Shown piece after piece: positions 1 through 64,000 of a stretch of 64,000 bases of DNA. The notes beneath the pieces are model-generated. The model was not told the DNA's origin. It made no database searches and saw only the letters and a program-made list of their open reading frames with translations. Made by a program: the position numbers and the translations under genes. The stretch comes from Falsiruegeria litorea R37 (lineage in GTDB: Bacteria > Pseudomonadota > Alphaproteobacteria > Rhodobacterales > Rhodobacteraceae): assembly GCF_900172225.1 (NCBI RefSeq), contig NZ_FWFO01000001.1:2108001-2172000 (forward strand), given 5' to 3'. Numbering within the stretch: position 1 is the stretch's first letter; each line of letters starts with the position of its first letter.

Positions 1-5
1 GCGCC

Positions 6-1235
6 ATGAACGCCCCTTTGACCAAACCGACCCTTCGCGCCAAAGACGCGCCCGATCTGAACAAATTCGATTGGGAAGACCCGTTTCGCCTGAACGATCA
101 GTTGAACGAAGACGAGCGCATGATTGCTGCCAGCGCGCGTGCATACGCACAGGAAAAGCTGCAGCCGCGCGTGACCGGAGCGTTCCAGACCGAGCATACC
201 GACCCCGAGATTTTCCGCGAAATGGGTGAAATGGGCCTGTTGGGCGTGACCGTTCCGGAACAATACGGCGGTTTGGGGTCCGGCTATGTCAGCTATGGCC
301 TGGTTGCGCGCGAGGTCGAGCGCGTCGACAGCGGCTATCGCTCGATGATGTCGGTGCAAAGTTCGCTGGTGATGTATCCGATCTATGCCTATGGCAGCGA
401 AGAGCAGCGCAACAAGTACCTGCCCAAACTGTCCAGCGGCGAATATATCGGCTGCTTTGGTCTGACTGAACCCGATGCGGGTTCGGACCCGGCAGGCATG
501 AAAACCCGCGCTGAAAAGATCGACGGCGGTTACCGTCTGACCGGCACCAAGATGTGGATTTCGAACGCGCCAATTGCGGATGTCTTTGTGGTCTGGGCAA
601 AATCCGACGCCCATGACGGCAAGATCCGTGGCTTTGTTCTGGACAAGGGCACCAAGGGATTGAGCGCGCCCAAGATCGAAAACAAGATGAGTCTGCGTGC
701 CTCGATCACCGGCGAGATCGTGATGGACGGTGTTGAGGTCGGCGAGGACGCGCTGCTGCCGCACGTACAGGGCCTGAAAGGTCCGTTCGGCTGTCTGAAC
801 CGTGCACGCTATGGCATCAGCTGGGGCGTGATGGGCGCGGCCGAAGCTTGCTGGCACGGCGCACGTCAATACGGACTGGACCGCCAGCAGTTCAACCGTC
901 CGTTGGCGCAGACGCAGCTGTTCCAACGCAAACTGGCCGACATGCAGACCGAGATCGCGCTTGGTCTGCAGGCCAGCTTGCGGGTAGGCCGCCTGATGGA
1001 CGAGGCAAACGCCGCGCCGGAAATGGTATCGATCGTCAAACGCAACAATTGCGGAAAGGCTCTCGACATCGCGCGCATGAGCCGGGACATGCACGGTGGT
1101 AACGGCATCAGCCTCGAATTCCAGGTTATCCGACACATGGTCAACCTTGAAACCGTGAACACCTATGAGGGGACACACGATGTCCACGCGCTGATCCTGG
1201 GACGCGCGCAAACCGGGCTGCAGGCCTTCTACTGA
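6..1235 (+). CDS. gcdH: Glutaryl-CoA dehydrogenase
   Basis: 409 residues, the usual length for this FAD enzyme, which oxidises and decarboxylates glutaryl-CoA to crotonyl-CoA in lysine/tryptophan and glutarate breakdown. Seen: the acyl-CoA dehydrogenase fold with the flavin-binding [11 protein letters not shown] segment and the WISNAP strand in the middle, an [11 protein letters not shown] segment that matches the glutaryl-specific Arg region, and near the C-terminus [15 protein letters not shown] with the catalytic Glu (about residue 388). The ATG at position 6 is complete, but its upstream region lies outside the window. A strong terminator follows directly, so it is either monocistronic or the last gene of its operon. 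Assignment over other acyl-CoA dehydrogenases rests on the Arg segment and the TYEGT motif. Confidence 0.93.
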
Positions 1236-1246
1236 TTTCGACATGC

Positions 1247-1276
1247 AAAAGCCCGGGCAGGATCCCGGGCTTTTTT
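1247..1276 (+). terminator. Intrinsic terminator after gcdH
   Basis: Arms AAAAGCCCGGG (1247-1257) and CCCGGGCTTTT (1264-1274) around a six-base loop, ending in a run of T. It is placed 12 bases after the gcdH stop. Confidence 0.9.
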
Positions 1277-1484
1277 ACCCACCGCATATTCGTGTAACCA
1301 GAATTATGTAAAATAAATTGTTACGGCGTTCGCGCAAGATACCAAGGTGAAACGTTCCGTCACCTGATATTGGCACAGATGCCTTTCCCGGCTACGCTTT
1401 TGATACGAAGACATTGTTATCCAACAGCTCTGACACGATTTCTGGGGAGGAATCTCGTATGTCACACGCGCTAGGATTTGGATC

Positions 1485-3185
1485 ATGACGGGCTTGTCCT
1501 ACGGTGATGCCGTCGCAGAGGTTCTAAAATCCGAACCCATGTTCGAGACGACGACCGTAGAAGTTGACGGTGTCTCCTTTCTTGCGTTCAAGAACATTCC
1601 ACAGGACTTGCGAGCCTTGCTGCAAACCAGTCGCGCGGCGCAGGAAAACGGTCAGGCAGAGTATTTGGTGTTTGAGGGCCAACGCCTTTCTTACGACGCG
1701 TTTTGCAATGACATCAACAAGATGGCGCACGTTCTGCAATCCCGCTTTGAAGTTTTGCCCCGTACGCGCGTCGCAGTCGCCATGAGTAACCGTCCTGAGA
1801 TGTTGATCCTGATGATGGCGATCAGTTCGATTGGCGCCACCTGCGTTTTCCTGAATGCCTGGTGGACGACAGAAGAGCTTCGGTATGCGTTGCAAGACAC
1901 AGATTCTAAACTGATTTTTACCGACACGCAGCGCCTTGAGCGTTTGAAACCCCTTCAGGAACAACTTGGTTTGACGCTGATCGGCGTTGACGAAACGCAA
2001 ACAGACCCCAGTTATGTCAGCCTAATGCGCAGCGAAACACGATCGGCGTGGCCAACGGTTGACATTGACCCCGACAGCGATTTTGCGATCATGTATTCCT
2101 CCGGCACGACCAGCGATCCCAAGGGCGTTGCCTTGACCCATCGAGGCGCAGTGAACGCCGTATTCACTTGGTTGGTGCAAGCAACGATCGCCCCTTTGAT
2201 CAATCCACCGGATGATCCCAACGCCGAAAAACCGCGCCCCGTGACACTGATCACGACGCCCTTGTTTCATGTCACCGCAACGCATCCCGGTTTTCTTCTC
2301 AGCCTTCCGGCCGGTGCCAAGGTGGTCCTGATGTATAAATGGGATGCGCAAACAGCGGTCGATTTGATCGAAACCGAGGGTGTCACACGCTTTGTTGGAG
2401 TTCCCACGCAGTCAGCAGACATTCAGATAGCTGCAAAGAACAGCGGTAAACCCCTTGAAACTCTTACACAAGTCGTTGCTGGTGGTGCCAAGAGACCTCC
2501 TGCACAAGTCAGTGAATTGGCTCAAGCATTTCCGCAGGCCGAGATCGCAACCGGCTGGGGTATGACTGAAACCAACGCCATCGGAATCGGCCTTTCCGGT
2601 GAGGATTACGTCGCACGACCAGGCGCAGCCGGGCGTTTGTTTCCTCCGCTGCAAGAAATGATGTTTCTGGACGAAGATGGCAGCCCTGTCGCCTTGGGTT
2701 CCGTCGGCGAGATGACAGTCAAAAGCGTCTGTAACATGCGGACTTATCTCAATAAACCAATCGAAACCTCAACCGCAATGCAGGACGGTTGGTTCAAAAC
2801 CGGGGATCTCGGATTCATCGATGATGATGGCATCATCACAATCGTGGATCGGAAAAAGAACATCATCATCCGCGGTGGTGAAAACATCGCCTGTCTGGAT
2901 GTCGAGGATGCCTTGCACCAGCATCCAGCCATCCTGGAAGCCTGTGCTTTCGCCATTCCACACGCACGTTTGGGAGAGGTCGTAGGGGCAGCCGTGCAAA
3001 CGCGTCCGGGCATGACGCTCAACCATGCAGAGTTGAGTAATTTTCTGCGCGATCGCATTGCCCGGTTCAAGACGCCCGAGCATCTGTGGGTGCAGACAAC
3101 GCCCCTGCCCCGTGGCGCGACCGACAAGATCGATCGCCGCGCCTTGCGCAAAACCTGCATGGCAAATTTGAGCAAAAAAACCTGA
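1485..3185 (+). CDS. Acyl-CoA synthetase (AMP-forming), class I adenylate-forming ligase
   Basis: 566 residues. It activates a carboxylic acid to its CoA thioester through an acyl-adenylate. Seen: the phosphate-binding loop YSSGTTSDPKG, the GWGMTETN motif, TGDLGFIDDDG followed by VDRKKNIIIRGGENI (hinge region), and a C-terminal PRGATDKIDRRALRK with the catalytic Lys. The substrate cannot be read from the sequence; size and motifs fit medium- or long-chain fatty acyl-CoA ligases. An SDR gene follows after 23 bases, so the two are probably cotranscribed. The start ATG has only a weak GGA element upstream. The 208 bases before it hold nothing recognisable apart from AT-rich DNA around 1290-1330. 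Confidence 0.88.
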   Translation: MTGLSYGDAVAEVLKSEPMFETTTVEVDGVSFLAFKNIPQDLRALLQTSRAAQENGQAEYLVFEGQRLSYDAFCNDINKMAHVLQSRFEVLPRTRVAVAMSNRPEMLILMMAISSIGATCVFLNAWWTTEELRYALQDTDSKLIFTDTQRLERLKPLQEQLGLTLIGVDETQTDPSYVSLMRSETRSAWPTVDIDPDSDFAIMYSSGTTSDPKGVALTHRGAVNAVFTWLVQATIAPLINPPDDPNAEKPRPVTLITTPLFHVTATHPGFLLSLPAGAKVVLMYKWDAQTAVDLIETEGVTRFVGVPTQSADIQIAAKNSGKPLETLTQVVAGGAKRPPAQVSELAQAFPQAEIATGWGMTETNAIGIGLSGEDYVARPGAAGRLFPPLQEMMFLDEDGSPVALGSVGEMTVKSVCNMRTYLNKPIETSTAMQDGWFKTGDLGFIDDDGIITIVDRKKNIIIRGGENIACLDVEDALHQHPAILEACAFAIPHARLGEVVGAAVQTRPGMTLNHAELSNFLRDRIARFKTPEHLWVQTTPLPRGATDKIDRRALRKTCMANLSKKT

Positions 3186-3208
3186 ACAAACTGCAAGAAG
3201 AGATTGAA

Positions 3209-3982
3209 ATGGAAGTAGAAAACAAGATCATCGTTGTGACAGGCGCAGCAAGCGGGATCGGCCGCGCCCTAGCGCAACGGTTTGCGGCCAATGGCGCAAA
3301 AAAAGTCATTTGTTCGGATCTGAACCTTGAAGGCGCACAGGCCGTCGCTGCTGAAATCGATGGCGTGGCCATCGCCACCAATGTTGGCGTCGAAGAGGAC
3401 ATCAAGGCGTTGGTCGAGCAGGTCGAAACCGAAGTTGGCCCGATAGACATCTTTTGCTCGAACGCCGGGATCCTGACCCTGGGTGGTGTGGACGCAAGCA
3501 ACGATGATTGGCAAAAGATTTGGGATATCAATGTGATGTCACAAGTTTGGGCAGCCCGTCATGTTATCCCGCGCATGGTGGAACGTGGCGGCGGGTACCT
3601 GCTTAACACCGCATCTGCGGCGGGGCTGCTCAACCAGGTCGGCGCCGCGCCGTATGGGGTGAGCAAACATGCCTCGGTCGGTTTGGCCGAATGGCTGGCG
3701 ATGAGCCATGGCGACGATGGCATCGGGGTTTCGGTTCTGTGCCCGCAAGCCGTTCGGTCCGAAATGACACGCGGACACGAAGAATCCGTGGCCGCACTGG
3801 ACGGCTTGCTGGAGCCTGAGGATGTGGCCGACGCCTGTATTGAGGCCATTCGCACCGGCACCTTCCTGGTGCTGCCGCATCCACAGGTTTTGGACTATAT
3901 CCGAATGAAAACAGCTGACTACGATCGGTGGTTGGGTGGCATGCGAAAGTTGAACCGGCAGTTTGGCGGAAAGCTGGACTAA
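3209..3982 (+). CDS. Short-chain dehydrogenase/reductase
   Basis: 257 residues, the classical SDR length. Seen: the N-terminal cofactor motif TGAASGIG, an acidic residue (CSDLN) at the end of beta-2 that suggests NAD preference, the NAG motif, and the catalytic Tyr-Lys in YGVSKHA with the preceding Ser in NTASAAG. The start was set at ATG 3209, where the Rossmann fold begins and a GAAGAG element lies upstream; a longer in-frame reading overlaps the ligase and adds low-complexity sequence. It follows the ligase closely, so it may oxidise a hydroxyacyl intermediate of the same acid. Substrate unknown. Confidence 0.88.
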   Translation: MEVENKIIVVTGAASGIGRALAQRFAANGAKKVICSDLNLEGAQAVAAEIDGVAIATNVGVEEDIKALVEQVETEVGPIDIFCSNAGILTLGGVDASNDDWQKIWDINVMSQVWAARHVIPRMVERGGGYLLNTASAAGLLNQVGAAPYGVSKHASVGLAEWLAMSHGDDGIGVSVLCPQAVRSEMTRGHEESVAALDGLLEPEDVADACIEAIRTGTFLVLPHPQVLDYIRMKTADYDRWLGGMRKLNRQFGGKLD

Positions 3983-4007
3983 AGTCCAAGGCGCGTAGCC
4001 ATGGACC

Positions 4008-4030
4008 GGCACCGGGCGTCGCCCGGTGCC
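4008..4030. terminator. Hairpin between convergent genes
   Basis: Perfect 10-bp arms GGCACCGGGC and GCCCGGTGCC with a 3-base loop, between the convergent SDR and tesB genes. There is no T-run, so it may work poorly or only with Rho. Confidence 0.5.
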
Positions 4031-4099
4031 ACGCCCAAGACCGCCAGCGATTTCGGCGCAGCCGGGATCAGCGCGGGCGCGGGAGCCCCCCCCGCCGCT

Positions 4100-4972
4100 T
4101 TAGTTCTTTGGTTTGCGATTGGGGCGCATCAGCCCCTCTTGCGCCACGCTGGCCACCAAGGTGCCGTCGCTGTTGTAGATCGCACCGCGGTTGAAACTGC
4201 GACCGCGCCCCGAAAACGGCGCATCCATCGCATAGAGATGCCAGTCCTGGAACGCGATCGGCGCGTGAAACCACATGGCATGATCCAGGCTCGCGCCATT
4301 CACCTCACCCTTGAACCAGCTCAGGCCATGTGGGCGCAGTGCGGAACTCAGCAGCGCCATGTCCGAGGCATAAGCCATCAGGATATGTTGCATCTGCGGA
4401 TCGGCACCGGCCGCCGCCGCCATGCGGAACCACAGGTGATTGGCGTCATCGGTGGGCTCGGGCTCGAACAGGTCCCGAGGCGCGACCTCTCGGATTTCGA
4501 TAGGCCGCGGACGCAGGAATTCGGCGCGGTGCTGTTCGGGGATGCGGTCAATGTAGCGATCGCGCAGGGACTCGCGGGTCTCCAATTTTTCTGGACCGTC
4601 GACCTGAGGCATCGGGTGCTGGTAATCCCAACCTTCATCGTCGACATGAAATGACGCCGACAGGTTCAAGATCTGCTTGCCGTGCTGGATCGCGACAACC
4701 CGGCGCGTCGTGAAACTGCCACCATCGCGCGCGCGGTCCACGGAATAGATCACCGGAATCGACGGATCACCGGGACGGATGAAATAGGCGTGCAGCGAAT
4801 GGCACAAGCGGTCCGGCACTGTGCGATAGGCCGCTGCAAGGGCCTGCGCGATCACCTGACCGCCATAGATGCGCGTCGGCGTTTCGCCGCCGGAACCAAC
4901 ACCCCGAAACAGATCGACCTCAAGGCGTTCGATATTCAGAAGGTCCAGCAGTTTGGTTTCGGCTTCGGTCAT
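4100..4972 (-). CDS. tesB: Acyl-CoA thioesterase II
   Basis: 290 residues, a double hotdog protein of TesB type that hydrolyses acyl-CoA to free acid and CoA. Seen: GGQVIAQAL and SLHAYFIRPGDP in the first hotdog, and in the second the Asp of AYASDMALL, the Ser/Asp of SLDHAMWFH and the Gln of VASVAQEGLMR, which match the Asp-Thr/Ser-Gln catalytic set of E. coli TesB. ATG 4972 has a GAGG element upstream and lies 12 bases after the acetoacetyl-CoA synthetase stop, so it ends a leftward operon of acyl-CoA genes. Confidence 0.92.
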   Translation of the reverse strand: MTEAETKLLDLLNIERLEVDLFRGVGSGGETPTRIYGGQVIAQALAAAYRTVPDRLCHSLHAYFIRPGDPSIPVIYSVDRARDGGSFTTRRVVAIQHGKQILNLSASFHVDDEGWDYQHPMPQVDGPEKLETRESLRDRYIDRIPEQHRAEFLRPRPIEIREVAPRDLFEPEPTDDANHLWFRMAAAAGADPQMQHILMAYASDMALLSSALRPHGLSWFKGEVNGASLDHAMWFHAPIAFQDWHLYAMDAPFSGRGRSFNRGAIYNSDGTLVASVAQEGLMRPNRKPKN

Positions 4973-4984
4973 TGGGGCCTCATT

Positions 4985-6946
4985 TCAGCTCAGGTTCCGC
5001 GACCGGGCGTAATCGATGAAGGTATCGAAGCTGTCTGGGTTCACCATCGAATCCCGATTGACCACTTTGGCCGGATCGCCGCCAAGTAGCAGCTTTTTCA
5101 CCGGAACTTCCAGCTTTTTGCCCGACAGCGTGCGCGGGACCTCGGCAATCCTTACAATCTCGTTAGGCACAAAGCGCGCCGAGACAGAGGCACGGATCGC
5201 ACCGTTTATCTTGTCCTCCAATGCTTCGGTCAGTTCGACGTCAGCCGCAAGCACCACAAAAAGCGGCATGAAACTTTCACGCCCCAGAAATTCTAAATCC
5301 ACCACCAGGCTGTCCAAGATTTCATCCAGCCCTTCAACGGCCTGATAAATCTCGGACGAGCCCATACGCAGGCCTTTGCGGTTGATGGTGGCATCCGAGC
5401 GGCCATAGATCACCGAGCCGCCCTCTGGCGTGATCTCGATCCAATCGCCGTGACGCCAGACGCCTGGGTAGGTATCGAAATAGCTGTCATGCAGGCGCGA
5501 GCCGTCTTCGTCACCCCAAAAGAACAGTGGCATCGACGGCAGCGGTTCGGTGCAGACCAGCTCCCCCACTTCGCCAAACAGTTCTTTTCCAAAGGGGTCA
5601 TAACTGCGCACCGCATTGCCAAGCAAACGGCACTGCATTTCACCCGCACGGACGGGCAACATCGGGTTGCCACCTACAAATGCGCCACAGAAATCGGTGC
5701 CGCCGGAAATGGGCGCCAGCCAGATGTCTTCGCCGATGGCATTATAAATCCAGGCATATCCGTCCGAGGTCAGCGGCGAGCCCGTGGTGCCGACAGACAC
5801 CAGCGCGCTCAGATCCAAGGCGTCACACGGGCGAATGCCCGATTTCGCGCAGACCGTGACATAAGCCGCGCCCACACCCAGATAGGTGATCCGTTCCTCC
5901 GCCACTGTACGCCAAACCGACAGCATGTCAGGATGGTTGGGCGCACCGTCATAAGCCAGCACACAAGCCCCCTGCCCCAAGGCCACAAACTGTGCATTCC
6001 ACATCACCCAGCCCGAGCTGGTCAGCCAGCAAAAACGATCATCGGGCCCAATGTCCTGATGCAACGACTGTTTGGCGCCCTCCAGCAGGATGCCACCATG
6101 TCCATGCACGATGGGTTTCGGGTTGCCGGTCGTACCCGACGAATAGACCACCCAGATCGGGTGATCAAAGTCGACCCTTTCGATGCTCAGCTCGGCCGGC
6201 GTCGCGATCTGATCTGCCCAGGGCAACGCATCGCCTGGCACCTCGCCGACCACCGGCACCAGGATCGTGGTTTCCACCGTTGGCAGGCCCTGCCGGATCT
6301 CGGCCAATACCGCGCGTTTGTCATGGGTGACACCGGCATGCACATACCCATCCTGAGCGATCAGAACCTTGGGTTCGATCTGCTGGAACCGATCCAGAAT
6401 TGCCACATGCCCCATATCCGGCGCGCAGAGCGACCAGATCGCCCCGATGCTGACGGTGGCCAGGCAGGCAATGATCGACACTTCGGTATTGGGCAGGATC
6501 GCAACGACGCGGTCACCCTTGGTCACCCCCTGAGCGCGCAGATTTGCAGCGACGCTGGCAACTTGCGACGCCAGTTCGGCCCAGGTCATCTGAGACCGTC
6601 CAAACGTCTCGGACTGCACGATAAGGGCGGTCGCATCTGGTTTGGTGGCTCCATGACGCAGCATCTGTTCTGCAAAATTCACGTGCGTGCCTGGGAACCA
6701 AACAGCACCGGGCATCTTGCGTTCGGTGATGACGTGTGCAGGCGCCACATCCGAGCGGATGTCGAAGTACTCCCAGATCGCCAACCAGAACCCGTCAAGG
6801 TCCGTCACGCTCCAATTCCAGAGGGCATTGTAGTCAGCAAAACTGCGTCCGATGCGGCGTTCGACCCAGGCGGTGAAATCAGACATCCGGCTCTGTTCGG
6901 TGCGGTCTTTGGTGGGGGTCCACAAGACCTCTCGGGTATCGGTCAT
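4985..6946 (-). CDS. aacS: Acetoacetyl-CoA synthetase
   Basis: 653 residues, the normal length for acetoacetate-CoA ligase. Seen: the ACS-type N-terminus (LWNWSVTDLDGFWLAIWEYF), the adenylation loop VVYSSGTTGNPKPIVHGHGG, the segment WHPR-like IYGRSDATINRKGLRMGSSE, and a C-terminal LSGKKLEVPVKKLL with the catalytic Lys. It converts acetoacetate to acetoacetyl-CoA and so links ketone bodies, leucine breakdown and polyhydroxybutyrate to central metabolism. The start is ATG 6946, whose ATGA overlaps the stop of the upstream serine hydrolase gene; a longer in-frame reading would run deep into that gene. The coupling argues for a single operon. Confidence 0.92.
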   Translation of the reverse strand: MTDTREVLWTPTKDRTEQSRMSDFTAWVERRIGRSFADYNALWNWSVTDLDGFWLAIWEYFDIRSDVAPAHVITERKMPGAVWFPGTHVNFAEQMLRHGATKPDATALIVQSETFGRSQMTWAELASQVASVAANLRAQGVTKGDRVVAILPNTEVSIIACLATVSIGAIWSLCAPDMGHVAILDRFQQIEPKVLIAQDGYVHAGVTHDKRAVLAEIRQGLPTVETTILVPVVGEVPGDALPWADQIATPAELSIERVDFDHPIWVVYSSGTTGNPKPIVHGHGGILLEGAKQSLHQDIGPDDRFCWLTSSGWVMWNAQFVALGQGACVLAYDGAPNHPDMLSVWRTVAEERITYLGVGAAYVTVCAKSGIRPCDALDLSALVSVGTTGSPLTSDGYAWIYNAIGEDIWLAPISGGTDFCGAFVGGNPMLPVRAGEMQCRLLGNAVRSYDPFGKELFGEVGELVCTEPLPSMPLFFWGDEDGSRLHDSYFDTYPGVWRHGDWIEITPEGGSVIYGRSDATINRKGLRMGSSEIYQAVEGLDEILDSLVVDLEFLGRESFMPLFVVLAADVELTEALEDKINGAIRASVSARFVPNEIVRIAEVPRTLSGKKLEVPVKKLLLGGDPAKVVNRDSMVNPDSFDTFIDYARSRNLS

Positions 6947-8166
6947 ACGATCAGTGCTCCATGTACCAGCGCCTTGAGCTCGGCGCGCGAGGGGTACGAA
7001 CTCGACGGCGACAGTTGCGTGAAGAAGACAACAGACATGTCGGCCACCGGGTCCATCCAGAAAAACGTCGAGGCCATGCCACCCCAACTGAAATCCCCCA
7101 CATGGCCCGGGCAACGCGCGCGCGCCGGATCCAACACCACGGCGCCGCCCAGACCAAAACCCATCCCCTCCATCGGTTGTTCAGCAAAGCTTTGCGGTCC
7201 CATCGAGGCGATGTCGCCCGGCAGATGATTGCGCATCATGAACCGCAGGGTTTCCGGGCTGAGAAGCCGCCCTCCATCAAAAGTGCCACCGCGTCGCAGC
7301 ATTTCGACAAATTTCATGTAATCATCGATGGTCCCGATCAGACCACCGCCACCGGAATACATATCGGCGTGCTCAAACGGCGATGATCCGGGTTTGTCCA
7401 CCATCCGCAATGTGTCGCCACCACTGCTCGCTTCATTCAGCGCCATGGCGTCCCCTGCGAGTGGGGTGTAAAGAGAAGAAAAGCGCGGAAACTGTTTTTG
7501 TGACACAGAAAATGCCGTTTCAGTCATTCCTAGCGGCGCAAAAATCTCCTCCGCGAAAAACTCTGCCAGAGACCGGCCCGAGACCACTTCGACCACGCGA
7601 CCAAGGATGTCGGTGCTGACGGAATATTCCCACCGAGTGCCGGGTTGAAACGCCAGCGGCAGGGTCGCCACACGATCTGCCATGGCGGCCAGGCTTCCCT
7701 GATTGGGTTTGAACAGGATGTCCTGTTCGTCCATCTCACGTGCCAGAACACCGGGATTGAACGGATAGCTCAACCCGCTTGTGTGGGTCAGCAGCTGATG
7801 CAACGTCGGTGCCTGACTGGGTTCCACCTGATCAATGCGGTCCGCGTTCGGTACGAGCGCCTGCATGTCCTTGAACGCTGGGATGAAATTTGAAACCGGC
7901 GCATCCAGATGAAACAGCCCCCGTTCGGCCAGCATCATGATCGCAACCGAGGTGATCGGCTTTGTCATCGAATAAATCCGCGCGACTGTGTCCCGTTCGA
8001 ACGGTAAGTCTTGCTCGACGCTGCGCTTGCCGGTTGCGTTGAAATACACCTCTTCGCCGCCTCGTTGGATCAGGACCGAACTGCCTGCGTATTTTCGCTC
8101 GGCCACATAGCGGTCCATCCAGGTGCCAATCCGGTCCAATCTGCTCTGGTCAAATCCTGTTGCCAC
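6943..8166 (-). CDS. Serine hydrolase of the beta-lactamase/penicillin-binding (class C-like) family
   Basis: 407 residues. Seen: the SMTK tetrad (Ser-x-x-Lys nucleophile) after YSMTKPITSVA, a YSVS tyrosine motif in the middle and HVGDFSWGG in the position of the KTG-type third motif. There is no signal peptide, so it is probably cytosolic and an esterase or amidase rather than a true beta-lactamase. I set the start at GTG 8166, six bases downstream of GAAAGGA; a TTG two codons earlier has no room for a ribosome site. It sits between an enoyl-CoA hydratase (2-base gap) and aacS (4-base overlap), so it probably acts on a pathway ester or lactone. Confidence 0.85.
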   Translation of the reverse strand: MATGFDQSRLDRIGTWMDRYVAERKYAGSSVLIQRGGEEVYFNATGKRSVEQDLPFERDTVARIYSMTKPITSVAIMMLAERGLFHLDAPVSNFIPAFKDMQALVPNADRIDQVEPSQAPTLHQLLTHTSGLSYPFNPGVLAREMDEQDILFKPNQGSLAAMADRVATLPLAFQPGTRWEYSVSTDILGRVVEVVSGRSLAEFFAEEIFAPLGMTETAFSVSQKQFPRFSSLYTPLAGDAMALNEASSGGDTLRMVDKPGSSPFEHADMYSGGGGLIGTIDDYMKFVEMLRRGGTFDGGRLLSPETLRFMMRNHLPGDIASMGPQSFAEQPMEGMGFGLGGAVVLDPARARCPGHVGDFSWGGMASTFFWMDPVADMSVVFFTQLSPSSSYPSRAELKALVHGALIV

Positions 8167-8168
8167 GT

Positions 8169-8966
8169 TCAATCCTTTCGTTTCGCATCGGCCATCTGTC
8201 GGCCGCGCGCGGTCGCGCGATCCCGTCCCACCGCCACATCCGACGCAGACACCTGCGCAATATGTTCATCAAATACTTGGGTTTCCTTGGACATCGCCTG
8301 ATCCAGCGGCAAACCCTCACCGTCGCTGATCAGCCCGCGAATACGACCCATCGTGGTCGCGTCAGTGCTCGCAATTTGCCCGGCCAAATCCAAGGCACGA
8401 TCCAGCAGCGCGTCGGCTGCAACAACTTCGTTCACAAGACCCCAGTGTAACGCTTTGTCCGCGCTCACAAATTCACCCGTCAGACTCATCTGTCGAGCAC
8501 GGTTAATCCCGACCAGACGCGGTAGAATCTGGGTCATCCCCCAACTGGGCGTGATCCCAACCCGGGCATGGGTATCAGCAAACACCGCCGCCTCTGAAGC
8601 GATCAGAAAATCGCCCATCAAGGCAAGCTCCAACCCGCCAGTGATGGCATATCCATTCACGGCGGTGATGATCGGTTTCGGACAGGCGCGCGCCACGGCA
8701 AACAGGTTGTCCGCCCCGTGCCAATCGAACTGACCTGCCACGTTGTCGGCCTGTGACATCTCTTTCAGGTCCACCCCTACGCTGAAGGCACGACCGTTGC
8801 CGGTCAGGACAATCGCCCGCAAATCAGTGTCTTCAGACAACTCGCGAACAGCCCCAGTCAGGTCCTTTACCAGGGCACGCGACAAGGCGTTGAGCGCGTC
8901 AGGGCGGTTCAGGCGTATAACCGCTAGCGGCCCGTCGCGGTGTATCTGGATCAAAGGCTCTGCCAT
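8169..8966 (-). CDS. Enoyl-CoA hydratase/isomerase family protein
   Basis: 265 residues, crotonase fold. Seen: LNRPDALNALS at the N-terminus, GNGRAFSVGVDLKEM (first oxyanion-hole segment) and AITGGLELALMGDFLIASE (second oxyanion hole). The position of the first catalytic Glu of true hydratases is Leu-Ala-Leu-Met rather than a Glu, so the reaction could be isomerisation or hydrolysis rather than hydration. One base separates its start from the stop of another crotonase gene upstream, and two bases separate it from the hydrolase downstream, so the genes form one operon. Confidence 0.87.
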   Translation of the reverse strand: MAEPLIQIHRDGPLAVIRLNRPDALNALSRALVKDLTGAVRELSEDTDLRAIVLTGNGRAFSVGVDLKEMSQADNVAGQFDWHGADNLFAVARACPKPIITAVNGYAITGGLELALMGDFLIASEAAVFADTHARVGITPSWGMTQILPRLVGINRARQMSLTGEFVSADKALHWGLVNEVVAADALLDRALDLAGQIASTDATTMGRIRGLISDGEGLPLDQAMSKETQVFDEHIAQVSASDVAVGRDRATARGRQMADAKRKD

Positions 8967-8967
8967 G

Positions 8968-9720
8968 TCAGCCGATCATCTTGCGCATGGCTTGGGTTGT
9001 CTCGTCATTGAACCAACCTGTGCTGGACCGATTGGCCCCATCACGCATGCCTTGTTCGATGGTTTCAATGGCACCGCCCCTGATCTGCTGCTTGATCGAG
9101 GCATAGGTTTTGGGTGGCAATTCAGCCAGGGCGCGCGCCTCGGTCATAGCGCGCTCGCGCGGGTTTTCTTCGGTTACCGCATCCAAAATGCCATAGCGAT
9201 AAGCCTCGAGCGCCGACATGGGCTGGCCCGTCAGCATCAGACGGCGCAGCGCATCCGGACCCAACGTGGCCCGTGCAATTTCCAGCGGCCCCACGGGGAA
9301 ATCTGCACCCACGCGCACCTCGGCCAGCCCCAGCACGGCGCGCGGACCGCCGATGCGAATGTCGCTGCCCAAAACAAAGAACAACCCACCCGCAATCGCA
9401 GCCCCATCGACCGAGCAAACCACCGGCTTGGGATTGGCAAAGAGGCTGAGAAAGCCAACGTTCAGCCCTTCGACGATGGCGTTTTGCTGGTTCAAATCGA
9501 AATGCTGCGCCTCCTTCAGATCCAACCCGGCTGAGTACACCTTGAACGGGCTGGTCAGGACAATGGCGTGGACGTCCGGATCACCCGCAAGTCCGTCCAA
9601 CAGATCTTTGAAAGAAAAAAGAAACTCGGGGCTGAGCGCGTTTACTGGCGCGCGGTTCAAGCCGATTTCGACGATCCCGCCCTCATGGTCGGTTCTGATC
9701 AGATGCTCTGCGTCGGTCAT
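8968..9720 (-). CDS. Enoyl-CoA hydratase/isomerase family protein (divergent)
   Basis: 250 residues. Seen: LNRAPVNALSPEFL, TSPFKVYSAGLDLKEAQ (oxyanion loop) and VDGAAIAGGLFFVLGSDIRI. The second loop lacks the usual acidic residues of hydratases, which points to delta3-delta2 isomerase-like activity; this is inference. The start is ATG 9720, which has a clear GGGAGAGGG site and gives the normal family N-terminus; the longer reading starts inside the neighbouring regulator gene. It is the first gene of the leftward operon that runs to tesB. Confidence 0.85.
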   Translation of the reverse strand: MTDAEHLIRTDHEGGIVEIGLNRAPVNALSPEFLFSFKDLLDGLAGDPDVHAIVLTSPFKVYSAGLDLKEAQHFDLNQQNAIVEGLNVGFLSLFANPKPVVCSVDGAAIAGGLFFVLGSDIRIGGPRAVLGLAEVRVGADFPVGPLEIARATLGPDALRRLMLTGQPMSALEAYRYGILDAVTEENPRERAMTEARALAELPPKTYASIKQQIRGGAIETIEQGMRDGANRSSTGWFNDETTQAMRKMIG

Positions 9721-10210
9721 GTCCCTCTCCCTGCAAGCCGCCCGTGCGACGGGCCTGATTTTCGGCCCGTAACGCAGGGTCAATATCAACCGAGATATCG
9801 CGCGCGTCGAGAGGTTCCGCGCAATCCGGGCAAGTGACCTTAGGTACTATTTTGTTTCCGCAGGTTTTGTGACGCAAGTCCACGGCCCCGTCGGTCCCCA
9901 ACCATTTATCGCCCCAAGCCTTTAACATGATGATGACGGGCCACAGATCGCGACCTTTCTCTGTCAGGTGATATTCGTACCGCGCAGGACGGTTGCTGTA
10001 GGCGCGTTTTTCGAGAATTTCGTCGGCACACAGACGTTTCAACCGCTGGCTCAACACATGGGGTGAGGCTCCGGTCAGGCGCTGCATGTCCTCGAACCGG
10101 CGACGGCCCATGAACATCTCGCGCAGGATCATCAGAACCCACGGATCGCCCACGCGTTCAATCGCGCGCGACACCGGACAAAGCGTATCCGCAAGGTCAT
10201 TTCGGCTCAT
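9683..10210 (-). CDS. HxlR-family winged-helix transcriptional regulator
   Basis: 175 residues. Seen: CPVSRAIERVGDPWVLMILREMFMG, the RRFEDMQRLTGASPHVLSQRLKRL recognition helix region and the wing YEYHLTEKGRDLWPV, all typical of HxlR/MarR-like repressors. A C-terminal extension holds a zinc-like CGNK-x-x-P-x-x-TCPDC pattern. ATG 10210 was chosen because GAAGGG lies at good distance; a GTG three codons earlier has none. The 3' end overlaps the first crotonase gene by 38 bases, so regulator and operon are translationally linked. It is divergent from the GST operon and probably controls one or both. Confidence 0.85.
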   Translation of the reverse strand: MSRNDLADTLCPVSRAIERVGDPWVLMILREMFMGRRRFEDMQRLTGASPHVLSQRLKRLCADEILEKRAYSNRPARYEYHLTEKGRDLWPVIIMLKAWGDKWLGTDGAVDLRHKTCGNKIVPKVTCPDCAEPLDARDISVDIDPALRAENQARRTGGLQGEGHDRRRASDQNRP

Positions 10211-10292
10211 CGTTGACACCCTTCATTTTTTGTAGTCACCTTTCCCACAGACCGGGCATCCTGTCAATTTCCGGTCAAATTGGGGAGGTTTG

Positions 10293-10898
10293 ATGAAACT
10301 CTATTACGCACAGAACACCCGCGCCGTGCGCATCGCTTGGCTGCTCGAAGAGCTTGGGCTGGACTATGAGATTGAAAAGTTCACGCTTGGCGACCGCGCC
10401 ATGCGCGAGCCGGATTATCTGAAGGTGCACCCCATGGGCCGCGTGCCCGCGCTTGAAGACAAGGGCGTCACCATCTTTGAATCGGGTGCCATCGTGCAAT
10501 ATGTTCTGGCCCTTTATGGCGAGGGGCGCCTGCAGCCTGCGGTTGGCACACAAGAATTCGCCAACTACCTGCAATGGCTGCATTATTGCGAGGGCATGAT
10601 CATGCCGCCAATCAATACAATCGTTGTTGAAACCATCCTTTTGCCCCCAGAACGGCGCACTGAGGTGAACGTGAAACGTGCAACCAAACTGTTGAACCAG
10701 ATGCTGATGGCCGTGAACAACCACCTTGAAGGGGCTGAGTTCCTAGCCGGTAATTTCACTGCCGCTGATATCATGACCGGGCATTCGATCATCATGTCGG
10801 GTCGCATGGGGGCCGACTTCTCGGACAAGCCCAATCTGCAACCTTATGCGGACCGTTTGATGGCCCGGCCTGCCCTGCAAAAAGCGTGGTCGCTATGA
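10293..10898 (+). CDS. Glutathione S-transferase family protein
   Basis: 201 residues. Seen: an N-terminal thioredoxin-like domain (KLYYAQNTRAVRIAWLLEE, then HPMGRVPALED with the cis-Pro, then ESGAIVQYV for gamma-glutamyl binding) and an all-helical C-terminal domain with FTAADIMTGHSI. It conjugates or isomerises substrates with glutathione in the cytosol. ATG 10293 lies next to a strong GGGGAGG. Its stop overlaps the start of the SDR gene (ATGA), and the third gene belongs to the DsbA/HCCA-isomerase family, which also uses glutathione, so the operon probably handles an electrophilic or aromatic-derived compound. Confidence 0.88.
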   Translation: MKLYYAQNTRAVRIAWLLEELGLDYEIEKFTLGDRAMREPDYLKVHPMGRVPALEDKGVTIFESGAIVQYVLALYGEGRLQPAVGTQEFANYLQWLHYCEGMIMPPINTIVVETILLPPERRTEVNVKRATKLLNQMLMAVNNHLEGAEFLAGNFTAADIMTGHSIIMSGRMGADFSDKPNLQPYADRLMARPALQKAWSL

Positions 10899-11629
10899 GC
10901 GGGCCCATTGTTCTGATCATCGGCGCCGGAGATTACATCGGCGCCGCCATCGCCAAACGCTTTGCCCACGGCGGGTTCACCGTCTGCATGGGCCGCCGAA
11001 ACGGAGACAAGCTTGCCCCGCTGGTGGCCGAGATCGAAGCCGAGGGCGGCACTGCGATCGGCTACACTCTGGACGCCCGCGACGAAGACAGCGTCATGAC
11101 CGTCTTCAAACAGATCGAGGACGAGGTCGGCCCGATTGAAACCGTGATTTACAACGTGGGCGGCAACGTTCGGTTTCCCATCCTGGATACCACCGCGCGG
11201 GTCTTTCGCAAGGTCTGGGAAATGGCTTGTTTTGCTGGCTTTCTATCGGGGCGTGAGGCGGCGCGGTACATGGTTCCCCGCGAACGCGGCAACATCTTCT
11301 TTACCGGCGCCTCAGCCTCGATGCGGGGCAACAGCGGCTACGCCGCGTTTTCGGCCGGAAAATCCGGGCTCCGCGCCCTCGCGCAAAGCATGGCCAAGGA
11401 ATTGGGGCCAAAGAACATCCACGTGGCCCATTTGGTGATTGATGCCGGCGTCGACACGGCATTCGTGCGCGACCGCATGGCGCAAGCTGGTCACGATCCT
11501 GATACACTTCCCAAAGATACTCTGATGAACCCCACATCCGTGGCCGAGGCGTACTGGACACTTCAACATCAGACCCGAGACGCCTGGACCTTTGAGTTGG
11601 ATCTGCGCCCATATGGAGAAAGATGGTGA
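10895..11629 (+). CDS. Short-chain dehydrogenase/reductase (atypical)
   Basis: 244 residues. Seen: a glycine motif IIGAGDYIGAAIAKRF that departs from the usual TGxxxGIG, YNVGGN in place of NNAG, and FTGASASMRGNSGYAAFSAGKSGL, in which the catalytic Tyr is shifted (Tyr-x-x-x-Ala-Gly-Lys is not the normal spacing; FSAGKSG supplies the Lys with Phe at the Tyr position). It may therefore be a weak or non-canonical reductase. The start ATG 10895 overlaps the GST stop; a GTG three codons earlier has no site. It is the middle gene of the GST-SDR-isomerase operon. Confidence 0.8.
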   Translation: MSGPIVLIIGAGDYIGAAIAKRFAHGGFTVCMGRRNGDKLAPLVAEIEAEGGTAIGYTLDARDEDSVMTVFKQIEDEVGPIETVIYNVGGNVRFPILDTTARVFRKVWEMACFAGFLSGREAARYMVPRERGNIFFTGASASMRGNSGYAAFSAGKSGLRALAQSMAKELGPKNIHVAHLVIDAGVDTAFVRDRMAQAGHDPDTLPKDTLMNPTSVAEAYWTLQHQTRDAWTFELDLRPYGERW

Positions 11630-12228
11630 CGAAAACAGTTGATTTCCTTTACGATTTTGGATCACCGAACGCCTATCTGATACACAAGACGCTGCCCGAT
11701 CTGGCGGCACGGTTTGGCGCGACAGTGACGTATCAGCCAATCCTGCTAGGCGGTGTGTTCAAGGCGACAAACAACCAAAGCCCAATGCAGGCCTTTGGTG
11801 GGGTGCAAGGCAAATTGCAGTACCACATGCGCGAAACCCAACGGTTCATCAAACGTCACAACCTGACCTTTCACATGAACCCGCATTTCCCGGTGATGAC
11901 CATTGGCGTGATGCGAGGCGCCATTTACGCGCAAGGAAAAGAATGGGAAACCAAATACATATCAGCAGTCTTTGATGCAATGTGGGTTCATGGACAAAAG
12001 ATGGATGATCCCGCCGTGATTGGGGACGTGCTATCCGAAAACGGCTTGCCAGCGTCCAAGATCATGGAGGCAACGCAAGATCAGTCGGTGAAGCAAGGCT
12101 TGATCAAAGCGACCTCGGCCGCTGTTGGGCGTGGCATCTTTGGCTCGCCCACGATGTTTGTGGGGGACGAGATGTTCTTTGGCAAAGAAACGCTGCCCGA
12201 GATCGAAGAGGCACTTGGCGCAGCCTAA
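11623..12228 (+). CDS. 2-hydroxychromene-2-carboxylate isomerase/DsbA family protein
   Basis: 201 residues. Seen: VDFLYDFGSPNAYLIHKTLP at the N-terminus (the kappa-GST/HCCA-isomerase pattern with Ser in place of the CxxC of thiol oxidases), then LGGVFKATNN, and near the end GIFGSPTMFVGDEMFFGKE with the cis-Pro. HCCA isomerase is a glutathione-dependent step of naphthalene breakdown, but members of this family occur widely and the substrate here is unknown. It overlaps the SDR stop by 7 bases. A strong terminator follows. Confidence 0.85.
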   Translation: MVTKTVDFLYDFGSPNAYLIHKTLPDLAARFGATVTYQPILLGGVFKATNNQSPMQAFGGVQGKLQYHMRETQRFIKRHNLTFHMNPHFPVMTIGVMRGAIYAQGKEWETKYISAVFDAMWVHGQKMDDPAVIGDVLSENGLPASKIMEATQDQSVKQGLIKATSAAVGRGIFGSPTMFVGDEMFFGKETLPEIEEALGAA

Positions 12229-12231
12229 AAC

Positions 12232-12257
12232 GACCCCGCCCAATCAAGGGCGGGGTC
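12232..12257. terminator. Bidirectional terminator
   Basis: Arms GACCCCGCCC and GGGCGGGGTC with a 6-base loop between two convergent genes. There is no long T-run on either side. Confidence 0.75.
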
Positions 12258-12266
12258 CATTGTCCA

Positions 12267-13508
12267 TCAGGGACGCTTCATCTTGCAGGTGGTCGGCGCA
12301 TCGGCCGAGGCCATGTCCACAGTGTTTTCAACCAACAGACCATAGCCCGAGTTGTCCATGTCATGCGTCACCTCATCGGTGTGCGCCTGAATATGAACCG
12401 CTTGGATGGCCTGGTGATCCTGTTCACGCATCTTGATCTTGGTGCCCCAGATCGAGTCGTGCTCCATCCCTTCAAGTGCAGTGGCCACGGCGACCATATC
12501 GGTCGCGGAACCCGCATCATTGATGGCGCGCGCCAGCATTTCGATCACATTGGCAATGCGTGGCTGGCCCAGATCGTCATCGGGATATTTCTCTTTGAAC
12601 GCCTTGGCATAGGAATCGGCCCGATCAGATACAGGCGGATTGATCTGCCCTTCGCCCACAAGTTTCAACGAGCCTTTGCCGGACTCGCCGAAGGCCGCGG
12701 TGATACCGGTGCCCGCTGCATAATAGGTATAAATCGGACCCTCATACCCGTTTTCCAGGATCGCCTTGCCGAGACCACGCATATCCGCGCCCCAGTTGCC
12801 GGTGATCACCGCATCAGCTTCAGTAGCCATGATCTTGCGGCCATAGGGGGTGAAGTCCTTGATCTTGCCGATCGGGTGCAGCTCGTTGCCGACTATCTCG
12901 ATATCCGGACGCTTCTCACCCAGGAACCGAACCGCTGCGGCGGCTACCGCTTTGCCGAACGAATAATCCTGACCAATGATATAGACCTTCTTGATCTCAT
13001 CATTGCCCGCGATCACATCCGTCAGTGCGTCCATTTTGATGTCGGCGTTGGCGTCAAAACGGAAGTGCCAGAAGTTGCACTTGTCGTTGGTCAGCGCCGG
13101 ATCAACAGCAGAATAGTTCAGGAACAACACCCGCTTGTCCGGGTTGCGTTTGTTGTGCTTGTTGATGGCATCTGTCAGCGCGTTTGCCACGCCGGACGAG
13201 TTGCCCTGAGCAATGAACCGAATGCCCTGGTCAATTGCGACCTGCAACTGGATCAGGGATTCCTTGGCACTGATCTTGTTGTCGAACGGCACGATCTCGA
13301 ACATCTGACCGTCCAGAACACCGCCTTTTTCGTTGACCAGCACATCTGCGGCAAATTCATACTGGTGCAACCCGTCTTCACCCGTGGCCGCAAACGGCCC
13401 CGAAAGCGGGTCAATGAAAGCAATTTTGATATTCTCTGCGTAACCGGCAGCCGCGCTCAACGTCAGAGCCAAAGCCGTGGTCAAACCAAACAGTTTCTTG
13501 TTGCGCAT
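12267..13508 (-). CDS. Periplasmic substrate-binding protein of a branched-chain amino acid-type ABC transporter
   Basis: 413 residues. Seen: a Sec signal peptide (MRNKK, then LFGLTTALALTLSAAAGYA) and the mature start ENIKIAFIDPLSGPFAATGEDG, the type I periplasmic-binding fold (LivJ/Peripla_BP_6) with DNKISAKESL and YTYYAAGTGIT later. It binds a small ligand in the periplasm. No permease or ATPase genes lie next to it in this window, so it is an orphan that must share a transporter encoded elsewhere or whose partners were lost. Upstream is the IclR regulator, which may control it. Ligand unknown; related proteins near catabolic clusters bind aromatic acids or amides. Confidence 0.88.
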   Translation of the reverse strand: MRNKKLFGLTTALALTLSAAAGYAENIKIAFIDPLSGPFAATGEDGLHQYEFAADVLVNEKGGVLDGQMFEIVPFDNKISAKESLIQLQVAIDQGIRFIAQGNSSGVANALTDAINKHNKRNPDKRVLFLNYSAVDPALTNDKCNFWHFRFDANADIKMDALTDVIAGNDEIKKVYIIGQDYSFGKAVAAAAVRFLGEKRPDIEIVGNELHPIGKIKDFTPYGRKIMATEADAVITGNWGADMRGLGKAILENGYEGPIYTYYAAGTGITAAFGESGKGSLKLVGEGQINPPVSDRADSYAKAFKEKYPDDDLGQPRIANVIEMLARAINDAGSATDMVAVATALEGMEHDSIWGTKIKMREQDHQAIQAVHIQAHTDEVTHDMDNSGYGLLVENTVDMASADAPTTCKMKRP

Positions 13509-13608
13509 AATTGGATCTCTCCTCCCTAATCCAAGCTCCGCCGTTTCCCGACGTAAGCCCTCTCAGGCTTGCACAGTCTGACGCAAAGTCAACAAAATGA
13601 TTTGTTTT

Positions 13609-14406
13609 TCAGGGCTTGAAGCTTAGAAAACCTGCTGCTTCCGACAAGAGACTGGAATAGTCGCGCTCCAACTCATCCGGAGAGACATGAAAGGCCGGCC
13701 CGCCCACGTTCAGGCCAAAAACCCGCGCACCATCCAGCGAAAAGACCGGAACCGCGATCCCGTTCACATCGGCGCGCCAATCCCCGTAACCAGTGCAATA
13801 GCCCTTTGATTGGAACTCGTCACAGGCCCTTTTGGTAGCCTGGGTCAGGTCCTCTTTGCTGCCCGCGCCATCCTGAACACCGTGGGTGATCGCTGCTTCA
13901 CGGCCGGCATCTGGCAGCCCCGCCAGAATGGCGCGCCCAATGGCCGAGCGAAAAAGCGGCAGGCGCGCGCCTACATGCATCGACAGCGATACATCCTCGC
14001 GCGAGCGGTGGACCGCAACATAGATCACCTCGGCCCGGTGCATTTCCGCCAGGGCGGCAGTGATGTAGGAATTCGGCCCGTTGCGTAATGTACGCAAAAC
14101 GTCTGCGGCACGATCGCAGATGTCCATGCCGGCCAGAACTCCAAACCCAAGCTGCAAAACTCCGACGCCCAGGCGATAGGTGCCACTACTCGGCTCATGC
14201 ACCAGATAGCCCAGCTGACACAGCGTATGCGTCAGCCGCGAGATCGTGGGTTTCGGCAGGCCGGTGCGTTCGGACAGGTCCAGATTGGTCAACGAGACTT
14301 CGCCCGGACGAAAACACCGCAGCACATCCAGCCCACGCGCCAAGGCGGTGACAAAGTTGCGATCTTTGCCTTCGTCTGATCCTGTACCGAACTCGGTTTG
14401 CGTCAT
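13609..14406 (-). CDS. IclR-family transcriptional regulator
   Basis: 265 residues. Seen: an N-terminal winged helix (LARGLDVLRCFRPGE, then LTNLDLSERTGLPKPTISRLTHTL) and the C-terminal IclR effector domain (LGVGVLQLGF, GARLPLFRSAIGRAILAGLPD, CDEFQSKGYCTGYGDWRADVNGIAVPVF). It sits 13 bases after the APH-kinase gene at the end of the long leftward catabolic operon and upstream of the orphan binding-protein gene, so it probably regulates the operon in response to an intermediate. Confidence 0.9.
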   Translation of the reverse strand: MTQTEFGTGSDEGKDRNFVTALARGLDVLRCFRPGEVSLTNLDLSERTGLPKPTISRLTHTLCQLGYLVHEPSSGTYRLGVGVLQLGFGVLAGMDICDRAADVLRTLRNGPNSYITAALAEMHRAEVIYVAVHRSREDVSLSMHVGARLPLFRSAIGRAILAGLPDAGREAAITHGVQDGAGSKEDLTQATKRACDEFQSKGYCTGYGDWRADVNGIAVPVFSLDGARVFGLNVGGPAFHVSPDELERDYSSLLSEAAGFLSFKP

Positions 14407-14419
14407 CGCCTGCCCCGTT

Positions 14420-15448
14420 TTAGGTTTTCAGGGCGGTCAGCCCATGTTCTGCAAAGACTTTGACAAAACCGCCCAACCGCATCGCGCGTTCCGGGTTCGA
14501 TGCGTTGCCATCCAGCGCCCGCTTGTAAACACCTTGGATGATCGAGGCCATGCGGAAAAAGTTGAACGACAGATAGAAGCCAAAGTTATCGATGCCCGCC
14601 AATCCCCGGCGTTCACAGTATTTTGCAATGAACTCTTGATCCGTCGGCAGCCCCAGCGACGCCCGATCCAGACCGGCCATCCCGCGCCCCTCTTTGCCCG
14701 GAGGCATCTGCCACTGCATGATCACAGCGGCCAGATCCGCATAGGGGTGGCCGATGGTCGAAAGCTCCCAATCCAGCACACCCAGACACCGGGTGCCGTC
14801 CTTTTCGAACATCATGTTGTCGATACGGTAATCGCCATGCACCAGCGTGCGTTGGCCGTCATCTGCCGGGATACTAGCCTGCAGCGCCTCGATCAACGCG
14901 TCCATCTTTTTGATGACCTCAGTTTCGGACGCGCGGTATTGCTTGGTCCAACGCCCGATCTGCCGCTCATAGTAGTTGCCCGGCGGGCCATAATCCGACA
15001 GGCCAACAGCTTCGATATCAACTGAATGCAGCGCGGCCAGAACCCGGTTCATCTCGTCAATGACGGCAGCGCGGGTCTCGTTGCTTTCGCCCTCCATCGT
15101 GGGCTGGTAGAAGTTTCGGCCATTCAGATGCTCCATCACATAAAATGCCGAGCCGATCACATCGTCATCTTCACACAGCAGATGCATCCGGGCGACCGGT
15201 ACATCCGTATCCGCAAGCGCGCTTTGCACGCGAAACTCGCGATCCACCGCATGGGCGGACTTCAACAGAACCCCCGGTGGTTTGCGCCGCAGGACATAGT
15301 TCTGTTGGGGTGTCTTCAGCAGGAAGGTCGGGTTCGACTGACCGGTTTCGAACTTGTCAGCCTCCAGCGGCCCTTCGTATCCGGGCAGGTTGTCACGCAG
15401 ATAGGCGTCCACAACATCCAGGTCGAGCGTTTGAGCGGTGTTGGTCAT
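14420..15448 (-). CDS. APH-family phosphotransferase (ACAD10/LvaA-like kinase)
   Basis: 342 residues. Seen: the phosphotransferase fold with the catalytic loop HGDYRIDN (residues 204-211) and the metal Asp in GVLDWE (226), plus VLRRKPPG with the nucleotide-binding Lys/Arg region. This subgroup is known from the kinase half of ACAD10/11 and from LvaA, which phosphorylates 4-hydroxyacyl-CoA so that a dehydrogenase-like partner can eliminate phosphate. The same operon carries two acyl-CoA dehydrogenases and two SDRs, which fits that role; the assignment to a particular acid is inference. An aminoglycoside phosphotransferase is unlikely given the context. Confidence 0.85.
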   Translation of the reverse strand: MTNTAQTLDLDVVDAYLRDNLPGYEGPLEADKFETGQSNPTFLLKTPQQNYVLRRKPPGVLLKSAHAVDREFRVQSALADTDVPVARMHLLCEDDDVIGSAFYVMEHLNGRNFYQPTMEGESNETRAAVIDEMNRVLAALHSVDIEAVGLSDYGPPGNYYERQIGRWTKQYRASETEVIKKMDALIEALQASIPADDGQRTLVHGDYRIDNMMFEKDGTRCLGVLDWELSTIGHPYADLAAVIMQWQMPPGKEGRGMAGLDRASLGLPTDQEFIAKYCERRGLAGIDNFGFYLSFNFFRMASIIQGVYKRALDGNASNPERAMRLGGFVKVFAEHGLTALKT

Positions 15449-15458
15449 GATCTGCTCC

Positions 15459-16109
15459 TTAGCTGTAGGTCAGCATATCTGCGCGCGCCTGCGGGGCAAA
15501 ATGCGGCGTCGCGTTGAATTCATGCAAAAAGAAAGCGCGGGACGAAAAGATGAACCGCGTCATCGAAGTGTTCTTGACCTGCAGGTTCAGCGCGATCATC
15601 TGCTCGGGCGGCGCGCTCATCGCGCTGGCCACCAGCTGTCCAATCGCGCCACCGGAACTGATCACCAGCACCTTTTGCGCGTCTCCTTCGGTCGAAAACT
15701 GGCGCGCGGCCTGAATGCGGGCTTTGAAATCGGCCCAGCTTTCCGCCGCCCCGTGCAGCCCATCATCCTGCCATTCACGCAAAGTCTCGCGCAGCGTGCG
15801 AAAGTGGGTTTTGCGGTCATGCTGCACCAGATCGGGAATGGTGCCGCTATGTTTCACGCGCAGCAGGTCGTGGAAATCATATTCATTCCAGCCCGCGTGC
15901 TCTTCGGGCGCATCCGTGAACCCCATCGAATGCAGGGTTTCTTTCTGCCGGGTCAGGGTGCCGGTGACCAAACGGTCCGGCACCCATCCCATCTCACGCA
16001 AAGCTTCACCCGCCATTTCGGACTGGCGATGCCCAAGCTCACTGAGCTGGTCATAGTTGTCCGCCCCGAACGAGGCTTGCGCGTGACGGACGACCATCAA
16101 TTCAGGCAT
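15459..16109 (-). CDS. Histidine phosphatase family protein
   Basis: 216 residues. Seen: the N-terminal RHAQASFG motif with the phosphorylated His (a variant of RHGE), VTGTLTRQKET (second Arg/acid region) and VISSGGAIGQLVA, where the usual second catalytic His of SHG is replaced by Ser-Ser-Gly-Gly. The loss of that His makes activity uncertain. It is located between the nitronate monooxygenase-like gene (3 bases) and the APH kinase gene (10 bases), inside one operon, so it may act on a phospho-acyl intermediate made by the kinase. Confidence 0.83.
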   Translation of the reverse strand: MPELMVVRHAQASFGADNYDQLSELGHRQSEMAGEALREMGWVPDRLVTGTLTRQKETLHSMGFTDAPEEHAGWNEYDFHDLLRVKHSGTIPDLVQHDRKTHFRTLRETLREWQDDGLHGAAESWADFKARIQAARQFSTEGDAQKVLVISSGGAIGQLVASAMSAPPEQMIALNLQVKNTSMTRFIFSSRAFFLHEFNATPHFAPQARADMLTYS

Positions 16110-16112
16110 GGG

Positions 16113-17114
16113 TTACCCCGCAAATTCGGCCGCCAGGCGCTTGCCTGCAGCCTTGTATTCAGCGGCCACACGGTCCACCAACTCACCCGCACCGACAATG
16201 TCTTTGACATCACCAATGCCCTGCCCCGATCCCCAGATCTCTTTCCAGGCCTTGGGTTTGGACGATCCGCTGGAGAAGTTCATCGACGACGCATCAGCCG
16301 ACGGCAGGTTGTCCGGGTCCATACCGGCACGTTCCACCGATTTTTTCAGGTAATTGCCGCTGACACCGGTAAAGAGCGAGGAATAGACGATGTCTTCGGC
16401 GGTGCTGTCGACGATCATCTGCTTGTATTCGTCCTGCGCGTTGGCCTCATGCGTGGCGATAAAGGGCGAGCCCATATAGCCGAAATCAGCCCCCATGGCG
16501 CGTGCAGCCAGTAGGCTTTCACCGCAGGCGATCGCGCCGGACAAGGCCACGGGCCCGTCAAACCAGGACCGGATTTCGCGGATCAGCGCCAATGGTGATT
16601 GCTGGCCCGCATGACCGCCCGCACCGGCGGCCACGGCGATCAGGCCATCAGCGCCCTTGTCGATCGCCTTTTTGGCGAATGTGTTGTTGATGATGTCGTG
16701 CAAAACCACACCACCACAGGAATGCGCGGCCTCGTTGACCTCGACCCGCGCGCCCAGAGAGGTGATCCAGACCGGCACCTTCCATTTGGCGCAAATCTCC
16801 AGATCCCGTTCCAACCGCCCGTTGGAGCGATGCACGATCTGATTGACCGCGTAAGGCGCTGCCGGATTGTCGGGATTTTCCTGATTGTGGCGGTCCAGTT
16901 CTTCGGTGATCTGTTTCAACCAGGCTTCCAGCAATGGTGGTTCGCCATCCGCTTCGCGCGCGTTGAGCGCCGGAAAGGATCCAATGATGCCCGCCTTGCA
17001 CTGCGCAATCACCAAGTCGGGGTTCGAAATGATGAAAAGCGGCGACCCGATGAGCGGGATGCGCAGCCCCTGCAGGTTCGGATGCAGGTCGGGTTTGGTC
17101 GCGGTGTCTTTCAC
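16113..17114 (-). CDS. Nitronate monooxygenase/2-nitropropane dioxygenase family flavoprotein
   Basis: 333 residues, an FMN TIM barrel. Seen: GIIGSFPALNAR near the N-terminus, VAAGAGGHAGQQSPLALI (conserved His of the NMO family) and VALSGAIACGESLLAARAMGADFGYMGS, the phosphate-binding region for FMN. Family members oxidise alkyl nitronates, but many act as flavin reductases on other substrates. The start is a GTG at 17114 with AAAGGA 7 bases upstream; an ATG just before it is followed immediately by a stop. It lies in the long leftward operon, which argues for a catabolic function rather than detoxification alone. Confidence 0.86.
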   Translation of the reverse strand: MKDTATKPDLHPNLQGLRIPLIGSPLFIISNPDLVIAQCKAGIIGSFPALNAREADGEPPLLEAWLKQITEELDRHNQENPDNPAAPYAVNQIVHRSNGRLERDLEICAKWKVPVWITSLGARVEVNEAAHSCGGVVLHDIINNTFAKKAIDKGADGLIAVAAGAGGHAGQQSPLALIREIRSWFDGPVALSGAIACGESLLAARAMGADFGYMGSPFIATHEANAQDEYKQMIVDSTAEDIVYSSLFTGVSGNYLKKSVERAGMDPDNLPSADASSMNFSSGSSKPKAWKEIWGSGQGIGDVKDIVGAGELVDRVAAEYKAAGKRLAAEFAG

Positions 17115-17139
17115 GTCATGTTCCTTTCAGATCAGACGC

Positions 17140-18063
17140 CTACCACGGGAGCGTGAGACCAGCGGCCTCGGCTGCCTTGCGGGCGTATTTCTTTGTTTGG
17201 GCAAAGGCGTCGGTCAGTTCTTCTTGACCTTCACCGTCGTTGAGTTGATCGAATTGCGCCGCCACGTTCTCGGGCGTGATCTCCTCGCCCTCAAGCAGGA
17301 TACCCGGAGTCTCATACACGCGGGTTTGCGCAAAACAGCCAGCACCGGCAGACATGATCACCCGCGATGGGGCATCTTCGCTGACCAGATACAGCAGGCC
17401 CGGCGTGATGGTTTCGGGTTTCAACAACTCCAAGGCCTCAGGCGGCATAAGGCTTTCGGTCATGCGGGTGGCCGCCGTGGGGGCCAGGCAATTGACGCGG
17501 ATATCGTCGCGCGCGCCTTCAAGGTGCAACACGTTCATCATGCCCATCATCGCCGCCTTGGCCGCACCATAGTTCGACTGTCCAAAGTTGCCGTAAAGGC
17601 CCGACGCCGAGGACGTCAGCACCACCCGGCCATAGCCCTGCTCGCGCATGATCGGCCAGCAGGCATGGGTGACATTGGCGCTGCCGATCAGATGCACATC
17701 GACCACTTTGCGGAAGTCCGCCATGGTCATTTTGGAAAACGTCTTGTCCCGCAGGATGCCTGCATTGTTGACCACGATGTCGATCCGGCCAAAGGCCTCC
17801 ATCGTCTTGGCGACCATATCGACCACCTGTTCTTCGTTCGAGACATCGGCCCCATGGGCAATTGCTTCGCCGCCCATGGCCTTGATCTCGGCCACAACGG
17901 CCTCGGCTGCCTCGGACGATGCACCCTGCCCGTCAGTTGACACGCCCAGATCGTTGATCACAACCTTGGCGCCGCGCTCGGCCAACCCAAGCGCGTGGCT
18001 GCGGCCCAAACCGATGCCCGAGCCGGTGACAATGGCAACGCGGCCATCAAATCGAATGTCCAT
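17140..18063 (-). CDS. SDR family 3-hydroxyacyl-CoA dehydrogenase-like protein
   Basis: 307 residues, longer than classical SDRs and resembling the dehydrogenase domain of peroxisomal multifunctional enzyme type 2. Seen: VTGSGIGLGRSHAL, VVINDLGVSTDGQG (loop found in MFE-2-like SDRs), NNAGILRD, SSASGLYGNFGQSNYGAAKAA with Ser-Tyr-Lys. It would oxidise a 3-hydroxyacyl-CoA. The C-terminus (from about residue 230) carries an extra segment with ITPENVAAQFDQL that is typical of this subgroup. It is flanked at 11 bases by another SDR gene and is part of the operon. Confidence 0.88.
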   Translation of the reverse strand: MDIRFDGRVAIVTGSGIGLGRSHALGLAERGAKVVINDLGVSTDGQGASSEAAEAVVAEIKAMGGEAIAHGADVSNEEQVVDMVAKTMEAFGRIDIVVNNAGILRDKTFSKMTMADFRKVVDVHLIGSANVTHACWPIMREQGYGRVVLTSSASGLYGNFGQSNYGAAKAAMMGMMNVLHLEGARDDIRVNCLAPTAATRMTESLMPPEALELLKPETITPGLLYLVSEDAPSRVIMSAGAGCFAQTRVYETPGILLEGEEITPENVAAQFDQLNDGEGQEELTDAFAQTKKYARKAAEAAGLTLPW

Positions 18064-18074
18064 CAGATCGCCCC

Positions 18075-18893
18075 TTACATCGCTTTTTCAAAGATATTGT
18101 GGCCGGACATCACATTGATGCCGCCCGACACGGGGATAATTGCTCCCGTGACATAGGCCCCGCCGCGTCCGCAAAGGAACAACATGCAGCCAGCGATATC
18201 GTCGTCCCGACCCACACGGCCAAGCGGCACGTCGCTGCCAACCTTGGCGCGTTTTTCCTCATCCGCTGTGGCAAAAGCAGTCATGCGCGAAACAAACGGG
18301 CCCGGAGCCAAAGAGTTCACTGTGACATTGTAGCCCGCAAGCTCCTTGGCCATGATCTTGGACAGGTGCATGACCGCAGCTTTTGAGGCCGAATAGCTGT
18401 AAGCGCCATCGCCCATCGGGATCTCGCCCATGACCGAACCCACGTTGATCACGCGCGCCGGGTCGCCATCTTTGGCCGACGCCATCAGCATTGGCAGTAG
18501 CTTCTGCGTCAGGTCGAACACGCCCGCGACGTTCACATTCATCACCTTTTCCCAGGCTTCATGCGGGAATTGCCCCATCGGCGCGCCCCATGTCACGCCA
18601 GAGTTATTCATCAAGATATCAAGAGTTTCCGTGCGGCTTTTAACGTCCGCGACAATGGCATCTATACCTTCGGCCGAGCCGACGTCCCCGGCAAACCCCT
18701 CGGCTGATCCGGGTGCATCCAACGCGTTGAGCTGCGCGGCAACCGCCTCGCATGCGTCACCCTTGCGCGAGGCAATCAGGACACGGGCGCCTGCCCGAAC
18801 CAGGGCCTCGGCCGCCATGCGCCCGATACCGGTGGCCCCACCTGTGACCAATGCGGTCTTGCCGTGAAGCGAGAAGAGAGTTTCTGGTGTCAT
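18075..18893 (-). CDS. Short-chain dehydrogenase/reductase
   Basis: 272 residues. Seen: TGGATGIGRMAAEAL, ASRKGDAC (Arg after beta-2 points to NADP(H) preference), NNSGVTWG in place of NNAG, and YSYSASKAAVMHL with the catalytic Tyr and Lys. It would reduce or oxidise an acyl or keto intermediate. It follows the acyl-CoA dehydrogenase gene by 9 bases. Two different SDRs in the same operon suggest two hydroxyl or keto positions on the substrate. Confidence 0.88.
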   Translation of the reverse strand: MTPETLFSLHGKTALVTGGATGIGRMAAEALVRAGARVLIASRKGDACEAVAAQLNALDAPGSAEGFAGDVGSAEGIDAIVADVKSRTETLDILMNNSGVTWGAPMGQFPHEAWEKVMNVNVAGVFDLTQKLLPMLMASAKDGDPARVINVGSVMGEIPMGDGAYSYSASKAAVMHLSKIMAKELAGYNVTVNSLAPGPFVSRMTAFATADEEKRAKVGSDVPLGRVGRDDDIAGCMLFLCGRGGAYVTGAIIPVSGGINVMSGHNIFEKAM

Positions 18894-18902
18894 GATAAAT
18901 CC

Positions 18903-20018
18903 TTAAAATCCGCGTGCTTGTGCGACGATATTCGCGTGATAGCCATAGTCGCCCAGCCATTCGGCACCGACCCGGGCCCGTTTCATGTAGAACCCCATGT
19001 CAAAGGCGTCGGTCATGCCAATCCCGCCGTGCATCTGCACGCCTTCCTGGACCGCCAATTGCACGGTATCCGTCGCACGGGCCTTGGCCAGCGACACAGC
19101 CAATGCCGCATTTTCGGGGTCTTCGTCCAATTTTCGACCTGCGTTCAAGATGGCCGAGGCGGTCACTTCGCACTCACACCACAGATGCGCAGCGCGGTGT
19201 TGCAAAGCTTGGAATGCGCCGATGGGCACGCCGAACTGCTTGCGCTCTTTCAGGTATGCGACGGTCATACCAAAGGCGCCAGCCGCAACACCGGCCATTT
19301 CTGCCGCCAGTGCAGCTTGCCCGGCCTCGATCGCTGGTTTCAGAACCGACATGGCGTCATCTACCTGTCCCAGAACATCTTCGCCGGTGGCCTCAACGTC
19401 ATTGAACTCCACAGATGCAGCATTCCGGCTGTCGATCATCGATTTGGATTCGCGCTTGATACCCTTGCGATCTGCCGGCAGGTCGAACAAGGTCAGCCCC
19501 TCGCCCGTGCGCGCCAACACCAGCAGACGGTCTGCGTTGCCGCCATCCACCACAAACCCTTTGGAACCGTTCAGACGAAACCCGTTCCCCTCACGGTCCC
19601 CTCTCAACTGCGTGGCTTCTGGGTTGAACTTGGCGCTTTCGTCAACGGCCAAGGCATAAGTCACTTCACCCGATGCGATCCGCGCCAGCGCCCCGTTTGC
19701 CCGTTCGTCCGCCACCTGGCGCAGGGCTGTGGCCGCAATCACGGCAGTCGATATGAACGGGCTTGTCGCCAGGGTTTTGCCCATCTCTGTGGCAAGAACA
19801 CAGGCTGCGGCATGGCCCATGTCCGAGCCCCCGGCGCTTTCAGGCACCAGAATACCGGCCCAGCCCATCTCGGCCATGGATTTCCACAAAGCCTTGTCTT
19901 CTGTCTGTCCCTCGTCCCGCAATCCGCGCAGATGTGACACAGGTGCGGCCTCGTCCAGGAATCCGCGCGCGGCATCGGCCAGCATGACCTCTTCTTCACT
20001 TGCAACAAGTTTTGCCAT
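18903..20018 (-). CDS. Acyl-CoA dehydrogenase subunit lacking the catalytic Glu
   Basis: 371 residues. Seen: the ACAD fold with ESAGGSDMGHAAA in the middle and a C-terminal HGGIGMTDAFDMGFYMKRARVG followed by GDYGYHAN, where the usual EGT motif with catalytic Glu is missing. In steroid- and bile-acid-degrading bacteria such Glu-less ACADs form heterotetramers with a Glu-bearing partner. The adjacent gene encodes a protein with that Glu, so the pair probably makes one alpha2-beta2 enzyme. Overlap of function with a plain homomeric ACAD cannot be excluded. Confidence 0.86.
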   Translation of the reverse strand: MAKLVASEEEVMLADAARGFLDEAAPVSHLRGLRDEGQTEDKALWKSMAEMGWAGILVPESAGGSDMGHAAACVLATEMGKTLATSPFISTAVIAATALRQVADERANGALARIASGEVTYALAVDESAKFNPEATQLRGDREGNGFRLNGSKGFVVDGGNADRLLVLARTGEGLTLFDLPADRKGIKRESKSMIDSRNAASVEFNDVEATGEDVLGQVDDAMSVLKPAIEAGQAALAAEMAGVAAGAFGMTVAYLKERKQFGVPIGAFQALQHRAAHLWCECEVTASAILNAGRKLDEDPENAALAVSLAKARATDTVQLAVQEGVQMHGGIGMTDAFDMGFYMKRARVGAEWLGDYGYHANIVAQARGF

Positions 20019-20024
20019 GATACC

Positions 20025-21188
20025 TTACCCCGGAAGTCCAAGAACACGTTTCGACAGGATCGAGAGCATCACTTCGGATGTGCCCCCCTCGATCGAATTG
20101 GCCTTGGTGCGCAGCCAGTTGGGCGCGCGCCCGTCGTCCCATTCCAGGGCATCCGAGCCACCAGCCGACATCAAAAGCTCAAGCCGCCGTTTGTTCAGTT
20201 CGGTCCCCATGTATTTGAGCATGGCCGACGCATCGCCAACGCTGCCGCCGGCCTCGGCCTGATCCTTGTAGCGCTCCAGCGTCAGTTCCACGGCCAGCGT
20301 GTCCACCTCGGCCCGCATCGCGTCACTGCGCAGGATCGGGTCGGTCTCTCCGGTATCGCTGTCGGCAATCACCGCGCCCAAAGGACGACCCGTGCCCATC
20401 GAGCCACCCGCGGCCGAGATCATTTCACGTTCATGGGTCAGCAGGTATTTGGCCACATCCCAGCCCCGATTGACGGTGCCAACAACCTGTTCCTTGGGGA
20501 ATTTCACATCATCAAAGAAGGTCTCGCAAAACGGCGACACGCCCGAGATCAGCTTGATGGGCCGGGTCGAAACGCCCTCGGTTTCCATGTTGATCAGAAC
20601 AAAAGAGATGCCCTTGTGCTTGGGCGCGTCCTTATCCGTGCGCACCAAGGCAAAGATCCAGTCGGCTTTGTCGGCATATGAGGTCCAGATCTTTTGACCA
20701 TTCACCAGCCAATGATCTCCCTTGTCCTCACACTTGGTCTGCACATTGGCCAGGTCCGAGCCCGCGCCGGGTTCCGAATATCCCTGACACCAGCGCACCT
20801 CGCCGCGCGCAATCGGCGGCAAATAGTGCAGTTTCTGCTCATGCGTACCAAAGTGCAGCAGCGCCGGGCCAAGCATCCAGATGCCAAAGCTCTGCAACGG
20901 ATAGCGGGCGTTGATCCGCGCCATTTCGGCGTGAAATACCTTCTCTTCGTCCCGGCTCAGACCCGCTCCGCCGTACTCTACCGGCCAGGTCGGCACCGTA
21001 TACCCTTTGGTGACGCAGCGTTGCAGCCAGGTACGTTGGGCTTCTGACGTAAAGTTCCAGTTCTTTCCGCCCCAGCAGATGGTAGTCTCATCATTGCGAC
21101 CATCGCGCATCTCTTGGGGGCAGCTTTCTTCAAGCCACGCACGCAATTCGGCCTGAAAGGTGCTTAGTTGCTCCGCTGTCTCTGACAT
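20025..21188 (-). CDS. Acyl-CoA dehydrogenase subunit with catalytic Glu
   Basis: 387 residues. Seen: RGEVRWCQGYSEPGAGSDLA (flavin-binding), VNGQKIWTSYA, and the C-terminal NSIEGGTSEVMLSIL with the Glu of the EGGT motif. Its partner is the downstream Glu-less ACAD gene, 6 bases away. ATG 21188 with GGGAGGAACC upstream was chosen; the longer reading adds 27 residues that do not look like ACAD sequence. It is the first gene of the long leftward operon that ends at the IclR gene, with a short promoter region shared divergently with the quinone oxidoreductase gene. Confidence 0.9.
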   Translation of the reverse strand: MSETAEQLSTFQAELRAWLEESCPQEMRDGRNDETTICWGGKNWNFTSEAQRTWLQRCVTKGYTVPTWPVEYGGAGLSRDEEKVFHAEMARINARYPLQSFGIWMLGPALLHFGTHEQKLHYLPPIARGEVRWCQGYSEPGAGSDLANVQTKCEDKGDHWLVNGQKIWTSYADKADWIFALVRTDKDAPKHKGISFVLINMETEGVSTRPIKLISGVSPFCETFFDDVKFPKEQVVGTVNRGWDVAKYLLTHEREMISAAGGSMGTGRPLGAVIADSDTGETDPILRSDAMRAEVDTLAVELTLERYKDQAEAGGSVGDASAMLKYMGTELNKRRLELLMSAGGSDALEWDDGRAPNWLRTKANSIEGGTSEVMLSILSKRVLGLPG

Positions 21189-21339
21189 GGTTCCTCCCAC
21201 ACGCAGATACCTGTTTCTCATCCCTGTTTCGCTGTGCAGAATTGCATTTCGAAATTCGATTGACAACATGGGAACCGGGGGAAAGACTTCACGTCAAATA
21301 GCAGTACGACATGCCCGCAAGGGTCAGGGAGACATCCAG

Positions 21340-22335
21340 ATGAAAGCCATGCTCAGCACCGCCATAGGCGGCCCCGAAACCTTGGAATTGACCGAACTGC
21401 CGGATCCAGAGCCCAAAATGGGCGAGTTGATCGTTCGGGTTCGGGCGGCTGGTGTGAACTTCCCTGACACGCTGATGATCCGCGATCTGTACCAGATGAA
21501 ACCACCCCGCCCCTTTGCGCCGGGTGGTGAGATCGCGGGCGAGGTTGTGGCCCTTGGCGAGGGTGTGTCGGGTTTTGAGGTCGGAGACCGTGTGCTGGCC
21601 CTGACCGGTCACGGCGGGTTCGCCACGCATCTGGCCCTCAAGGCTGCAAGCGCAATCAAGATCCCCGACGCGATGCCGTACGAGGATGCAGCCTGCTTCA
21701 TCTTTACCTATGGTACCTCGCATCATGCGCTGAAGGACCGTGCGCAGATCAAGCCGGGCGAAAGCCTCTTGATCCTGGGTGCCGCTGGCGGCGTGGGCGT
21801 TGCCGCGATCGAGTTGGGAAAGGCCGCAGGTGCCAAGGTGATTGCAGCCGTGTCCTCCGAAGAGAAGGGCGCGTTCTGCCGTCAGGTCGGCGCGGACGAA
21901 GTGATCGTTTACCCCCGAGAATTGGACCGCGACGCGCAAAAGGCCCTGTCGGGCGAGATCAAGAAACTGGCAGGCCCCGATGGGGTCGACGTGGTCTATG
22001 ACGCAGTTGGCGGCGACTATGCCGAACCAGCCCTGCGCGCCTTGGCCTGGAAAGGGCGGTTCCTGGTGGTGGGCTTCCCGGCCGGCATCCCGAGCATCCC
22101 GTTGAACCTGACCCTGCTCAAGGGCAGTCAGATTGTTGGCGTGTTCTGGGGCGCGTCCGTGTTTCGTGAACCGCAGGGGCATGCCGAAAACATGGCCGAA
22201 CTGTTCCAGCTCTACGCCGAGGGTAAAGTCAAACCGCAGATCAGTGCGCGCTTTCCGCTCGCAGAGGCCCCCGCGGCCCTGGAAATGATGCAGGACCGCA
22301 AGGTGATGGGCAAAGTCGTCATCACGCTGGACTAA
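21340..22335 (+). CDS. NADPH:quinone oxidoreductase family protein (zinc-free MDR)
   Basis: 331 residues. Seen: PGGEIAGEVVALGEGV near residue 60, the nucleotide motif LLILGAAGGVGVAAIELGKAAGAKVIA cut at LGAAGGVG, and a C-terminal substrate-domain end KVMGKVVITLD. There are no zinc-ligand Cys/His of alcohol dehydrogenases. It uses NADPH to reduce quinones, enals or enoyl compounds. ATG 21340 has CAGGGAGA upstream; the longer reading begins inside the divergent ACAD gene. It is transcribed alone and converges tightly (6 bases) on a phosphatase gene. Confidence 0.88.
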   Translation: MKAMLSTAIGGPETLELTELPDPEPKMGELIVRVRAAGVNFPDTLMIRDLYQMKPPRPFAPGGEIAGEVVALGEGVSGFEVGDRVLALTGHGGFATHLALKAASAIKIPDAMPYEDAACFIFTYGTSHHALKDRAQIKPGESLLILGAAGGVGVAAIELGKAAGAKVIAAVSSEEKGAFCRQVGADEVIVYPRELDRDAQKALSGEIKKLAGPDGVDVVYDAVGGDYAEPALRALAWKGRFLVVGFPAGIPSIPLNLTLLKGSQIVGVFWGASVFREPQGHAENMAELFQLYAEGKVKPQISARFPLAEAPAALEMMQDRKVMGKVVITLD

Positions 22336-22341
22336 GCGAGA

Positions 22342-22998
22342 TCAGGGCAAATGCGTGCAATCGTTGAACCCACGGACCACCATCGTGTCGCCCTTGATCA
22401 CAAGGCGGCTGATCGATCCGTTGGCCGCGCCGTTGAACGCAAAGGGTGCAGACCCGCTGGCAATCGCCATCGCAGCACCAATCACGCCGCCATGGACAAA
22501 GGCCGCGACGCGCTGATCCGCGTGGTTGGTCGCGATCCGCAACAGCCCTGCCCGCACCCGCGCGTGCAGCTGCGCCGTGGTTTCGGCCCCCGGGATCTCT
22601 CCCCACTCCTGATTGGCCTTGGCGCGGGCAAACTCGGGCGCGCCCTCAGCCGCTTTGATCCGGTAGAGCCCCCCGTCCCAATCGCCCAAGGATACCTCAC
22701 GCAGATCCGCCTCAACTGCAGGCGTCATGCCCAAATGCGCGGCCAACGGCGCGGCGGTCTGATGCGTTCGCACCAATGTGGTGACATAGATCGCATCCAG
22801 CGGCTCAGACTTCATCCGGTGGCCGACAGCCACCGCCTGCGCCTCGCCATTGGGATGCAGCGCCGGGTCGCCATGCCCGTCTTTCATAGGAAAGCTTTGA
22901 CCCGGGATCGCGGCCTGGCTTTCGCCATGACGAATCAGGAAAAGATCCACGGCCCCTTTGGGCGGCTGGTAAACGCTTTGGCGGTATTCACGGGCCAT
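22342..22998 (-). CDS. Histidine phosphatase family protein
   Basis: 218 residues. Seen: DLFLIRHGESQAA with the nucleophilic His, VTTLVRTHQTAAPLA, the acid in LREVSLGDWDGG and AAFVHGGVIGA with the second His, so all catalytic residues are present, unlike the other phosphatase at 15459-16109. The protein belongs to the phosphoglycerate mutase-like group; substrate unknown. The start at ATG 22998 has a GAGAG site; an ATG 27 bases earlier (23025) is possible and adds nine residues. Confidence 0.85.
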   Translation of the reverse strand: MAREYRQSVYQPPKGAVDLFLIRHGESQAAIPGQSFPMKDGHGDPALHPNGEAQAVAVGHRMKSEPLDAIYVTTLVRTHQTAAPLAAHLGMTPAVEADLREVSLGDWDGGLYRIKAAEGAPEFARAKANQEWGEIPGAETTAQLHARVRAGLLRIATNHADQRVAAFVHGGVIGAAMAIASGSAPFAFNGAANGSISRLVIKGDTMVVRGFNDCTHLP

Positions 22999-23066
22999 TT
23001 CAAACTCTCTCAATCTGTCGGGCATTCAATCCCGCGCAGATTGAGCGCAACGACAAAGGAATTGCA

Positions 23067-23891
23067 ATGACCACACGTGTATTGGACACCGGGACGGACA
23101 AACTGTTGGGCTCTGTCACCGACGGCGTCGCGACCCTGACCCTGAACAACCCCACCAAGCGCAACGCCCTGGGGGATGAGATGACCCCCGCCCTGCGACG
23201 GATGCTGCTGGAGACCGAGACAGACCCGGACGTGCGCGTGCTGGTCCTGACCGGGGCCGAGGGTGCCTTCTGCGCCGGTGGCGACATTGGTGGGATGGGT
23301 GACACGTTGGCGGGCGGCAAGACCCCCAACACCGACGACATGATCAGCCGTCTGCGAGAGGCGCAGAATACCGCCTCACTGCGCCTTTACGAATATTCCA
23401 AACCCACCATCGCCGCCCTGCCGGGAGCCGCGGCCGGTGCTGGAATGTCGATCGCATTGGCCTGCGATCTGCGGATTACCGGCGAAAGCGGTTTCCTCTA
23501 TCCGGCGTTTGGCGCCATCGGGTTGAGCGGCGATTTCGGCGGGAGCTGGCTGCTGAGCCACTACATCGGCCCGGCCCGCGCCAAAGAGGTCTATTTCACA
23601 AACCACCGCATCCTCCCTGACGATGGGCTGGCGCTGGGCCTGTTCAACCGTGTGGTCGCGGACGAGGAACTGGAGAATGAAACCCAAGCGCTGGCCCAGC
23701 AGATTGCAGACTTTGCCCCCATGGCTTTGCGCTACATGAAGGAAAACCACAACCGCGCGCGCTCGACCGATCTGCGCACGGCCATGAACATGGAGGCGGA
23801 CCGGATGATCCGCACCCTACTGAGCGAGGACCACAAAGAGGGTGCGCGCGCTTTCATGGAAAAGCGCAAGCCCGACTTCAAAGGGCAATAA
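23067..23891 (+). CDS. Enoyl-CoA hydratase/isomerase family protein
   Basis: 274 residues, crotonase fold. Seen: LNNPTKRNALGDEM, GAEGAFCAGGDIGGMG (oxyanion loop), AALPGAAAGAGMSIALACDLRI and FPAFGAIGLSGDFGGSW-like sequence in YPAFGAIGLSGDFGGSW, with an Asp in the position of the second catalytic acid. ATG 23067 has AAAGGA upstream. It is the first gene of a rightward three-gene operon with a medium-chain reductase (3-base gap) and a MaoC dehydratase (12-base gap). Confidence 0.88.
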   Translation: MTTRVLDTGTDKLLGSVTDGVATLTLNNPTKRNALGDEMTPALRRMLLETETDPDVRVLVLTGAEGAFCAGGDIGGMGDTLAGGKTPNTDDMISRLREAQNTASLRLYEYSKPTIAALPGAAAGAGMSIALACDLRITGESGFLYPAFGAIGLSGDFGGSWLLSHYIGPARAKEVYFTNHRILPDDGLALGLFNRVVADEELENETQALAQQIADFAPMALRYMKENHNRARSTDLRTAMNMEADRMIRTLLSEDHKEGARAFMEKRKPDFKGQ

Positions 23892-23894
23892 CCC

Positions 23895-24902
23895 ATGCAA
23901 AATCGCAAGATCACCATCGCGGAGCTTCCCAAGGCGCAGCTAACGACAGAGCATTTCAGGCTGGAGAATGCAGAAATGCCCGTGCCTGCCAAAGGAGAGG
24001 TTCTGCTGCGCACCATCCTGATGTCCATCGACGCGGCCAACCGCTCGTGGATGCAGGGCGCCACCTATCGCGACGCGGTCAAAGTAGGGGACACGATGCC
24101 GACCTATGCGATATGCGAGGTGGTCGAGAGCCGATCGCCCCATGTTGCAATTGGTGACATCGTAGCCACGGAAAGCGTTTGGGCCGATTACGTGACGCGT
24201 CCTGGGGATGGGGTCGACAAGCTTCCGGATGCCCGTCCCTTGTCGCATCTGATGTCGGTCTATGGCATCGCGGGAAAAACCGCCTTTCATGGCCTGATCA
24301 ACGTAGGCCGCCCCACTGCGGGCGAAACCGTGGTCGTCTCGGCCGCCGCCGGGTCAGTGGGCGGTTTCGTCGGCCAGATTGCCAAGGCATTGGGATGCCG
24401 TGTCGTCGGCATCGCCGGCGGCCCCGAGAAATGCGCTCGCGTGGTTGACGAGCTGGGTTTTGACGCCTGCGTCGACTATCGCGAACCGGGCCTCTTCAAG
24501 GCTTTGCGCACTGCCTGCCCTGATGGCATCGACGTCTATTTCGACAATGTCGGCGGTCAGATCCTGGAAACGGCCGTGTTCCAGATGAATACTCGTGGGC
24601 GCATCGTCTGTTGTGGCGCGATCAGCCAATATGACACCGATCAGATCACCGGCCCGCGCAACTTGCCCGGGCTGGTGGTGGTCAAACGCCTGCGTATGGA
24701 GGGTTTCATCGTCATGGATTTTGCCGATCAGGACGCCCCCGCCCTGCGCGCCTTGCGCCAATGGGTCGAGGCCGGACAGATCAAAATCAACGAGGACATA
24801 GTCGAGGGTTTGGAAAACGCACCCAAGGCCCTGATCGGTCTGCTGGCCGGAGACAACATTGGCAAACGCATGGTTCGGGTCGGCCCGGATCCACAGAATT
24901 GA
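23895..24902 (+). CDS. NADP-dependent oxidoreductase (CurA/leukotriene B4 dehydrogenase-like MDR)
   Basis: 335 residues. Seen: a zinc-free MDR with SMDAANR-like RTILMSIDAANRSWMQ, HLMSVYGIAGKTAFHGL, the nucleotide motif VVSAAAGSVGGFVGQIAKALG and VDVYFDNVGGQILE-like IDVYFDNVGG. It reduces alpha,beta-unsaturated carbonyl or enoyl compounds with NADPH. It sits between a crotonase and a MaoC dehydratase, so it may be the reductase partner of the same chain. Substrate unknown. Confidence 0.87.
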   Translation: MQNRKITIAELPKAQLTTEHFRLENAEMPVPAKGEVLLRTILMSIDAANRSWMQGATYRDAVKVGDTMPTYAICEVVESRSPHVAIGDIVATESVWADYVTRPGDGVDKLPDARPLSHLMSVYGIAGKTAFHGLINVGRPTAGETVVVSAAAGSVGGFVGQIAKALGCRVVGIAGGPEKCARVVDELGFDACVDYREPGLFKALRTACPDGIDVYFDNVGGQILETAVFQMNTRGRIVCCGAISQYDTDQITGPRNLPGLVVVKRLRMEGFIVMDFADQDAPALRALRQWVEAGQIKINEDIVEGLENAPKALIGLLAGDNIGKRMVRVGPDPQN

Positions 24903-24914
24903 GGGAGAGAGCAG

Positions 24915-25382
24915 ATGAGCAAAATCGATGAGGCCGTTGCGCAGGACGAACAGAGGCTGGGACACGAGATCGGCGTGTCGAACTGGATCGAAGTGGATCA
25001 GGCCATGATCAACCAGTTCGCAACTGTCACGCATGATGAACAGTGGATTCATGTCGATCCCAAACGCGCGGCAGCGGAAACGCCGTTTGGCGGCACCATC
25101 GCCCATGGGTTCCTGTCACTGTCCTTGGCTAGCCGCTTTGCCTATGACTGCTTGCCGGTCTACGACGGGCAAGTCATGGGCATCAACTATGGCTTCAACA
25201 AGATTCGATTCCTTAGCCCGGTTACTGCCGGATCGCGCTTACGTGGGCGCTTTGTGCTGCGTGACATAAAGAAGCGATCAGAGAAAGAGCTCCAACGGGA
25301 AACAGGTTTGACGATCGAGATTGAAGGCAAGGACACCCCTGCTTTGGTCGCCGAGTGGTTGAGCCTAAGCATTTTCGAATAG
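24915..25382 (+). CDS. MaoC-family dehydratase
   Basis: 155 residues, single hotdog fold. Seen: the catalytic pair in VTHDEQWIHVDPKRAAAETPFGGTIAHGFLSLSLASRF (cut here at the two hydratase-2 signatures THDEQWIHVD and GGTIAHGFLSLSL). R-specific enoyl-CoA hydratases carry these Asp and His residues. GGGAGAGAG lies upstream of the ATG. It closes the rightward operon. A 142-base gap separates it from aroQ. Confidence 0.9.
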   Translation: MSKIDEAVAQDEQRLGHEIGVSNWIEVDQAMINQFATVTHDEQWIHVDPKRAAAETPFGGTIAHGFLSLSLASRFAYDCLPVYDGQVMGINYGFNKIRFLSPVTAGSRLRGRFVLRDIKKRSEKELQRETGLTIEIEGKDTPALVAEWLSLSIFE

Positions 25383-25524
25383 GGTTGCATGGTTGACCAT
25401 GGGCGCTTTTTTGCCGACAGCGCCGTGGCCCCATCCCCACAGTTCCCCATTTGCGCCCGTCACAACGCTGGACAGACACTCTTGTTCCTGAGTATCACGG
25501 CTGGTGAATGGGGAATTATTGAAT

Positions 25525-25974
25525 ATGAGTAGAATTCTGGTCCTGAATGGCCCGAACCTTAACCTGTTGGGAACACGCCAACCCGAGGTTTACGGCGGCA
25601 CGACATTGAAAATGATCGAAGACGCCTGTCAGCAGCACGCCCAGGCGGCGGGTGCGATCGTGACCTGTTTTCAATCGAACCATGAAGGGGCCCTGATCGA
25701 CGCCATTCACGCGGCCAAAGGCACCCAAGATGGCATTGTCCTGAATGCGGGCGCCTACACTCATACCTCTGTTGCTTTGATGGACGCCATCGCATCGGTC
25801 GAACTGCCCGTGATCGAGGTGCATCTGTCGAACATTCACGCCCGTGAACGGTTTCGCCATCACTCGTACATCGCACCCGTTGCAATTGGCCAAATCTGTG
25901 GTTTTGGGGCTCTGGGGTACAATCTTGCAATCGACGCACTTGTGGGCCACTTCAAAGAGCGATCAAAGGCATGA
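25525..25974 (+). CDS. aroQ: 3-dehydroquinate dehydratase, type II
   Basis: 149 residues, the usual length. It dehydrates 3-dehydroquinate to 3-dehydroshikimate in aromatic amino acid synthesis. Seen: VLNGPNLNLLGTRQPEVYG with the catalytic Arg/Tyr lid, FQSNHEGALID, LNAGAYTHTSVALMDAI, and EVHLSNIHARERFRHHS with the active-site His. ATG 25525 gives the family start; a frame seven codons longer lacks homology. Its stop overlaps the next gene by 4 bases (ATGA), so aroQ is coupled to a LuxR regulator, an unusual partner. Confidence 0.95.
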   Translation: MSRILVLNGPNLNLLGTRQPEVYGGTTLKMIEDACQQHAQAAGAIVTCFQSNHEGALIDAIHAAKGTQDGIVLNAGAYTHTSVALMDAIASVELPVIEVHLSNIHARERFRHHSYIAPVAIGQICGFGALGYNLAIDALVGHFKERSKA

Positions 25975-26726
25975 CTCTTTCGGAATACCTTAACCACGTC
26001 TCCTGTGCGAAAACCCTAGAAGAGTTGTGGGCCGCGCATACCACCAAGATGGCAGATTTCGGCTTTGATCGACTGCTGTATGGCTATACGCGGTATAAGA
26101 CTGAAACTTCGCTGGGTGATCCCGAAGATTTCGTAATCCTGTCCAATCACAGTCAGGATTACATCGACGGCTTTCTTCACTCTGGCCTCTATTTTCATGC
26201 ACCGATGCTGCATTGGGCGCTAGAGCACGAAGGCGCAAAAAGCTGGCAGATGATCAACCAGATCATGGAAGACAAAACCATGACGGATGAGCAGCGCCAA
26301 GTGTATCAGTTCAACCTGTCCAAAGGCGTAACGGCTGGCTACACGGTGAGCTTCAATTCTGTGTCCGTGCGATCAAAAGGCGCCATTTCGCTGTGCGCCA
26401 AAGAGGGCATGACCCAGGAAGATGTCGACAGGGTCTGGGCCGCGCATGGCGAAGACATTCTGTTGATGAACAATGTTGCACATCTGAAAATTCTGACCTT
26501 GCCTTACACGGCACCCAATCGCAGCCTTACAAAACGGCAACGTGAAGCATTGGAATGGGTCGGTGACGGAAAAACCACCCAAGACATCGCCATTTTGATG
26601 GGCCTTACTTCGGCTACGGTGGAAAAACATTTGCGCCTTGCCCGCGAAGCACTTTCGGTCGAAACCACCGCGCAAGCGGTTCTGAAGGCGGCGCTGCACA
26701 ATCAGATGTTTGTCATGGAAGTCTAA
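25971..26726 (+). CDS. LuxR-family regulator with autoinducer-binding-like domain (LuxR solo)
   Basis: 251 residues. Seen: an N-terminal autoinducer-binding-like domain and a C-terminal GerE/LuxR helix-turn-helix (LTKRQREALEWVGDGKTTQDIA and SATVEKHLRLAREAL). The Trp before the linker (residue 92) is kept, but the Asp that contacts the acyl-homoserine lactone amide in TraR (DPV motif) is replaced: the sequence reads YFHAPM, with Ala at 77. Binding of a standard AHL is therefore doubtful. No luxI-like gene lies in the window. The start overlaps the aroQ stop, so both are translated from one message. Confidence 0.88.
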   Translation: MTLSEYLNHVSCAKTLEELWAAHTTKMADFGFDRLLYGYTRYKTETSLGDPEDFVILSNHSQDYIDGFLHSGLYFHAPMLHWALEHEGAKSWQMINQIMEDKTMTDEQRQVYQFNLSKGVTAGYTVSFNSVSVRSKGAISLCAKEGMTQEDVDRVWAAHGEDILLMNNVAHLKILTLPYTAPNRSLTKRQREALEWVGDGKTTQDIAILMGLTSATVEKHLRLAREALSVETTAQAVLKAALHNQMFVMEV

Positions 26727-26822
26727 GTCACGGAAATGTTGTCATAAAAAAGTAGCATTACGTGAGGTAAGGAATTCATGACTTTCCGAAAATCCTATCT
26801 AGTTGCATGATGACACTGTTCC

Positions 26823-26936
26823 GTGAGTGGTGGCTTTAGCCAGGGAACGAAGGGTACTGATCCCCGTGATTTCGGGGCTCTCCGACCTGTTCGGTGTAGG
26901 GTTTGTATTGATCCATACTCGCACCGGAGAATTTGA
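26823..26936 (+). CDS. Candidate small ORF (37 residues) with its own terminator
   Basis: Starting from GTG 26823 the frame reads SGGFSQGTKGTDPRDFGAL and RPVRCRVCIDPYSHRRI, then TGA. No convincing ribosome site lies upstream, so this may instead be part of a structured RNA. Its stop falls in the left arm of a strong intrinsic terminator, which shows that a transcript ends here. Either a small protein or a short RNA is possible; the evidence does not decide. Confidence 0.3.
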   Translation: MSGGFSQGTKGTDPRDFGALRPVRCRVCIDPYSHRRI

Positions 26937-26983
26937 GGGATCCCGTCCATCCCCATCAAAACGGGATCCCTCAATCATTTTTT
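26935..26983 (+). terminator. Strong intrinsic terminator after the LuxR region
   Basis: Perfect 12-bp arms GAGGGATCCCGT and ACGGGATCCCTC around a 14-base loop, followed by ATCATTTTTT. Confidence 0.9.
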
Positions 26984-26989
26984 AAGGAC

Positions 26990-27018
26990 ACGGGCTCGCC
27001 AATGGCGAGCCCGTTTTT
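26990..27018 (+). terminator. Second tandem terminator
   Basis: 11-bp arms ACGGGCTCGCC and GGCGAGCCCGT with a 3-base loop and TTTTT after it, only a few bases beyond the first terminator. Confidence 0.8.
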
Positions 27019-27371
27019 CGTGCCCCATTGGGTTCATCAAGCGACGATCCTTTCGGCCAACGTCTAGACATCGAAACTGCAGCTGCGTGACACCGGAAGG
27101 GCTCCCGCACCCTCGCAGACCTGACTGCGTCAGCTCCACGAACGGCCTTGGGCCGGGCGCCTCGCCTACCGGCTCGGCGCGGTCCGGACCTTGGCCTGTC
27201 TCGCGCATTTGTTTCGATGGGGCATTGCGCCATAATCCCAGCGTTCGAACAATAAGCCGGCTACCGAGCGAAGCGAGGCCCAGCCCAACGGGAGGAGGTT
27301 TTTCGTCAGAAAAATTTCGACGGACGGGAGCTTTCCCTTGCCCCCTGCTCCACCGGTGTCACAAAGAAGAA
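27019..27371. other. Gene-free stretch between aroQ-luxR and tsf
   Basis: About 350 bases with no frame that has a ribosome site or recognisable product. I saw no tRNA, repeat or promoter I could defend. It may hold the 3' untranslated region of tsf on the other strand. Confidence 0.5.
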
Positions 27372-27397
27372 CCCCGCCGAACGAATGTTCGACGGGG
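27372..27397 (-). terminator. Terminator after tsf
   Basis: On the minus strand the arms CCCCGTCGAAC and GTTCGGCGGGG have a 4-base loop and are followed by TTCTTCTTT. Confidence 0.8.
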
Positions 27398-27445
27398 CCC
27401 ATCATCATTTCACTAAGCGAAGTCTTCACCTCGCCATATTAAGGC

Positions 27446-28321
27446 TTAGCCTTGAGCGGCTTTTGCCACTTCGGCGGCGAAGTCTTCTTTTTCGACTTCA
27501 ATGCCTTCGCCAACTTCCAGACGCACGAAACCGGTGATCTCGGCGCCTGCCTCAGCGGCAGCTGCACCAACGGTCAGGTCGGGGTTCACAACGAACTGCT
27601 GGTTCAGCAGAGTCGATTCAGCGACGAACTTCTTCATGCGGCCAACGATCATCTTCTCAATGACCTGCTCCGGCTTGCCGGATTCGCGCGCGATGTCCAT
27701 CTGGACCTGCTTTTCTTTCTCGATCACTGCCGCGTCCATGTCGGCTTCGGACAGAGCGGCAGGGTTCACAGCGGCGATGTGCATAGCAATCTGCTTGCCC
27801 AGGGCCTCGTCGCCGCCTTTCAGCGCAACCAGAACACCGATTTTGCCCATGCCAGCGGTGGCTGCGTTGTGGACGTAGCTCACAACAGTGTCACCTTCGA
27901 GCGACGCCATACGGCGCACCGACATGTTTTCACCGATGGTGGCGATCTTGTCGGTCAGCGTGTCAGCAACGGACTTGCCGCCCAGATCAGCAGCCAGCAG
28001 CGCGTCAACATCCGCAACACCCAGAGCAGCCTTGGCGATCCCGCCAACGAATTCCTGGAAGTCTGCGTTTTTGGCAACAAAGTCGGTTTCCGAGTTCACT
28101 TCGACAGCCACGCCCTTGCCACCGTCAACTACAACGGCGACCAGACCTTCGGCAGCGGTGCGGCCCGATTTCTTGGCAGCCTTGGCCAGACCTTTGGTGC
28201 GCAGCCAGTCAACGGCGGCTTCCATGTCGCCATCAGTTTCGGTCAGCGCCTTTTTGGCGTCCATCATGCCTGCGCCGGTCGAGTCGCGCAGTTCTTTCAC
28301 GAGTGCTGCTGTGATTGCCAT
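27446..28321 (-). CDS. tsf: Translation elongation factor Ts
   Basis: 291 residues. It regenerates EF-Tu-GTP by nucleotide exchange. Seen: the UBA-like N-terminus [20 protein letters not shown], the core motif [12 protein letters not shown] with the Asp-Phe intrusion into EF-Tu, and the dimer domain that ends in [17 protein letters not shown] ribosome site GAGGAG precedes the ATG. It is downstream of rpsB (79 bases), the standard rpsB-tsf operon, and ends at a clear terminator. Confidence 0.97.
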
Positions 28322-28400
28322 CTTTTGGCTCTCCTCAAATCAAAACGGATTTGGGGCAGGTCATACCCTGCCCCATATGTCAAAGCTGTGACAGTCGGGA

Positions 28401-29174
28401 TCAGGCCTCGGCGGGCGCTTCTTCCGCGACGGCTTCTTCGACGGGTGCTTCTTCCATCGCGCCCAGGTCAACGCCTGCGGCACCCAGCTGAGCCGACATG
28501 CCGTCCAGAGCCGCACGAGCAGCCAGGTCGCAGTACAGAGCGATGGCGCGCGATGCGTCGTCGTTGCCGGGGATGATATAGTCAACACCGTCGGGCGAGC
28601 AGTTGGTGTCGACAATTGCCACAACCGGAATACCCAGCTTGTTGGCTTCGGCGATCGCCAGTGCTTCTTTTTTCACGTCGATGACGAACAGCAGATCCGG
28701 GGTGCCGCCCATTTCGCGGATACCGCCCAGCGACGCTTGCAGTTTGCCCTGGTCACGCTCCATGCCCAGACGCTCTTTCTTGGTCAGGCCTTCGGCGCCG
28801 CCTTCCATGGCTTCGTCGATCTGGTTCAGACGGTTGATCGACTGGGAAACGGTTTTCCAGTTGGTCAGCGTGCCACCCAGCCAGCGGTGGTTCATGTAGT
28901 ACTGAGCCGACTTTTCAGCAGCTTCTGCGATCGGCTGAGCAGCCTGACGCTTGGTACCAACGAACAGAACGCGGCCACCTTTTGCAACGGTGTCACGCAC
29001 GGCCTGCAGAGCCTGGTCCAGCATGGGAACAGTCTGTGTCAGGTCCATGATGTGGATGCCATTGCGCGAGCCGTAGATGAACGGCGACATGCGCGGGTTC
29101 CAACGCTGTGTCTGGTGACCAAAGTGAACGCCAGCTTCCAGCAGCTGACGCATGGTGAACTCGGGAAGAGCCAT
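28401..29174 (-). CDS. rpsB: 30S ribosomal protein S2
   Basis: 257 residues. Seen: [40 protein letters not shown], and [20 protein letters not shown] with the family's ribosome-binding segments. The C-terminus has an acidic alanine-rich tail ([17 protein letters not shown]) seen in some alphaproteobacteria. The start was placed at the second of two close ATGs (29174), which has AAAGGA at a proper distance; the first (29180) would be too near. It begins the rpsB-tsf operon. Confidence 0.97.
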
Positions 29175-29312
29175 GCTCATTTTCCTTTCCGGTTTTCGCC
29201 TCGGCGGGGGTCTCGACGCGGATGCGCCAACCGGCGGACTTATCGGGGATGTCTCCCCCAACAGGCCCAAACCCCGCCTGCGGGTTTGAATGGCGCGCGT
29301 ATAGTCCAGCTT

Positions 29313-30167
29313 TTACTGGGGCGCAAGGGGCTTTTGTGCGCTTTCCATCGCTTGGGTGTGACTTTCACGGATCACCCGCTCCATCTCGGCCGCCAATGCC
29401 TTGCGGTTGGGAAAATCGCGCACCGCAACCGGGGGGTGATAAATCAACTCGACCGCGCCTTGCTTGCGCGCAGCGAGCGTTTTGAGCAGATGTTCGCCAA
29501 ACTCCATCTCACCCCACCAGCCGTAAAATCGCGCAGGCTGCCCCTTGGGCGCATGATAGATGACTGACACTGGCTGGACGTGCATGAAATCGCGCAAATG
29601 ATCCGAGAAAAACGCTGCAAAAAGCGTGGTTTTGAATGGCAAAACCCGTAGCCCGTCGGTTGAGGTGCCTTCGGGAAAAAACAACAGTTTGTGCCCGGCT
29701 TTCAATCGGGTTTCGAACACTTCGGTCTGCTCTTTGGCCTTCTTGGGGTTGCGTTCGATGAATACGGTGCCCGTGGCCTTGGCCAGCGTGCCGATCCCGG
29801 GCCAGCCCGCCACCTCGGCCTTGGAGACAAAATAGACCCGCTTGCGCGCATTCAGCGAAAAGATATCCAGCCACGAGGTATGATTGGCCACCACCGCCCC
29901 GCGTTCGGTCATCAACTGACCGCTGATGCGGTGCTCCATCCCCAGAATGCGAAAGGCGTTGCGGCAGACAAATTGCACGATGAAAGGCGTCACCGGGCGT
30001 TTCATGCCAAAGAATGGCACCTCGATCAAACGCAGAAGCAAAAGCAGGATCAGGCACACTGAGATCAGCACGATCAGGGCCGAGCCGCGCAGCAGGATCA
30101 GCAGCCAGCCAACAAAGCCGATCTCGATCGGGTCCGGTGCCTCGTCACTTTCCCATGTGGCGTTCAT
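29313..30167 (-). CDS. olsA: Lysophospholipid (lyso-ornithine lipid) acyltransferase
   Basis: 284 residues, PlsC family, with a transmembrane segment near the N-terminus (residues about 18-45: GFVGWLLILLRGSALIVLI). Seen: NHTSWLD (His-x4-Asp acyltransferase motif), FPEGTS and the motif around VFIERNP. The gene overlaps olsB by 4 bases (ATGA), the olsB-olsA order of ornithine lipid synthesis, in which OlsA adds the second acyl chain. Assignment as OlsA rather than a general acyl-glycerol-phosphate acyltransferase rests on this pairing. Confidence 0.88.
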   Translation of the reverse strand: MNATWESDEAPDPIEIGFVGWLLILLRGSALIVLISVCLILLLLLRLIEVPFFGMKRPVTPFIVQFVCRNAFRILGMEHRISGQLMTERGAVVANHTSWLDIFSLNARKRVYFVSKAEVAGWPGIGTLAKATGTVFIERNPKKAKEQTEVFETRLKAGHKLLFFPEGTSTDGLRVLPFKTTLFAAFFSDHLRDFMHVQPVSVIYHAPKGQPARFYGWWGEMEFGEHLLKTLAARKQGAVELIYHPPVAVRDFPNRKALAAEMERVIRESHTQAMESAQKPLAPQ

Positions 30168-30928
30168 GCGCTGCGCTCACCGGTATAAAGACGCCGCTGT
30201 TTCTCGTTCATCCGCGCCGTGTCCAGGATCAGACAAACGTCCGTGGTGTTGAATGCTTGGTCGATATAAGCCCCCTGCCCGACGAAACCGCCAAGCCGTA
30301 GATAGGCCTTGATCAAGGCCGGCACGTCAAGCATCGCCTTCCGACGATCCAGATCCTCGACCGCGACGCGGTTCATGTCGACAAAATGCTTCGCTTGAGT
30401 GCGCACGCGCAGATCCTCGGGCGCGAGGTGGTTGTGATGCAGCATCGACAGGGGCTGCGCTAGAGAGTCCACGTCTGTTCCGTGAAAGCTTGCGACGCCA
30501 AACAGAACCTCAACCTCATGCTCGGCCACATAGGCCGCCAAGCCGTTCCATAGGTGGAACATGGCCATGCCGCCGCGATAATCGGGGTGTAGGCAGGACC
30601 GCCCCAGTTCCAACAGCTTGCGACCGCTGTTTTTCAGGACGGTCAGGTCATACTCGTCTTCGGAATAGAACTGACCCAAGGCCCGCGCCTGTTCTCCGCG
30701 CAAAAGGCGGTAAACCCCCACAACCTCACCCGTTGTGTCATCTGACACCAGCATGTGATCAAAAAAGGGATCGAACCGGTCCTGCTCCAGGCCACGGTCG
30801 TGATCGACCATCTCTCCGCCGCCGCCCAGTTCGCGCACAAACACGTCATAGCGCAGCCGCTGTGCCGCCAGCAGTTCGTCGGCGGTTTCGGCGATCTTGA
30901 CCGTGAATGTGGGTCCGGTTTCCGGCAT
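30164..30928 (-). CDS. olsB: Ornithine N-acyltransferase (OlsB-like GNAT)
   Basis: 254 residues. Seen: LRYDVFVRELGGGGE near the N-terminus, GVYRLLRGEQA, and the strongly conserved ELGRSCLHPDYRGG of the OlsB family, followed by LFGVASFHGTD. It moves a 3-hydroxyacyl group from acyl carrier protein to ornithine, the first step of the phosphate-free membrane lipid. It is cotranscribed with olsA. No phosphate-control element could be identified with certainty in the 122 bases upstream. Confidence 0.9.
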   Translation of the reverse strand: MPETGPTFTVKIAETADELLAAQRLRYDVFVRELGGGGEMVDHDRGLEQDRFDPFFDHMLVSDDTTGEVVGVYRLLRGEQARALGQFYSEDEYDLTVLKNSGRKLLELGRSCLHPDYRGGMAMFHLWNGLAAYVAEHEVEVLFGVASFHGTDVDSLAQPLSMLHHNHLAPEDLRVRTQAKHFVDMNRVAVEDLDRRKAMLDVPALIKAYLRLGGFVGQGAYIDQAFNTTDVCLILDTARMNEKQRRLYTGERSA

Positions 30929-31050
30929 TGGGGCAACTTCCGAAAGAGGCGCAAGAACTTGGCGGCAATTAGCCCGAAATCACCGGTATTGGCAACACGC
31001 CGCCGGAGATGCCGTATCCCGCGCACGTGTTAACCATTCGTCAACCAGTT

Positions 31051-31233
31051 TCACGGATCAAAGACCGGCATCAGCGCGATGCGTGAGCCATCGATCACCA
31101 CCTTTCCCTGATCGCGAAAGTTGACCGTGATCTTGCCTGCGATGTTGGACTGCACCTGTCCAACACCCCAGTCGGGAAAATCGGGGTGGCGCACGTACAT
31201 GCCAGGTGCAAGGATGGCATTCAGATCTGTCAT
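31051..31233 (-). CDS. DUF3553 family small protein
   Basis: 60 residues. Seen: AILAPGMYVRHPDFPDWG, GQVQSNIAGKITVNF and ending in VVIDGSRIALMPVF, an SH3-like/CarD-like beta-rich sequence common in alphaproteobacteria but not characterised. ATG 31233 with GAGAG upstream was chosen; the longer reading gives unlike N-terminal residues. It is divergent from chpT with only 49 bases between them, so a shared bidirectional promoter is likely. Confidence 0.83.
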   Translation of the reverse strand: MTDLNAILAPGMYVRHPDFPDWGVGQVQSNIAGKITVNFRDQGKVVIDGSRIALMPVFDP

Positions 31234-31282
31234 GGCGCTCTCATTTTTGGGCGGATTGGCAGGTTCAATTCGGAGGTACCTC

Positions 31283-31879
31283 ATGGGCGAAAGCAACGTC
31301 AACCTGGCCGCATTGATCGGCTCGCGGATCTGTCACGATCTGATCAGCCCCATCGGTGCCATCACCAACGGGCTGGAGCTGTTGGACATGGCCGGCGCGG
31401 TGCAGGGCCCCGAAATGGATTTGATCGCCGACAGCGTGGGCAACGCAGGCGCACGCATCCGCTTTTTCCGCATCGCCTTTGGTGCGGCGGGCGAGCAGCA
31501 GATGGGCCAGGCCGAGATCACCGCCCTGCTGGCGGACGTGAACAAGGGCAACCGCATCCAGGCTCATTGGGGTCCCATCGAGCCGGTGTCGCGCTCGGAT
31601 GTGCGGATGGCCTTTTTGGCGCTGCAGTGCTGTGAAACCGCCCTGCCCTTTGGTGGTGACATCCGGATCAGCAAGCAGGACGATCAGTGGGACATCACCG
31701 GCACCGGGTCCAAGATCACGACAGCAGTCGATCTTTGGGAAGGTTTGACAAGAACCGATGGCCCTGCCCAGGTCTCGCCCGCGCAGGTGCAGTTTGCGCT
31801 ATTGCCCGCCGTTGCCGCGGGAATGGGCCGTAGGCTGTCCTACGACCAAACCGACACGCAGATCACGATCCGGTATTGA
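31283..31879 (+). CDS. chpT: Histidine phosphotransferase ChpT
   Basis: 198 residues. It passes phosphate from CckA to CtrA and CpdR in the alphaproteobacterial cell-cycle and motility relay. Seen: the helix with the phospho-acceptor His in RICHDLISPIGAITNGLELL, and a degenerate GHKL-like second domain without ATP motifs (VTRF-less ITGTGSKITTAVDLWEGL). CGGAGGTACCTC upstream supports ATG 31283. In roseobacters this relay controls motility and gene-transfer agents. The gene converges on proA with 16 bases between. Confidence 0.9.
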   Translation: MGESNVNLAALIGSRICHDLISPIGAITNGLELLDMAGAVQGPEMDLIADSVGNAGARIRFFRIAFGAAGEQQMGQAEITALLADVNKGNRIQAHWGPIEPVSRSDVRMAFLALQCCETALPFGGDIRISKQDDQWDITGTGSKITTAVDLWEGLTRTDGPAQVSPAQVQFALLPAVAAGMGRRLSYDQTDTQITIRY

Positions 31880-31895
31880 ACCGGATCGCCCTTGA

Positions 31896-33158
31896 TCAGC
31901 TGCGGGTGGTTCCGTCGCCGGTGACCAGATACTTGAAGCTGGTCAACTGAGTTGCCCCCACCGGCCCCCGCGCATGCATCTTGCCGGTGGCGATGCCGAT
32001 CTCGGCGCCCATTCCGAATTCACCGCCATCGGCAAACTGGGTCGACGCGTTGTGCATCAGGATGGCGCTGTCGAGACGGGTAAAGAACCGCTGTGCGGCC
32101 TCTTTGTCCTCGGTCATGATGCAATCGGTGTGGTTCGAGCCATAGGTCTGAATATGCGCGATCGCCCCGTCGATGTCTGCAACCGGGCGTGCAGCGATGA
32201 TCATGTCCAGGAACTCTTTGCCCCAATCGGCATCGGTTGCAGCCAAAGTCTCATCGATCTGCAAGCCGCCTTCGGCATGCACCTCTACACCCGCCGCCAG
32301 CATCGCGTTGATGACATCGCGGCCCAGGGTGTCGACCACGTCCTGATGGATCAGCAGGCATTCCGCCGCACCACAGATGCCTGTACGCCGGGTCTTGGCG
32401 TTCATCACCACATCCAGTGTCTTTTGCAAATCAGCGGCCTTGTCGATGTAGATGTGCACGATGCCTTCGAGATGGGCAAAAACCGGCACGCGCGCCTCGC
32501 GCTGAACCAGGCCCACCAGGCCCTTGCCGCCACGGGGCACGATAACATCGACATAGTCGGTCATGGTCAGCAGCTCGGACACCGCCGCACGGTCCCGGGT
32601 CGGCACCAGTTGGATCGCATCTTCGGGCAGACCAGCGACTTTCAGCCCTTCAACCAGGCAATCACGGATCGCACCAGAGGAATGGAAGCTTTCCGAGCCA
32701 CCGCGCAAGATTACCGCATTGCCTGATTTCAGGCAGAGCGCACCTGCGTCGGCGGTCACGTTGGGACGGCTTTCATAAATCACCCCGATCACGCCCAAAG
32801 GCGTGCGCACGCGTTGGATGTGCAGCCCGCTCGGCATGTCCCATTCGGTCATCACTTCACCAACGGGATCGTTTTGTTGCGCGACCGTGCGCAAACCATC
32901 AACCATGCCCTGAACCCGCGCCTCGTCCAGCATGAGACGGTCCATCATCGCCGGGCTCAGCCCCTTATCGCGGCCAAATTCCAGATCTTTGGCGTTGGCT
33001 TCGATGATCTCGGCCCGGCGCGCCCAAACGGTGTCAGCCGCCGCCATGAGTGCGGAGGTCTTTTGCTCGGCGCTGGCAAAGCCCAACTCACGCGAAGCGG
33101 CTTTGGCACGGGCGCCCAGATCAGCCATGAGCGCGGGAATGTTGTCGAGATCTTTCAT
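31896..33158 (-). CDS. proA: Gamma-glutamyl phosphate reductase
   Basis: 420 residues. It reduces gamma-glutamyl phosphate to the semialdehyde in proline synthesis. Seen: an ALDH-like fold with [29 protein letters not shown], the catalytic Cys in [13 protein letters not shown], and HTDCIMTED towards the C-terminus. It follows proB by 75 bases on the same strand, so the two may be cotranscribed after obgE-proB. Confidence 0.96.
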
Positions 33159-33233
33159 GTCGGTTGCCTTTGGTCGGGTGCGGGGCAGTTTGAATTTACG
33201 CCGCGCGCAGATGGATTTGAAGCAAGAAGAGGC

Positions 33234-35440
<2,207 letters not shown>

Positions 35441-35551
35441 TTACCTCAAGGCCCCAAGGAAAGAAAGCGCTATGCGCCCTCACCCTTGTCTGCGTTGTCG
35501 GCCAAACTCTATACTGAGGCTCATAGTTCATTTTTGTAGTTGGAATTAACC

Positions 35552-35917
35552 ATGAAGTACTACGCATTCCTGCCCGTTGTTCTGGCCATCGCGGCCTGCG
35601 AGAACTCGGGCGCAAGTTACACCCCAATTGTTGATGGCCCAAAGGGCGCGACCTATCAGACGGATCTGGCCGAATGTCAGGCCCTTGCCGCCAGCAAGCC
35701 CATCGTTGATGGCGACACAGCCGGGGCGACGGCAGTTGGTGTCGTCGGCGGTGCGGCAACAAGCGCGATCATCAACGACAGCTCAGACGATTTGGGCCGC
35801 GCCGCAGCCGTTGGTGCCCTGGCCGCGATCACGGCTGATGCTGTCAGCAAAACCGAAGCCCGCAAAAACATCGTCATCACCTGCATGCGCGGGCGCGGCC
35901 ACAACGTAATCGGCTGA
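35552..35917 (+). CDS. Small lipoprotein with a glycine-zipper-like segment
   Basis: 121 residues. Seen: an N-terminal signal with a lipobox ending AIAAC (processed Cys at about residue 16), a helix-poor mature part, and a central glycine/alanine-rich stretch TAGATAVGVVGGAATSAIINDSSDDL that resembles glycine-zipper domains of outer-membrane lipoproteins. It is followed by a Cys (CMRGRG). The start is ATG 35552; a TTG four codons earlier gives no better site. Function unknown. Confidence 0.75.
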   Translation: MKYYAFLPVVLAIAACENSGASYTPIVDGPKGATYQTDLAECQALAASKPIVDGDTAGATAVGVVGGAATSAIINDSSDDLGRAAAVGALAAITADAVSKTEARKNIVITCMRGRGHNVIG

Positions 35918-35970
35918 TCGCCCAACATGACTGGCAAGCCCCGGCAAGGGACCTGCCGCTTCACGCCGGC

Positions 35971-36507
35971 TTACAGTTTGCGGCTGTAGGTCCAGGTTGG
36001 CACTGCTGCATCGCGCGCCACCGAAAAGCTTTCGGCGTCACCCAGATACTGAAATCCGCAATGGGTCAGGACCCGGGCCGAGGCCGGGTTGTCCTGAAAC
36101 ACGCTGGCGAACATATTGGCGCTGCCCAGTGGGTTGGCGACAACCAGCGCTTCGACCGCCATCGACGCAAGGCCCGTGTTCCAGAAAATCGGCGCAACCC
36201 AATAGCCGACTTCGGCCTGATCACGGTCCATCTTCTGAAGCGAGATCAACCCCATCAGCTCGGGCCCGTCATCCTTGGTCCCATCCATGGCCCAGACGTC
36301 CTCGTCCCGGTCTTCCGCCATGGCGCGGGCGACAAAGGCCTCGGTCGCGGCCGGCGGCAGCGGGTGTGGGATGGACGTGGTCATGCGTGCGACACGTTCA
36401 TCGGATGCGTAATGCTCAATCAGCCCCATATCCGACTTGCGCAAGGGGCGCAGGTCGAACCGCTCGGTTTCAATGACCGGCTGGTTGATTATTGTATCCA
36501 GTTTCAT
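35971..36507 (-). CDS. GNAT-family N-acetyltransferase (RimJ/RimL-like)
   Basis: 178 residues. Seen: IETERFDLRPLRKSDMGLIEHY (RimL-type start), the acetyl-CoA site region VGYWVAPIFWNTGLASMAV and VFQDNPASARVLTHCGFQYLG, the family's C-terminal signature. Substrate unknown: ribosomal protein N-termini or small amines are possible. It overlaps the upstream LysE-family gene by 4 bases (ATGA) and so is translated with it. Confidence 0.85.
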   Translation of the reverse strand: MKLDTIINQPVIETERFDLRPLRKSDMGLIEHYASDERVARMTTSIPHPLPPAATEAFVARAMAEDRDEDVWAMDGTKDDGPELMGLISLQKMDRDQAEVGYWVAPIFWNTGLASMAVEALVVANPLGSANMFASVFQDNPASARVLTHCGFQYLGDAESFSVARDAAVPTWTYSRKL

Positions 36508-37112
36508 ATGTGCGCTCCTCCTCCGAACAACACAAAAAGAACGGACAAGACGGTCAAGGCCGCCAGTGTCCTCATCAAATATTTCTCGGCAGGCCGTCCT
36601 GCAACCGCCTGAGCAATTTTATCGCCCGCAAAAGTCCAGATCGGGTGCAACACCAACTGGCAACTCAACAAAACGAGAGCGATTGTCAGCGTCGCCTCGA
36701 ACGTGGATGTGCCTGCAGACACAAAGCCGGTAAATCCCGCCACGATCATCGCCCATGCCTTGGGGTTGAGCGGGTGCACGATCAACCCGGCCAAAAATCC
36801 GGGCGCCTTGTCCTGCCCCGTGCCAACCGACAGGCGCAGGTTCGCAACCTTCCACGCCAACCAGCAAATGTACGTAGCCGAAGCATATTTCAAAACCGTA
36901 AACAGCCACGGCACCTGGTCGGCCAGCTCCATCAACCCATAGCCCACAGGCCAGATCACCAATTGCTTACCCAAAGCCACCCCTAACACAAACGGCAACG
37001 CCGAGCGAAACCCATAGCGCGCACCTGTCGCCAGCAGGGCCATATTGGCCGGCCCTGGCGTGCCGACCTGGCTGGCGGCAAAGATCAGGAAACTGGTGGT
37101 AGCGACGGGCAT
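36504..37112 (-). CDS. LysE-family amino acid exporter
   Basis: 202 residues with about six hydrophobic segments. Seen: FAASQVGTPGPANMALLATG at the start (typical GPGP-like region), AYLAWKV-like YICWLAWKVANLRL and NPKAWAMIVAGFTGFVS. It probably exports an amino acid or metabolite at the inner membrane. It is coupled to a GNAT gene, which may acetylate the same substrate. Confidence 0.85.
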   Translation of the reverse strand: MPVATTSFLIFAASQVGTPGPANMALLATGARYGFRSALPFVLGVALGKQLVIWPVGYGLMELADQVPWLFTVLKYASATYICWLAWKVANLRLSVGTGQDKAPGFLAGLIVHPLNPKAWAMIVAGFTGFVSAGTSTFEATLTIALVLLSCQLVLHPIWTFAGDKIAQAVAGRPAEKYLMRTLAALTVLSVLFVLFGGGAHI

Positions 37113-37162
37113 GGGTGAATTGTCTTCAAGCCTTGGTGAATTGGTGGATATGGAACGAGAAA

Positions 37163-37188
37163 GGGGACCGGCGTTTCCGCCGATCCCC
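37163..37188 (-). terminator. Terminator after rplU-rpmA
   Basis: On the minus strand the arms GGGGATCGGCG and CGCCGGTCCCC have a 4-base loop and are followed by TTTCT. It ends the rplU-rpmA operon. Confidence 0.85.
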
Positions 37189-37220
37189 CTGATTTTGACT
37201 TAACCTTCAGGTTACGGCTG

Positions 37221-37490
37221 TTACTCGGCAGCTTCTGCGACGGGCAGTACGGAAATGAAGGTGCGCTTTTTCAGTCCCTTGTGGAACTTCACGGCGCCGT
37301 CGACAGTTGCAAAGATGGTGTGATCTTTGCCCATGCCAACGCCTTCGCCCGGCCAGAATTTGGTGCCGCGCTGGCGCACGATGATGTTGCCCGCGTTTGC
37401 AGCCTGACCACCATACAGTTTTACGCCAAGACGACGACCAGCAGAGTCGCGACCGTTACGGGAGGAACCGCCAGCTTTTTTATGTGCCAT
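37221..37490 (-). CDS. rpmA: 50S ribosomal protein L27
   Basis: 89 residues. Seen: [23 protein letters not shown] at the N-terminus, cut here at [16 protein letters not shown], and [23 protein letters not shown]. The N-terminal tail reaches the peptidyl-transferase centre. It lies 11 bases after rplU and shares its promoter and terminator. Confidence 0.97.
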
Positions 37491-37501
37491 TCTCTCTCTC
37501 C

Positions 37502-38077
37502 TTAGCCTTGAGCCAATTCTTTGGCCTGCTCAACCCATTCGGGTTTCACTTTGACCGTCTCGATAGCAGCAATCTGCTCGTCCGACAAGGCGGCCAGGGC
37601 AGCAAAGCTGGTGATCCCTGCGTCAACCAGCTTGGCAGCGGCGGCAGGGCCGACACCGTTCAGCTTGGTCAGGTCGTCCGAACCCGCAGCAGCGGCAGGT
37701 GCCTCTGCTTTGGCTTCTGCCTTGGCAGCGGCCGGAGCAGCCTTGACGCCAGACTTGTCTGCACCCGAAGTCAGGATCTCGGTGATCCGAACCAGGGTCA
37801 GCTTCTGACGGTGGCCTTTGGTGCGCTTCGAGCTGTGCTTACGACGGCGCTTGACGAAATGGATGACCTTTTCGCCTTTGATCTGGTCGATGACTTCGGC
37901 CTGAACCGCAGCACCGTCCACGAACGGGGCACCCACAACCGGAGCGTCGCCGCCCAGCATCAGGATGTCGTTGAATTGAACTGTTTCGCCAGCATCTGCA
38001 GCCAATTTTTCAACGCGGAGCGTGTCGCCCGCCTGAACTTTGTACTGCTTGCCGCCAGTCTTGAGGACCGCAAACAT
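37502..38077 (-). CDS. rplU: 50S ribosomal protein L21 with a C-terminal extension
   Basis: 191 residues, about twice the usual length of L21 (roughly 100). Seen: the L21 domain [19 protein letters not shown] to [20 protein letters not shown] (about residues 1-102), then an alanine-rich linker (residues about 110-135) and a helix-hairpin-helix-like tail with [19 protein letters not shown] and [15 protein letters not shown]. Such extensions are known in some alphaproteobacteria, but the function of the tail is not known to me. It begins the rplU-rpmA operon. Confidence 0.95.
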
Positions 38078-38291
38078 GCGTCTTTCCTTTTTCTACCGCG
38101 TTCTTCGGTCCCCGGTTCCGGGCGTTCTTGGCCCCCGATTCACACGAGGTACCACCTGCAAACAGCGCGCCATTGTTAGGCGAATTCATGCCCTTAGGGG
38201 CAAAACGATAACGAAACCCGGCGCGGGATTCCGTGCCGGGATGGGCGCTTATTGTCGGATTGGGGGTTAAAGTCAACCGAAATCAGAGGCT

Positions 38292-39107
38292 TCACAGGTC
38301 AGTCGCCTGCAACGCGCGGGACACAGCCACCCCAAGATCATAAGAAATCCCATTGTAAAGGTCATCGAACCCTTCGAACAGGGCCGTATTCAGGGCAACA
38401 CCCGCATCGGTGCGGGAAAAGGCGATGTTGTCTTTCATCTCTTGCTCACTGAGCGGACTGTAGGCAAGCATCAGGAAACTGTAGAGCCATGCGGTCGTGT
38501 CAGCACGAATGTCATCGCGGCCCTCAAGGATGGTGGCCAGCATGCCCTGATCGTCCTGCTCTCCGCCCTGCCCCTCGGACATGCCAAGGAAAAAGCTGTA
38601 GTCGGCGGTCAATGCGCCGTCGACATTCTGCTCGATCAGGTTGTTGATTTCGATATAGCGGGTCAGCTGCTGGAGGAACCGGTCATCTTCGGGGGTGGCC
38701 TCAAATCGTTCCATAGCGGCATCTTCGATGGTGGTATCCGAAAACGCGCGCCGGGCCGAATTTTCCAGCGTGATGATGCGCTGCCCCAGGTCACTTTCGA
38801 AAAACGCCACAGTGTCCTGCAACTGCTCTGGGTTCAGATGCGCTTCCAGCCCTTCGCGAACAACGCCGAAAATCCGCTCTTCGGTGTAGATGTCGGAAAT
38901 GACCCGCGCAAAATGCGCCCCGCCTTGGCCCGCCAGCATATCCTCGTCGATTGTGGCGCCATATCGCAGCCCCTCTTCCCGCAGGATTTCGGCGACCTCA
39001 TCCAGCTTCATCGCGCGCGTCAGTCGGTCGAGATCGCTGTCGGCCCAAACCGGCACCGCAACCGCAGCCAACGCAGCGGCGACAGCCAGGACCCCTCGCC
39101 GCAGCAT
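38292..39107 (-). CDS. DUF2059 domain protein, exported
   Basis: 271 residues. Seen: an N-terminal signal peptide (LRRGVLAVAAALAAVAVPVWA) and the DUF2059 pattern LNPEQLQDTVAFFESDLGQRII followed by LENSARRAF. It is probably periplasmic. It begins one base after the neighbouring paralogue ends (TGATG), so the two are cotranscribed. A hairpin at about 38217-38240 downstream could terminate the pair. Function unknown. Confidence 0.78.
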   Translation of the reverse strand: MLRRGVLAVAAALAAVAVPVWADSDLDRLTRAMKLDEVAEILREEGLRYGATIDEDMLAGQGGAHFARVISDIYTEERIFGVVREGLEAHLNPEQLQDTVAFFESDLGQRIITLENSARRAFSDTTIEDAAMERFEATPEDDRFLQQLTRYIEINNLIEQNVDGALTADYSFFLGMSEGQGGEQDDQGMLATILEGRDDIRADTTAWLYSFLMLAYSPLSEQEMKDNIAFSRTDAGVALNTALFEGFDDLYNGISYDLGVAVSRALQATDL

Positions 39108-39976
39108 CAGATATCCTGCCCTGGATGCAGGTCGGCCATCTGTCTCGCCAGCACTTCGAACCGGTTGGCCATAATCTCGTACTGCACCGCGTTGAGCAGT
39201 TCATAGACCTGTTGCATCTCGGGTTCCTCCAGGGCTTCGGTGTAATCTTCGACCTCGTCATCCGAGAATGCCTGATAGGTATAAGCCGCCCCCGCCAAAG
39301 CGGATTTTTGCAAGGCCACGCGCAGCTCATCCTCGTTCTCGCGCATCATTGCCCGCAAACCATCAGCGTCCAGACGCAACTCCACCACCCCGGCCGCACT
39401 GGCCGCCAACAGAAAGCGGATCTGAATTTCTTGCAGGGCGCGCAAGGCGGTCTCGGTCCCCGAGATCGCCAAATTCATCCGGTTCAAGACCTCGATCCGA
39501 GGTGATCCTATGCGCACCAACCCCGCGACAATGGCCCGGCCTTGATCCTGTTTCAACGTATCGTCTTCGACCATGTGCGAGGCGTTTTCCGCCTCGACCA
39601 GTCGCTGACCGAGATCGCTGCCATAGAACGCAACCGCGTGATCCAGAATATCGCTGTCCAGCGTCTGCTCAAGAATACCGACGGCCATCTCATGCATCTG
39701 CTCGGTGTCAAAGACCTGTTTGGTCAGGCGGCTCCAATCGGCGCCAAAATCCCCCGGCTCCAACCCCAACATTGTCGGCGCCGAAGAAGATGTGAGCGCA
39801 ATACTGTTCAACGCAACGTCGAACCCGGTGGTCTCCAGAAATGCTTCGATCTGGTCACGGTCTGCAGCGTCGGCACGCTGCGGTATCAGCGCCGACGCAA
39901 GGGCAAGAAACGCAAGGAACGCCGGAACAGCGAAAGAAACGAGGCGCAGCTGTGCGCGGGGGGCAAGAGTACTCAT
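39107..39976 (-). CDS. DUF2059 domain protein, exported (paralogue)
   Basis: 289 residues. Seen: a signal peptide (LRLVSFAVPAFLAFLALASA) and the DUF2059 core LDSDILDHAVAFYGSDLGQRLVEAENA. It shares the layout of the downstream DUF2059 gene and probably arose by duplication, with clear divergence. Start ATG 39976 was preferred over an ATG 27 bases earlier, which has no ribosome site. Function unknown. Confidence 0.76.
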   Translation of the reverse strand: MSTLAPRAQLRLVSFAVPAFLAFLALASALIPQRADAADRDQIEAFLETTGFDVALNSIALTSSSAPTMLGLEPGDFGADWSRLTKQVFDTEQMHEMAVGILEQTLDSDILDHAVAFYGSDLGQRLVEAENASHMVEDDTLKQDQGRAIVAGLVRIGSPRIEVLNRMNLAISGTETALRALQEIQIRFLLAASAAGVVELRLDADGLRAMMRENEDELRVALQKSALAGAAYTYQAFSDDEVEDYTEALEEPEMQQVYELLNAVQYEIMANRFEVLARQMADLHPGQDI

Positions 39977-40099
39977 GACAAGAAACCTAAGGGTTTTCGG
40001 CATCGGAACAATGGAAAATCGATCTTTGTCAAAAAACCGAAAAAATGTGCTTGCACACCCCCGCGGTTATCACTAAATCCCCCCCTCACAGACCCCCGC

Positions 40100-40189
40100 G
40101 GAGAGGTGCCGGAGTGGTCGAACGGGGCGGTCTCGAAAACCGTTGTGGGTGCAAGCCCACCCAGGGTTCGAATCCCTGTCTCTCCGCCA
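40100..40189 (+). tRNA. tRNA-Ser(CGA)
   Basis: 90 bases with encoded CCA. Seen: acceptor GGAGAGG pairing with TCTCTCC, discriminator G, the long variable arm typical of tRNA-Ser, the anticodon loop CTCGAAA with CGA, and the T-arm GGTTCGAATCC region. It reads serine codon UCG. Its 3' part is the integration site of the 20-kb island that follows. Confidence 0.97.
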
Positions 40190-40197
40190 CTATCCCC
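40128..40197 (+). repeat. attL: 70-bp direct repeat, 3' part of tRNA-Ser
   Basis: Identical over 70 bases with 60158-60227. It begins in the anticodon stem (CGGTCTCGAAAACCG) and extends 8 bases past the CCA end (ACTATCCC C). The next base differs (C here, T in attR). The left copy keeps the full tRNA intact. Confidence 0.95.
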
Positions 40198-40374
40198 CTG
40201 AAATTCAAAGATAATTCACGCATTTCAGGGCGTAGTGTGCTTTCTGCCATTGGAGATATTTTCAAGCAAAGGTGTCATACTATGACCCCTTTTGGGCCTC
40301 CCGGCTATGCCGACTATGCCCCCTTGGGCCGGTTTCTATGCCCCTTCCCACCGCTGACAGCACTCTCCAACCAT

Positions 40375-40407
40375 GAAAAAAGGGACCCCGCAATCACGGG
40401 ATCCCTT
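40375..40407 (-). terminator. Terminator after the integrase
   Basis: Minus strand hairpin: AAGGGATCCCG pairs with CGGGGTCCCTT with one mismatch and a 6-base loop, followed by TTTTTT. It separates int from the attL region. Confidence 0.8.
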
Positions 40408-40428
40408 CGTCATTTTACTTGGCGTTTC

Positions 40429-41526
40429 TTATCGAATTCCGTTGTCACCATCCGCGGAAACTCGGGCCTTTTCTTCTTCTGTAAGATACCTGAGATAGTA
40501 CCGTTCAGTTGTCAGCACCGACCCATGGCCGATGTATTTCTGGACGCGATAGATAGACCAGCCTTCCTTGAGGCGTTCGATGGCAAATTTGTGCCTCAGA
40601 TCATGAAGTCGGGCATTGAACCCTGTTTCCTGTCCGTATTCCCAGAAGAGGTTCGACGGATCCTTGTAGTAGCCATGTTCTGTGGAATTCCAGAACACGT
40701 AGGGCGAGGCATTTGATCGCGGGATCTTCAACAGAATGTCGATAACCTCTTGTCGCAATGCGATTGCTCGAACCTTCTTGCCCTTGGTGTTTCTCAAAAT
40801 CGCCTGAACGTTCCCTTCAACGGGGTTTTCGAAGCCCGAGATATCCGACCAGAGCAACATCGCCATCTCAGTCACACGGCCACCAGTGGCATCCAGGAAT
40901 TTGGGAAAGTAGAACAAAGTGCCTGGTGCCCGCGCCGACAGCTTCTGAATGCTGGCTTCTGACGGTGGAACAATAACGGGCAGAATCTCTTTCATTCCTT
41001 GCTTTTCATAGTTTTGAACCGGATTTGTTTCGATCCATCCGTCATTTTTGATCGACCTCATGAGATTTGCGAACGCTGTCAGATCCCGATTGATGGTAGA
41101 CACCGTCACCCCTTCTGCGCGCCTACGTGACACGAATTCTGATACAACGGCTGTCGTAATTTCGGCTGCCATCAAATCTTTGATGTTACAACCAATGTCG
41201 TCGCAGTACCCGTCGATAACACGCAGGATCTGTCGCAGGCTGCACCTATAGCGTTTACGCGTCTCGGCACCCCACGAGCTGCTTTCCAAACCCAAAACGT
41301 CATAGAATTTGGCAAGGCCAGCACCAAAGCTCCAATCCAATTCACCAGCCTCATCCAGTCCTCTCAGTTCCTTTATGCGGCCTTTGGCTTTTTTCTCCGC
41401 GACTCTTTGAGAAGTTGTGCGAAGCGACTCTCGATGGGTGACGCCGTGGATCTTGACCCGGAGCCACCAATACTTGCTGTTATTTGGCTTGAAGATGTTT
41501 TTTGGTTTTTCTTCTTTGTTAGACAT
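40429..41526 (-). CDS. int: Tyrosine-recombinase integrase of the island
   Basis: 365 residues. Seen: an arm-binding-like N-terminus (KYWWLRVKIHGVTHRESLRTT), a core-binding domain (residues about 65-165), and the catalytic domain with Arg217 (GGRVTEM), His308-x-x-Arg311 (HDLRHKF), His334 (YIGHGS) and Tyr343 (ERYY). All five catalytic residues are present. It is the gene nearest the tRNA, and reads towards it, so it is the likely enzyme for integration at tRNA-Ser. It overlaps the upstream excisionase-like gene by 154 bases in another frame; the arm-binding segment in that overlap supports the long start. Confidence 0.9.
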   Translation of the reverse strand: MSNKEEKPKNIFKPNNSKYWWLRVKIHGVTHRESLRTTSQRVAEKKAKGRIKELRGLDEAGELDWSFGAGLAKFYDVLGLESSSWGAETRKRYRCSLRQILRVIDGYCDDIGCNIKDLMAAEITTAVVSEFVSRRRAEGVTVSTINRDLTAFANLMRSIKNDGWIETNPVQNYEKQGMKEILPVIVPPSEASIQKLSARAPGTLFYFPKFLDATGGRVTEMAMLLWSDISGFENPVEGNVQAILRNTKGKKVRAIALRQEVIDILLKIPRSNASPYVFWNSTEHGYYKDPSNLFWEYGQETGFNARLHDLRHKFAIERLKEGWSIYRVQKYIGHGSVLTTERYYLRYLTEEEKARVSADGDNGIR

Positions 41527-41759
41527 TTGCTGCCCTCATTTATCCATATTAGGGCCAGGTCGTGGTCGAACGTCCAGACACCGCCATGTTTGACGGCGCC
41601 TGGAATGTCGTCGTTTGCCGCGTGCTGCGTGATCGCCCTTCGGGACTTACCACTCAGCTTTGCGACGACCGGCGTCCTGAGCCTCGGTTTCATCGTTTCG
41701 AGGACATTTGCCGTTTCCTCAGAAACCGAAATTTTTGTTTGATTGGTTTGAATGCTCAT
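41373..41759 (-). CDS. Excisionase-like/HTH DNA-binding protein
   Basis: 128 residues. Seen: a MerR/excisionase-like winged helix (TPVVAKLSGKSRRAITQH, then IPGAVKHGGVWTFDHDLALIWI), and a basic, serine-rich C-terminus. GGAGG lies upstream of the ATG. The size and the position immediately before int fit a recombination directionality factor. The long overlap with int (154 bases) means both genes are translated from one message in different frames. Confidence 0.72.
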   Translation of the reverse strand: MSIQTNQTKISVSEETANVLETMKPRLRTPVVAKLSGKSRRAITQHAANDDIPGAVKHGGVWTFDHDLALIWINEGSKCLTKKKNQKTSSSQITASIGGSGSRSTASPIESRFAQLLKESRRKKPKAA

Positions 41760-41965
41760 CGTTGTGCCTCCAGCACGAGGGTGTGTTTGCGTAGCCGGGA
41801 GGTGTGTTCAGGGTGAAAAATGCGAAAAAAGATTGGACACGGTTTGATAGCGATGCCGAGGTCCGGTAATCCCTTACTCTGCTTCATCATTCCGAAAGTT
41901 TGCAGACCAACTTGTTCCGTCTCAGCCCGCCTCCTGGTTCACAGGAGACGGGTGAAGACACAATC

Positions 41966-42382
41966 TCACCCGAACTGATCAGCGATGATGCGGGCACGCC
42001 TGAGGTCGATCACGTGCTGTCGGGCATGTTTGAAGGACTTCCATGTTTCGATCAGATCGCGCCCATGCTCCAACTCATGGCTGCGCAACTCATCACCACG
42101 TGTATTCCGATAAAGAGCACGGGTCCCGTAGTCTTCGAGAAGAGTGTTGAGGTGCTCGACTATGACCTTCTCGAAGACCTCCAGGACGGTTTCATCCTGC
42201 ATGTCGAACAGGATACCATCCATGAGGCGTTCGAGTGTCGGCGTCATTTGCCTCAGCCGCCGCCCACCGACATCGATGTTTGTGTCACGCCACTCCCAGA
42301 CGAACCAGCGAGCAGTTTTGACGGCTCTGAGGGCGGATCGCTCGAGAGGGGTTTCTGGATCGAATTCTGTGTTGAATTGCAT
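41966..42382 (-). CDS. Hypothetical protein
   Basis: 138 residues, not recognised. Start ATG 42382 has a very good AAGGAGGG site; the frame continues 20 codons upstream without one. Sequence is hydrophilic and mainly helical by appearance (ALRAVKTARWFVWEWRD, then HLNTLLEDYGTRALYRN). There is no signal peptide, membrane segment or metal motif. It follows another unknown gene by 13 bases, so the two form an operon inside the island. Confidence 0.65.
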   Translation of the reverse strand: MQFNTEFDPETPLERSALRAVKTARWFVWEWRDTNIDVGGRRLRQMTPTLERLMDGILFDMQDETVLEVFEKVIVEHLNTLLEDYGTRALYRNTRGDELRSHELEHGRDLIETWKSFKHARQHVIDLRRARIIADQFG

Positions 42383-42395
42383 CTGGAACCCTCCT

Positions 42396-42773
42396 TCACG
42401 CAGCGATACTGAGGTCGAAGGCAGGCACATCGCAGACGGCATCGATGGCTCTCATGTGGTCTTCCAACTGGTCCGAAAGCAGGCAGATATCCTCGACCAT
42501 CGGGTCTTCCGGGTCGATGCCAGCGAAGAGCACGGTTTCGATGCGCTCGGGATCCCCAACATTTTGCAGGGTAAAAACCTGATGCAGCGCGACCAGATCC
42601 TGCCGGACGCGGCGATTCAGCTCTCGGCTCACCACCAGATGGTCGAGCAGGTGCTGAACCCTTCTCAGCGCCCAACTGCCACCGAGAACGAGAGCAGCGT
42701 TCTGCAGGGCCTCATTGTGCTCTGCGAGGAAATTCAGCAGCGCACGGGTGGCTGCGGTTTCTTGATCGAACAT
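42396..42773 (-). CDS. Hypothetical protein
   Basis: 125 residues, not recognised. Start ATG 42773 has AAAGGAG upstream. Helical, leucine-rich and acidic (ALLNFLAEHNEALQNAALVL; MVEDICLLSDQLEDHM). No motif of a known enzyme. It begins the two-gene operon with the 138-residue protein. The pairing and size would fit a toxin-antitoxin or an inhibitor pair, but nothing in the sequence proves that. Confidence 0.65.
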   Translation of the reverse strand: MFDQETAATRALLNFLAEHNEALQNAALVLGGSWALRRVQHLLDHLVVSRELNRRVRQDLVALHQVFTLQNVGDPERIETVLFAGIDPEDPMVEDICLLSDQLEDHMRAIDAVCDVPAFDLSIAA

Positions 42774-42975
42774 AGGATACTCCTTTTCCTTGTTTGCTGA
42801 TGATCAAGAAGCTCTGCGGGGTGAATTGTTCGGAGGTCATTTCATGTTTCTTCCTTTTGTATCTTTGGGTTGGAGGACGCTTTTCAGCGCATTCTCATCT
42901 CGAGGAATGTGCTGAAAGGCCGGCTTCCAATCCGTCTTGCTGGTAAAATCAATGACGCTTGCACCCCCAACTGAC

Positions 42976-44337
42976 CTACGGTCCAAGCTTGCCCAATGCG
43001 ATGTCCTGCTTGAGGTTCAGCCAGTCCTTGGCGGCTGCGTCGCTTTCGCAAGAGATCCGATAGGACTCCCCGGCTTTCAGTGTTTGGTGACCAAGATGGG
43101 TCTGGATGATATCCGGTGCCCTCTTTGGATCAGCCAAGCGGAGGTATTCTGCAGCGAGAGTGCGGAGATCATGAGAGGGCACTCCTATGGCCTCTTTGAT
43201 CCTTTGGCTCGGAAGTTTTCGATCCGGGTTAAGATCCCCGAGTGTAAGCCAGTTCTTTCCCAGCAATTCATGATACCTCAGGTTCACAAACCGATCCGGG
43301 CCGCCTGCGAGGATAAGCAGGTCGAGAATTTCAGAAACCTCGTCCCAAAGCCGTCCAGCACCGGTTTCGGCAGCGTTCTTTTCCTGGAACCACTCCAACT
43401 CCCAAGTGCCGTCCGTATGACGAATGAGTTCCTTCCCGAGGCGCCAACCGGAAACGTCGCCGGTCCTGGCCGGTTTGTTCATATGAAGCGCAAGTAATGC
43501 TATCTGCTGGCGGACAACATGCGCTTGCGCGGCATGCCCTGGCATCCCGGCTAACCTGTCTCTGAGATCGCCGGTGATGCCGGCAATGAACTCGTATCCC
43601 CCCTTGCCCATAAGGGATTCAATTCGGGCAACCTTTTCCTTTTCTTCCATTTCGGCGAGTTCGAGGTGATATTTGACCAGCATGCGGATGCCATTCAGAT
43701 CTGCATTCGGGGCATCACCGTGCTTTCCCAGCGAGACCAGGCCGCCAAGATAGCCCGCGATTGTCCGATGTTTGATGCCGATTTCGCGGAAGCGCTCAGC
43801 AAGGCAGTAGGCGGTGTAAAAAGTCAGGGTTCCGTCTGCGTCGGTATCTGCCAGGATTGCCGCACAACGGTCGATCGAGGCAATATGGCGCTTCAGGGAG
43901 CTCGGCTTCAGGCTGGATGACGTCCTGAAACCCAAAAACATGAGCTGCCACTCCAGGGGCCAGGTGGATGGTGCGGCCGATGCAGGCTTTGATGGTGTTG
44001 CCGTCGTTGTCCGCCCTGAGGCGGCCTTTTTGCCAGGTCGTTGCGCATAATAGGCGCGCCGCAAGTCCCTGCCAGCTGCCGTCGACACCATCGGTGCGTA
44101 TGTGGCGAGCGCTCGCAACAGGGTTGCCAAAGTGGATTCCGATTTGGCGGCAGCTGTGAAGACCTGTGCTGATGGGTTGTCGAAGGGATCGCCGAAATCC
44201 TTTAGGGCTTGGAAGAACCGTCCAACCACCGCAGCTACACCCGGCGTCAGATGCACTTCAGGATCGAGCATTGCCCGGCGCACAGCTGCCGGGGCAGCTA
44301 AAAGGTGTTCCTTTGCCGTCAATCTTGCCATGCTCAT
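42976..44337 (-). CDS. Divergent tyrosine recombinase (second recombinase of the island)
   Basis: 453 residues. Seen: an N-terminal half with a Thr/Ala-rich linker (about residues 105-125), a core-binding domain and a catalytic domain with Arg291 (KPARTGD), His389-x-x-Arg392 (HDLRTLA), His417 (THLGHQ) and Tyr426 (GESYRI). The catalytic residues are all in place although overall similarity to int is low. Its ATG overlaps the stop of the 644-residue recombinase gene (ATGA); a second ATG at 44331 has better spacing to AAAGGAGG. It acts with the next gene as a recombinase pair. Confidence 0.85.
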   Translation of the reverse strand: MSMARLTAKEHLLAAPAAVRRAMLDPEVHLTPGVAAVVGRFFQALKDFGDPFDNPSAQVFTAAAKSESTLATLLRALATYAPMVSTAAGRDLRRAYYAQRPGKKAASGRTTTATPSKPASAAPSTWPLEWQLMFLGFRTSSSLKPSSLKRHIASIDRCAAILADTDADGTLTFYTAYCLAERFREIGIKHRTIAGYLGGLVSLGKHGDAPNADLNGIRMLVKYHLELAEMEEKEKVARIESLMGKGGYEFIAGITGDLRDRLAGMPGHAAQAHVVRQQIALLALHMNKPARTGDVSGWRLGKELIRHTDGTWELEWFQEKNAAETGAGRLWDEVSEILDLLILAGGPDRFVNLRYHELLGKNWLTLGDLNPDRKLPSQRIKEAIGVPSHDLRTLAAEYLRLADPKRAPDIIQTHLGHQTLKAGESYRISCESDAAAKDWLNLKQDIALGKLGP

Positions 44338-46268
44338 TTCCCTCCTTTCATTTTTCGGAACATTTCAGGGTGACGTTTCTTGAGCGCCGCCCGCACCTCA
44401 CGAGCCGCAGCTTCACCGCTATCGCGGCCATAGTGTTTTCGGACGGTATCTTCGTGGTCGCCGAGAACGGACGCAACCTTTGCGAAATTCCCGGGTTCGA
44501 GCGCCAGGATGAGGGTCGCAACAGAATGCCTTGCCTCATGAGGTGTCAGATCAATGCCGATAATCCGGGCGCCTTCATCCCAGATTTCAGCCATCGTACT
44601 TGGGGCGACGCAGCCACGCGGCAGGTTGACTTCGCGTTTTTGAAGCCGCGGTGTTGCGGCTCCGGGAATGATGTAGGCTGTGTCTTCAAGCTTTTTCAGC
44701 TCGAGATACCTCGCGCGATGTTCCGTCAGCCATTTCCATAGAATGCGGGCTTCATCACCCTCGAGATGAACAGTGATGACTTTGGCATTTTTCACCTCCT
44801 TTTCTTTGAAGGTCAGTCGCGCATGTTTGCCTTTTGCAAGCCAGTCAAGGTTTCCAGGAATGTTTCCAGCAATCCGATGCCTTAGACGGATGATGTTTGA
44901 CGTGCGTACGGGCCGGGAAACCTGAACGGCAAAGGCGACAGCCGTTGCGTAAAGACGCAATCCTTGAGCTTCGTGATCCTTGTTGTTCTCTTCCCGCGCT
45001 TTGCGAATTTTCTGTTCCGCCGCATAGGATATTGTATTGGGCGCGTTTACAAAGTTGGCCGCCAGATGAGGTGAGGACTGGATGAGGCGACATACAGCAT
45101 CGGCGCTGTCCGAGGTGATCTTGCCCGGTTTGATAACATTGTCGGCATTGAAGCGCCCGGCAAGATCAATCAGGGCAACCAGGTCGCCGCGTTTCATTCC
45201 GTGTCGGGCAAGGGTACGGAGATCGGTCAGACGCTTCCCAAGCGATTGCGATTGCGCCGGGTCCTTCAATTCATCCGATGACTTTGAGCGGTCAATTTGC
45301 TGCTGGCATGCTGCTTCGATGATTTCCCGGTCATACAGGTCTTCGAGATCGAGAAAGCTTGATGTGTCATGACCAATGTCTTCGGCGGCGCGCAGAAGCC
45401 AGGTGATGGCGGTGCGATAGCCGGATTTCGCAGCATCTGGATTTCCGGGTGCCTTTCGGGACGTCGAGGCCGTTTCATTCAACTCCGCCATGACGGTTTC
45501 AGGATCTTCGCCATTCTTGATCCGAGTGCGTGCGAGCTCGACCAGTTCCCTGGGGCCGGCAACGGCTGCGTTCATAATGCGCTCACTGGAGGCCCTGAGA
45601 TCTTCTGGCAGACTGTCCCAGGCAATACTGCGGGCACGGTCTGAACCCTTGGGCATGTCGAAGAATTTGGAAGGCAGAAGACCTGTGATTTCCGGATCGG
45701 CCGGAAAGTCTTCGATCAGCCGGTTCAGAAACGAAATGGCTTTTCGGATGGACTTGCGCTTCTCACTGGTCGCCTCGGCCATGATGAGGTCGATTTCCGA
45801 TTGCGTGATGTCTCGTGGTGAAACCCGAGCACGCGCCCTCAGGGAGGTCAGGCACCGCGATTTCCCGGTTGCGAATGTCGCTCCGCGCTCCAGGAACCCT
45901 TCCCGATCGGACACAAAGGAGATCAGCCTGTCCCAGTCATCGCGGCCGTAGACCGCTGGCGATTCTGACTGTGCTTCGTGAAAGCGTTTCAGAAGATTGC
46001 GCACACGCGAGTTGCCCCGGCGACGTGCTGCTTCCAGGTCCTTTGCTCTGGAGACAGCACCGTATGGGGCCGGTGCAATGTTCTTCTCGAAGTAGACTTG
46101 ATCGGCTGACAGAGACACCAGGTCATGATCCGTCAGGCCCAGACGGGCTGGGATCTTGTTGAGCTCATAGATGGCATCATCGGGTTCGCCGTTCTTTTCT
46201 GCCCAAGCCCGGACCTGGAGGAGATTTTGCTCAATGCTGTTGAAGTTGGCTTGGTGTTGGAAGGTCAT
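44334..46268 (-). CDS. Large tyrosine recombinase
   Basis: 644 residues. Seen: a long N-terminal half of unknown fold and a C-terminal catalytic domain with Arg in SRPVRTSNIIRLRH, His577-x-x-Arg580 (HEARHS), Asp-His 604-605 in place of Gly-His (LGDHED) and Tyr613 (RKHYGR). The size is near that of TnpB of Tn554-type elements and of integrases of GInt islands. RBS CAGGAG precedes the ATG; a 17-bp hairpin lies 25 bases upstream. With the 453-residue recombinase and the double-HTH gene it forms a three-gene leftward operon. Confidence 0.85.
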   Translation of the reverse strand: MTFQHQANFNSIEQNLLQVRAWAEKNGEPDDAIYELNKIPARLGLTDHDLVSLSADQVYFEKNIAPAPYGAVSRAKDLEAARRRGNSRVRNLLKRFHEAQSESPAVYGRDDWDRLISFVSDREGFLERGATFATGKSRCLTSLRARARVSPRDITQSEIDLIMAEATSEKRKSIRKAISFLNRLIEDFPADPEITGLLPSKFFDMPKGSDRARSIAWDSLPEDLRASSERIMNAAVAGPRELVELARTRIKNGEDPETVMAELNETASTSRKAPGNPDAAKSGYRTAITWLLRAAEDIGHDTSSFLDLEDLYDREIIEAACQQQIDRSKSSDELKDPAQSQSLGKRLTDLRTLARHGMKRGDLVALIDLAGRFNADNVIKPGKITSDSADAVCRLIQSSPHLAANFVNAPNTISYAAEQKIRKAREENNKDHEAQGLRLYATAVAFAVQVSRPVRTSNIIRLRHRIAGNIPGNLDWLAKGKHARLTFKEKEVKNAKVITVHLEGDEARILWKWLTEHRARYLELKKLEDTAYIIPGAATPRLQKREVNLPRGCVAPSTMAEIWDEGARIIGIDLTPHEARHSVATLILALEPGNFAKVASVLGDHEDTVRKHYGRDSGEAAAREVRAALKKRHPEMFRKMKGGK

Positions 46269-46293
46269 CTTATTCTCCTGTTGCAGCGCCTCG

Positions 46294-46337
46294 GCCTGTA
46301 TCCGCAGCTCTCAAGAAAGCGAGCTGCGGATACAGGC
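46294..46337 (-). repeat. Perfect 17-bp inverted repeat before the large recombinase gene
   Basis: Arms GCCTGTATCCGCAGCTC (46294-46310) and GAGCTGCGGATACAGGC (46321-46337), loop of 10. A further imperfect pairing of TTGCAG and CTGCAA widens it to 46281-46354. No T-run on the minus strand follows, so it is more likely an operator, recombinase site or translation control hairpin than a terminator. Confidence 0.8.
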
Positions 46338-46569
46338 AGAAGCGCCGCCTGCAACCGCTTCGCCCATCTCAAAATAGAAGGCGAGACACTGTTGGAGGAT
46401 GACGGGGATGAGGAGGAAAATCGCACGATATGTCGGGAAAATCCCTCGATTTGCAAAACCGCCCTCAAACACAACGCCGATTCCTGTTTGCGGACCTTTG
46501 TGCAAATGTCGGGAGGTATCCTGTTCTGTCGGAAGAACTGCCATCGGATCTGTGCAAGACATTTCCAGG

Positions 46570-46947
46570 TCACACCTCAACGCGTTCGAGATTTTCAATC
46601 TCGAGGCCCCGCACATGTTTCAGCCATTCCTTTGCATCGGAAGGGTTGATCCGCACGCTGCCGAAGGCATTCCGTGTCGGCAGCCCGTCTTGGATCCAGC
46701 GTTCGACCGTGCGAATGTCATACCCTGTGGAACCGGCAAGATGCTTCTTGGACAGCAGAGGTTCCTTGTAACGCTCACAATGATTACGCTTGGGCATTGG
46801 GCCTTGCTCACAGGCCCAGACGCTTTGCCAAGTCACACGGTAGTCCCGGCGATCGCGTGTCGCCATGAGCTCTCCAGCTCGGATCTTTCTTCGAACGGTT
46901 TCGCCAGTCAGGTCAAAATGATGGGCAACTTCGGCAGTGTTAAGCAT
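46570..46947 (-). CDS. Double helix-turn-helix (MerR-like/excisionase-like) protein
   Basis: 125 residues. Seen: two HTH_17-like modules, the first near the N-terminus (LNTAEVAHHFDLTGETVRRK, then IRAGELMATRD) and the second after residue 60 (LLSKKHLAGSTGYDIRTVER, then WIQDGLPTRNAFGSVRI). The start has AAGGAG. It stands at the head of the recombinase operon with 301 bases before the next gene, so it may be the directionality factor or repressor for the recombinase pair, comparable in size to TnpC of Tn554 or to GinD-type small proteins. Confidence 0.78.
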   Translation of the reverse strand: MLNTAEVAHHFDLTGETVRRKIRAGELMATRDRRDYRVTWQSVWACEQGPMPKRNHCERYKEPLLSKKHLAGSTGYDIRTVERWIQDGLPTRNAFGSVRINPSDAKEWLKHVRGLEIENLERVEV

Positions 46948-47281
46948 GGGTTTCTCCTTCTTTCATCGGGAAGGAGATGCGGTCGATTTCCGAAACTCTG
47001 AAAATGTGAGGACAAATTTGTTTCTTGCCGTCAGACTGAGGGTGTTTGGGATGATCTCAGTGAACCTGTTTCGCCGACACGACCAGGTTTTCCAGATCGG
47101 AAGTCACGGTATTGCGCTGCCATGTTCGGACAACATGCCTGAGAGAAACCTGACCCTTCAATCTGAATAGGAAAACTCCCCGGCAGGCGGCTCTGCGGTC
47201 GTCATCGGCCCGTCAATCAGCACGCGTCAGACGTACCCAGAGAGGTGGGATATGTGGGGTCATCGACTCAAAACAGAAATC

Positions 47282-47311
47282 GGCCTCATCAGAGGCCTTT
47301 CTATTCTTTCT
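47282..47311 (+). terminator. Orphan intrinsic terminator
   Basis: Arms GGCCTC and GAGGCC with a 4-base loop and TTTCTATTCTTTCT after it, reading rightward. No supported gene lies upstream on this strand, so it may end a small RNA transcribed between 46950 and 47281. Confidence 0.65.
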
Positions 47312-47375
47312 GGAGTTTCTCTTCTTTCGGAAGGGCAGTTTGCCTCATGATTTCAACACCTTGAAAAGGGTGGAA

Positions 47376-47480
47376 TGCAACTTTTGCAGGCGAATATGCA
47401 GGTTTTGCAGCCAAAGATGCAGAAATTTCAGCTTAGTGTGCAGATTTTACAGAAACCGGTGCAGATTTTGCAGGGCCCAC
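47376..47480. repeat. Five 21-bp direct repeats (iterons)
   Basis: Units start at 47376, 47397, 47418, 47439 and 47460 and share TGCAG-n-TTTTGCAG followed by seven variable bases; the third unit is the most divergent (TGCAGAAATTTCAG) and the fourth has TTTTACAG. The period of 21 is two turns of the helix, so all sites face one side. Such arrays bind replication initiators, partition proteins or recombination accessory proteins. Confidence 0.9.
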
Positions 47481-47978
47481 TATTTGACACGGTTGTCAGG
47501 GCTTTTCCGTGGATGAAAGACTGCGCGCGCGGGTCGTGACCCTCACCGAGCTATGCGAAACCAAGATTTTTTCGACTTCCAGACCGGGTTTGTTTCCCAA
47601 AATTTGAAGTGACCCAAGATCCTCATCACGAAGTGTCAGCACGTGCCTCAGCCTGCCCGTGCATAGCCGCCCTTCGGGAGTTCTGAAGCAAACCGTCAAA
47701 CCAATACTACTGTTTGCTGCGCAGCGTGCTAACCGCAGCAACGATACTGAAGAGAACCGAACGAGAACGCCGAAGTCTTCAGACGAAGCAACCGATAAAT
47801 TTGGGAGATCCAGCAGACACCGTATCCAAATTGTCGTTTCCCTGCCACGTGGTGGCTCATAGCAGTTGTGTGAGAGCCTCGCTTGTCGCATACATATAGC
47901 CAAACACCACGTACTGCGCGTTATCTTGAGTGTGAGGTCCGTGGGGCATACCTTCTAACGTACAGCACGGCGAGCAGA

Positions 47979-49055
47979 ATGAATAAAGCCACTGAACCAT
48001 TTCGTTTTATTGATCTATTTGCCGGAATCGGCGGCCTCCGGATCGGTTTTGAAGCAATCGGTGGAGTATGTGTATTCACCTCCGAGTGGAACAAATACTC
48101 TCAAGAAACCTATAGGGCGAATTTCCCAGACGATGACCACAAAATCGAAGGTGACATCACAGCGATCAATGAAAAGGACGTCCCGGCACACGACTTGTTG
48201 CTCGCGGGTTTCCCATGCCAGCCCTTTTCAATCGCTGGGGTATCCAAGAAAAATGCCTTGGGAAGAGCTCATGGTTTTGCCGACGAGACTCAAGGCACGC
48301 TATTCTTCGATGTCGTACGGATCCTAAGGCACCATAAACCGAAGGCATTCTTGCTGGAGAACGTGAAGAACCTTCTGAGCCATGACAAGGGGAATACGAT
48401 GCGTGTCATTTTGCATGCATTGGACGAACTCGATTACGATGTCGACTATCGCGTCATAGATGCCCAAAGTTGGGTCCCCCAGCATCGGCAACGGATTTTC
48501 ATATCTGGTTTCCGTAGAGATTTTCCGACCAACTTTACCATGGAAGATGTGGAGATTCCTGAAGGGCGCAAACCCATTCTTAAAGATATCCTTCATCCTG
48601 AAGATGGATCTGAAATTGCTGAATTTCCGTTTACAGTGGGCTCGCTTGCTGAAGTGTCGGAAAAGTATACCCTGACCCCCAAACTCTGGGATTATCTTCA
48701 GAGGTACGCTGCAAAACACAAAGCTGCGGGCAATGGATTTGGTTTCGGCTTGCGAGGGCCTGGCGATGTCGCCAGAACGCTGTCCGCAAGGTATTACAAG
48801 GACGGTTCAGAAATCCTTATTGAGCAGGATGGAGACATTCCGAGGCGCCTGACCCCACGGGAATGCTCACGTCTAATGGGGTTTGACCGACCAGGTAACA
48901 ATCGCCCCTGGATCATTCCTGTTTCGGATACCCAAGCTTACCGCCAATTTGGGAACGCAGTGGCCGCACCGGTCGCCATTGCGATCGCAAATGCCATGGA
49001 ACCGTGGCTTACCAACACGGTGGCTATCAGGTCAAGAAAGGTTAATCGTGCCTAA
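47979..49055 (+). CDS. DNA (cytosine-5) methyltransferase
   Basis: 358 residues. Seen: motif [15 protein letters not shown] (residues 12-25), motif [10 protein letters not shown] with the catalytic Cys80, motif [10 protein letters not shown] (ENV 127-129), motif VIII QHRQRIF (168-174), and motif [12 protein letters not shown] near the C-terminus; the target domain lies between VIII and IX ([11 protein letters not shown] follows it). Start ATG 47979 was chosen because motif I then sits at the normal distance; a TTG reading 32 codons longer adds unlike sequence. It overlaps vsr by 8 bases and begins the cargo operon. Methylation protects host DNA; the target site cannot be read from the sequence, although the Vsr and EcoRII-N-like partners point to a CCWGG-like site. 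Confidence 0.93.
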
Positions 49056-49545
49056 GACACGGCACCCGATGAGCCGATCACAGATGATGTCGCGGATCGG
49101 GTCCAAGGACACAAAGCCTGAACTTGTCGTCAGGCGCACACTACACGCCTATGGATTTCGTTTTCGACTTCACAGAAAGGAACTTCCGGGAAAACCAGAT
49201 CTTGTGTTGAGCAAATACCGGTCAGCAATTTTTATCCATGGGTGTTTTTGGCATGCGCATGAAGGCTGCCGATATTTCAGACTGCCAAAGACACGGCGTG
49301 AATTCTGGCAAGAGAAACTTCTCTCCAACAGAAAGCGCGATCAGGCAGCGGTTCAAAGTCTTATCGATGGCGGCTGGCGCGTTCTAATTGTTTGGGAATG
49401 TGCAACTCGGGAAATTCAGATTGAGAAACTTGTCACCTGTATCACCGATTGGTTGCAGTCCCATGAAAAATTTGCAGAAATATCTTCTGACACACGGCGA
49501 AAAAGTCATTCAATAGCAAACCAGAAAGCGAAAACGAGCGTTTGA
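49048..49545 (+). CDS. vsr: Very short patch repair endonuclease (Vsr)
   Basis: 165 residues. Seen: [20 protein letters not shown] at the N-terminus, [24 protein letters not shown] with the catalytic Asp and His, and zinc ligands Cys/His in [10 protein letters not shown]. Vsr nicks beside T:G mismatches formed by deamination of 5-methylcytosine, which lessens the mutation cost of the methyltransferase. GTG 49048, with AAGAAAGG upstream, gives the family N-terminus and overlaps the methylase gene; the downstream gene starts one base after its stop. Confidence 0.93.
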
Positions 49546-49546
49546 A

Positions 49547-51172
49547 ATGAGCAACGAACTGATTAACGAACCAGACGCCCCAAGGCTGATCAACGGTCTA
49601 CGGGATACAGGCTATGACTTTCGGACAGCTTCTGCCGACATCATAGACAACTCGGTGGCTGCTGGCGCTCAGGAGATCAATGTTCGCATCGATTTGATGC
49701 AAGACGGACGAAAATTTGTCTATTTCGGCGATGATGGTTCCGGTATGAATGCCGACGGTGTGTTCAAGGCGATGCGCTACGGGGCTCCCGAGCGTGAAAA
49801 CCCTGAAAGCCTTGGCAAGTTTGGCCTCGGGTTGAAAACCGCCTCGAGTTCCGTGTGCCGCCAATTCACGCTGATCTCAAGAAACTCACCCGATGAAGCC
49901 CTGAGCAAGCTTTCCTGGGACCTTGATCACGTCGAAGCATCGGGGCTCTGGGAAATGAGCAGGGAACCGGTGACGGTTGATGAGGAAGAAGCCTTCGAGG
50001 AACTGTGTGGGGAAGGAAGTGGAACGCTCGTCGTATGGTCGAAATGCGACAGGATCCTCTCAAAGAACTATGACGAACCCGGTGGTGCGAAGGAAAAGGC
50101 TGCGATTGGCCGTCTCTCTGCTGGATTGCAGAAACACGTAAGTGAGATCTATCACCGTTTTCTGGATCAAGCCGATACCCGAGAGCGGAATATCACGATT
50201 TCTGTTGATGGCGTCAAAGTCGGGCCATGGGATCCATTTTTCCGAGAACGCTCGGAACAGGTCCTTGCTGAGAAACAACAGGCAATGGAGGTGCAGGTCG
50301 AAGACGGGAGTACACACAATGCTTCGGTCGCGGCATGGATCCTTCCTCACAGTGACGACCTGGACGACGACGAAAAGAGCCAAGCTCGCATTACCAACAG
50401 GGGCCAGGGATTCTACATCTACAGGGAAGGTCGGTTGATAAGTAGCGGTGGATGGCTCAGTGTTTTCGGCGGTCTCGACCCACATATGTCATTGCTACGA
50501 ATTGAATTTGATTTTGGGCACGAACTGGATGAGGCATTTCATATCGACGTGAAGAAATCCCGTGTTCTCTTTGATCCGGCCCTGTCCGAATATCTTGAAA
50601 AGCTTCTCGGACCAGCGCGCAGGGAAGCAAACCTGCGATACCGAAAGAAAGCCCAGAAAGCCGCAGCGAAGGCCAAGGTTGATCATACTTCTTCGAACCG
50701 CACTGTGGAGGGCACCAAAAACACGCGGCAAGCAACAGTTGAGGGTGCGGATCCCGACACGCAAAGTGCAGTGATCTCGAACAATCGCGGGCCGAAGATC
50801 AAAATTCGCCAGAAGATCGAAAACAACGTCGAACCTGGTAGTCTCTATATTGAAGCCGTTGACACGATCACGTCAGGAGACCTGTGGGAACCCAGCTATA
50901 GGAGTGCGGGAGTTGAGGGACATGTCGGTGCAGTATTGTTGAACAAGCATCACGACTATTACCAAAAAATCTACCTTCGCGCGGCAAGCAGCGGCTATTC
51001 CGTACAGGGAATGGATCTTCTGCTCTGGGCCTTCACTGCAGCCGAGCAGAACAACACCAACGAGGAACTGGATCCGATTTTTTCAGATATCCGCGAAGAG
51101 ATTTCCTCAAACCTTAGAAAGCTGTTGCGCGACGTGACCACACCGACCAGCGACGACCTTGAGGACGAGTAG
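49547..51172 (+). CDS. MORC/MutL-like GHKL ATPase
   Basis: 541 residues. Seen: the Bergerat ATP site with N-box ADIIDNSVAAGA (residues 30-41), G1 GDDGSGM (61-67) and G2 SLGKFGLGLKTAS (88-100), as in MORC, MutL and Hsp90 families. The general-base Glu of the N-box is an Asp here (Asp31-x-x-Asp-Asn35). A transducer domain seems to follow (FYIYREGRLISSGGWLSVFGG), and the rest is an Arg/Lys-rich region and an unknown C-terminal domain. ATP-driven dimer closing on DNA is the expected activity. It is 1 base after vsr and 9 bases before the HNH gene. Comparable ATPases occur beside methylases and nucleases in described restriction-type systems. Confidence 0.87.
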   Translation: MSNELINEPDAPRLINGLRDTGYDFRTASADIIDNSVAAGAQEINVRIDLMQDGRKFVYFGDDGSGMNADGVFKAMRYGAPERENPESLGKFGLGLKTASSSVCRQFTLISRNSPDEALSKLSWDLDHVEASGLWEMSREPVTVDEEEAFEELCGEGSGTLVVWSKCDRILSKNYDEPGGAKEKAAIGRLSAGLQKHVSEIYHRFLDQADTRERNITISVDGVKVGPWDPFFRERSEQVLAEKQQAMEVQVEDGSTHNASVAAWILPHSDDLDDDEKSQARITNRGQGFYIYREGRLISSGGWLSVFGGLDPHMSLLRIEFDFGHELDEAFHIDVKKSRVLFDPALSEYLEKLLGPARREANLRYRKKAQKAAAKAKVDHTSSNRTVEGTKNTRQATVEGADPDTQSAVISNNRGPKIKIRQKIENNVEPGSLYIEAVDTITSGDLWEPSYRSAGVEGHVGAVLLNKHHDYYQKIYLRAASSGYSVQGMDLLLWAFTAAEQNNTNEELDPIFSDIREEISSNLRKLLRDVTTPTSDDLEDE

Positions 51173-51181
51173 AGCTTTCGA

Positions 51182-52000
51182 ATGCTGAAAGATCACGCAG
51201 ACCTGATTGCATCTGAGTTGAGCGAAGGTACGGGTGCGTCTGTCGCTTTGAGCATTGTAGCCTCTGGAATTCGGTCAGGTTTGGATATTTGGTTCCAGGA
51301 TTTGGAGAAACGACAGGGACCGATTGTCGAACTCCGACCGCATGGTCTGAAAGCTCACCGGGTGCAACTTCGGTTCGGGAATTTCTCAAGGCAGATTTTG
51401 AAACAGATCTCCGAAGCCCCTGCGGAAGACATCCAACTGGCACGATCCCTCGTAACCAGCATCAGGGTCGAGGCCAACGTGGAAATTCCTGGTCAAAGCC
51501 TTGAATGCTGGACGGTTGATGATGGTAGATTTACGATAGCAGCTACCCTCAAACACGAAACCACGGCAGATGGCGGTGATGCGATCGTCGCTACTTGCCG
51601 GGAAGTCATTGTGCCCCTCATGGCTGCAATGGCGGAACTGATTGGTTACGACGAAATAGTCCCTGAGGACACGTCAGGAGAATTGGAGGGAGCCCTTTCC
51701 CTCGCGCTTGTTCGGAAGCGAGAGAGAAATCCGAGAAACAGGCTCCTTTGCCTCAGAGTGCATGGCTACAAGTGCTTTTGCTGCGGGATCAAACCGCAGT
51801 TGAAATATGGACCTGCGGGCAAGGTTCTTGAGGTACACCACCTGCAACCAGTGTCTCAATTGCATGAGGAGAAGCACTACGATCCAAAGACAGATCTTGT
51901 TCCTCTTTGCCCGAATTGCCACCGAGCAGTCCACACACGGCGGCCCACGCCGTATTCGATCGAAGAACTGATGAGTATGATGGATACGAATGTCCACTGA
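51182..52000 (+). CDS. HNH endonuclease
   Basis: 272 residues. Seen: an N-terminal domain of unknown fold (residues 1-175) and a C-terminal HNH nuclease: CFCCG (Cys198, Cys201), LEVHHLQPVS (His219, His220), DLVPLCPNCHRAVH (Cys243, Cys246, His247, His251). The four Cys form a zinc site and the His residues the metal-binding catalytic core. It is the obvious DNA-cutting subunit of the cluster. The gene overlaps the SNF2 gene by 11 bases. McrA-like methyl-dependent nucleases have this fold, so cutting might depend on the methylation state of the target. Confidence 0.88.
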   Translation: MLKDHADLIASELSEGTGASVALSIVASGIRSGLDIWFQDLEKRQGPIVELRPHGLKAHRVQLRFGNFSRQILKQISEAPAEDIQLARSLVTSIRVEANVEIPGQSLECWTVDDGRFTIAATLKHETTADGGDAIVATCREVIVPLMAAMAELIGYDEIVPEDTSGELEGALSLALVRKRERNPRNRLLCLRVHGYKCFCCGIKPQLKYGPAGKVLEVHHLQPVSQLHEEKHYDPKTDLVPLCPNCHRAVHTRRPTPYSIEELMSMMDTNVH

Positions 52001-53813
52001 TGTGAATTCACTTCCCGAAAAATTTGCTGACCTTCCGGATGCTCTCCCAGAGGGCATTCGTGTGAGTGGTCGTGTCCTTGATCCAGTGGTCATCATCGAC
52101 AAGGAAGATGGGAAACTCGTCGCAAAAATGGCCGGGCGCCGAACAGTAAAAGGTAAAGAAAAACTGATACTTGCCTTCGGCAATGAATTCGACTGGGTTC
52201 TTGATGACAAGACCATTCGCCCGTTACCTCATGATGCTGAGGAGTTGCTGAAAGCTTCCATGGACGTGGATCATGACGGAAGTGTTGGATACGGACAGCT
52301 CCGACAGCACATCGCCTCATCGGATGGTTCCTTGAGCATCCAACTCACTGATGCAGCGGGGCAATCGGGGTCGGTATCCGCTTCCCGATATCCAGACGAG
52401 CTGAAAATGCCCGGTCTAAACGCTGATTTGTACCCCTACCAAGCCAAAGGCGTAGCCTGGATGTGGGAAACCGTCCAAGCGCACGGAGGATTGATCCTCG
52501 CAGACGAAATGGGCCTTGGGAAAACCCTGCAGATAATTGCGCTGCTCGTGAAGGATCCCCCACCAGAGCAATCACCCGCATTGATCATATGCCCAACCAG
52601 CCTCATTGCAAACTGGGTCCGTGAAATCGAAAGGTTTGCACCCTCCCTGTCGGTCCTGGTTCACCGTGGCGCCTACAGAACCGGTGTGTTCACCGGTCTG
52701 CAGAGTGCTCAGGTAGTCATCACCACGTATGACACTATGGTGAACGACATCTCGATTTTTTCCGCATTTGAATGGTCTTGGGTAATTTGTGACGAGGCTC
52801 AGGCCATTAAGAACCCGGCCTCTGGGCGGAGGAATTGCGTTGCGACCATTCCACGCGTCCGAACTGTTCCCATGACCGGGACACCTGTTGAAAATAGCCT
52901 TGTGGACCTATGGTCACTGGCCGACTTCGCCATTCCCGGACTTCTCGGCACATTGTCTGATTTTGAGGCCAATTTCCCTGATGGGATCGAGACGGCGGCA
53001 GAAGTCGCAAAAATCGTCGAACCTGTCATGCTGAAGCGCCGTGTCGCAGACGTAGCCGACGATCTTCCTGAGCGTATAGATATCGAGATGCCTCTGGAAA
53101 TGGAAAGTGCTCTCGTTGAGCATTACAACGCGGTTCGGGAAGCCACTCTGGAGAAATATCCAGTCGCCGGGGCGCTCGTCGCCACCCTGCAGCTGCAGTT
53201 GGTGTGTGCTCACCCTTGGCTGCGTGTATCCGGCATCGATGTCACCGACACCGAAAATGCCGACATCGTTGAAGTTGTAGATCTTCCGCTGATTAACACC
53301 AAGATGGAGCAAACTGTCCGATTGATCCGAGAGGCTTTCACGACAGGCCGGAAAGTCTTGGTCTTCGCCCTGTTCAATCGTCTCGGGGATTTGCTGCAGC
53401 AAGCGGCTCCCGACCTTTCTGGCGCCTATTGGGGCGCAATCAACGGAGGAACACCGCAAGCAGACCGACAAGGCATAATCGATGAATTCTCTGCCGAGGA
53501 CGGCCCGGCCATCTTGGTATTGAACCCGAAGGCTGCCGGAGCAGGCTTGAATATCACTGCAGCGACCGTCGTCATCCACATGACACCAGTCTGGAATCCT
53601 GCATTGGAAGCTCAGGCAAGCGCAAGGGCACACCGAAGGGGGCAGACACTACCGGTCACGATCTACCACCTTTATTACGAGGATACTGTCGAAAGGATTA
53701 TGCTTGATCGTTCGGCTTGGAAAAACAAAATGGGCAACGAGATAGCCCCGGTGTCTACAAGAGATGATGAAGATTTGAGGAATGCCCTGAACATCAGGCC
53801 ACAATTGCCATGA
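51990..53813 (+). CDS. SNF2-family DNA translocase/helicase
   Basis: 607 residues. Seen: Q/Walker A region YQAKGVAWMWE then ADEMGLGKT (residues 171-179), Walker B DEAQ (268-271), motif III MTGTPVENS (295-303), and motif VI QASARAHRRGQT (starts at about 542). The SWI2/SNF2 group moves along duplex DNA with ATP rather than unwinding it. Residues 1-140 hold an unknown N-terminal domain. The gene overlaps both neighbours (11 bases before, 4 bases after). In a restriction system it could move DNA past the nuclease or remodel the complex. Confidence 0.9.
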   Translation: MSTDVNSLPEKFADLPDALPEGIRVSGRVLDPVVIIDKEDGKLVAKMAGRRTVKGKEKLILAFGNEFDWVLDDKTIRPLPHDAEELLKASMDVDHDGSVGYGQLRQHIASSDGSLSIQLTDAAGQSGSVSASRYPDELKMPGLNADLYPYQAKGVAWMWETVQAHGGLILADEMGLGKTLQIIALLVKDPPPEQSPALIICPTSLIANWVREIERFAPSLSVLVHRGAYRTGVFTGLQSAQVVITTYDTMVNDISIFSAFEWSWVICDEAQAIKNPASGRRNCVATIPRVRTVPMTGTPVENSLVDLWSLADFAIPGLLGTLSDFEANFPDGIETAAEVAKIVEPVMLKRRVADVADDLPERIDIEMPLEMESALVEHYNAVREATLEKYPVAGALVATLQLQLVCAHPWLRVSGIDVTDTENADIVEVVDLPLINTKMEQTVRLIREAFTTGRKVLVFALFNRLGDLLQQAAPDLSGAYWGAINGGTPQADRQGIIDEFSAEDGPAILVLNPKAAGAGLNITAATVVIHMTPVWNPALEAQASARAHRRGQTLPVTIYHLYYEDTVERIMLDRSAWKNKMGNEIAPVSTRDDEDLRNALNIRPQLP

Positions 53814-54244
53814 CGAAAAAGACATACAGAAAAACACTGAGCGCCAATGATGCCGGCGAGACGAAGAGCCACCAAGCCGGAATGCTCATTCCCAAGGCAG
53901 ACGTTGAGTTTAGGTCTTTCCTCGGAGACTTGGATCCAACCATCAAGAACCCACGGAGAACCATTCACTGCCTTGATGAACATGGTGAGGAGATCGAGTT
54001 GCAGTTCATTTACTATAACAACAAACTCCACGACGAAACCGGAACCCGAAATGAGTTCAGGCTTACCTGCCTGACTGGGTATCTAAGACAGTCCGGGGCA
54101 AAATCCGGTGACGAATTGGAGCTTTCCAAGGACGAAGGCCAAGAATTTTTCAAATTACGGCTGATCGCCAATTCCCACTCTGACGAAGACACAGGTGAAA
54201 CATCCAATCGGATTGTACTGAGAGGATGGAGAAGGATTCATTGA
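53810..54244 (+). CDS. Stand-alone EcoRII-N-like (B3 fold) DNA-recognition protein
   Basis: 144 residues. Seen: YRKTLSANDAGETKSHQAGM (residues 6-25) and IYYNNKLHDETGTRNEFRLT (67-86). These match the effector-binding N-terminal domain of the type IIE restriction enzyme EcoRII (LSANDTGATGGHQVG and YYN-x-RNE-x-RIT in the family). In EcoRII this domain binds CCWGG. There is no nuclease domain, so the protein would recognise DNA for the nuclease and translocase of the same operon. An acidic linker (DEDTGE) is followed by a terminal tail RIVLRGWRRIH (134-144) that recurs in the next protein. It overlaps the SNF2 gene by 4 bases and the next by 19. Confidence 0.82.
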   Translation: MTKKTYRKTLSANDAGETKSHQAGMLIPKADVEFRSFLGDLDPTIKNPRRTIHCLDEHGEEIELQFIYYNNKLHDETGTRNEFRLTCLTGYLRQSGAKSGDELELSKDEGQEFFKLRLIANSHSDEDTGETSNRIVLRGWRRIH

Positions 54245-56484
54245 ACTTATTTCAGGACGTGGACCAAGGTTTACGCAAAGACGAACCTCACAAACCGGCC
54301 ATTTCACCTAAAATGAGCCACCGACACCTTCATTTGTCACCTGGAACCAGCACTCTTCTCGAAAACCAGGGTTACATTTTCATCGAAGACCTCGAGAGCG
54401 CACTTTCCTCCGTCTCTCTGAAACAGGAGGCAAAAGAAGACCTCCTTGCCAACTTGCTTAGACTTGTATCCTGCATCCAGGGAGCCAATGTTGACTGGAT
54501 TGAATACTACGAGGGGTGTGAGGATGGCTTAGATGAGCTCTTCTTTGTTTGCCCTGAATTCGACGGAATCGACTCTGAAAACCCACTGTTTGCTGTAAAC
54601 AGAAAGTCATTCGGCAACGCTGGTGCCATGTTTGAACGGGAGGGGCTGAAGAGTTTTGGAGAGTTGCTGGATGCACTTCGTATCGGGATATCACCTCTCC
54701 CTTCCGGGTTGGGAGCAAAGAAGCTGGCCGCATTCTGGACCCAGCTTCTTTCGTTGGCAAAGGAAGCTCGCTCAGATAATTCCGTCCTGTCTCGGCTTGC
54801 TGCGTTGCATCCTCTGGTGTCCCCGCTTCCAAACCGCGATACCTCTCGGGAAGAGCCTGAAATCATTTCAGTTCTCAGTGAACAGACCCGGGAACTGACC
54901 ATAGGATGCCTTCACCTTGGGCCAAAAACCAGGAAGCTCATCGAGAACGGCCTGGGTACCATCGGAGACCTTGCCTCAGCCCCGCAATCAGCACTTCTGG
55001 ACATCCCCGGAATGGGAAAGGCAACCACCAAGCGGATTGATGGGGCGTTGACTGCAATTGCAGAATCCCAAAACCCGGACGGGTCGATCGCCTGGGAAGT
55101 TTACTGCGAGGGAATGAACATCGGGCTGTTCCCTGAAGAACCTCAGGAGGGCAGCTTTTCCCAAATACTTGCCCGCCTTCCTGCGGTCCTGAAAGACGCT
55201 TTTGAAACCTGTGAAAGCGAAGAGGACGGTATCATTCTCGCAAGCAGGATCATGGCCCCGCCCAAGGAAAGGCTGAGCCTCGAAGCGGTCAGCGATCTTT
55301 TCACCGAAAAGGTGACAAGGGAAAGGGTGAGACAAAAGGAGGCAAAAATCCTTACGCGCCTGGCCAACGCTCTGATCCATGATGACTATGCAAATGCGCC
55401 CTACCGCTTCCGTCCGGAATTTTCGGAACCGTGGAAAGCTGCCGCTGAATACTTTTCAAAATCTGATGACGACATTTCCTTCGTTGATTTTGTCAACGGT
55501 CTTGAAAAGGCGTGGTCCGTGCCGAGACGGGAGTTTGCAGACGCCCTGCCTCTTGTAACTGCGATAATTACCGGGGAGCTTGCGGCCGGGAAGGAGTTTC
55601 AGTCATCGGTACTGTTTGACACTACCCCGTTCAAGAAGGGAGATCACCCGATCGTTGACCTCCCCTTGAAGCTACTTCAAGTTCACAAATCGGCAGCAGT
55701 TCTTCAAGAACAGGGTTTTGCGACGGTTGGTGAATTTCTCACGGCGATAAAGAGTGGAGCCCTATCTGCTTCAGACACCTCCCACACCCGCCGGGTGTAT
55801 GACAGCATTCGAATCCTGGCCAAGTGCACCTACCCTGATGGGCTGGTCGATTGGTGGAAATATACGGATTTGACGGAAGTGGCCTTTCTTCCGATATACG
55901 ATGTCAATGATCCGCTGAGCTTCCTTGAAAGCATAATCCCGACAACTGTTTCCGTTTTGAACTCTCGGAAAATTTCGGCACATGCGGCCGATGTCTTCAC
56001 CCGGCGCTCTTCCGTTGCACTGTTGGACAGGCCAACCACCGAGGCGCTTGCTTCAGACTTGGGCGGTTACGGCTCAACGATCAAACGCATCGAAACGGAT
56101 TTGTTGGGCTTTCTGAGTGATGTGTACATTGGCCAGAACCTTGCAATATCCACGGTGCACCTCAGTACCGCCTTCCTGGAGCACTGGGCTTTTGTCGCTG
56201 AATGTTTCGAGAAGGCCGATGGTGACACAAGCCTGGCCGCCGACATGTTGGCTGCGGGATGGGACGTCGAAAAAGAACAAATCACACCATATCTGCCTGC
56301 CCTGGTTGCTATCGTCACCGGCTATCCAATGGGGAGGCTTCACCGGTACACAAAATTGCGGCCCGCCGACGCTCAAAAACCCAAGCACGACATTCAGGAT
56401 GTCCCAACCATTCAGGAAGAAGAAGACGTCGAAGAGTTTGCTCCGCAACGGATCGTCCTTCGAGGCTTCCGAAGGGGCCACTGA
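54226..56484 (+). CDS. Alpha-CTD-like repeat protein with a sigma-70 region-4-like HTH
   Basis: 752 residues, no family known to me. Seen: four helix-hairpin-helix segments like the RNA polymerase alpha C-terminal domain (about 34-80, 125-180, 225-280 and 478-530); the clearest reads LHLGPKTRKLIENGLGTIGD then LLDIPGMGKATTKRI. Three of them are followed by a W segment (VDWIEYY at 89, SIAWEVY at 287, VDWWKY at 541). At 349-381 lies a sigma-region-4-like HTH: LSLEAVSDLF then VTRERVRQKEAKILTRL, close to the consensus VTRERIRQIEAKALRKL. The C-terminal tail RIVLRGFRRGH matches the tail of the preceding protein. It is translationally coupled to that gene (19-base overlap) and ends the operon. It probably binds DNA; contact with host RNA polymerase is possible but unproved. 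Confidence 0.8.
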   Translation: MEKDSLNLFQDVDQGLRKDEPHKPAISPKMSHRHLHLSPGTSTLLENQGYIFIEDLESALSSVSLKQEAKEDLLANLLRLVSCIQGANVDWIEYYEGCEDGLDELFFVCPEFDGIDSENPLFAVNRKSFGNAGAMFEREGLKSFGELLDALRIGISPLPSGLGAKKLAAFWTQLLSLAKEARSDNSVLSRLAALHPLVSPLPNRDTSREEPEIISVLSEQTRELTIGCLHLGPKTRKLIENGLGTIGDLASAPQSALLDIPGMGKATTKRIDGALTAIAESQNPDGSIAWEVYCEGMNIGLFPEEPQEGSFSQILARLPAVLKDAFETCESEEDGIILASRIMAPPKERLSLEAVSDLFTEKVTRERVRQKEAKILTRLANALIHDDYANAPYRFRPEFSEPWKAAAEYFSKSDDDISFVDFVNGLEKAWSVPRREFADALPLVTAIITGELAAGKEFQSSVLFDTTPFKKGDHPIVDLPLKLLQVHKSAAVLQEQGFATVGEFLTAIKSGALSASDTSHTRRVYDSIRILAKCTYPDGLVDWWKYTDLTEVAFLPIYDVNDPLSFLESIIPTTVSVLNSRKISAHAADVFTRRSSVALLDRPTTEALASDLGGYGSTIKRIETDLLGFLSDVYIGQNLAISTVHLSTAFLEHWAFVAECFEKADGDTSLAADMLAAGWDVEKEQITPYLPALVAIVTGYPMGRLHRYTKLRPADAQKPKHDIQDVPTIQEEEDVEEFAPQRIVLRGFRRGH

Positions 56485-56645
56485 AAACCAGTCGTATCTC
56501 CGGGTATCTCCGCAGAGCACTCATAATATTGCTTTCAACAGCAGAAGAAATCCTGGGGGGCGGAATTGGAGGATCTTTAGCCTGCCTCCGAAGCCTTCCG
56601 GGTTTGCAGGCAATTGCAGAATGTAATTCATGTTGTTTGAATGTC

Positions 56646-58160
56646 TTACGTCCAGCTCTCAGCATAGAGTTGTTCGATCTGTTCGACCTCGTCATCACTC
56701 AGGGCCTCGAATTCGCCACCCCGTGCTCTCTTTGAGAGCTTGCCGTCATTCTGTGCCAGGAACTTTCGAAGCAATTCAATTTCCTTGTTGGGCATATCGA
56801 CAATGCGGGAAAGCCCCATGGCAAACCGGTCATATCCTTTGAGGAAACCAACCTCCCGTGGCAGGTCTTCATCAATCGTGGTCTGGACACAACGTGCCAG
56901 GAAGGTGGCCTGTTCCGTTGCGTCGAAATACCGGTAGTGATGCGCCGTCTCTCCGGCGATCTTAACATTTCCCTTCGGATCGGCCGCCCAATCAATAAAT
57001 GGCAGAAGAGGACCAGAATAGGCCCTCAGAACCCGGTTGTACTCTTCAATGTTTCTCAGGATCACGGCGCTGATGGGGAATACAACTCCGGGAGGGTTGA
57101 ACCCGGCGCGGGCCAGCACGTGATGGAACAGGTACCTGTGAAGCCTGCCATTTCCGTCGACATAGGGGTGAATGAAGACGAAACCAAATGCCAGCACTGC
57201 CGCCGTCAGGATCGGATGCTGATGCCGCGCCAATGAGATCTCATCGTAATCGATCAGACCTGCCATCAGGCTATCAAGGTCTTCCCATCGGGCGCTGATA
57301 TGCGATGGGATCGGCTCCATCGTGTTGCGATCATGGGAGCCGATGAACCCTTCTTCCTTCCTGATGCCAAGCCTCACAAACCTGGCGTCTCCGATCACGA
57401 TTTGCTGGAGTCGGTTGAGCTCATCGACAGAAAGCTCATGCTGCCCGGCTTCTCCGATGGCCTGTCCCCATCGAGCCCCCTGGGCAGGGGTAGGCTTTTC
57501 ATTCTCAATGGCAAATGATGCCTTGCTGTCATCCAGGAGCATGAAGGCCGCGGCCCGGCGCATCAGGTCTTCTGGAACCCTGCCAGCCGCTGCACTGGCC
57601 TCATCCGTCAGGTTTCTGACTTCAAGCAGGTGAAACAGTTCCGGAGTCCGCCGGACAGTCGGGCAAAATGCGGGCGTACCGGGTAGGTTGTCATGGATTT
57701 TGTGGCGCGCAGAATTCTCTACGATGATGCCGGTATAGTGCAGTTCCTCATCGAGGATACTGACGTACTTTACCTTGCCGAGATCCGGCAGGTCCAGCCG
57801 CGCGCCAGTCATCCATTCGTAAATGAACCACAGGCGCCGGGAAAACGTGCCCGTCACACGGTGCTGTACCATCTCGGTGATCTCTTCGGCAGGGACAACC
57901 TGAAAAAGGCGATCAAGCACACTGAGATTGATGCCTTCATATCGGAAAGCGAGTCGAAGATGACCGATCAGATTATCTTTTGGCTGTTGGCGTGATCGCA
58001 GCATGATCCAGTCATCGGTGGAGACCGGACTGTGCCGGTCAGCAACGGCCATCAGACGCGGAGGCATGGGGACTTGAAGATTGTAGGTGTCGACGATCCA
58101 GGCATACCCGGCCGGGTTACCTGGTTCTGGCAGTCTTCGACCATGAAAGTGGGCTATCAT
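56646..58160 (-). CDS. Fic-domain protein (adenylyltransferase-like) with an inhibitory motif
   Basis: 504 residues. Seen: the Fic core HPYVDGNGR (residues 331-339, consensus HxFx(D/E)GNGRxxR) and a preceding alpha-inh-like SxxxEN motif at 215-220 (SFAIEN), the arrangement of Fic proteins held inactive by an internal helix. Fic enzymes move AMP or related groups onto protein hydroxyls. The N-terminal 180 residues are of unknown fold and the C-terminal 100 residues may contain a winged helix. It converges on the defence operon, so it is probably transcribed separately; its upstream region has unusual repeats. It may be a toxin or regulatory module of the island. Confidence 0.88.
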   Translation of the reverse strand: MIAHFHGRRLPEPGNPAGYAWIVDTYNLQVPMPPRLMAVADRHSPVSTDDWIMLRSRQQPKDNLIGHLRLAFRYEGINLSVLDRLFQVVPAEEITEMVQHRVTGTFSRRLWFIYEWMTGARLDLPDLGKVKYVSILDEELHYTGIIVENSARHKIHDNLPGTPAFCPTVRRTPELFHLLEVRNLTDEASAAAGRVPEDLMRRAAAFMLLDDSKASFAIENEKPTPAQGARWGQAIGEAGQHELSVDELNRLQQIVIGDARFVRLGIRKEEGFIGSHDRNTMEPIPSHISARWEDLDSLMAGLIDYDEISLARHQHPILTAAVLAFGFVFIHPYVDGNGRLHRYLFHHVLARAGFNPPGVVFPISAVILRNIEEYNRVLRAYSGPLLPFIDWAADPKGNVKIAGETAHHYRYFDATEQATFLARCVQTTIDEDLPREVGFLKGYDRFAMGLSRIVDMPNKEIELLRKFLAQNDGKLSKRARGGEFEALSDDEVEQIEQLYAESWT

Positions 58161-58586
58161 CGCACAATGCCCTCACCTAACATCAACATGCATACAATAT
58201 TATCACCGCCATCGTACAAAACAATCACCCTTTATACTTTTCTTTCACCATATAGGTATTTTTGCACATTGCCATCACCTTCAGATCAAGAGCTTGGATC
58301 TGTACATTTCTTTCACCCAGCACACAAACTCCTCACCAACCAGAGGACTTCGTACAAAAGACTCACCCCCTAACACCCTCAAACCAACATTTCGGCACCC
58401 CACCATCGCTTTTGCAGCTGGATCTGACCTACCCCGGGCCTTACCCAACTTCGTGGAGAGAAGCGCCCAACCTCAAAGCTGAACAAATTTTTGAAATATA
58501 GATCCAGAAAGCCGAGGCCATGTATTTCCGGTTTTTGGCATGGAGACCCAGTTTCATCTTACTCAAGAAATCAAGGAGAATGGGAA
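58161..58586. other. G-poor intergenic region with phased TCACC motifs upstream of the Fic gene
   Basis: About 425 bases. TCACC occurs at 58173, 58203, 58225, 58245, 58275, 58313, 58333 and 58363, with intervals of 30, 22, 20, 30, 38, 20 and 30 bases, close to multiples of the helical turn. A 19-base near-repeat (TCGTACAAAA-n-TCACCC) stands at 58212-58230 and 58350-58368, and TTTCTTTCACC at 58239 and 58307. The + strand is very low in G. It is between the divergent Fic gene and the next rightward gene. Confidence 0.75.
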
Positions 58587-58967
58587 ATGGGCTGCTACTG
58601 GGATCAGACTGGAACCTATCAGAGTGTGGTGGAAGAATTGGACAGTTTGGCCGATGATCCAATGAGAACACACCGTTCATTCAATAAACTTCGCCGTGCC
58701 AATTGTGTGTACTATGACTTGTACAACAATGGTCTTTGCAATCGGTTTTCTGAAGTGCGGACGGTTTTGGGAGTGACCCCTCTCCACTTCGGCGTGACAT
58801 ATTTAAGATTGTTGGTCCATCCTCGAGAGTTCGGAGAATTTTATCAAGCCGTTGAAAGAAGCATGGATCAGATTATTTTAGCTGCTGCTGATCAAGCTCA
58901 ACTTCTCATCGATGAGCTTTCTGCACACAAAAACATGGAGAGAGTGTTGCGCTGGAAGAAAAGGTAA
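58587..58967 (+). CDS. Hypothetical protein
   Basis: 126 residues, not recognised. Start ATG 58587 has AAGGAG at a good distance; the frame extends 32 codons upstream without a site. Seen: GCYWDQTGTYQSVVEELDSL, a helical middle with RTVLGVTPLHFGVTYLRLL and a basic C-terminus (RVLRWKKR). No motif of a known enzyme, no membrane segment. It lies alone, divergent from the Fic gene. Confidence 0.6.
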   Translation: MGCYWDQTGTYQSVVEELDSLADDPMRTHRSFNKLRRANCVYYDLYNNGLCNRFSEVRTVLGVTPLHFGVTYLRLLVHPREFGEFYQAVERSMDQIILAAADQAQLLIDELSAHKNMERVLRWKKR

Positions 58968-59420
58968 CCCATCGGCACCAACGGTTTGGTCATTTTGGTA
59001 GGATACAGACTGGAAAATCTCCCTGGATCGTGGATTGGACAATTATCGACGCGTCTACAGCGGCGTTTTTGCCTGTTTCATGAAAATCCATTCTGCCGCT
59101 CATAGTCTTTCTTTTCTCCAAGCAGAAACGCACGAGATTTGCGCGCAGGCAATAAATACGGGGATTTCAGAGACACAGGTGACACAGTGATATGCGGTGA
59201 ACGCGAACCTTATGCTCAAATCACCGGAGGATCTTTGCTTTGCTTCGGAGGTGGAAAGGGTGGAACGAGAAGCGACAATTCCGCTGATTGAGAATGCGAC
59301 AGATTTCACCATGAACCAGTGTAAATCGATGTGCCGACGCCACCTCCATCTGCCTTAATCTCATTTTTTGACCAATCAGAAGGTAGGATCGTTGGATTCG
59401 CAAACAAATTTCTGAACCGA
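58968..59420. other. Gene-free stretch in the right part of the island
   Basis: About 450 bases with only short frames that have no ribosome site. I see no RNA gene or repeat I can support. Confidence 0.5.
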
Positions 59421-59672
59421 TTATTTTCTTGAAGTATCAGTATTATACGAGAGTTCAACTTTCATTTCGTTCTCGCGTTCATTGTTAGATAGAGTCCAGC
59501 GCTGAACCGTGAGGATGCTTCCATCATCGCAAATCGCCTTTGTTGATGTCGACGTGGAACCTGGATGCAATAAGATCCAGAGGACGTCAAAAGCCGCGTC
59601 TCGCTTGCCATGCTCAAGGCCGTGCATCTTCAAAACTCTGTTAATCTCGGAAATCAGCGCTCTATCATCCAT
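59421..59672 (-). CDS. Small hypothetical protein
   Basis: 83 residues, not recognised. GGAGAG lies about 10 bases before the ATG. The sequence has an amphipathic N-terminal helix (LISEINRVLKMHGLEHG) and Ser/Thr-rich middle. It is possible that it is a random frame, as codon use is not decisive at this length. Confidence 0.45.
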   Translation of the reverse strand: MDDRALISEINRVLKMHGLEHGKRDAAFDVLWILLHPGSTSTSTKAICDDGSILTVQRWTLSNNERENEMKVELSYNTDTSRK

Positions 59673-60157
59673 TACTCATCTCTCTCCAATAAACCCACGT
59701 TGACTATATCACCCGGACAATTCTGGGTAATGAGTTTTGCATCGGCGATGCAGCACGTTTCCTCGAAGTTTTGCACGCGGACATTCTTTCGTAGTGATCC
59801 CAAGAGCCGTTGGAAGAGGAGTATCCCGGCCGACGAGCTCTATGAGCCTGGCCTTGGAATACACGCAGCGCCAGCCGCACTGAGTGCAAGCGATGACGAC
59901 TTTGTCACGCGGTTAACTGATTGTTCTCGGACTTTGAGCGTGGAACGAAGGGCCTGCCTTTCTGAACAACGGGCTTTCCGCCCTGTTCGGAAAACTTTTC
60001 CCCTATTTTCCACCAGCTCAATGGGTGGACCGAATACAACATGACTATGACACTTTTCTATGACACCCCTGCCCTCTTTCTGTGCCCAGATTGCCTAATC
60101 CGCCGTTAGAATGTCCTTATTTTATTGGTTTGAACCTTTCGGCTTTAGCCTCAGAAA
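59673..60157. other. Gene-free stretch before attR
   Basis: About 480 bases to attR. There is an imperfect hairpin near 59964-59988 (GAACAACGGGC and GCCCTGTTC) followed by AAAACTTTT, which may be a terminator. No gene is supported. Confidence 0.5.
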
Positions 60158-60227
60158 CGGTCTCGAAAACCGTTGTGGGTGCAAGCCCACCCAGGGTTCG
60201 AATCCCTGTCTCTCCGCCACTATCCCC
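60158..60227 (+). repeat. attR: 70-bp direct repeat, partial tRNA-Ser
   Basis: Identical to 40128-40197. It is a 3' fragment of tRNA-Ser (from the anticodon stem) plus 8 bases, with no acceptor 5' strand or D-arm, so it is not a functional tRNA. The chromosome resumes at 60228. Confidence 0.95.
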
Positions 60228-60468
60228 TTGAAACTGCATCGTAGCATGAGTTTTTCGGGGCCTAGTGCGCAGTTTCCCAGATAATCCAGATCAACACACG
60301 ATTTTTGCAGCCCGGCGTCGCCGCTTTGGCCATTGCGCTCGCATCAAACGTGAAACTGCAACGGTTTTTGGTGCCAAGGATGGACAGGGCGACCCGGATC
60401 GTAAAGAGTTGCAGCGATTGAATATCTTTAGATACCGGACAAACAAGCACCCAAACGGGGGGTCTCAA

Positions 60469-61296
60469 TTGCTGGCTGTTCTGCAAACGACCTTGCGCGC
60501 AATGATGTTGCTGTGCCTGCCCTTGATCATCGCATGTACACCCGTCATGCGATCTGAAAAGACGCCTGGCAGCTTTGCCTGGTTCGACCTGATCACGGAT
60601 GTCCCAGCGGTGTCGCAATCATTCTACTCAAGGCTGTTTGGGTGGCAATTCGCTCAAGGACGCACTGACAACATCCAGCTGATCACCAACGGCCGCATCT
60701 TGGTCGGTGGAATGGTCACGATTGAAGACACAAATGAGCAAACGCCCGAAACCCGCTGGCAACCGGTACTCAGCGTCACTGACACCGCTGCCGCCAGCAC
60801 ACGTGCCCAGACATCCGGTGGGCAGCAGATTGGTTCGATCTTTGCAGGCCCAAATGGCACACTGGCCGCGGTCCGTGACCCTGGCGGGGCGCCTGTGACG
60901 CTTTATGACGGCACCGAAGGGATTCCGCTTGGGAGCGAGCCCCCGCCCGGATCCTGGGTGTGGGTGGATCTTCTGACCCCCGACCCAGGGGCGGCAGAAA
61001 CCTTTTACCGAAACGTATCCGGGTTCGAGACGCGCGTTGGAGATCGCTCTGACACGGGCAAGTTTCGGGTTTTCACCTCTGACGGAAAAGATCGAGGCGG
61101 CCTGATCCGGGTATCTCGCAAGCAAGCAAGCCACATGTGGCTTCCCTACGTGCTGGTTGAAAACCTTGGCGACACGATTGACATGGCCACCAAGCTTGGT
61201 GCGCGACTTGCCGTCCGCGGCGGGGACTTGGCCATTCTGATAGATCCCGCAGGCGCCGCTTTTGGTATCGCACAACGCCCTGCTGCACCTAAATGA
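60469..61296 (+). CDS. Lipoprotein with two VOC (glyoxalase-like) domains
   Basis: About 275 residues. Seen: a hydrophobic N-terminal segment with a lipobox ending LIIAC (Cys at the 23rd residue from TTG 60469), then two VOC modules: FAWFDLITDVPAVSQSFYSRL and FGWQFAQG; WVWVDLLTPDPGAAETFYRN and VSGFETRVG. VOC proteins bind metal and act on small substrates or as resistance proteins. Start uncertain: TTG 60469 has GGGGGGT upstream, ATG 60502 or 60505 would give a short signal without a clear site. Longer readings have no signal sequence at the start. Confidence 0.75.
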   Translation: MLAVLQTTLRAMMLLCLPLIIACTPVMRSEKTPGSFAWFDLITDVPAVSQSFYSRLFGWQFAQGRTDNIQLITNGRILVGGMVTIEDTNEQTPETRWQPVLSVTDTAAASTRAQTSGGQQIGSIFAGPNGTLAAVRDPGGAPVTLYDGTEGIPLGSEPPPGSWVWVDLLTPDPGAAETFYRNVSGFETRVGDRSDTGKFRVFTSDGKDRGGLIRVSRKQASHMWLPYVLVENLGDTIDMATKLGARLAVRGGDLAILIDPAGAAFGIAQRPAAPK

Positions 61297-61326
61297 CACC
61301 TGATTTGAACACGACAGGACAACGCC

Positions 61327-62319
61327 GTGAGCAACAAGACTGAGACCGAAACCGACCGCATGAAGCGCCTGGAAGGGCGCTCGTTGATCGTCGGTATGTG
61401 GGGCAACCTGTTCATGGGGGCCGCTGGCGTGGCCGCCGCGATCCTGTCGAACTCGGACGCGATCCTGGTGGATGGTCTGTTCTCGCTCATCGGATTCACC
61501 GCCGCGATCCTGGGCCGTCGCGTCAGCCAGAACGCAGACGCCGGCCCCGATCGCATTCGCCCGGCAGGCTATGCCGCGGATGAGGCGATCTTTACCACCT
61601 TCCGGTCGCTTTCCTTGCTGGGATTGGTGCTCTTTGCCATCACCGGCGCGGTCATGAACATCGTCAGCTATGCCTCGGGCGGCGCACCCAAACCGCTCGT
61701 ATTCGGGCCGCTGATCATCTATTTCGTGGTGATTGGGATCACCTGCTTTCTGCTGTGGGGGATGCATCGGTGGGCCTGGTCCCGGACTGGCAAGAAAAGT
61801 GACATTCTGCGGCTAGAGGCTACGGCAGCGGCCTTTGACGGTGTGATCACCGGAGCGGCTGGCATCGGCATGGTCGGTATCGTGCTGCTGCAGGACACGG
61901 CGCTGTCCTTCATTACGCCGATTGGCGATTCGATCATTGTTTTGATCCTGTGTTCGACGGTTGTCACCCGCTACTTCTGGGATTTCATGAAAGGATTGGG
62001 AGAGCTTGCAGGCGTGACCGCCGATCCCGAACATATCGCCACGGTCCGCCGCACCGTACGCCCTGCCTTGACCGAGGCCAAAGGGGTTCTGACCGATCTG
62101 TCGGTGATGAAGCTGGGACGCTCCTTTGTGGTCACGGTCTATTACAACCCCGGCAGACCTGTGACGGCGGCCGAGGTTGATGCCCTGACCCTGCGACTGG
62201 AACACGACCTGGCGCCGGTTTTGCCCGCGGATGTCTTTGTCCTGCCCAGCGAATACGGCCGCCGGTGGCCCGACGACCTGAACCCAAAGCTGAACCCCAA
62301 GGGGCCGCCCGCAGGGTGA
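61327..62319 (+). CDS. Cation diffusion facilitator family transporter
   Basis: 330 residues with about six membrane segments. Seen: SNSDAILVDGLFSLIGF (second-helix metal site with Asp), and in the later part FDGVITGAAGIGMVG with the matching Asp in helix V, then a cytosolic C-terminal domain (VLTDLSVMKLGRSFVVTVYY). Exports divalent metals such as zinc, iron or manganese in exchange for protons. GTG 61327 is the start; the gene stops directly at the stop of the converging dehydrogenase gene. Confidence 0.86.
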   Translation: MSNKTETETDRMKRLEGRSLIVGMWGNLFMGAAGVAAAILSNSDAILVDGLFSLIGFTAAILGRRVSQNADAGPDRIRPAGYAADEAIFTTFRSLSLLGLVLFAITGAVMNIVSYASGGAPKPLVFGPLIIYFVVIGITCFLLWGMHRWAWSRTGKKSDILRLEATAAAFDGVITGAAGIGMVGIVLLQDTALSFITPIGDSIIVLILCSTVVTRYFWDFMKGLGELAGVTADPEHIATVRRTVRPALTEAKGVLTDLSVMKLGRSFVVTVYYNPGRPVTAAEVDALTLRLEHDLAPVLPADVFVLPSEYGRRWPDDLNPKLNPKGPPAG

Positions 62320-64000
62320 TTACGCTTTGACCCGGGCGTTCTCAGGATCGTACAGGCCCGGCTCGACCACTTTGGCGGGCACCTGCAGGCCGATCACATC
62401 AACGGTCAGATCATGATAACCTTGAGCGACTTCTGGCGCGACAAAGGCCATGGCGATGTTGTGCCCCACACGGTGGCCCCAGTCACCCGATGTCACGGTG
62501 CCCACAACCCTGTCATCCAGCATCACCGAAGCCCCCGCATGGGCCGGAGCCTCGGTACTGTCCAACAGCAATGTCACCCGTTGTCGCTTAGGGCCGTCGG
62601 CCTTCCGTTGGACCAAAGCCGCGCGCCCGACAAAATCGCCCTTGTCCAATTTGACGAACCGATCCAGGCCGGTCTCGAACGGGTCAAACTCAGTCTGCAA
62701 CTCGGCCTTCCAGTGCAGGTATCCTTTTTCAAGCCGCATGCTTTCGACCGCGCGGCTGCCAAACAGGGTCAACCCATGCGCCCTGCCCGCCTCGCGCAGC
62801 GCCAGATACGCACCATACAGTTGGTTGTTGGGCACATGGATCTCATAGGCGAGTTCCCCTGAGAAACTGACTGCCATGATCACAGCAGGCGCAATGCCGA
62901 TGAACGCCTCGCGCACAGATAGCCACGGGAAGACCAGCGCCGACCAATTCCCACGCGCTGCAGCCGACAACACGTCGCGCGCTTTTGGGCCTGCCAGAAC
63001 CAGAATTGTGTGCTCATTTGTCAACGAGCGGATCTGGACGTCCTCATCCTTGCGAAGATGAGCCAGCAGCCAATCCCGGTCGTGCCACTCCGCCGCCGCC
63101 GCCGAGCCATACCAGACACGCCCGTCGGGCAGGTTGGCAATGGTAGCTTCGGCTTTGACCATTCCGTGCTGGTTGAGCAGATAGGTCAAGCCCACGCGCC
63201 CCTCTTTTCGCGGAACGCGGCCACAGATCATCCGATCAAGGAAACTGTGCACATCCCCACCAGTCAGTTCGATCCGGTTGAAGCCGTTGACCTCGGTCAG
63301 GCCCACGCCGGTCTGAACGGCCGCAACCTCTTTGGCGACAACATCGAATGTTTCGTTGAACCGGAAACTATGTGTCTCGATGAACTCTGGGGTGGGCTTG
63401 ATGTAATCCACCCGCTCCCAGCCGTTGACAACGCCGAATTCCGCCCCCTCAGCCGCCAGGACAGGCGTCAGCGGTGTCGTCTTGATCGGGCGGCCAGCCG
63501 GTCGGTGTTCATGCGGAAAGTGAAAGCGGAATTCATTCTGATAATCTTCGATCGCCTTCAGCGCAGTGAACTCGACGTTGCCATGTCCGGTAAACCGACG
63601 CGGGTCGAGGCACCAGGTATCGTAACAGGCCTCGCCATGCACAATTTGCTGCGCCAGCAGCCAACCATGGCCGCCCCCCTCACCCAGTCCGGCACGCAAA
63701 CCAATGATACAAAAAGCATTTCTCTTACCTGGGATCGGCCCCACCAGCGGCGCACCGTCGATGGTATAGGTGATCGGGCCGTTGACGACAGTGTGAATGC
63801 CGACCTCTGCCAGCGCGGGCATCCGCGCGATGGCCCCCTCGAGCACATCCGTCACCCGATCCAGATCATCAGGGCAGAGCGCGTTGACGAAATTCGGGTC
63901 GATCCCGTCCATGCCCCATGTTTTGCAATCCTGCTCATAGAACCCCACCAGCAGACCGTTCTTTTCCTGCCGCGAGTAATAGTCGCTGATCGGGCAACGG
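62320..64000 (-). CDS. FAD-dependent dimethylglycine/sarcosine dehydrogenase-like protein, partial
   Basis: At least 560 residues visible; the 5' end lies outside the window (frame open through 64000, reading CPISDYYSRQEKNGLLVGFY). Seen: the end of the FAD domain with GPITYTIDGAPLVGP and GLGEGGGHGWLLAQQIVHG, then a GcvT-like aminomethyltransferase domain (VGLTEVNGFNRIELTGGDVHSFLDRM) and a C-terminal barrel (VMLDDRVVGTVTSGDWGHRVG). Members demethylate dimethylglycine or sarcosine with tetrahydrofolate in glycine-betaine use. The protein is part of a larger gene family in roseobacters. Exact substrate cannot be set. Confidence 0.85.
   Translation of the reverse strand, partial: RCPISDYYSRQEKNGLLVGFYEQDCKTWGMDGIDPNFVNALCPDDLDRVTDVLEGAIARMPALAEVGIHTVVNGPITYTIDGAPLVGPIPGKRNAFCIIGLRAGLGEGGGHGWLLAQQIVHGEACYDTWCLDPRRFTGHGNVEFTALKAIEDYQNEFRFHFPHEHRPAGRPIKTTPLTPVLAAEGAEFGVVNGWERVDYIKPTPEFIETHSFRFNETFDVVAKEVAAVQTGVGLTEVNGFNRIELTGGDVHSFLDRMICGRVPRKEGRVGLTYLLNQHGMVKAEATIANLPDGRVWYGSAAAAEWHDRDWLLAHLRKDEDVQIRSLTNEHTILVLAGPKARDVLSAAARGNWSALVFPWLSVREAFIGIAPAVIMAVSFSGELAYEIHVPNNQLYGAYLALREAGRAHGLTLFGSRAVESMRLEKGYLHWKAELQTEFDPFETGLDRFVKLDKGDFVGRAALVQRKADGPKRQRVTLLLDSTEAPAHAGASVMLDDRVVGTVTSGDWGHRVGHNIAMAFVAPEVAQGYHDLTVDVIGLQVPAKVVEPGLYDPENARVKA

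Follow-up and report, generated by a model that had tools for sequence, protein, structure and literature searches.

Do the seven rightward genes at positions 47979-56484 of the window (the whole stretch of 64,000 nucleotides that was analysed) form a new multi-subunit restriction or defence system, as the first-pass annotation proposed? All seven open reading frames lie on the plus strand and overlap or sit at most 9 bases apart, see Table 1; the ORF coordinates and Pfam matches agree with the compact arrangement first described. The operon is carried by an island of ~20 kb (~40128-60227), bounded by 70-bp direct repeats in tRNA-Ser. In a scan for promoters and terminators, signals were no commoner than in shuffled sequence.

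Table 1. Features of the operon and its island, in window coordinates.
Feature	Position	Strand	Evidence or remark
C5 DNA methyltransferase (dcm), Dcm type, predicted CCWGG	47979..49055	+	PF00145 (DNA_methylase) 2.9e-85
Vsr endonuclease	49048..49545	+	Pfam Vsr 3.9e-30; TIGR00632 5.8e-42; GKPDL and HGCFWH
MORC GHKL-S5 ATPase	49547..51172	+	PF13589 (HATPase_c_3) 7.2e-24
HNH endonuclease	51182..52000	+	PF01844 1.8e-7; EVHH, CxxC pairs, LVPLCPNCH; alignment
SNF2-family ATPase	51990..53813	+	PF00176 (SNF2-rel_dom) 3.3e-57; PF00271 5.9e-15
E2N, EcoRII-N/B3 DNA-recognition protein, 144 aa	53810..54244	+	PF09217 (EcoRII-N) 4.9e-11
Gene 7, 752-aa protein	54226..56484	+	alpha-CTD-like and sigma-4-like parts
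E2N C-terminal tail RIVLRGWRRIH	54209..54241	+	residues 134-144
Gene 7 C-terminal tail RIVLRGFRRGH	56449..56481	+	residues 742-752
dcm/vsr junction	dcm stop 49055, vsr GTG 49048	+	
vsr/MORC junction	vsr stop 49545, MORC ATG 49547	+	
MORC/HNH junction	MORC stop 51172, HNH ATG 51182	+	
HNH/SNF2 junction	HNH stop 52000, SNF2 ATG 51990	+	
SNF2/E2N junction	SNF2 stop 53813, E2N ATG 53810	+	
E2N/gene 7 junction	E2N stop 54244, gene 7 ATG 54226	+	19-base overlap
Left 70-bp direct repeat	40128..40197	+	3' part of tRNA-Ser 40100-40189
Right 70-bp direct repeat	60158..60227	+	
Island tyrosine integrase	40429..41526	-	PF00589 6.9e-16

All signature motifs sought in the seven proteins are present. The methylase shares 59% identity with Dcm of E. 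coli K-12, in an alignment that runs through the motif VIII-IX region (motifs found: [22 protein letters not shown]). The MORC ATPase contains the GHKL motifs DIIDNS, DDGSGM and GKFGLGLK, and its MORC-specific S5 motif (GhXhhpXXRhl) is GFYIYREGRLI at residue 288; the closest solved relatives are MORC2/3, with human MORC2 at 9e-10. The HNH domain is preceded by ~170 unassigned N-terminal residues, and the SNF2 ATPase carries DEMGLGKT, DEAQ and QASARAHRRGQ. The E2N profile matches EcoRII-N 3hqf at 3.1e-13, with RAV1 also among the matches, and the E2N model (pLDDT 83.7) matches 3hqf at 9.6e-6 and 1na6 at 6.8e-6 in Foldseek. With a recognisable family and intact motifs for every gene, the operon looks complete and catalytically intact, as far as sequence can tell.

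MORC operons with a SWI2/SNF2 helicase and HNH or EcoRII-like nucleases were predicted by Iyer, Abhiman and Aravind in 2008 (PMC2292703). According to the sections of that paper used here, a VP1/RAV (B3) DNA-binding protein occurs in some of these operons, a cytosine methylase and Vsr are frequent, and uncharacterised domains X1-X3 are also included. The class, as described there, covers six of the seven window genes: MORC with GHKL and S5 motif, SWI2/SNF2 helicase, HNH nuclease, B3 protein (by profile and fold), cytosine methylase and Vsr. By its sequence the window operon is a member of this SWI2/SNF2-type MORC restriction-modification class, with restriction/modification as its predicted function. 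The coupling of MORC-type ATPases to methylases, nucleases and helicases, stated as established in the first-pass annotation, is indeed described in those sections. The best reading is a restriction or defence system whose subunits for recognition, cutting and movement are separate proteins, but the system is not of a new kind, since six genes are in the 2008 description as consulted. Gene 7 and the C-terminal tail that it shares with E2N look new; neither is mentioned in the sections of PMC2292703 examined, and a literature search on the tail found nothing.

Among the other named systems suggested for comparison, DISARM and MZA, as well as Zorya, were rejected as identities of the operon, in which their defining components were not found. 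MZA (mzaABCDE) has in common with the window a MORC-like ATPase, AIPR (present in the window's relatives) and a sigma-like component; in contrast, the window operon is without Z1 helicase, PD-(D/E)xK protein and full sigma factor, and has SNF2, HNH and EcoRII-N. The MzaB equivalog scored 187.7 bits against a cut-off of 850, Z1 helicase (MzaC), MzaD and AIPR (MzaE) had no match among the seven proteins, and an AIPR profile search of genome G000 gave no match. DISARM DrmA and DrmB are not among the matches listed for the seven proteins (the best 25 for two of them), and the DrmMII and DrmD matches are to methylase and SNF2 domains. ZorA and ZorB of Zorya did not match either; the ATPase part of ZorD is the sole match.

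The type IIE enzyme EcoRII shares with the operon its EcoRII-N/B3 domain and a Dcm-like methylase, with CCWGG predicted here. However, the catalytic EcoRII-C is missing (no Pfam match in any of the seven proteins), and E2N is EcoRII-N only, not fused. In CglI/NgoAVII a C5 methylase and B3-domain recognition are combined with a separate SF2 ATPase that is required for cutting. Unlike in the window operon, a PLD nuclease is fused to the B3 domain and a Z1 domain is part of the ATPase, and the three-gene set, as described in the parts of PMC4267653 used here, has no MORC, HNH or Vsr. Neither PLD nor Z1 was matched by Pfam in the seven window proteins. By analogy, and within those parts of PMC4267653, CglI/NgoAVII is a biochemical precedent for the working proposed below. 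No named system with the exact seven-gene list was found in the open-licence literature.

The seven genes are found in identical order in four loci (the window, L002, L003 and L004). A Fuscovulum ytuae plasmid (NZ_CP124536) has all seven with the order kept, with a gene 7 that is 35% identical. The operon is therefore not a chance assembly: the last two genes do recur with the methylase-MORC-HNH-SNF2 group, a co-occurrence on which the first-pass annotation had made its proposal depend.

Further relatives, which we place with the window in subtype A, are a P. putida plasmid (NZ_CP043577), genomes G005 and G361, and IMG/VR contigs L049-L052. Like the window they have the order vsr-MORC-HNH-SNF2-E2N where complete and the tail on E2N and a second protein, but this protein is an AIPR (PF10592) where the window has gene 7. 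In six loci the AIPR gene lies downstream of E2N in convergent orientation; the P. putida plasmid carries it at another place, on the strand of E2N. Gene 7 is rare, and AIPR fills its place in the closest relatives. In subtype B (e.g. L010 and L011) an SNF2-E2N-MORC-HNH module is paired with an intact EcoRII-type enzyme (EcoRII-C match 1.8e-67 in L010). Systems of this kind sit on mobile elements. The P. putida core had no match at the DNA level in the E. coli genomes, PHROGs has no family matching MORC, E2N or gene 7, and no gene 7 was found in viral contigs. Distant matches to MORC occur in 3 of 50,697 phage records, none spanning 80% of MORC.

The shared tail of the last two proteins is absent from the first-pass annotation and is the most informative feature of the locus.

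All 13 subtype-A loci have an E2N protein with R-[IV]-x-[LI]-x(4-5)-R-x-H at its end, and in 12 of them a second protein closes with R-[IV]-x-[LI]-x4-R-x-H (12/12 partners found), the 13 loci being non-independent (window/L003 99%, L050/L051 94%, L052/L173 near-identical). The tagged partner is gene 7 in 5 loci and the unrelated AIPR in 7. Both tails stop exactly at the C-terminus, and the His is invariant. The tail is found in 0 of 10 subtype-B E2N proteins, a set that leaves out two Rhizobium plasmids (H6, H9) of subtype-B look, and in 0 of 5 AIPRs of loci without E2N; on these controls we rejected the idea that AIPRs or MORC operons carry the tail in general. Among 5,375 distinct ORF ends in the collected DNA, in which 80 SNF2 loci (of 585 relatives) served as background only, there are 24 tail matches, all in E2N, gene 7 or AIPR. 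Co-occurrence p-values overstate this evidence, because the loci are related and the tail split is one deep split in the tree.

In the window, the same codon is used at 3 of the 10 residues common to both tails, and synonymous sites differ, which indicates that the tail is kept at the protein level. When gene 7 is compared with that of Fuscovulum, the tail is identical at 9/11 positions and the preceding linker at 8/24. A DNA repeat or terminator stem was rejected as the origin of the tail, as P. putida and the gene-7 loci have both genes on one strand, and the codons differ. For the six loci with convergent E2N and AIPR, an inverted repeat could have accounted for it. One locus (L174, genome G316) has the E2N tail, with no tagged partner found nearby and no AIPR genome-wide; the tail should then serve more than the partner alone, since it is kept there without one.

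CCWGG is the target of the model enzymes Dcm, Vsr and EcoRII. We consider it fairly probable that the operon is a CCWGG-specific, ATP-dependent SNF2-type MORC restriction-modification system in which the shared tail docks a partner that can be exchanged. Host CCWGG would be methylated by Dcm, and T:G mismatches from deamination would be repaired by Vsr. Unmethylated CCWGG on incoming DNA would be bound by E2N, an EcoRII B3 domain freed from its nuclease. Binding would trigger the MORC ATPase and the SNF2 motor; these may clamp or loop the DNA or travel along it, and so position the HNH nuclease for cutting. The gene 7 protein would be an accessory that docks on the recognition machinery by its tail, R-[IV]-x-[LI]-x4-R-x-H-COOH, which copies that of E2N. 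With DNA-binding modules of alpha-CTD/HhH and sigma-4-like type, the protein probably helps the complex to load onto DNA or to stay there. The E2N tail is most likely the closing strand of the B3 domain on a flexible linker. In the model the linker (residues 124-137) has pLDDT below 50, while residues 141-144 recover to ~81 with a strand bridge. The partner's copy could replace this strand in trans; alternatively, a third subunit could bind it in the same pocket. As only the tail is common to them, unrelated proteins such as AIPR and gene 7 could fill the partner slot.

Several observations count against this explanation, among them the untagged locus L174, the poor model of gene 7 and the broken gene 7 of G096. 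There is also no special avoidance of CCWGG in the operon (22 observed vs 25.1 expected) or the island (56 vs 57.8); in the remainder of the window the numbers are 99 and 127.3. Further, the EcoRII residues H36, Y41, R94, E96, K92, K97 and R98, which we take to be DNA-contacting, are kept just partly in E2N: in the profile alignment H36, R94, E96 and R98 match, and Y41, K92 and K97 differ.

A serious contender, if a less than probable one, is the same restriction system in which MORC, SNF2 or HNH, as a third subunit, is the dock for both the E2N tail and that of AIPR or gene 7; the tails would compete for it or take one half each of a MORC dimer. Tails at the exact C-terminus with an invariant His are what a pocket reading a free carboxylate would select, and the subtype-A MORC ends in an acidic stretch, the tails being basic. 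However, the E2N model packs its own last residues onto the B3 domain. Subtype-B E2N, moreover, has a related end of the VLKLGSGWRVI type (9/10 by pattern), and its loci contain no second copy, as would be expected if this end is a strand of E2N itself.

Returning to the favoured reading, a strand-exchange address code is possible but rather doubtful: the E2N strand would be freed at unmethylated CCWGG, and a tail-bearing effector (AIPR or gene 7) would plug in. If this were true, the effector would be recruited only at recognised foreign DNA; evolution could swap effectors via the 11-residue tail, and any tagged protein would be recruited.

The role of gene 7 is a guess. Pfam supports six of the gene identities given in the first-pass annotation, while for gene 7 the sequence gives weak backing to the alpha-CTD and sigma-4 labels: HHH_5 1.8e-5 (below the Pfam cut-off), RNA_pol_A_CTD 0.042 and Sigma70_r4 0.14, with NCBIfam RpoD_Cterm at 5.2e-4. 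Residues ~312-385 match bacterial sigma factors. The protein has an internal duplication, 216-468 vs 469-710 (hhalign probability 98.8, E 5.4e-17), with 25% identity over 220 columns. Its model is of low confidence (mean pLDDT 55.8) and has no Foldseek match at E <= 0.001; the comparison with the solved alpha-CTD 7vpd_S gives a target TM of 0.85 and rmsd 1.0 over 54 columns at probability 1.00 and E = 1.3. Gene 7 is not a remote AIPR, the two being non-homologous (hhalign probability 0.2). Nor is it MzaA: only the last ~55 positions of the MzaA model were matched, at 17.8 bits where the cut-off is 800, and this NCBIfam model matches whole sigma-70 proteins in 299/299 genomes, none over the cut-off. 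In genome G096 an internal deletion breaks gene 7 beside the six other operon genes, which are kept, so gene 7 may be dispensable.

The sigma-4-like and alpha-CTD-like parts could also mean that gene 7 regulates the operon, as a transcription factor or in a sigma-like way, and stays outside the restriction complex, and MZA operons do carry a sigma-70-family protein (MzaA; L159). We find this unlikely, as the full sigma core is absent, gene 7 ends in the tail pattern of E2N, and the relatives tag AIPR, no transcription factor family.

Slightly less likely still, the tail could be a regulatory tag for degradation or stability that holds the recognition subunit and its partner at matched, low amounts, as might be useful during entry of the element into a new host. 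Degrons commonly take the form of a free C-terminal peptide that follows a flexible acidic linker, and the systems are on mobile elements. However, the same tail is found across alpha- and gammaproteobacterial hosts, it is absent from subtype-B E2N and from AIPRs of other operons in related hosts, and its end is unlike degrons such as ssrA of the LAA type. A chance joining of the last two genes to a MORC operon, or decay of the set, is very improbable: although gene 7 is broken in G096 and missing from the wider relatives, the order survives in the diverged Fuscovulum operon, E2N and gene 7 overlap, the motifs are intact, and recurrence already refutes it.

We found no biochemical study of an SNF2-type bacterial MORC system in the searchable open literature. 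The locus offers a compact, intact set with a predicted CCWGG target and a recognition domain like that of a commercial enzyme, and the docking hypothesis is concrete, an 11-residue tail common to non-homologous proteins. If right, it would explain how one restriction core uses different accessory proteins and would give a handle on the function of AIPR proteins. The mechanism of MORC in eukaryotic gene silencing is still debated, and the system would then also provide a testable model for MORC ATPases.

The seven ORFs at window 47979-56484, claimed in the first-pass annotation as one operon, are confirmed as real and lie tightly packed as a single set. According to Pfam, PADLOC and NCBIfam they encode a C5 methylase (Dcm), Vsr, a MORC-type ATPase, HNH, SNF2, a standalone EcoRII-N protein (here E2N) and a last protein, gene 7, with weak HhH/alpha-CTD and sigma-4 signals. 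Gene 7 also contains an internal duplication and DNA-binding-like modules. The best solved relatives of the MORC protein are human MORC2 proteins, and it carries the S5 motif, which separates MORCs from paraMORCs in the accessible text of Iyer et al. 2008 (PMC2292703). The genome of the host measures 4.69 Mb. Given the tRNA-Ser gene, the integrase and the exact repeat listed below, the operon is cargo of an island.

Features of the island around the operon, and the loci assigned to subtype A
Feature	Position	Remark
tRNA-Ser gene	window 40100-40189	
Island, ~20 kb	window 40128-60227	bounded by 70-bp direct repeats at tRNA-Ser
Integrase	window 40429-41526	
453-aa ORF	window 42976-44337	no integrase match found
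644-aa ORF	window 44334-46268	weak integrase match (0.0035), below cut-off
Fic-domain gene	window 56646-58160	just downstream of and convergent with the operon; PADLOC candidate family PDC-S24 (5.4e-185)
ORF near-identical to the Fic-domain gene	L003 12423-13937	
70-bp repeat	window 60158-60227	exact second copy, from the 3' part of tRNA-Ser
Subtype A, 13 loci	window, L002, L003, L004, L009, L049, L050, L051, L052, L172 (genome G005), L173 (G361), L174 (G316), L175 (G096)	

When fetched loci of relatives were scanned with profiles built from the operon proteins, two subtypes could be assigned. Subtype A has the order MORC-HNH-SNF2-E2N (13 loci, leaving out L062, which is cut by a contig end); dcm is inverted on the Pseudomonas putida plasmid (L009), and in L049 the start of the contig is inverted and incomplete. 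Subtype B has the order SNF2-E2N-MORC-HNH (10 loci, L010-L014 and L053-L057), and in half of its loci (L010-L014) there is an EcoRII-type enzyme as well, which in L014 is broken. Both fit the second class of MORC operons, as far as it is described in the accessible part of Iyer et al. 2008 (PMC2292703).

The search for conserved neighbourhoods shows that the seven-gene set is more than a chance assembly: all seven genes co-occur, with the order kept, in Citreicella sp. C3M06 (L002; gene 7 86% identical to the window), an uncultured Rhodobacteraceae (L003; 99%) and Fuscovulum ytuae plasmid NZ_CP124536 (L004), all from Rhodobacteraceae/Paracoccaceae hosts. In alignments with the Fuscovulum locus the identity is 35% for gene 7, 63% for MORC, 51% for HNH and 48% for E2N. 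The proposal of a possibly new restriction or defence system thus holds only in part: the set recurs, but its kind is already covered by what could be consulted of Iyer et al. 2008. We regard the operon as a variant of that kind, and what looks new in it is a C-terminal tail shared by two of its proteins, of which we found no description in the portions of open-licence literature searched.

Gene 7 is rare. At E <= 0.001 it matches 4 of 394 family genomes, full length in the own genome and in that of the Fuscovulum locus, as a remnant in G096 and over 58 residues in G193. Of 337 genomes of the class, 100 are matched; apart from the own genome, the matches listed are confined to the sigma-like part (residues ~269-401) and score no more than 27 bits. 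One of 72,556 plasmid records matched and no viral contig did, while a scan of genome contigs, which detects close relatives only, gave two loci. E2N (E <= 1e-8) is found in 11 of 394 family genomes, six times standalone and five times within frames of 403-424 aa, as long as an EcoRII enzyme, and in 3 of 385 genomes of the class, where two of the frames measure 406 and 435 aa.

In the window E2N ends in RIVLRGWRRIH and gene 7 in RIVLRGFRRGH. In six subtype-A loci without gene 7 (L049-L052, L172, L173) a convergent neighbour of ~704 aa has a like end, and on the P. putida plasmid a gene located elsewhere does. By Pfam this tailed protein is AIPR (PF10592; four were tested, with E ~1e-100). All 13 subtype-A E2N proteins end in R[IV]x[LI]x(4-5)RxH, and all 12 partners, five gene 7 (including the G096 remnant) and seven AIPR, in R[IV]x[LI]x4RxH. 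The pattern is found in none of the ten subtype-B E2N proteins and in none of five AIPR of MORC operons checked to lack E2N (L070, L072, L077, L159, L160). Among 5,375 distinct ORF ends (at least 100 codons) from 2.1 Mb enriched in relatives, and hence no random sample, it occurs 24 times, always in E2N, gene 7 or AIPR; residue frequencies give a chance expectation of 2e-6 per C-terminus. Each match in six-frame ORFs of ten subtype-A loci falls exactly at the C-terminus.

Between window and Fuscovulum, 9 of 11 tail residues are kept in both proteins, compared with 8/24 (gene 7) and 4/16 (E2N) in the preceding linkers and 56/115 in the E2N core. As DNA, the two window tails agree at only 26 of 42 bases, and the codon is the same at 3 of 10 identical positions, stop counted.

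In a tree of MORC, HNH and SNF2 (12 subtype-A and three subtype-B loci) the loci with gene 7 group in one clade (support 100), those with AIPR in the other (93). One AIPR was found in each of G005 and G361, and none in the own genome, G316, G104 (Fuscovulum) or G096. From clades and presence by genome, gene 7 and AIPR are mutually exclusive in this small sample, and a single swap, in either direction, is enough to explain it. Fisher tests gave 9.6e-6 and 1.3e-3, with loci treated as independent though related. The partnerless locus of G316 is nested among AIPR loci (95, 92), so AIPR has probably been lost there. This operon, the sole one without a tagged partner, is faced by convergent genes for DrmA (655 bits) and DrmB (264 bits; L174 4076-8973). 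The 19-kb P. putida plasmid also carries Zorya type II genes (ZorA2, ZorB2, ZorE2; L009 13353-14996 and L161 997-2800), and its AIPR gene spans the record start and is unannotated.

For E2N the structure model is confident (pLDDT 83.7) and shows the EcoRII-N/B3 fold. Residues 124-137 fall below 50, while the last four return to ~81 and make a strand bridge; the prediction is thus a tail that folds back onto the domain. Nine of ten subtype-B E2N proteins end, by pattern, in a related segment of the VLKLGSGWRVI type. Because of this fold-back and these related ends, our reading is that the E2N tail may be an old structural strand, whose copies in AIPR and gene 7 would use the same site. Alternatively, the tails may dock on a third subunit.

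The predicted target is CCWGG, since the window Dcm has 59% identity to that of E. coli and the SANDxG and TRNExRxT segments of EcoRII-N are conserved in E2N. Composition is no independent evidence for this: CCWGG occurs 22 times in the operon (25.1 expected), 56 times in the island (57.8 expected) and 99 times in the remainder of the window (127.3 expected). In CglI/NgoAVII, according to the available text of PMC4267653, site recognition falls to a B3-domain protein, and the ATP hydrolysis for cutting to a separate SF2 ATPase; MORC has been proposed to loop DNA (Iyer et al. 2008, PMC2292703, accessible part). By analogy with CglI/NgoAVII, E2N would license the action of SNF2, MORC and HNH on unmethylated DNA.

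In the MZA operon of Thalassospira, a parallel case of sigma-like modules used by a MORC operon, the sigma-70-family protein (L159 988-3240) weakly matches the gene 7 profile (22.7 bits, E 1.4e-6). In G096 gene 7 is broken by an internal deletion (L175 2417-2733); its tail is still recognisable and the first six genes are full-length. Since it can be lost or replaced, gene 7 is likely accessory, and our guess is that its role would be loading or tethering.
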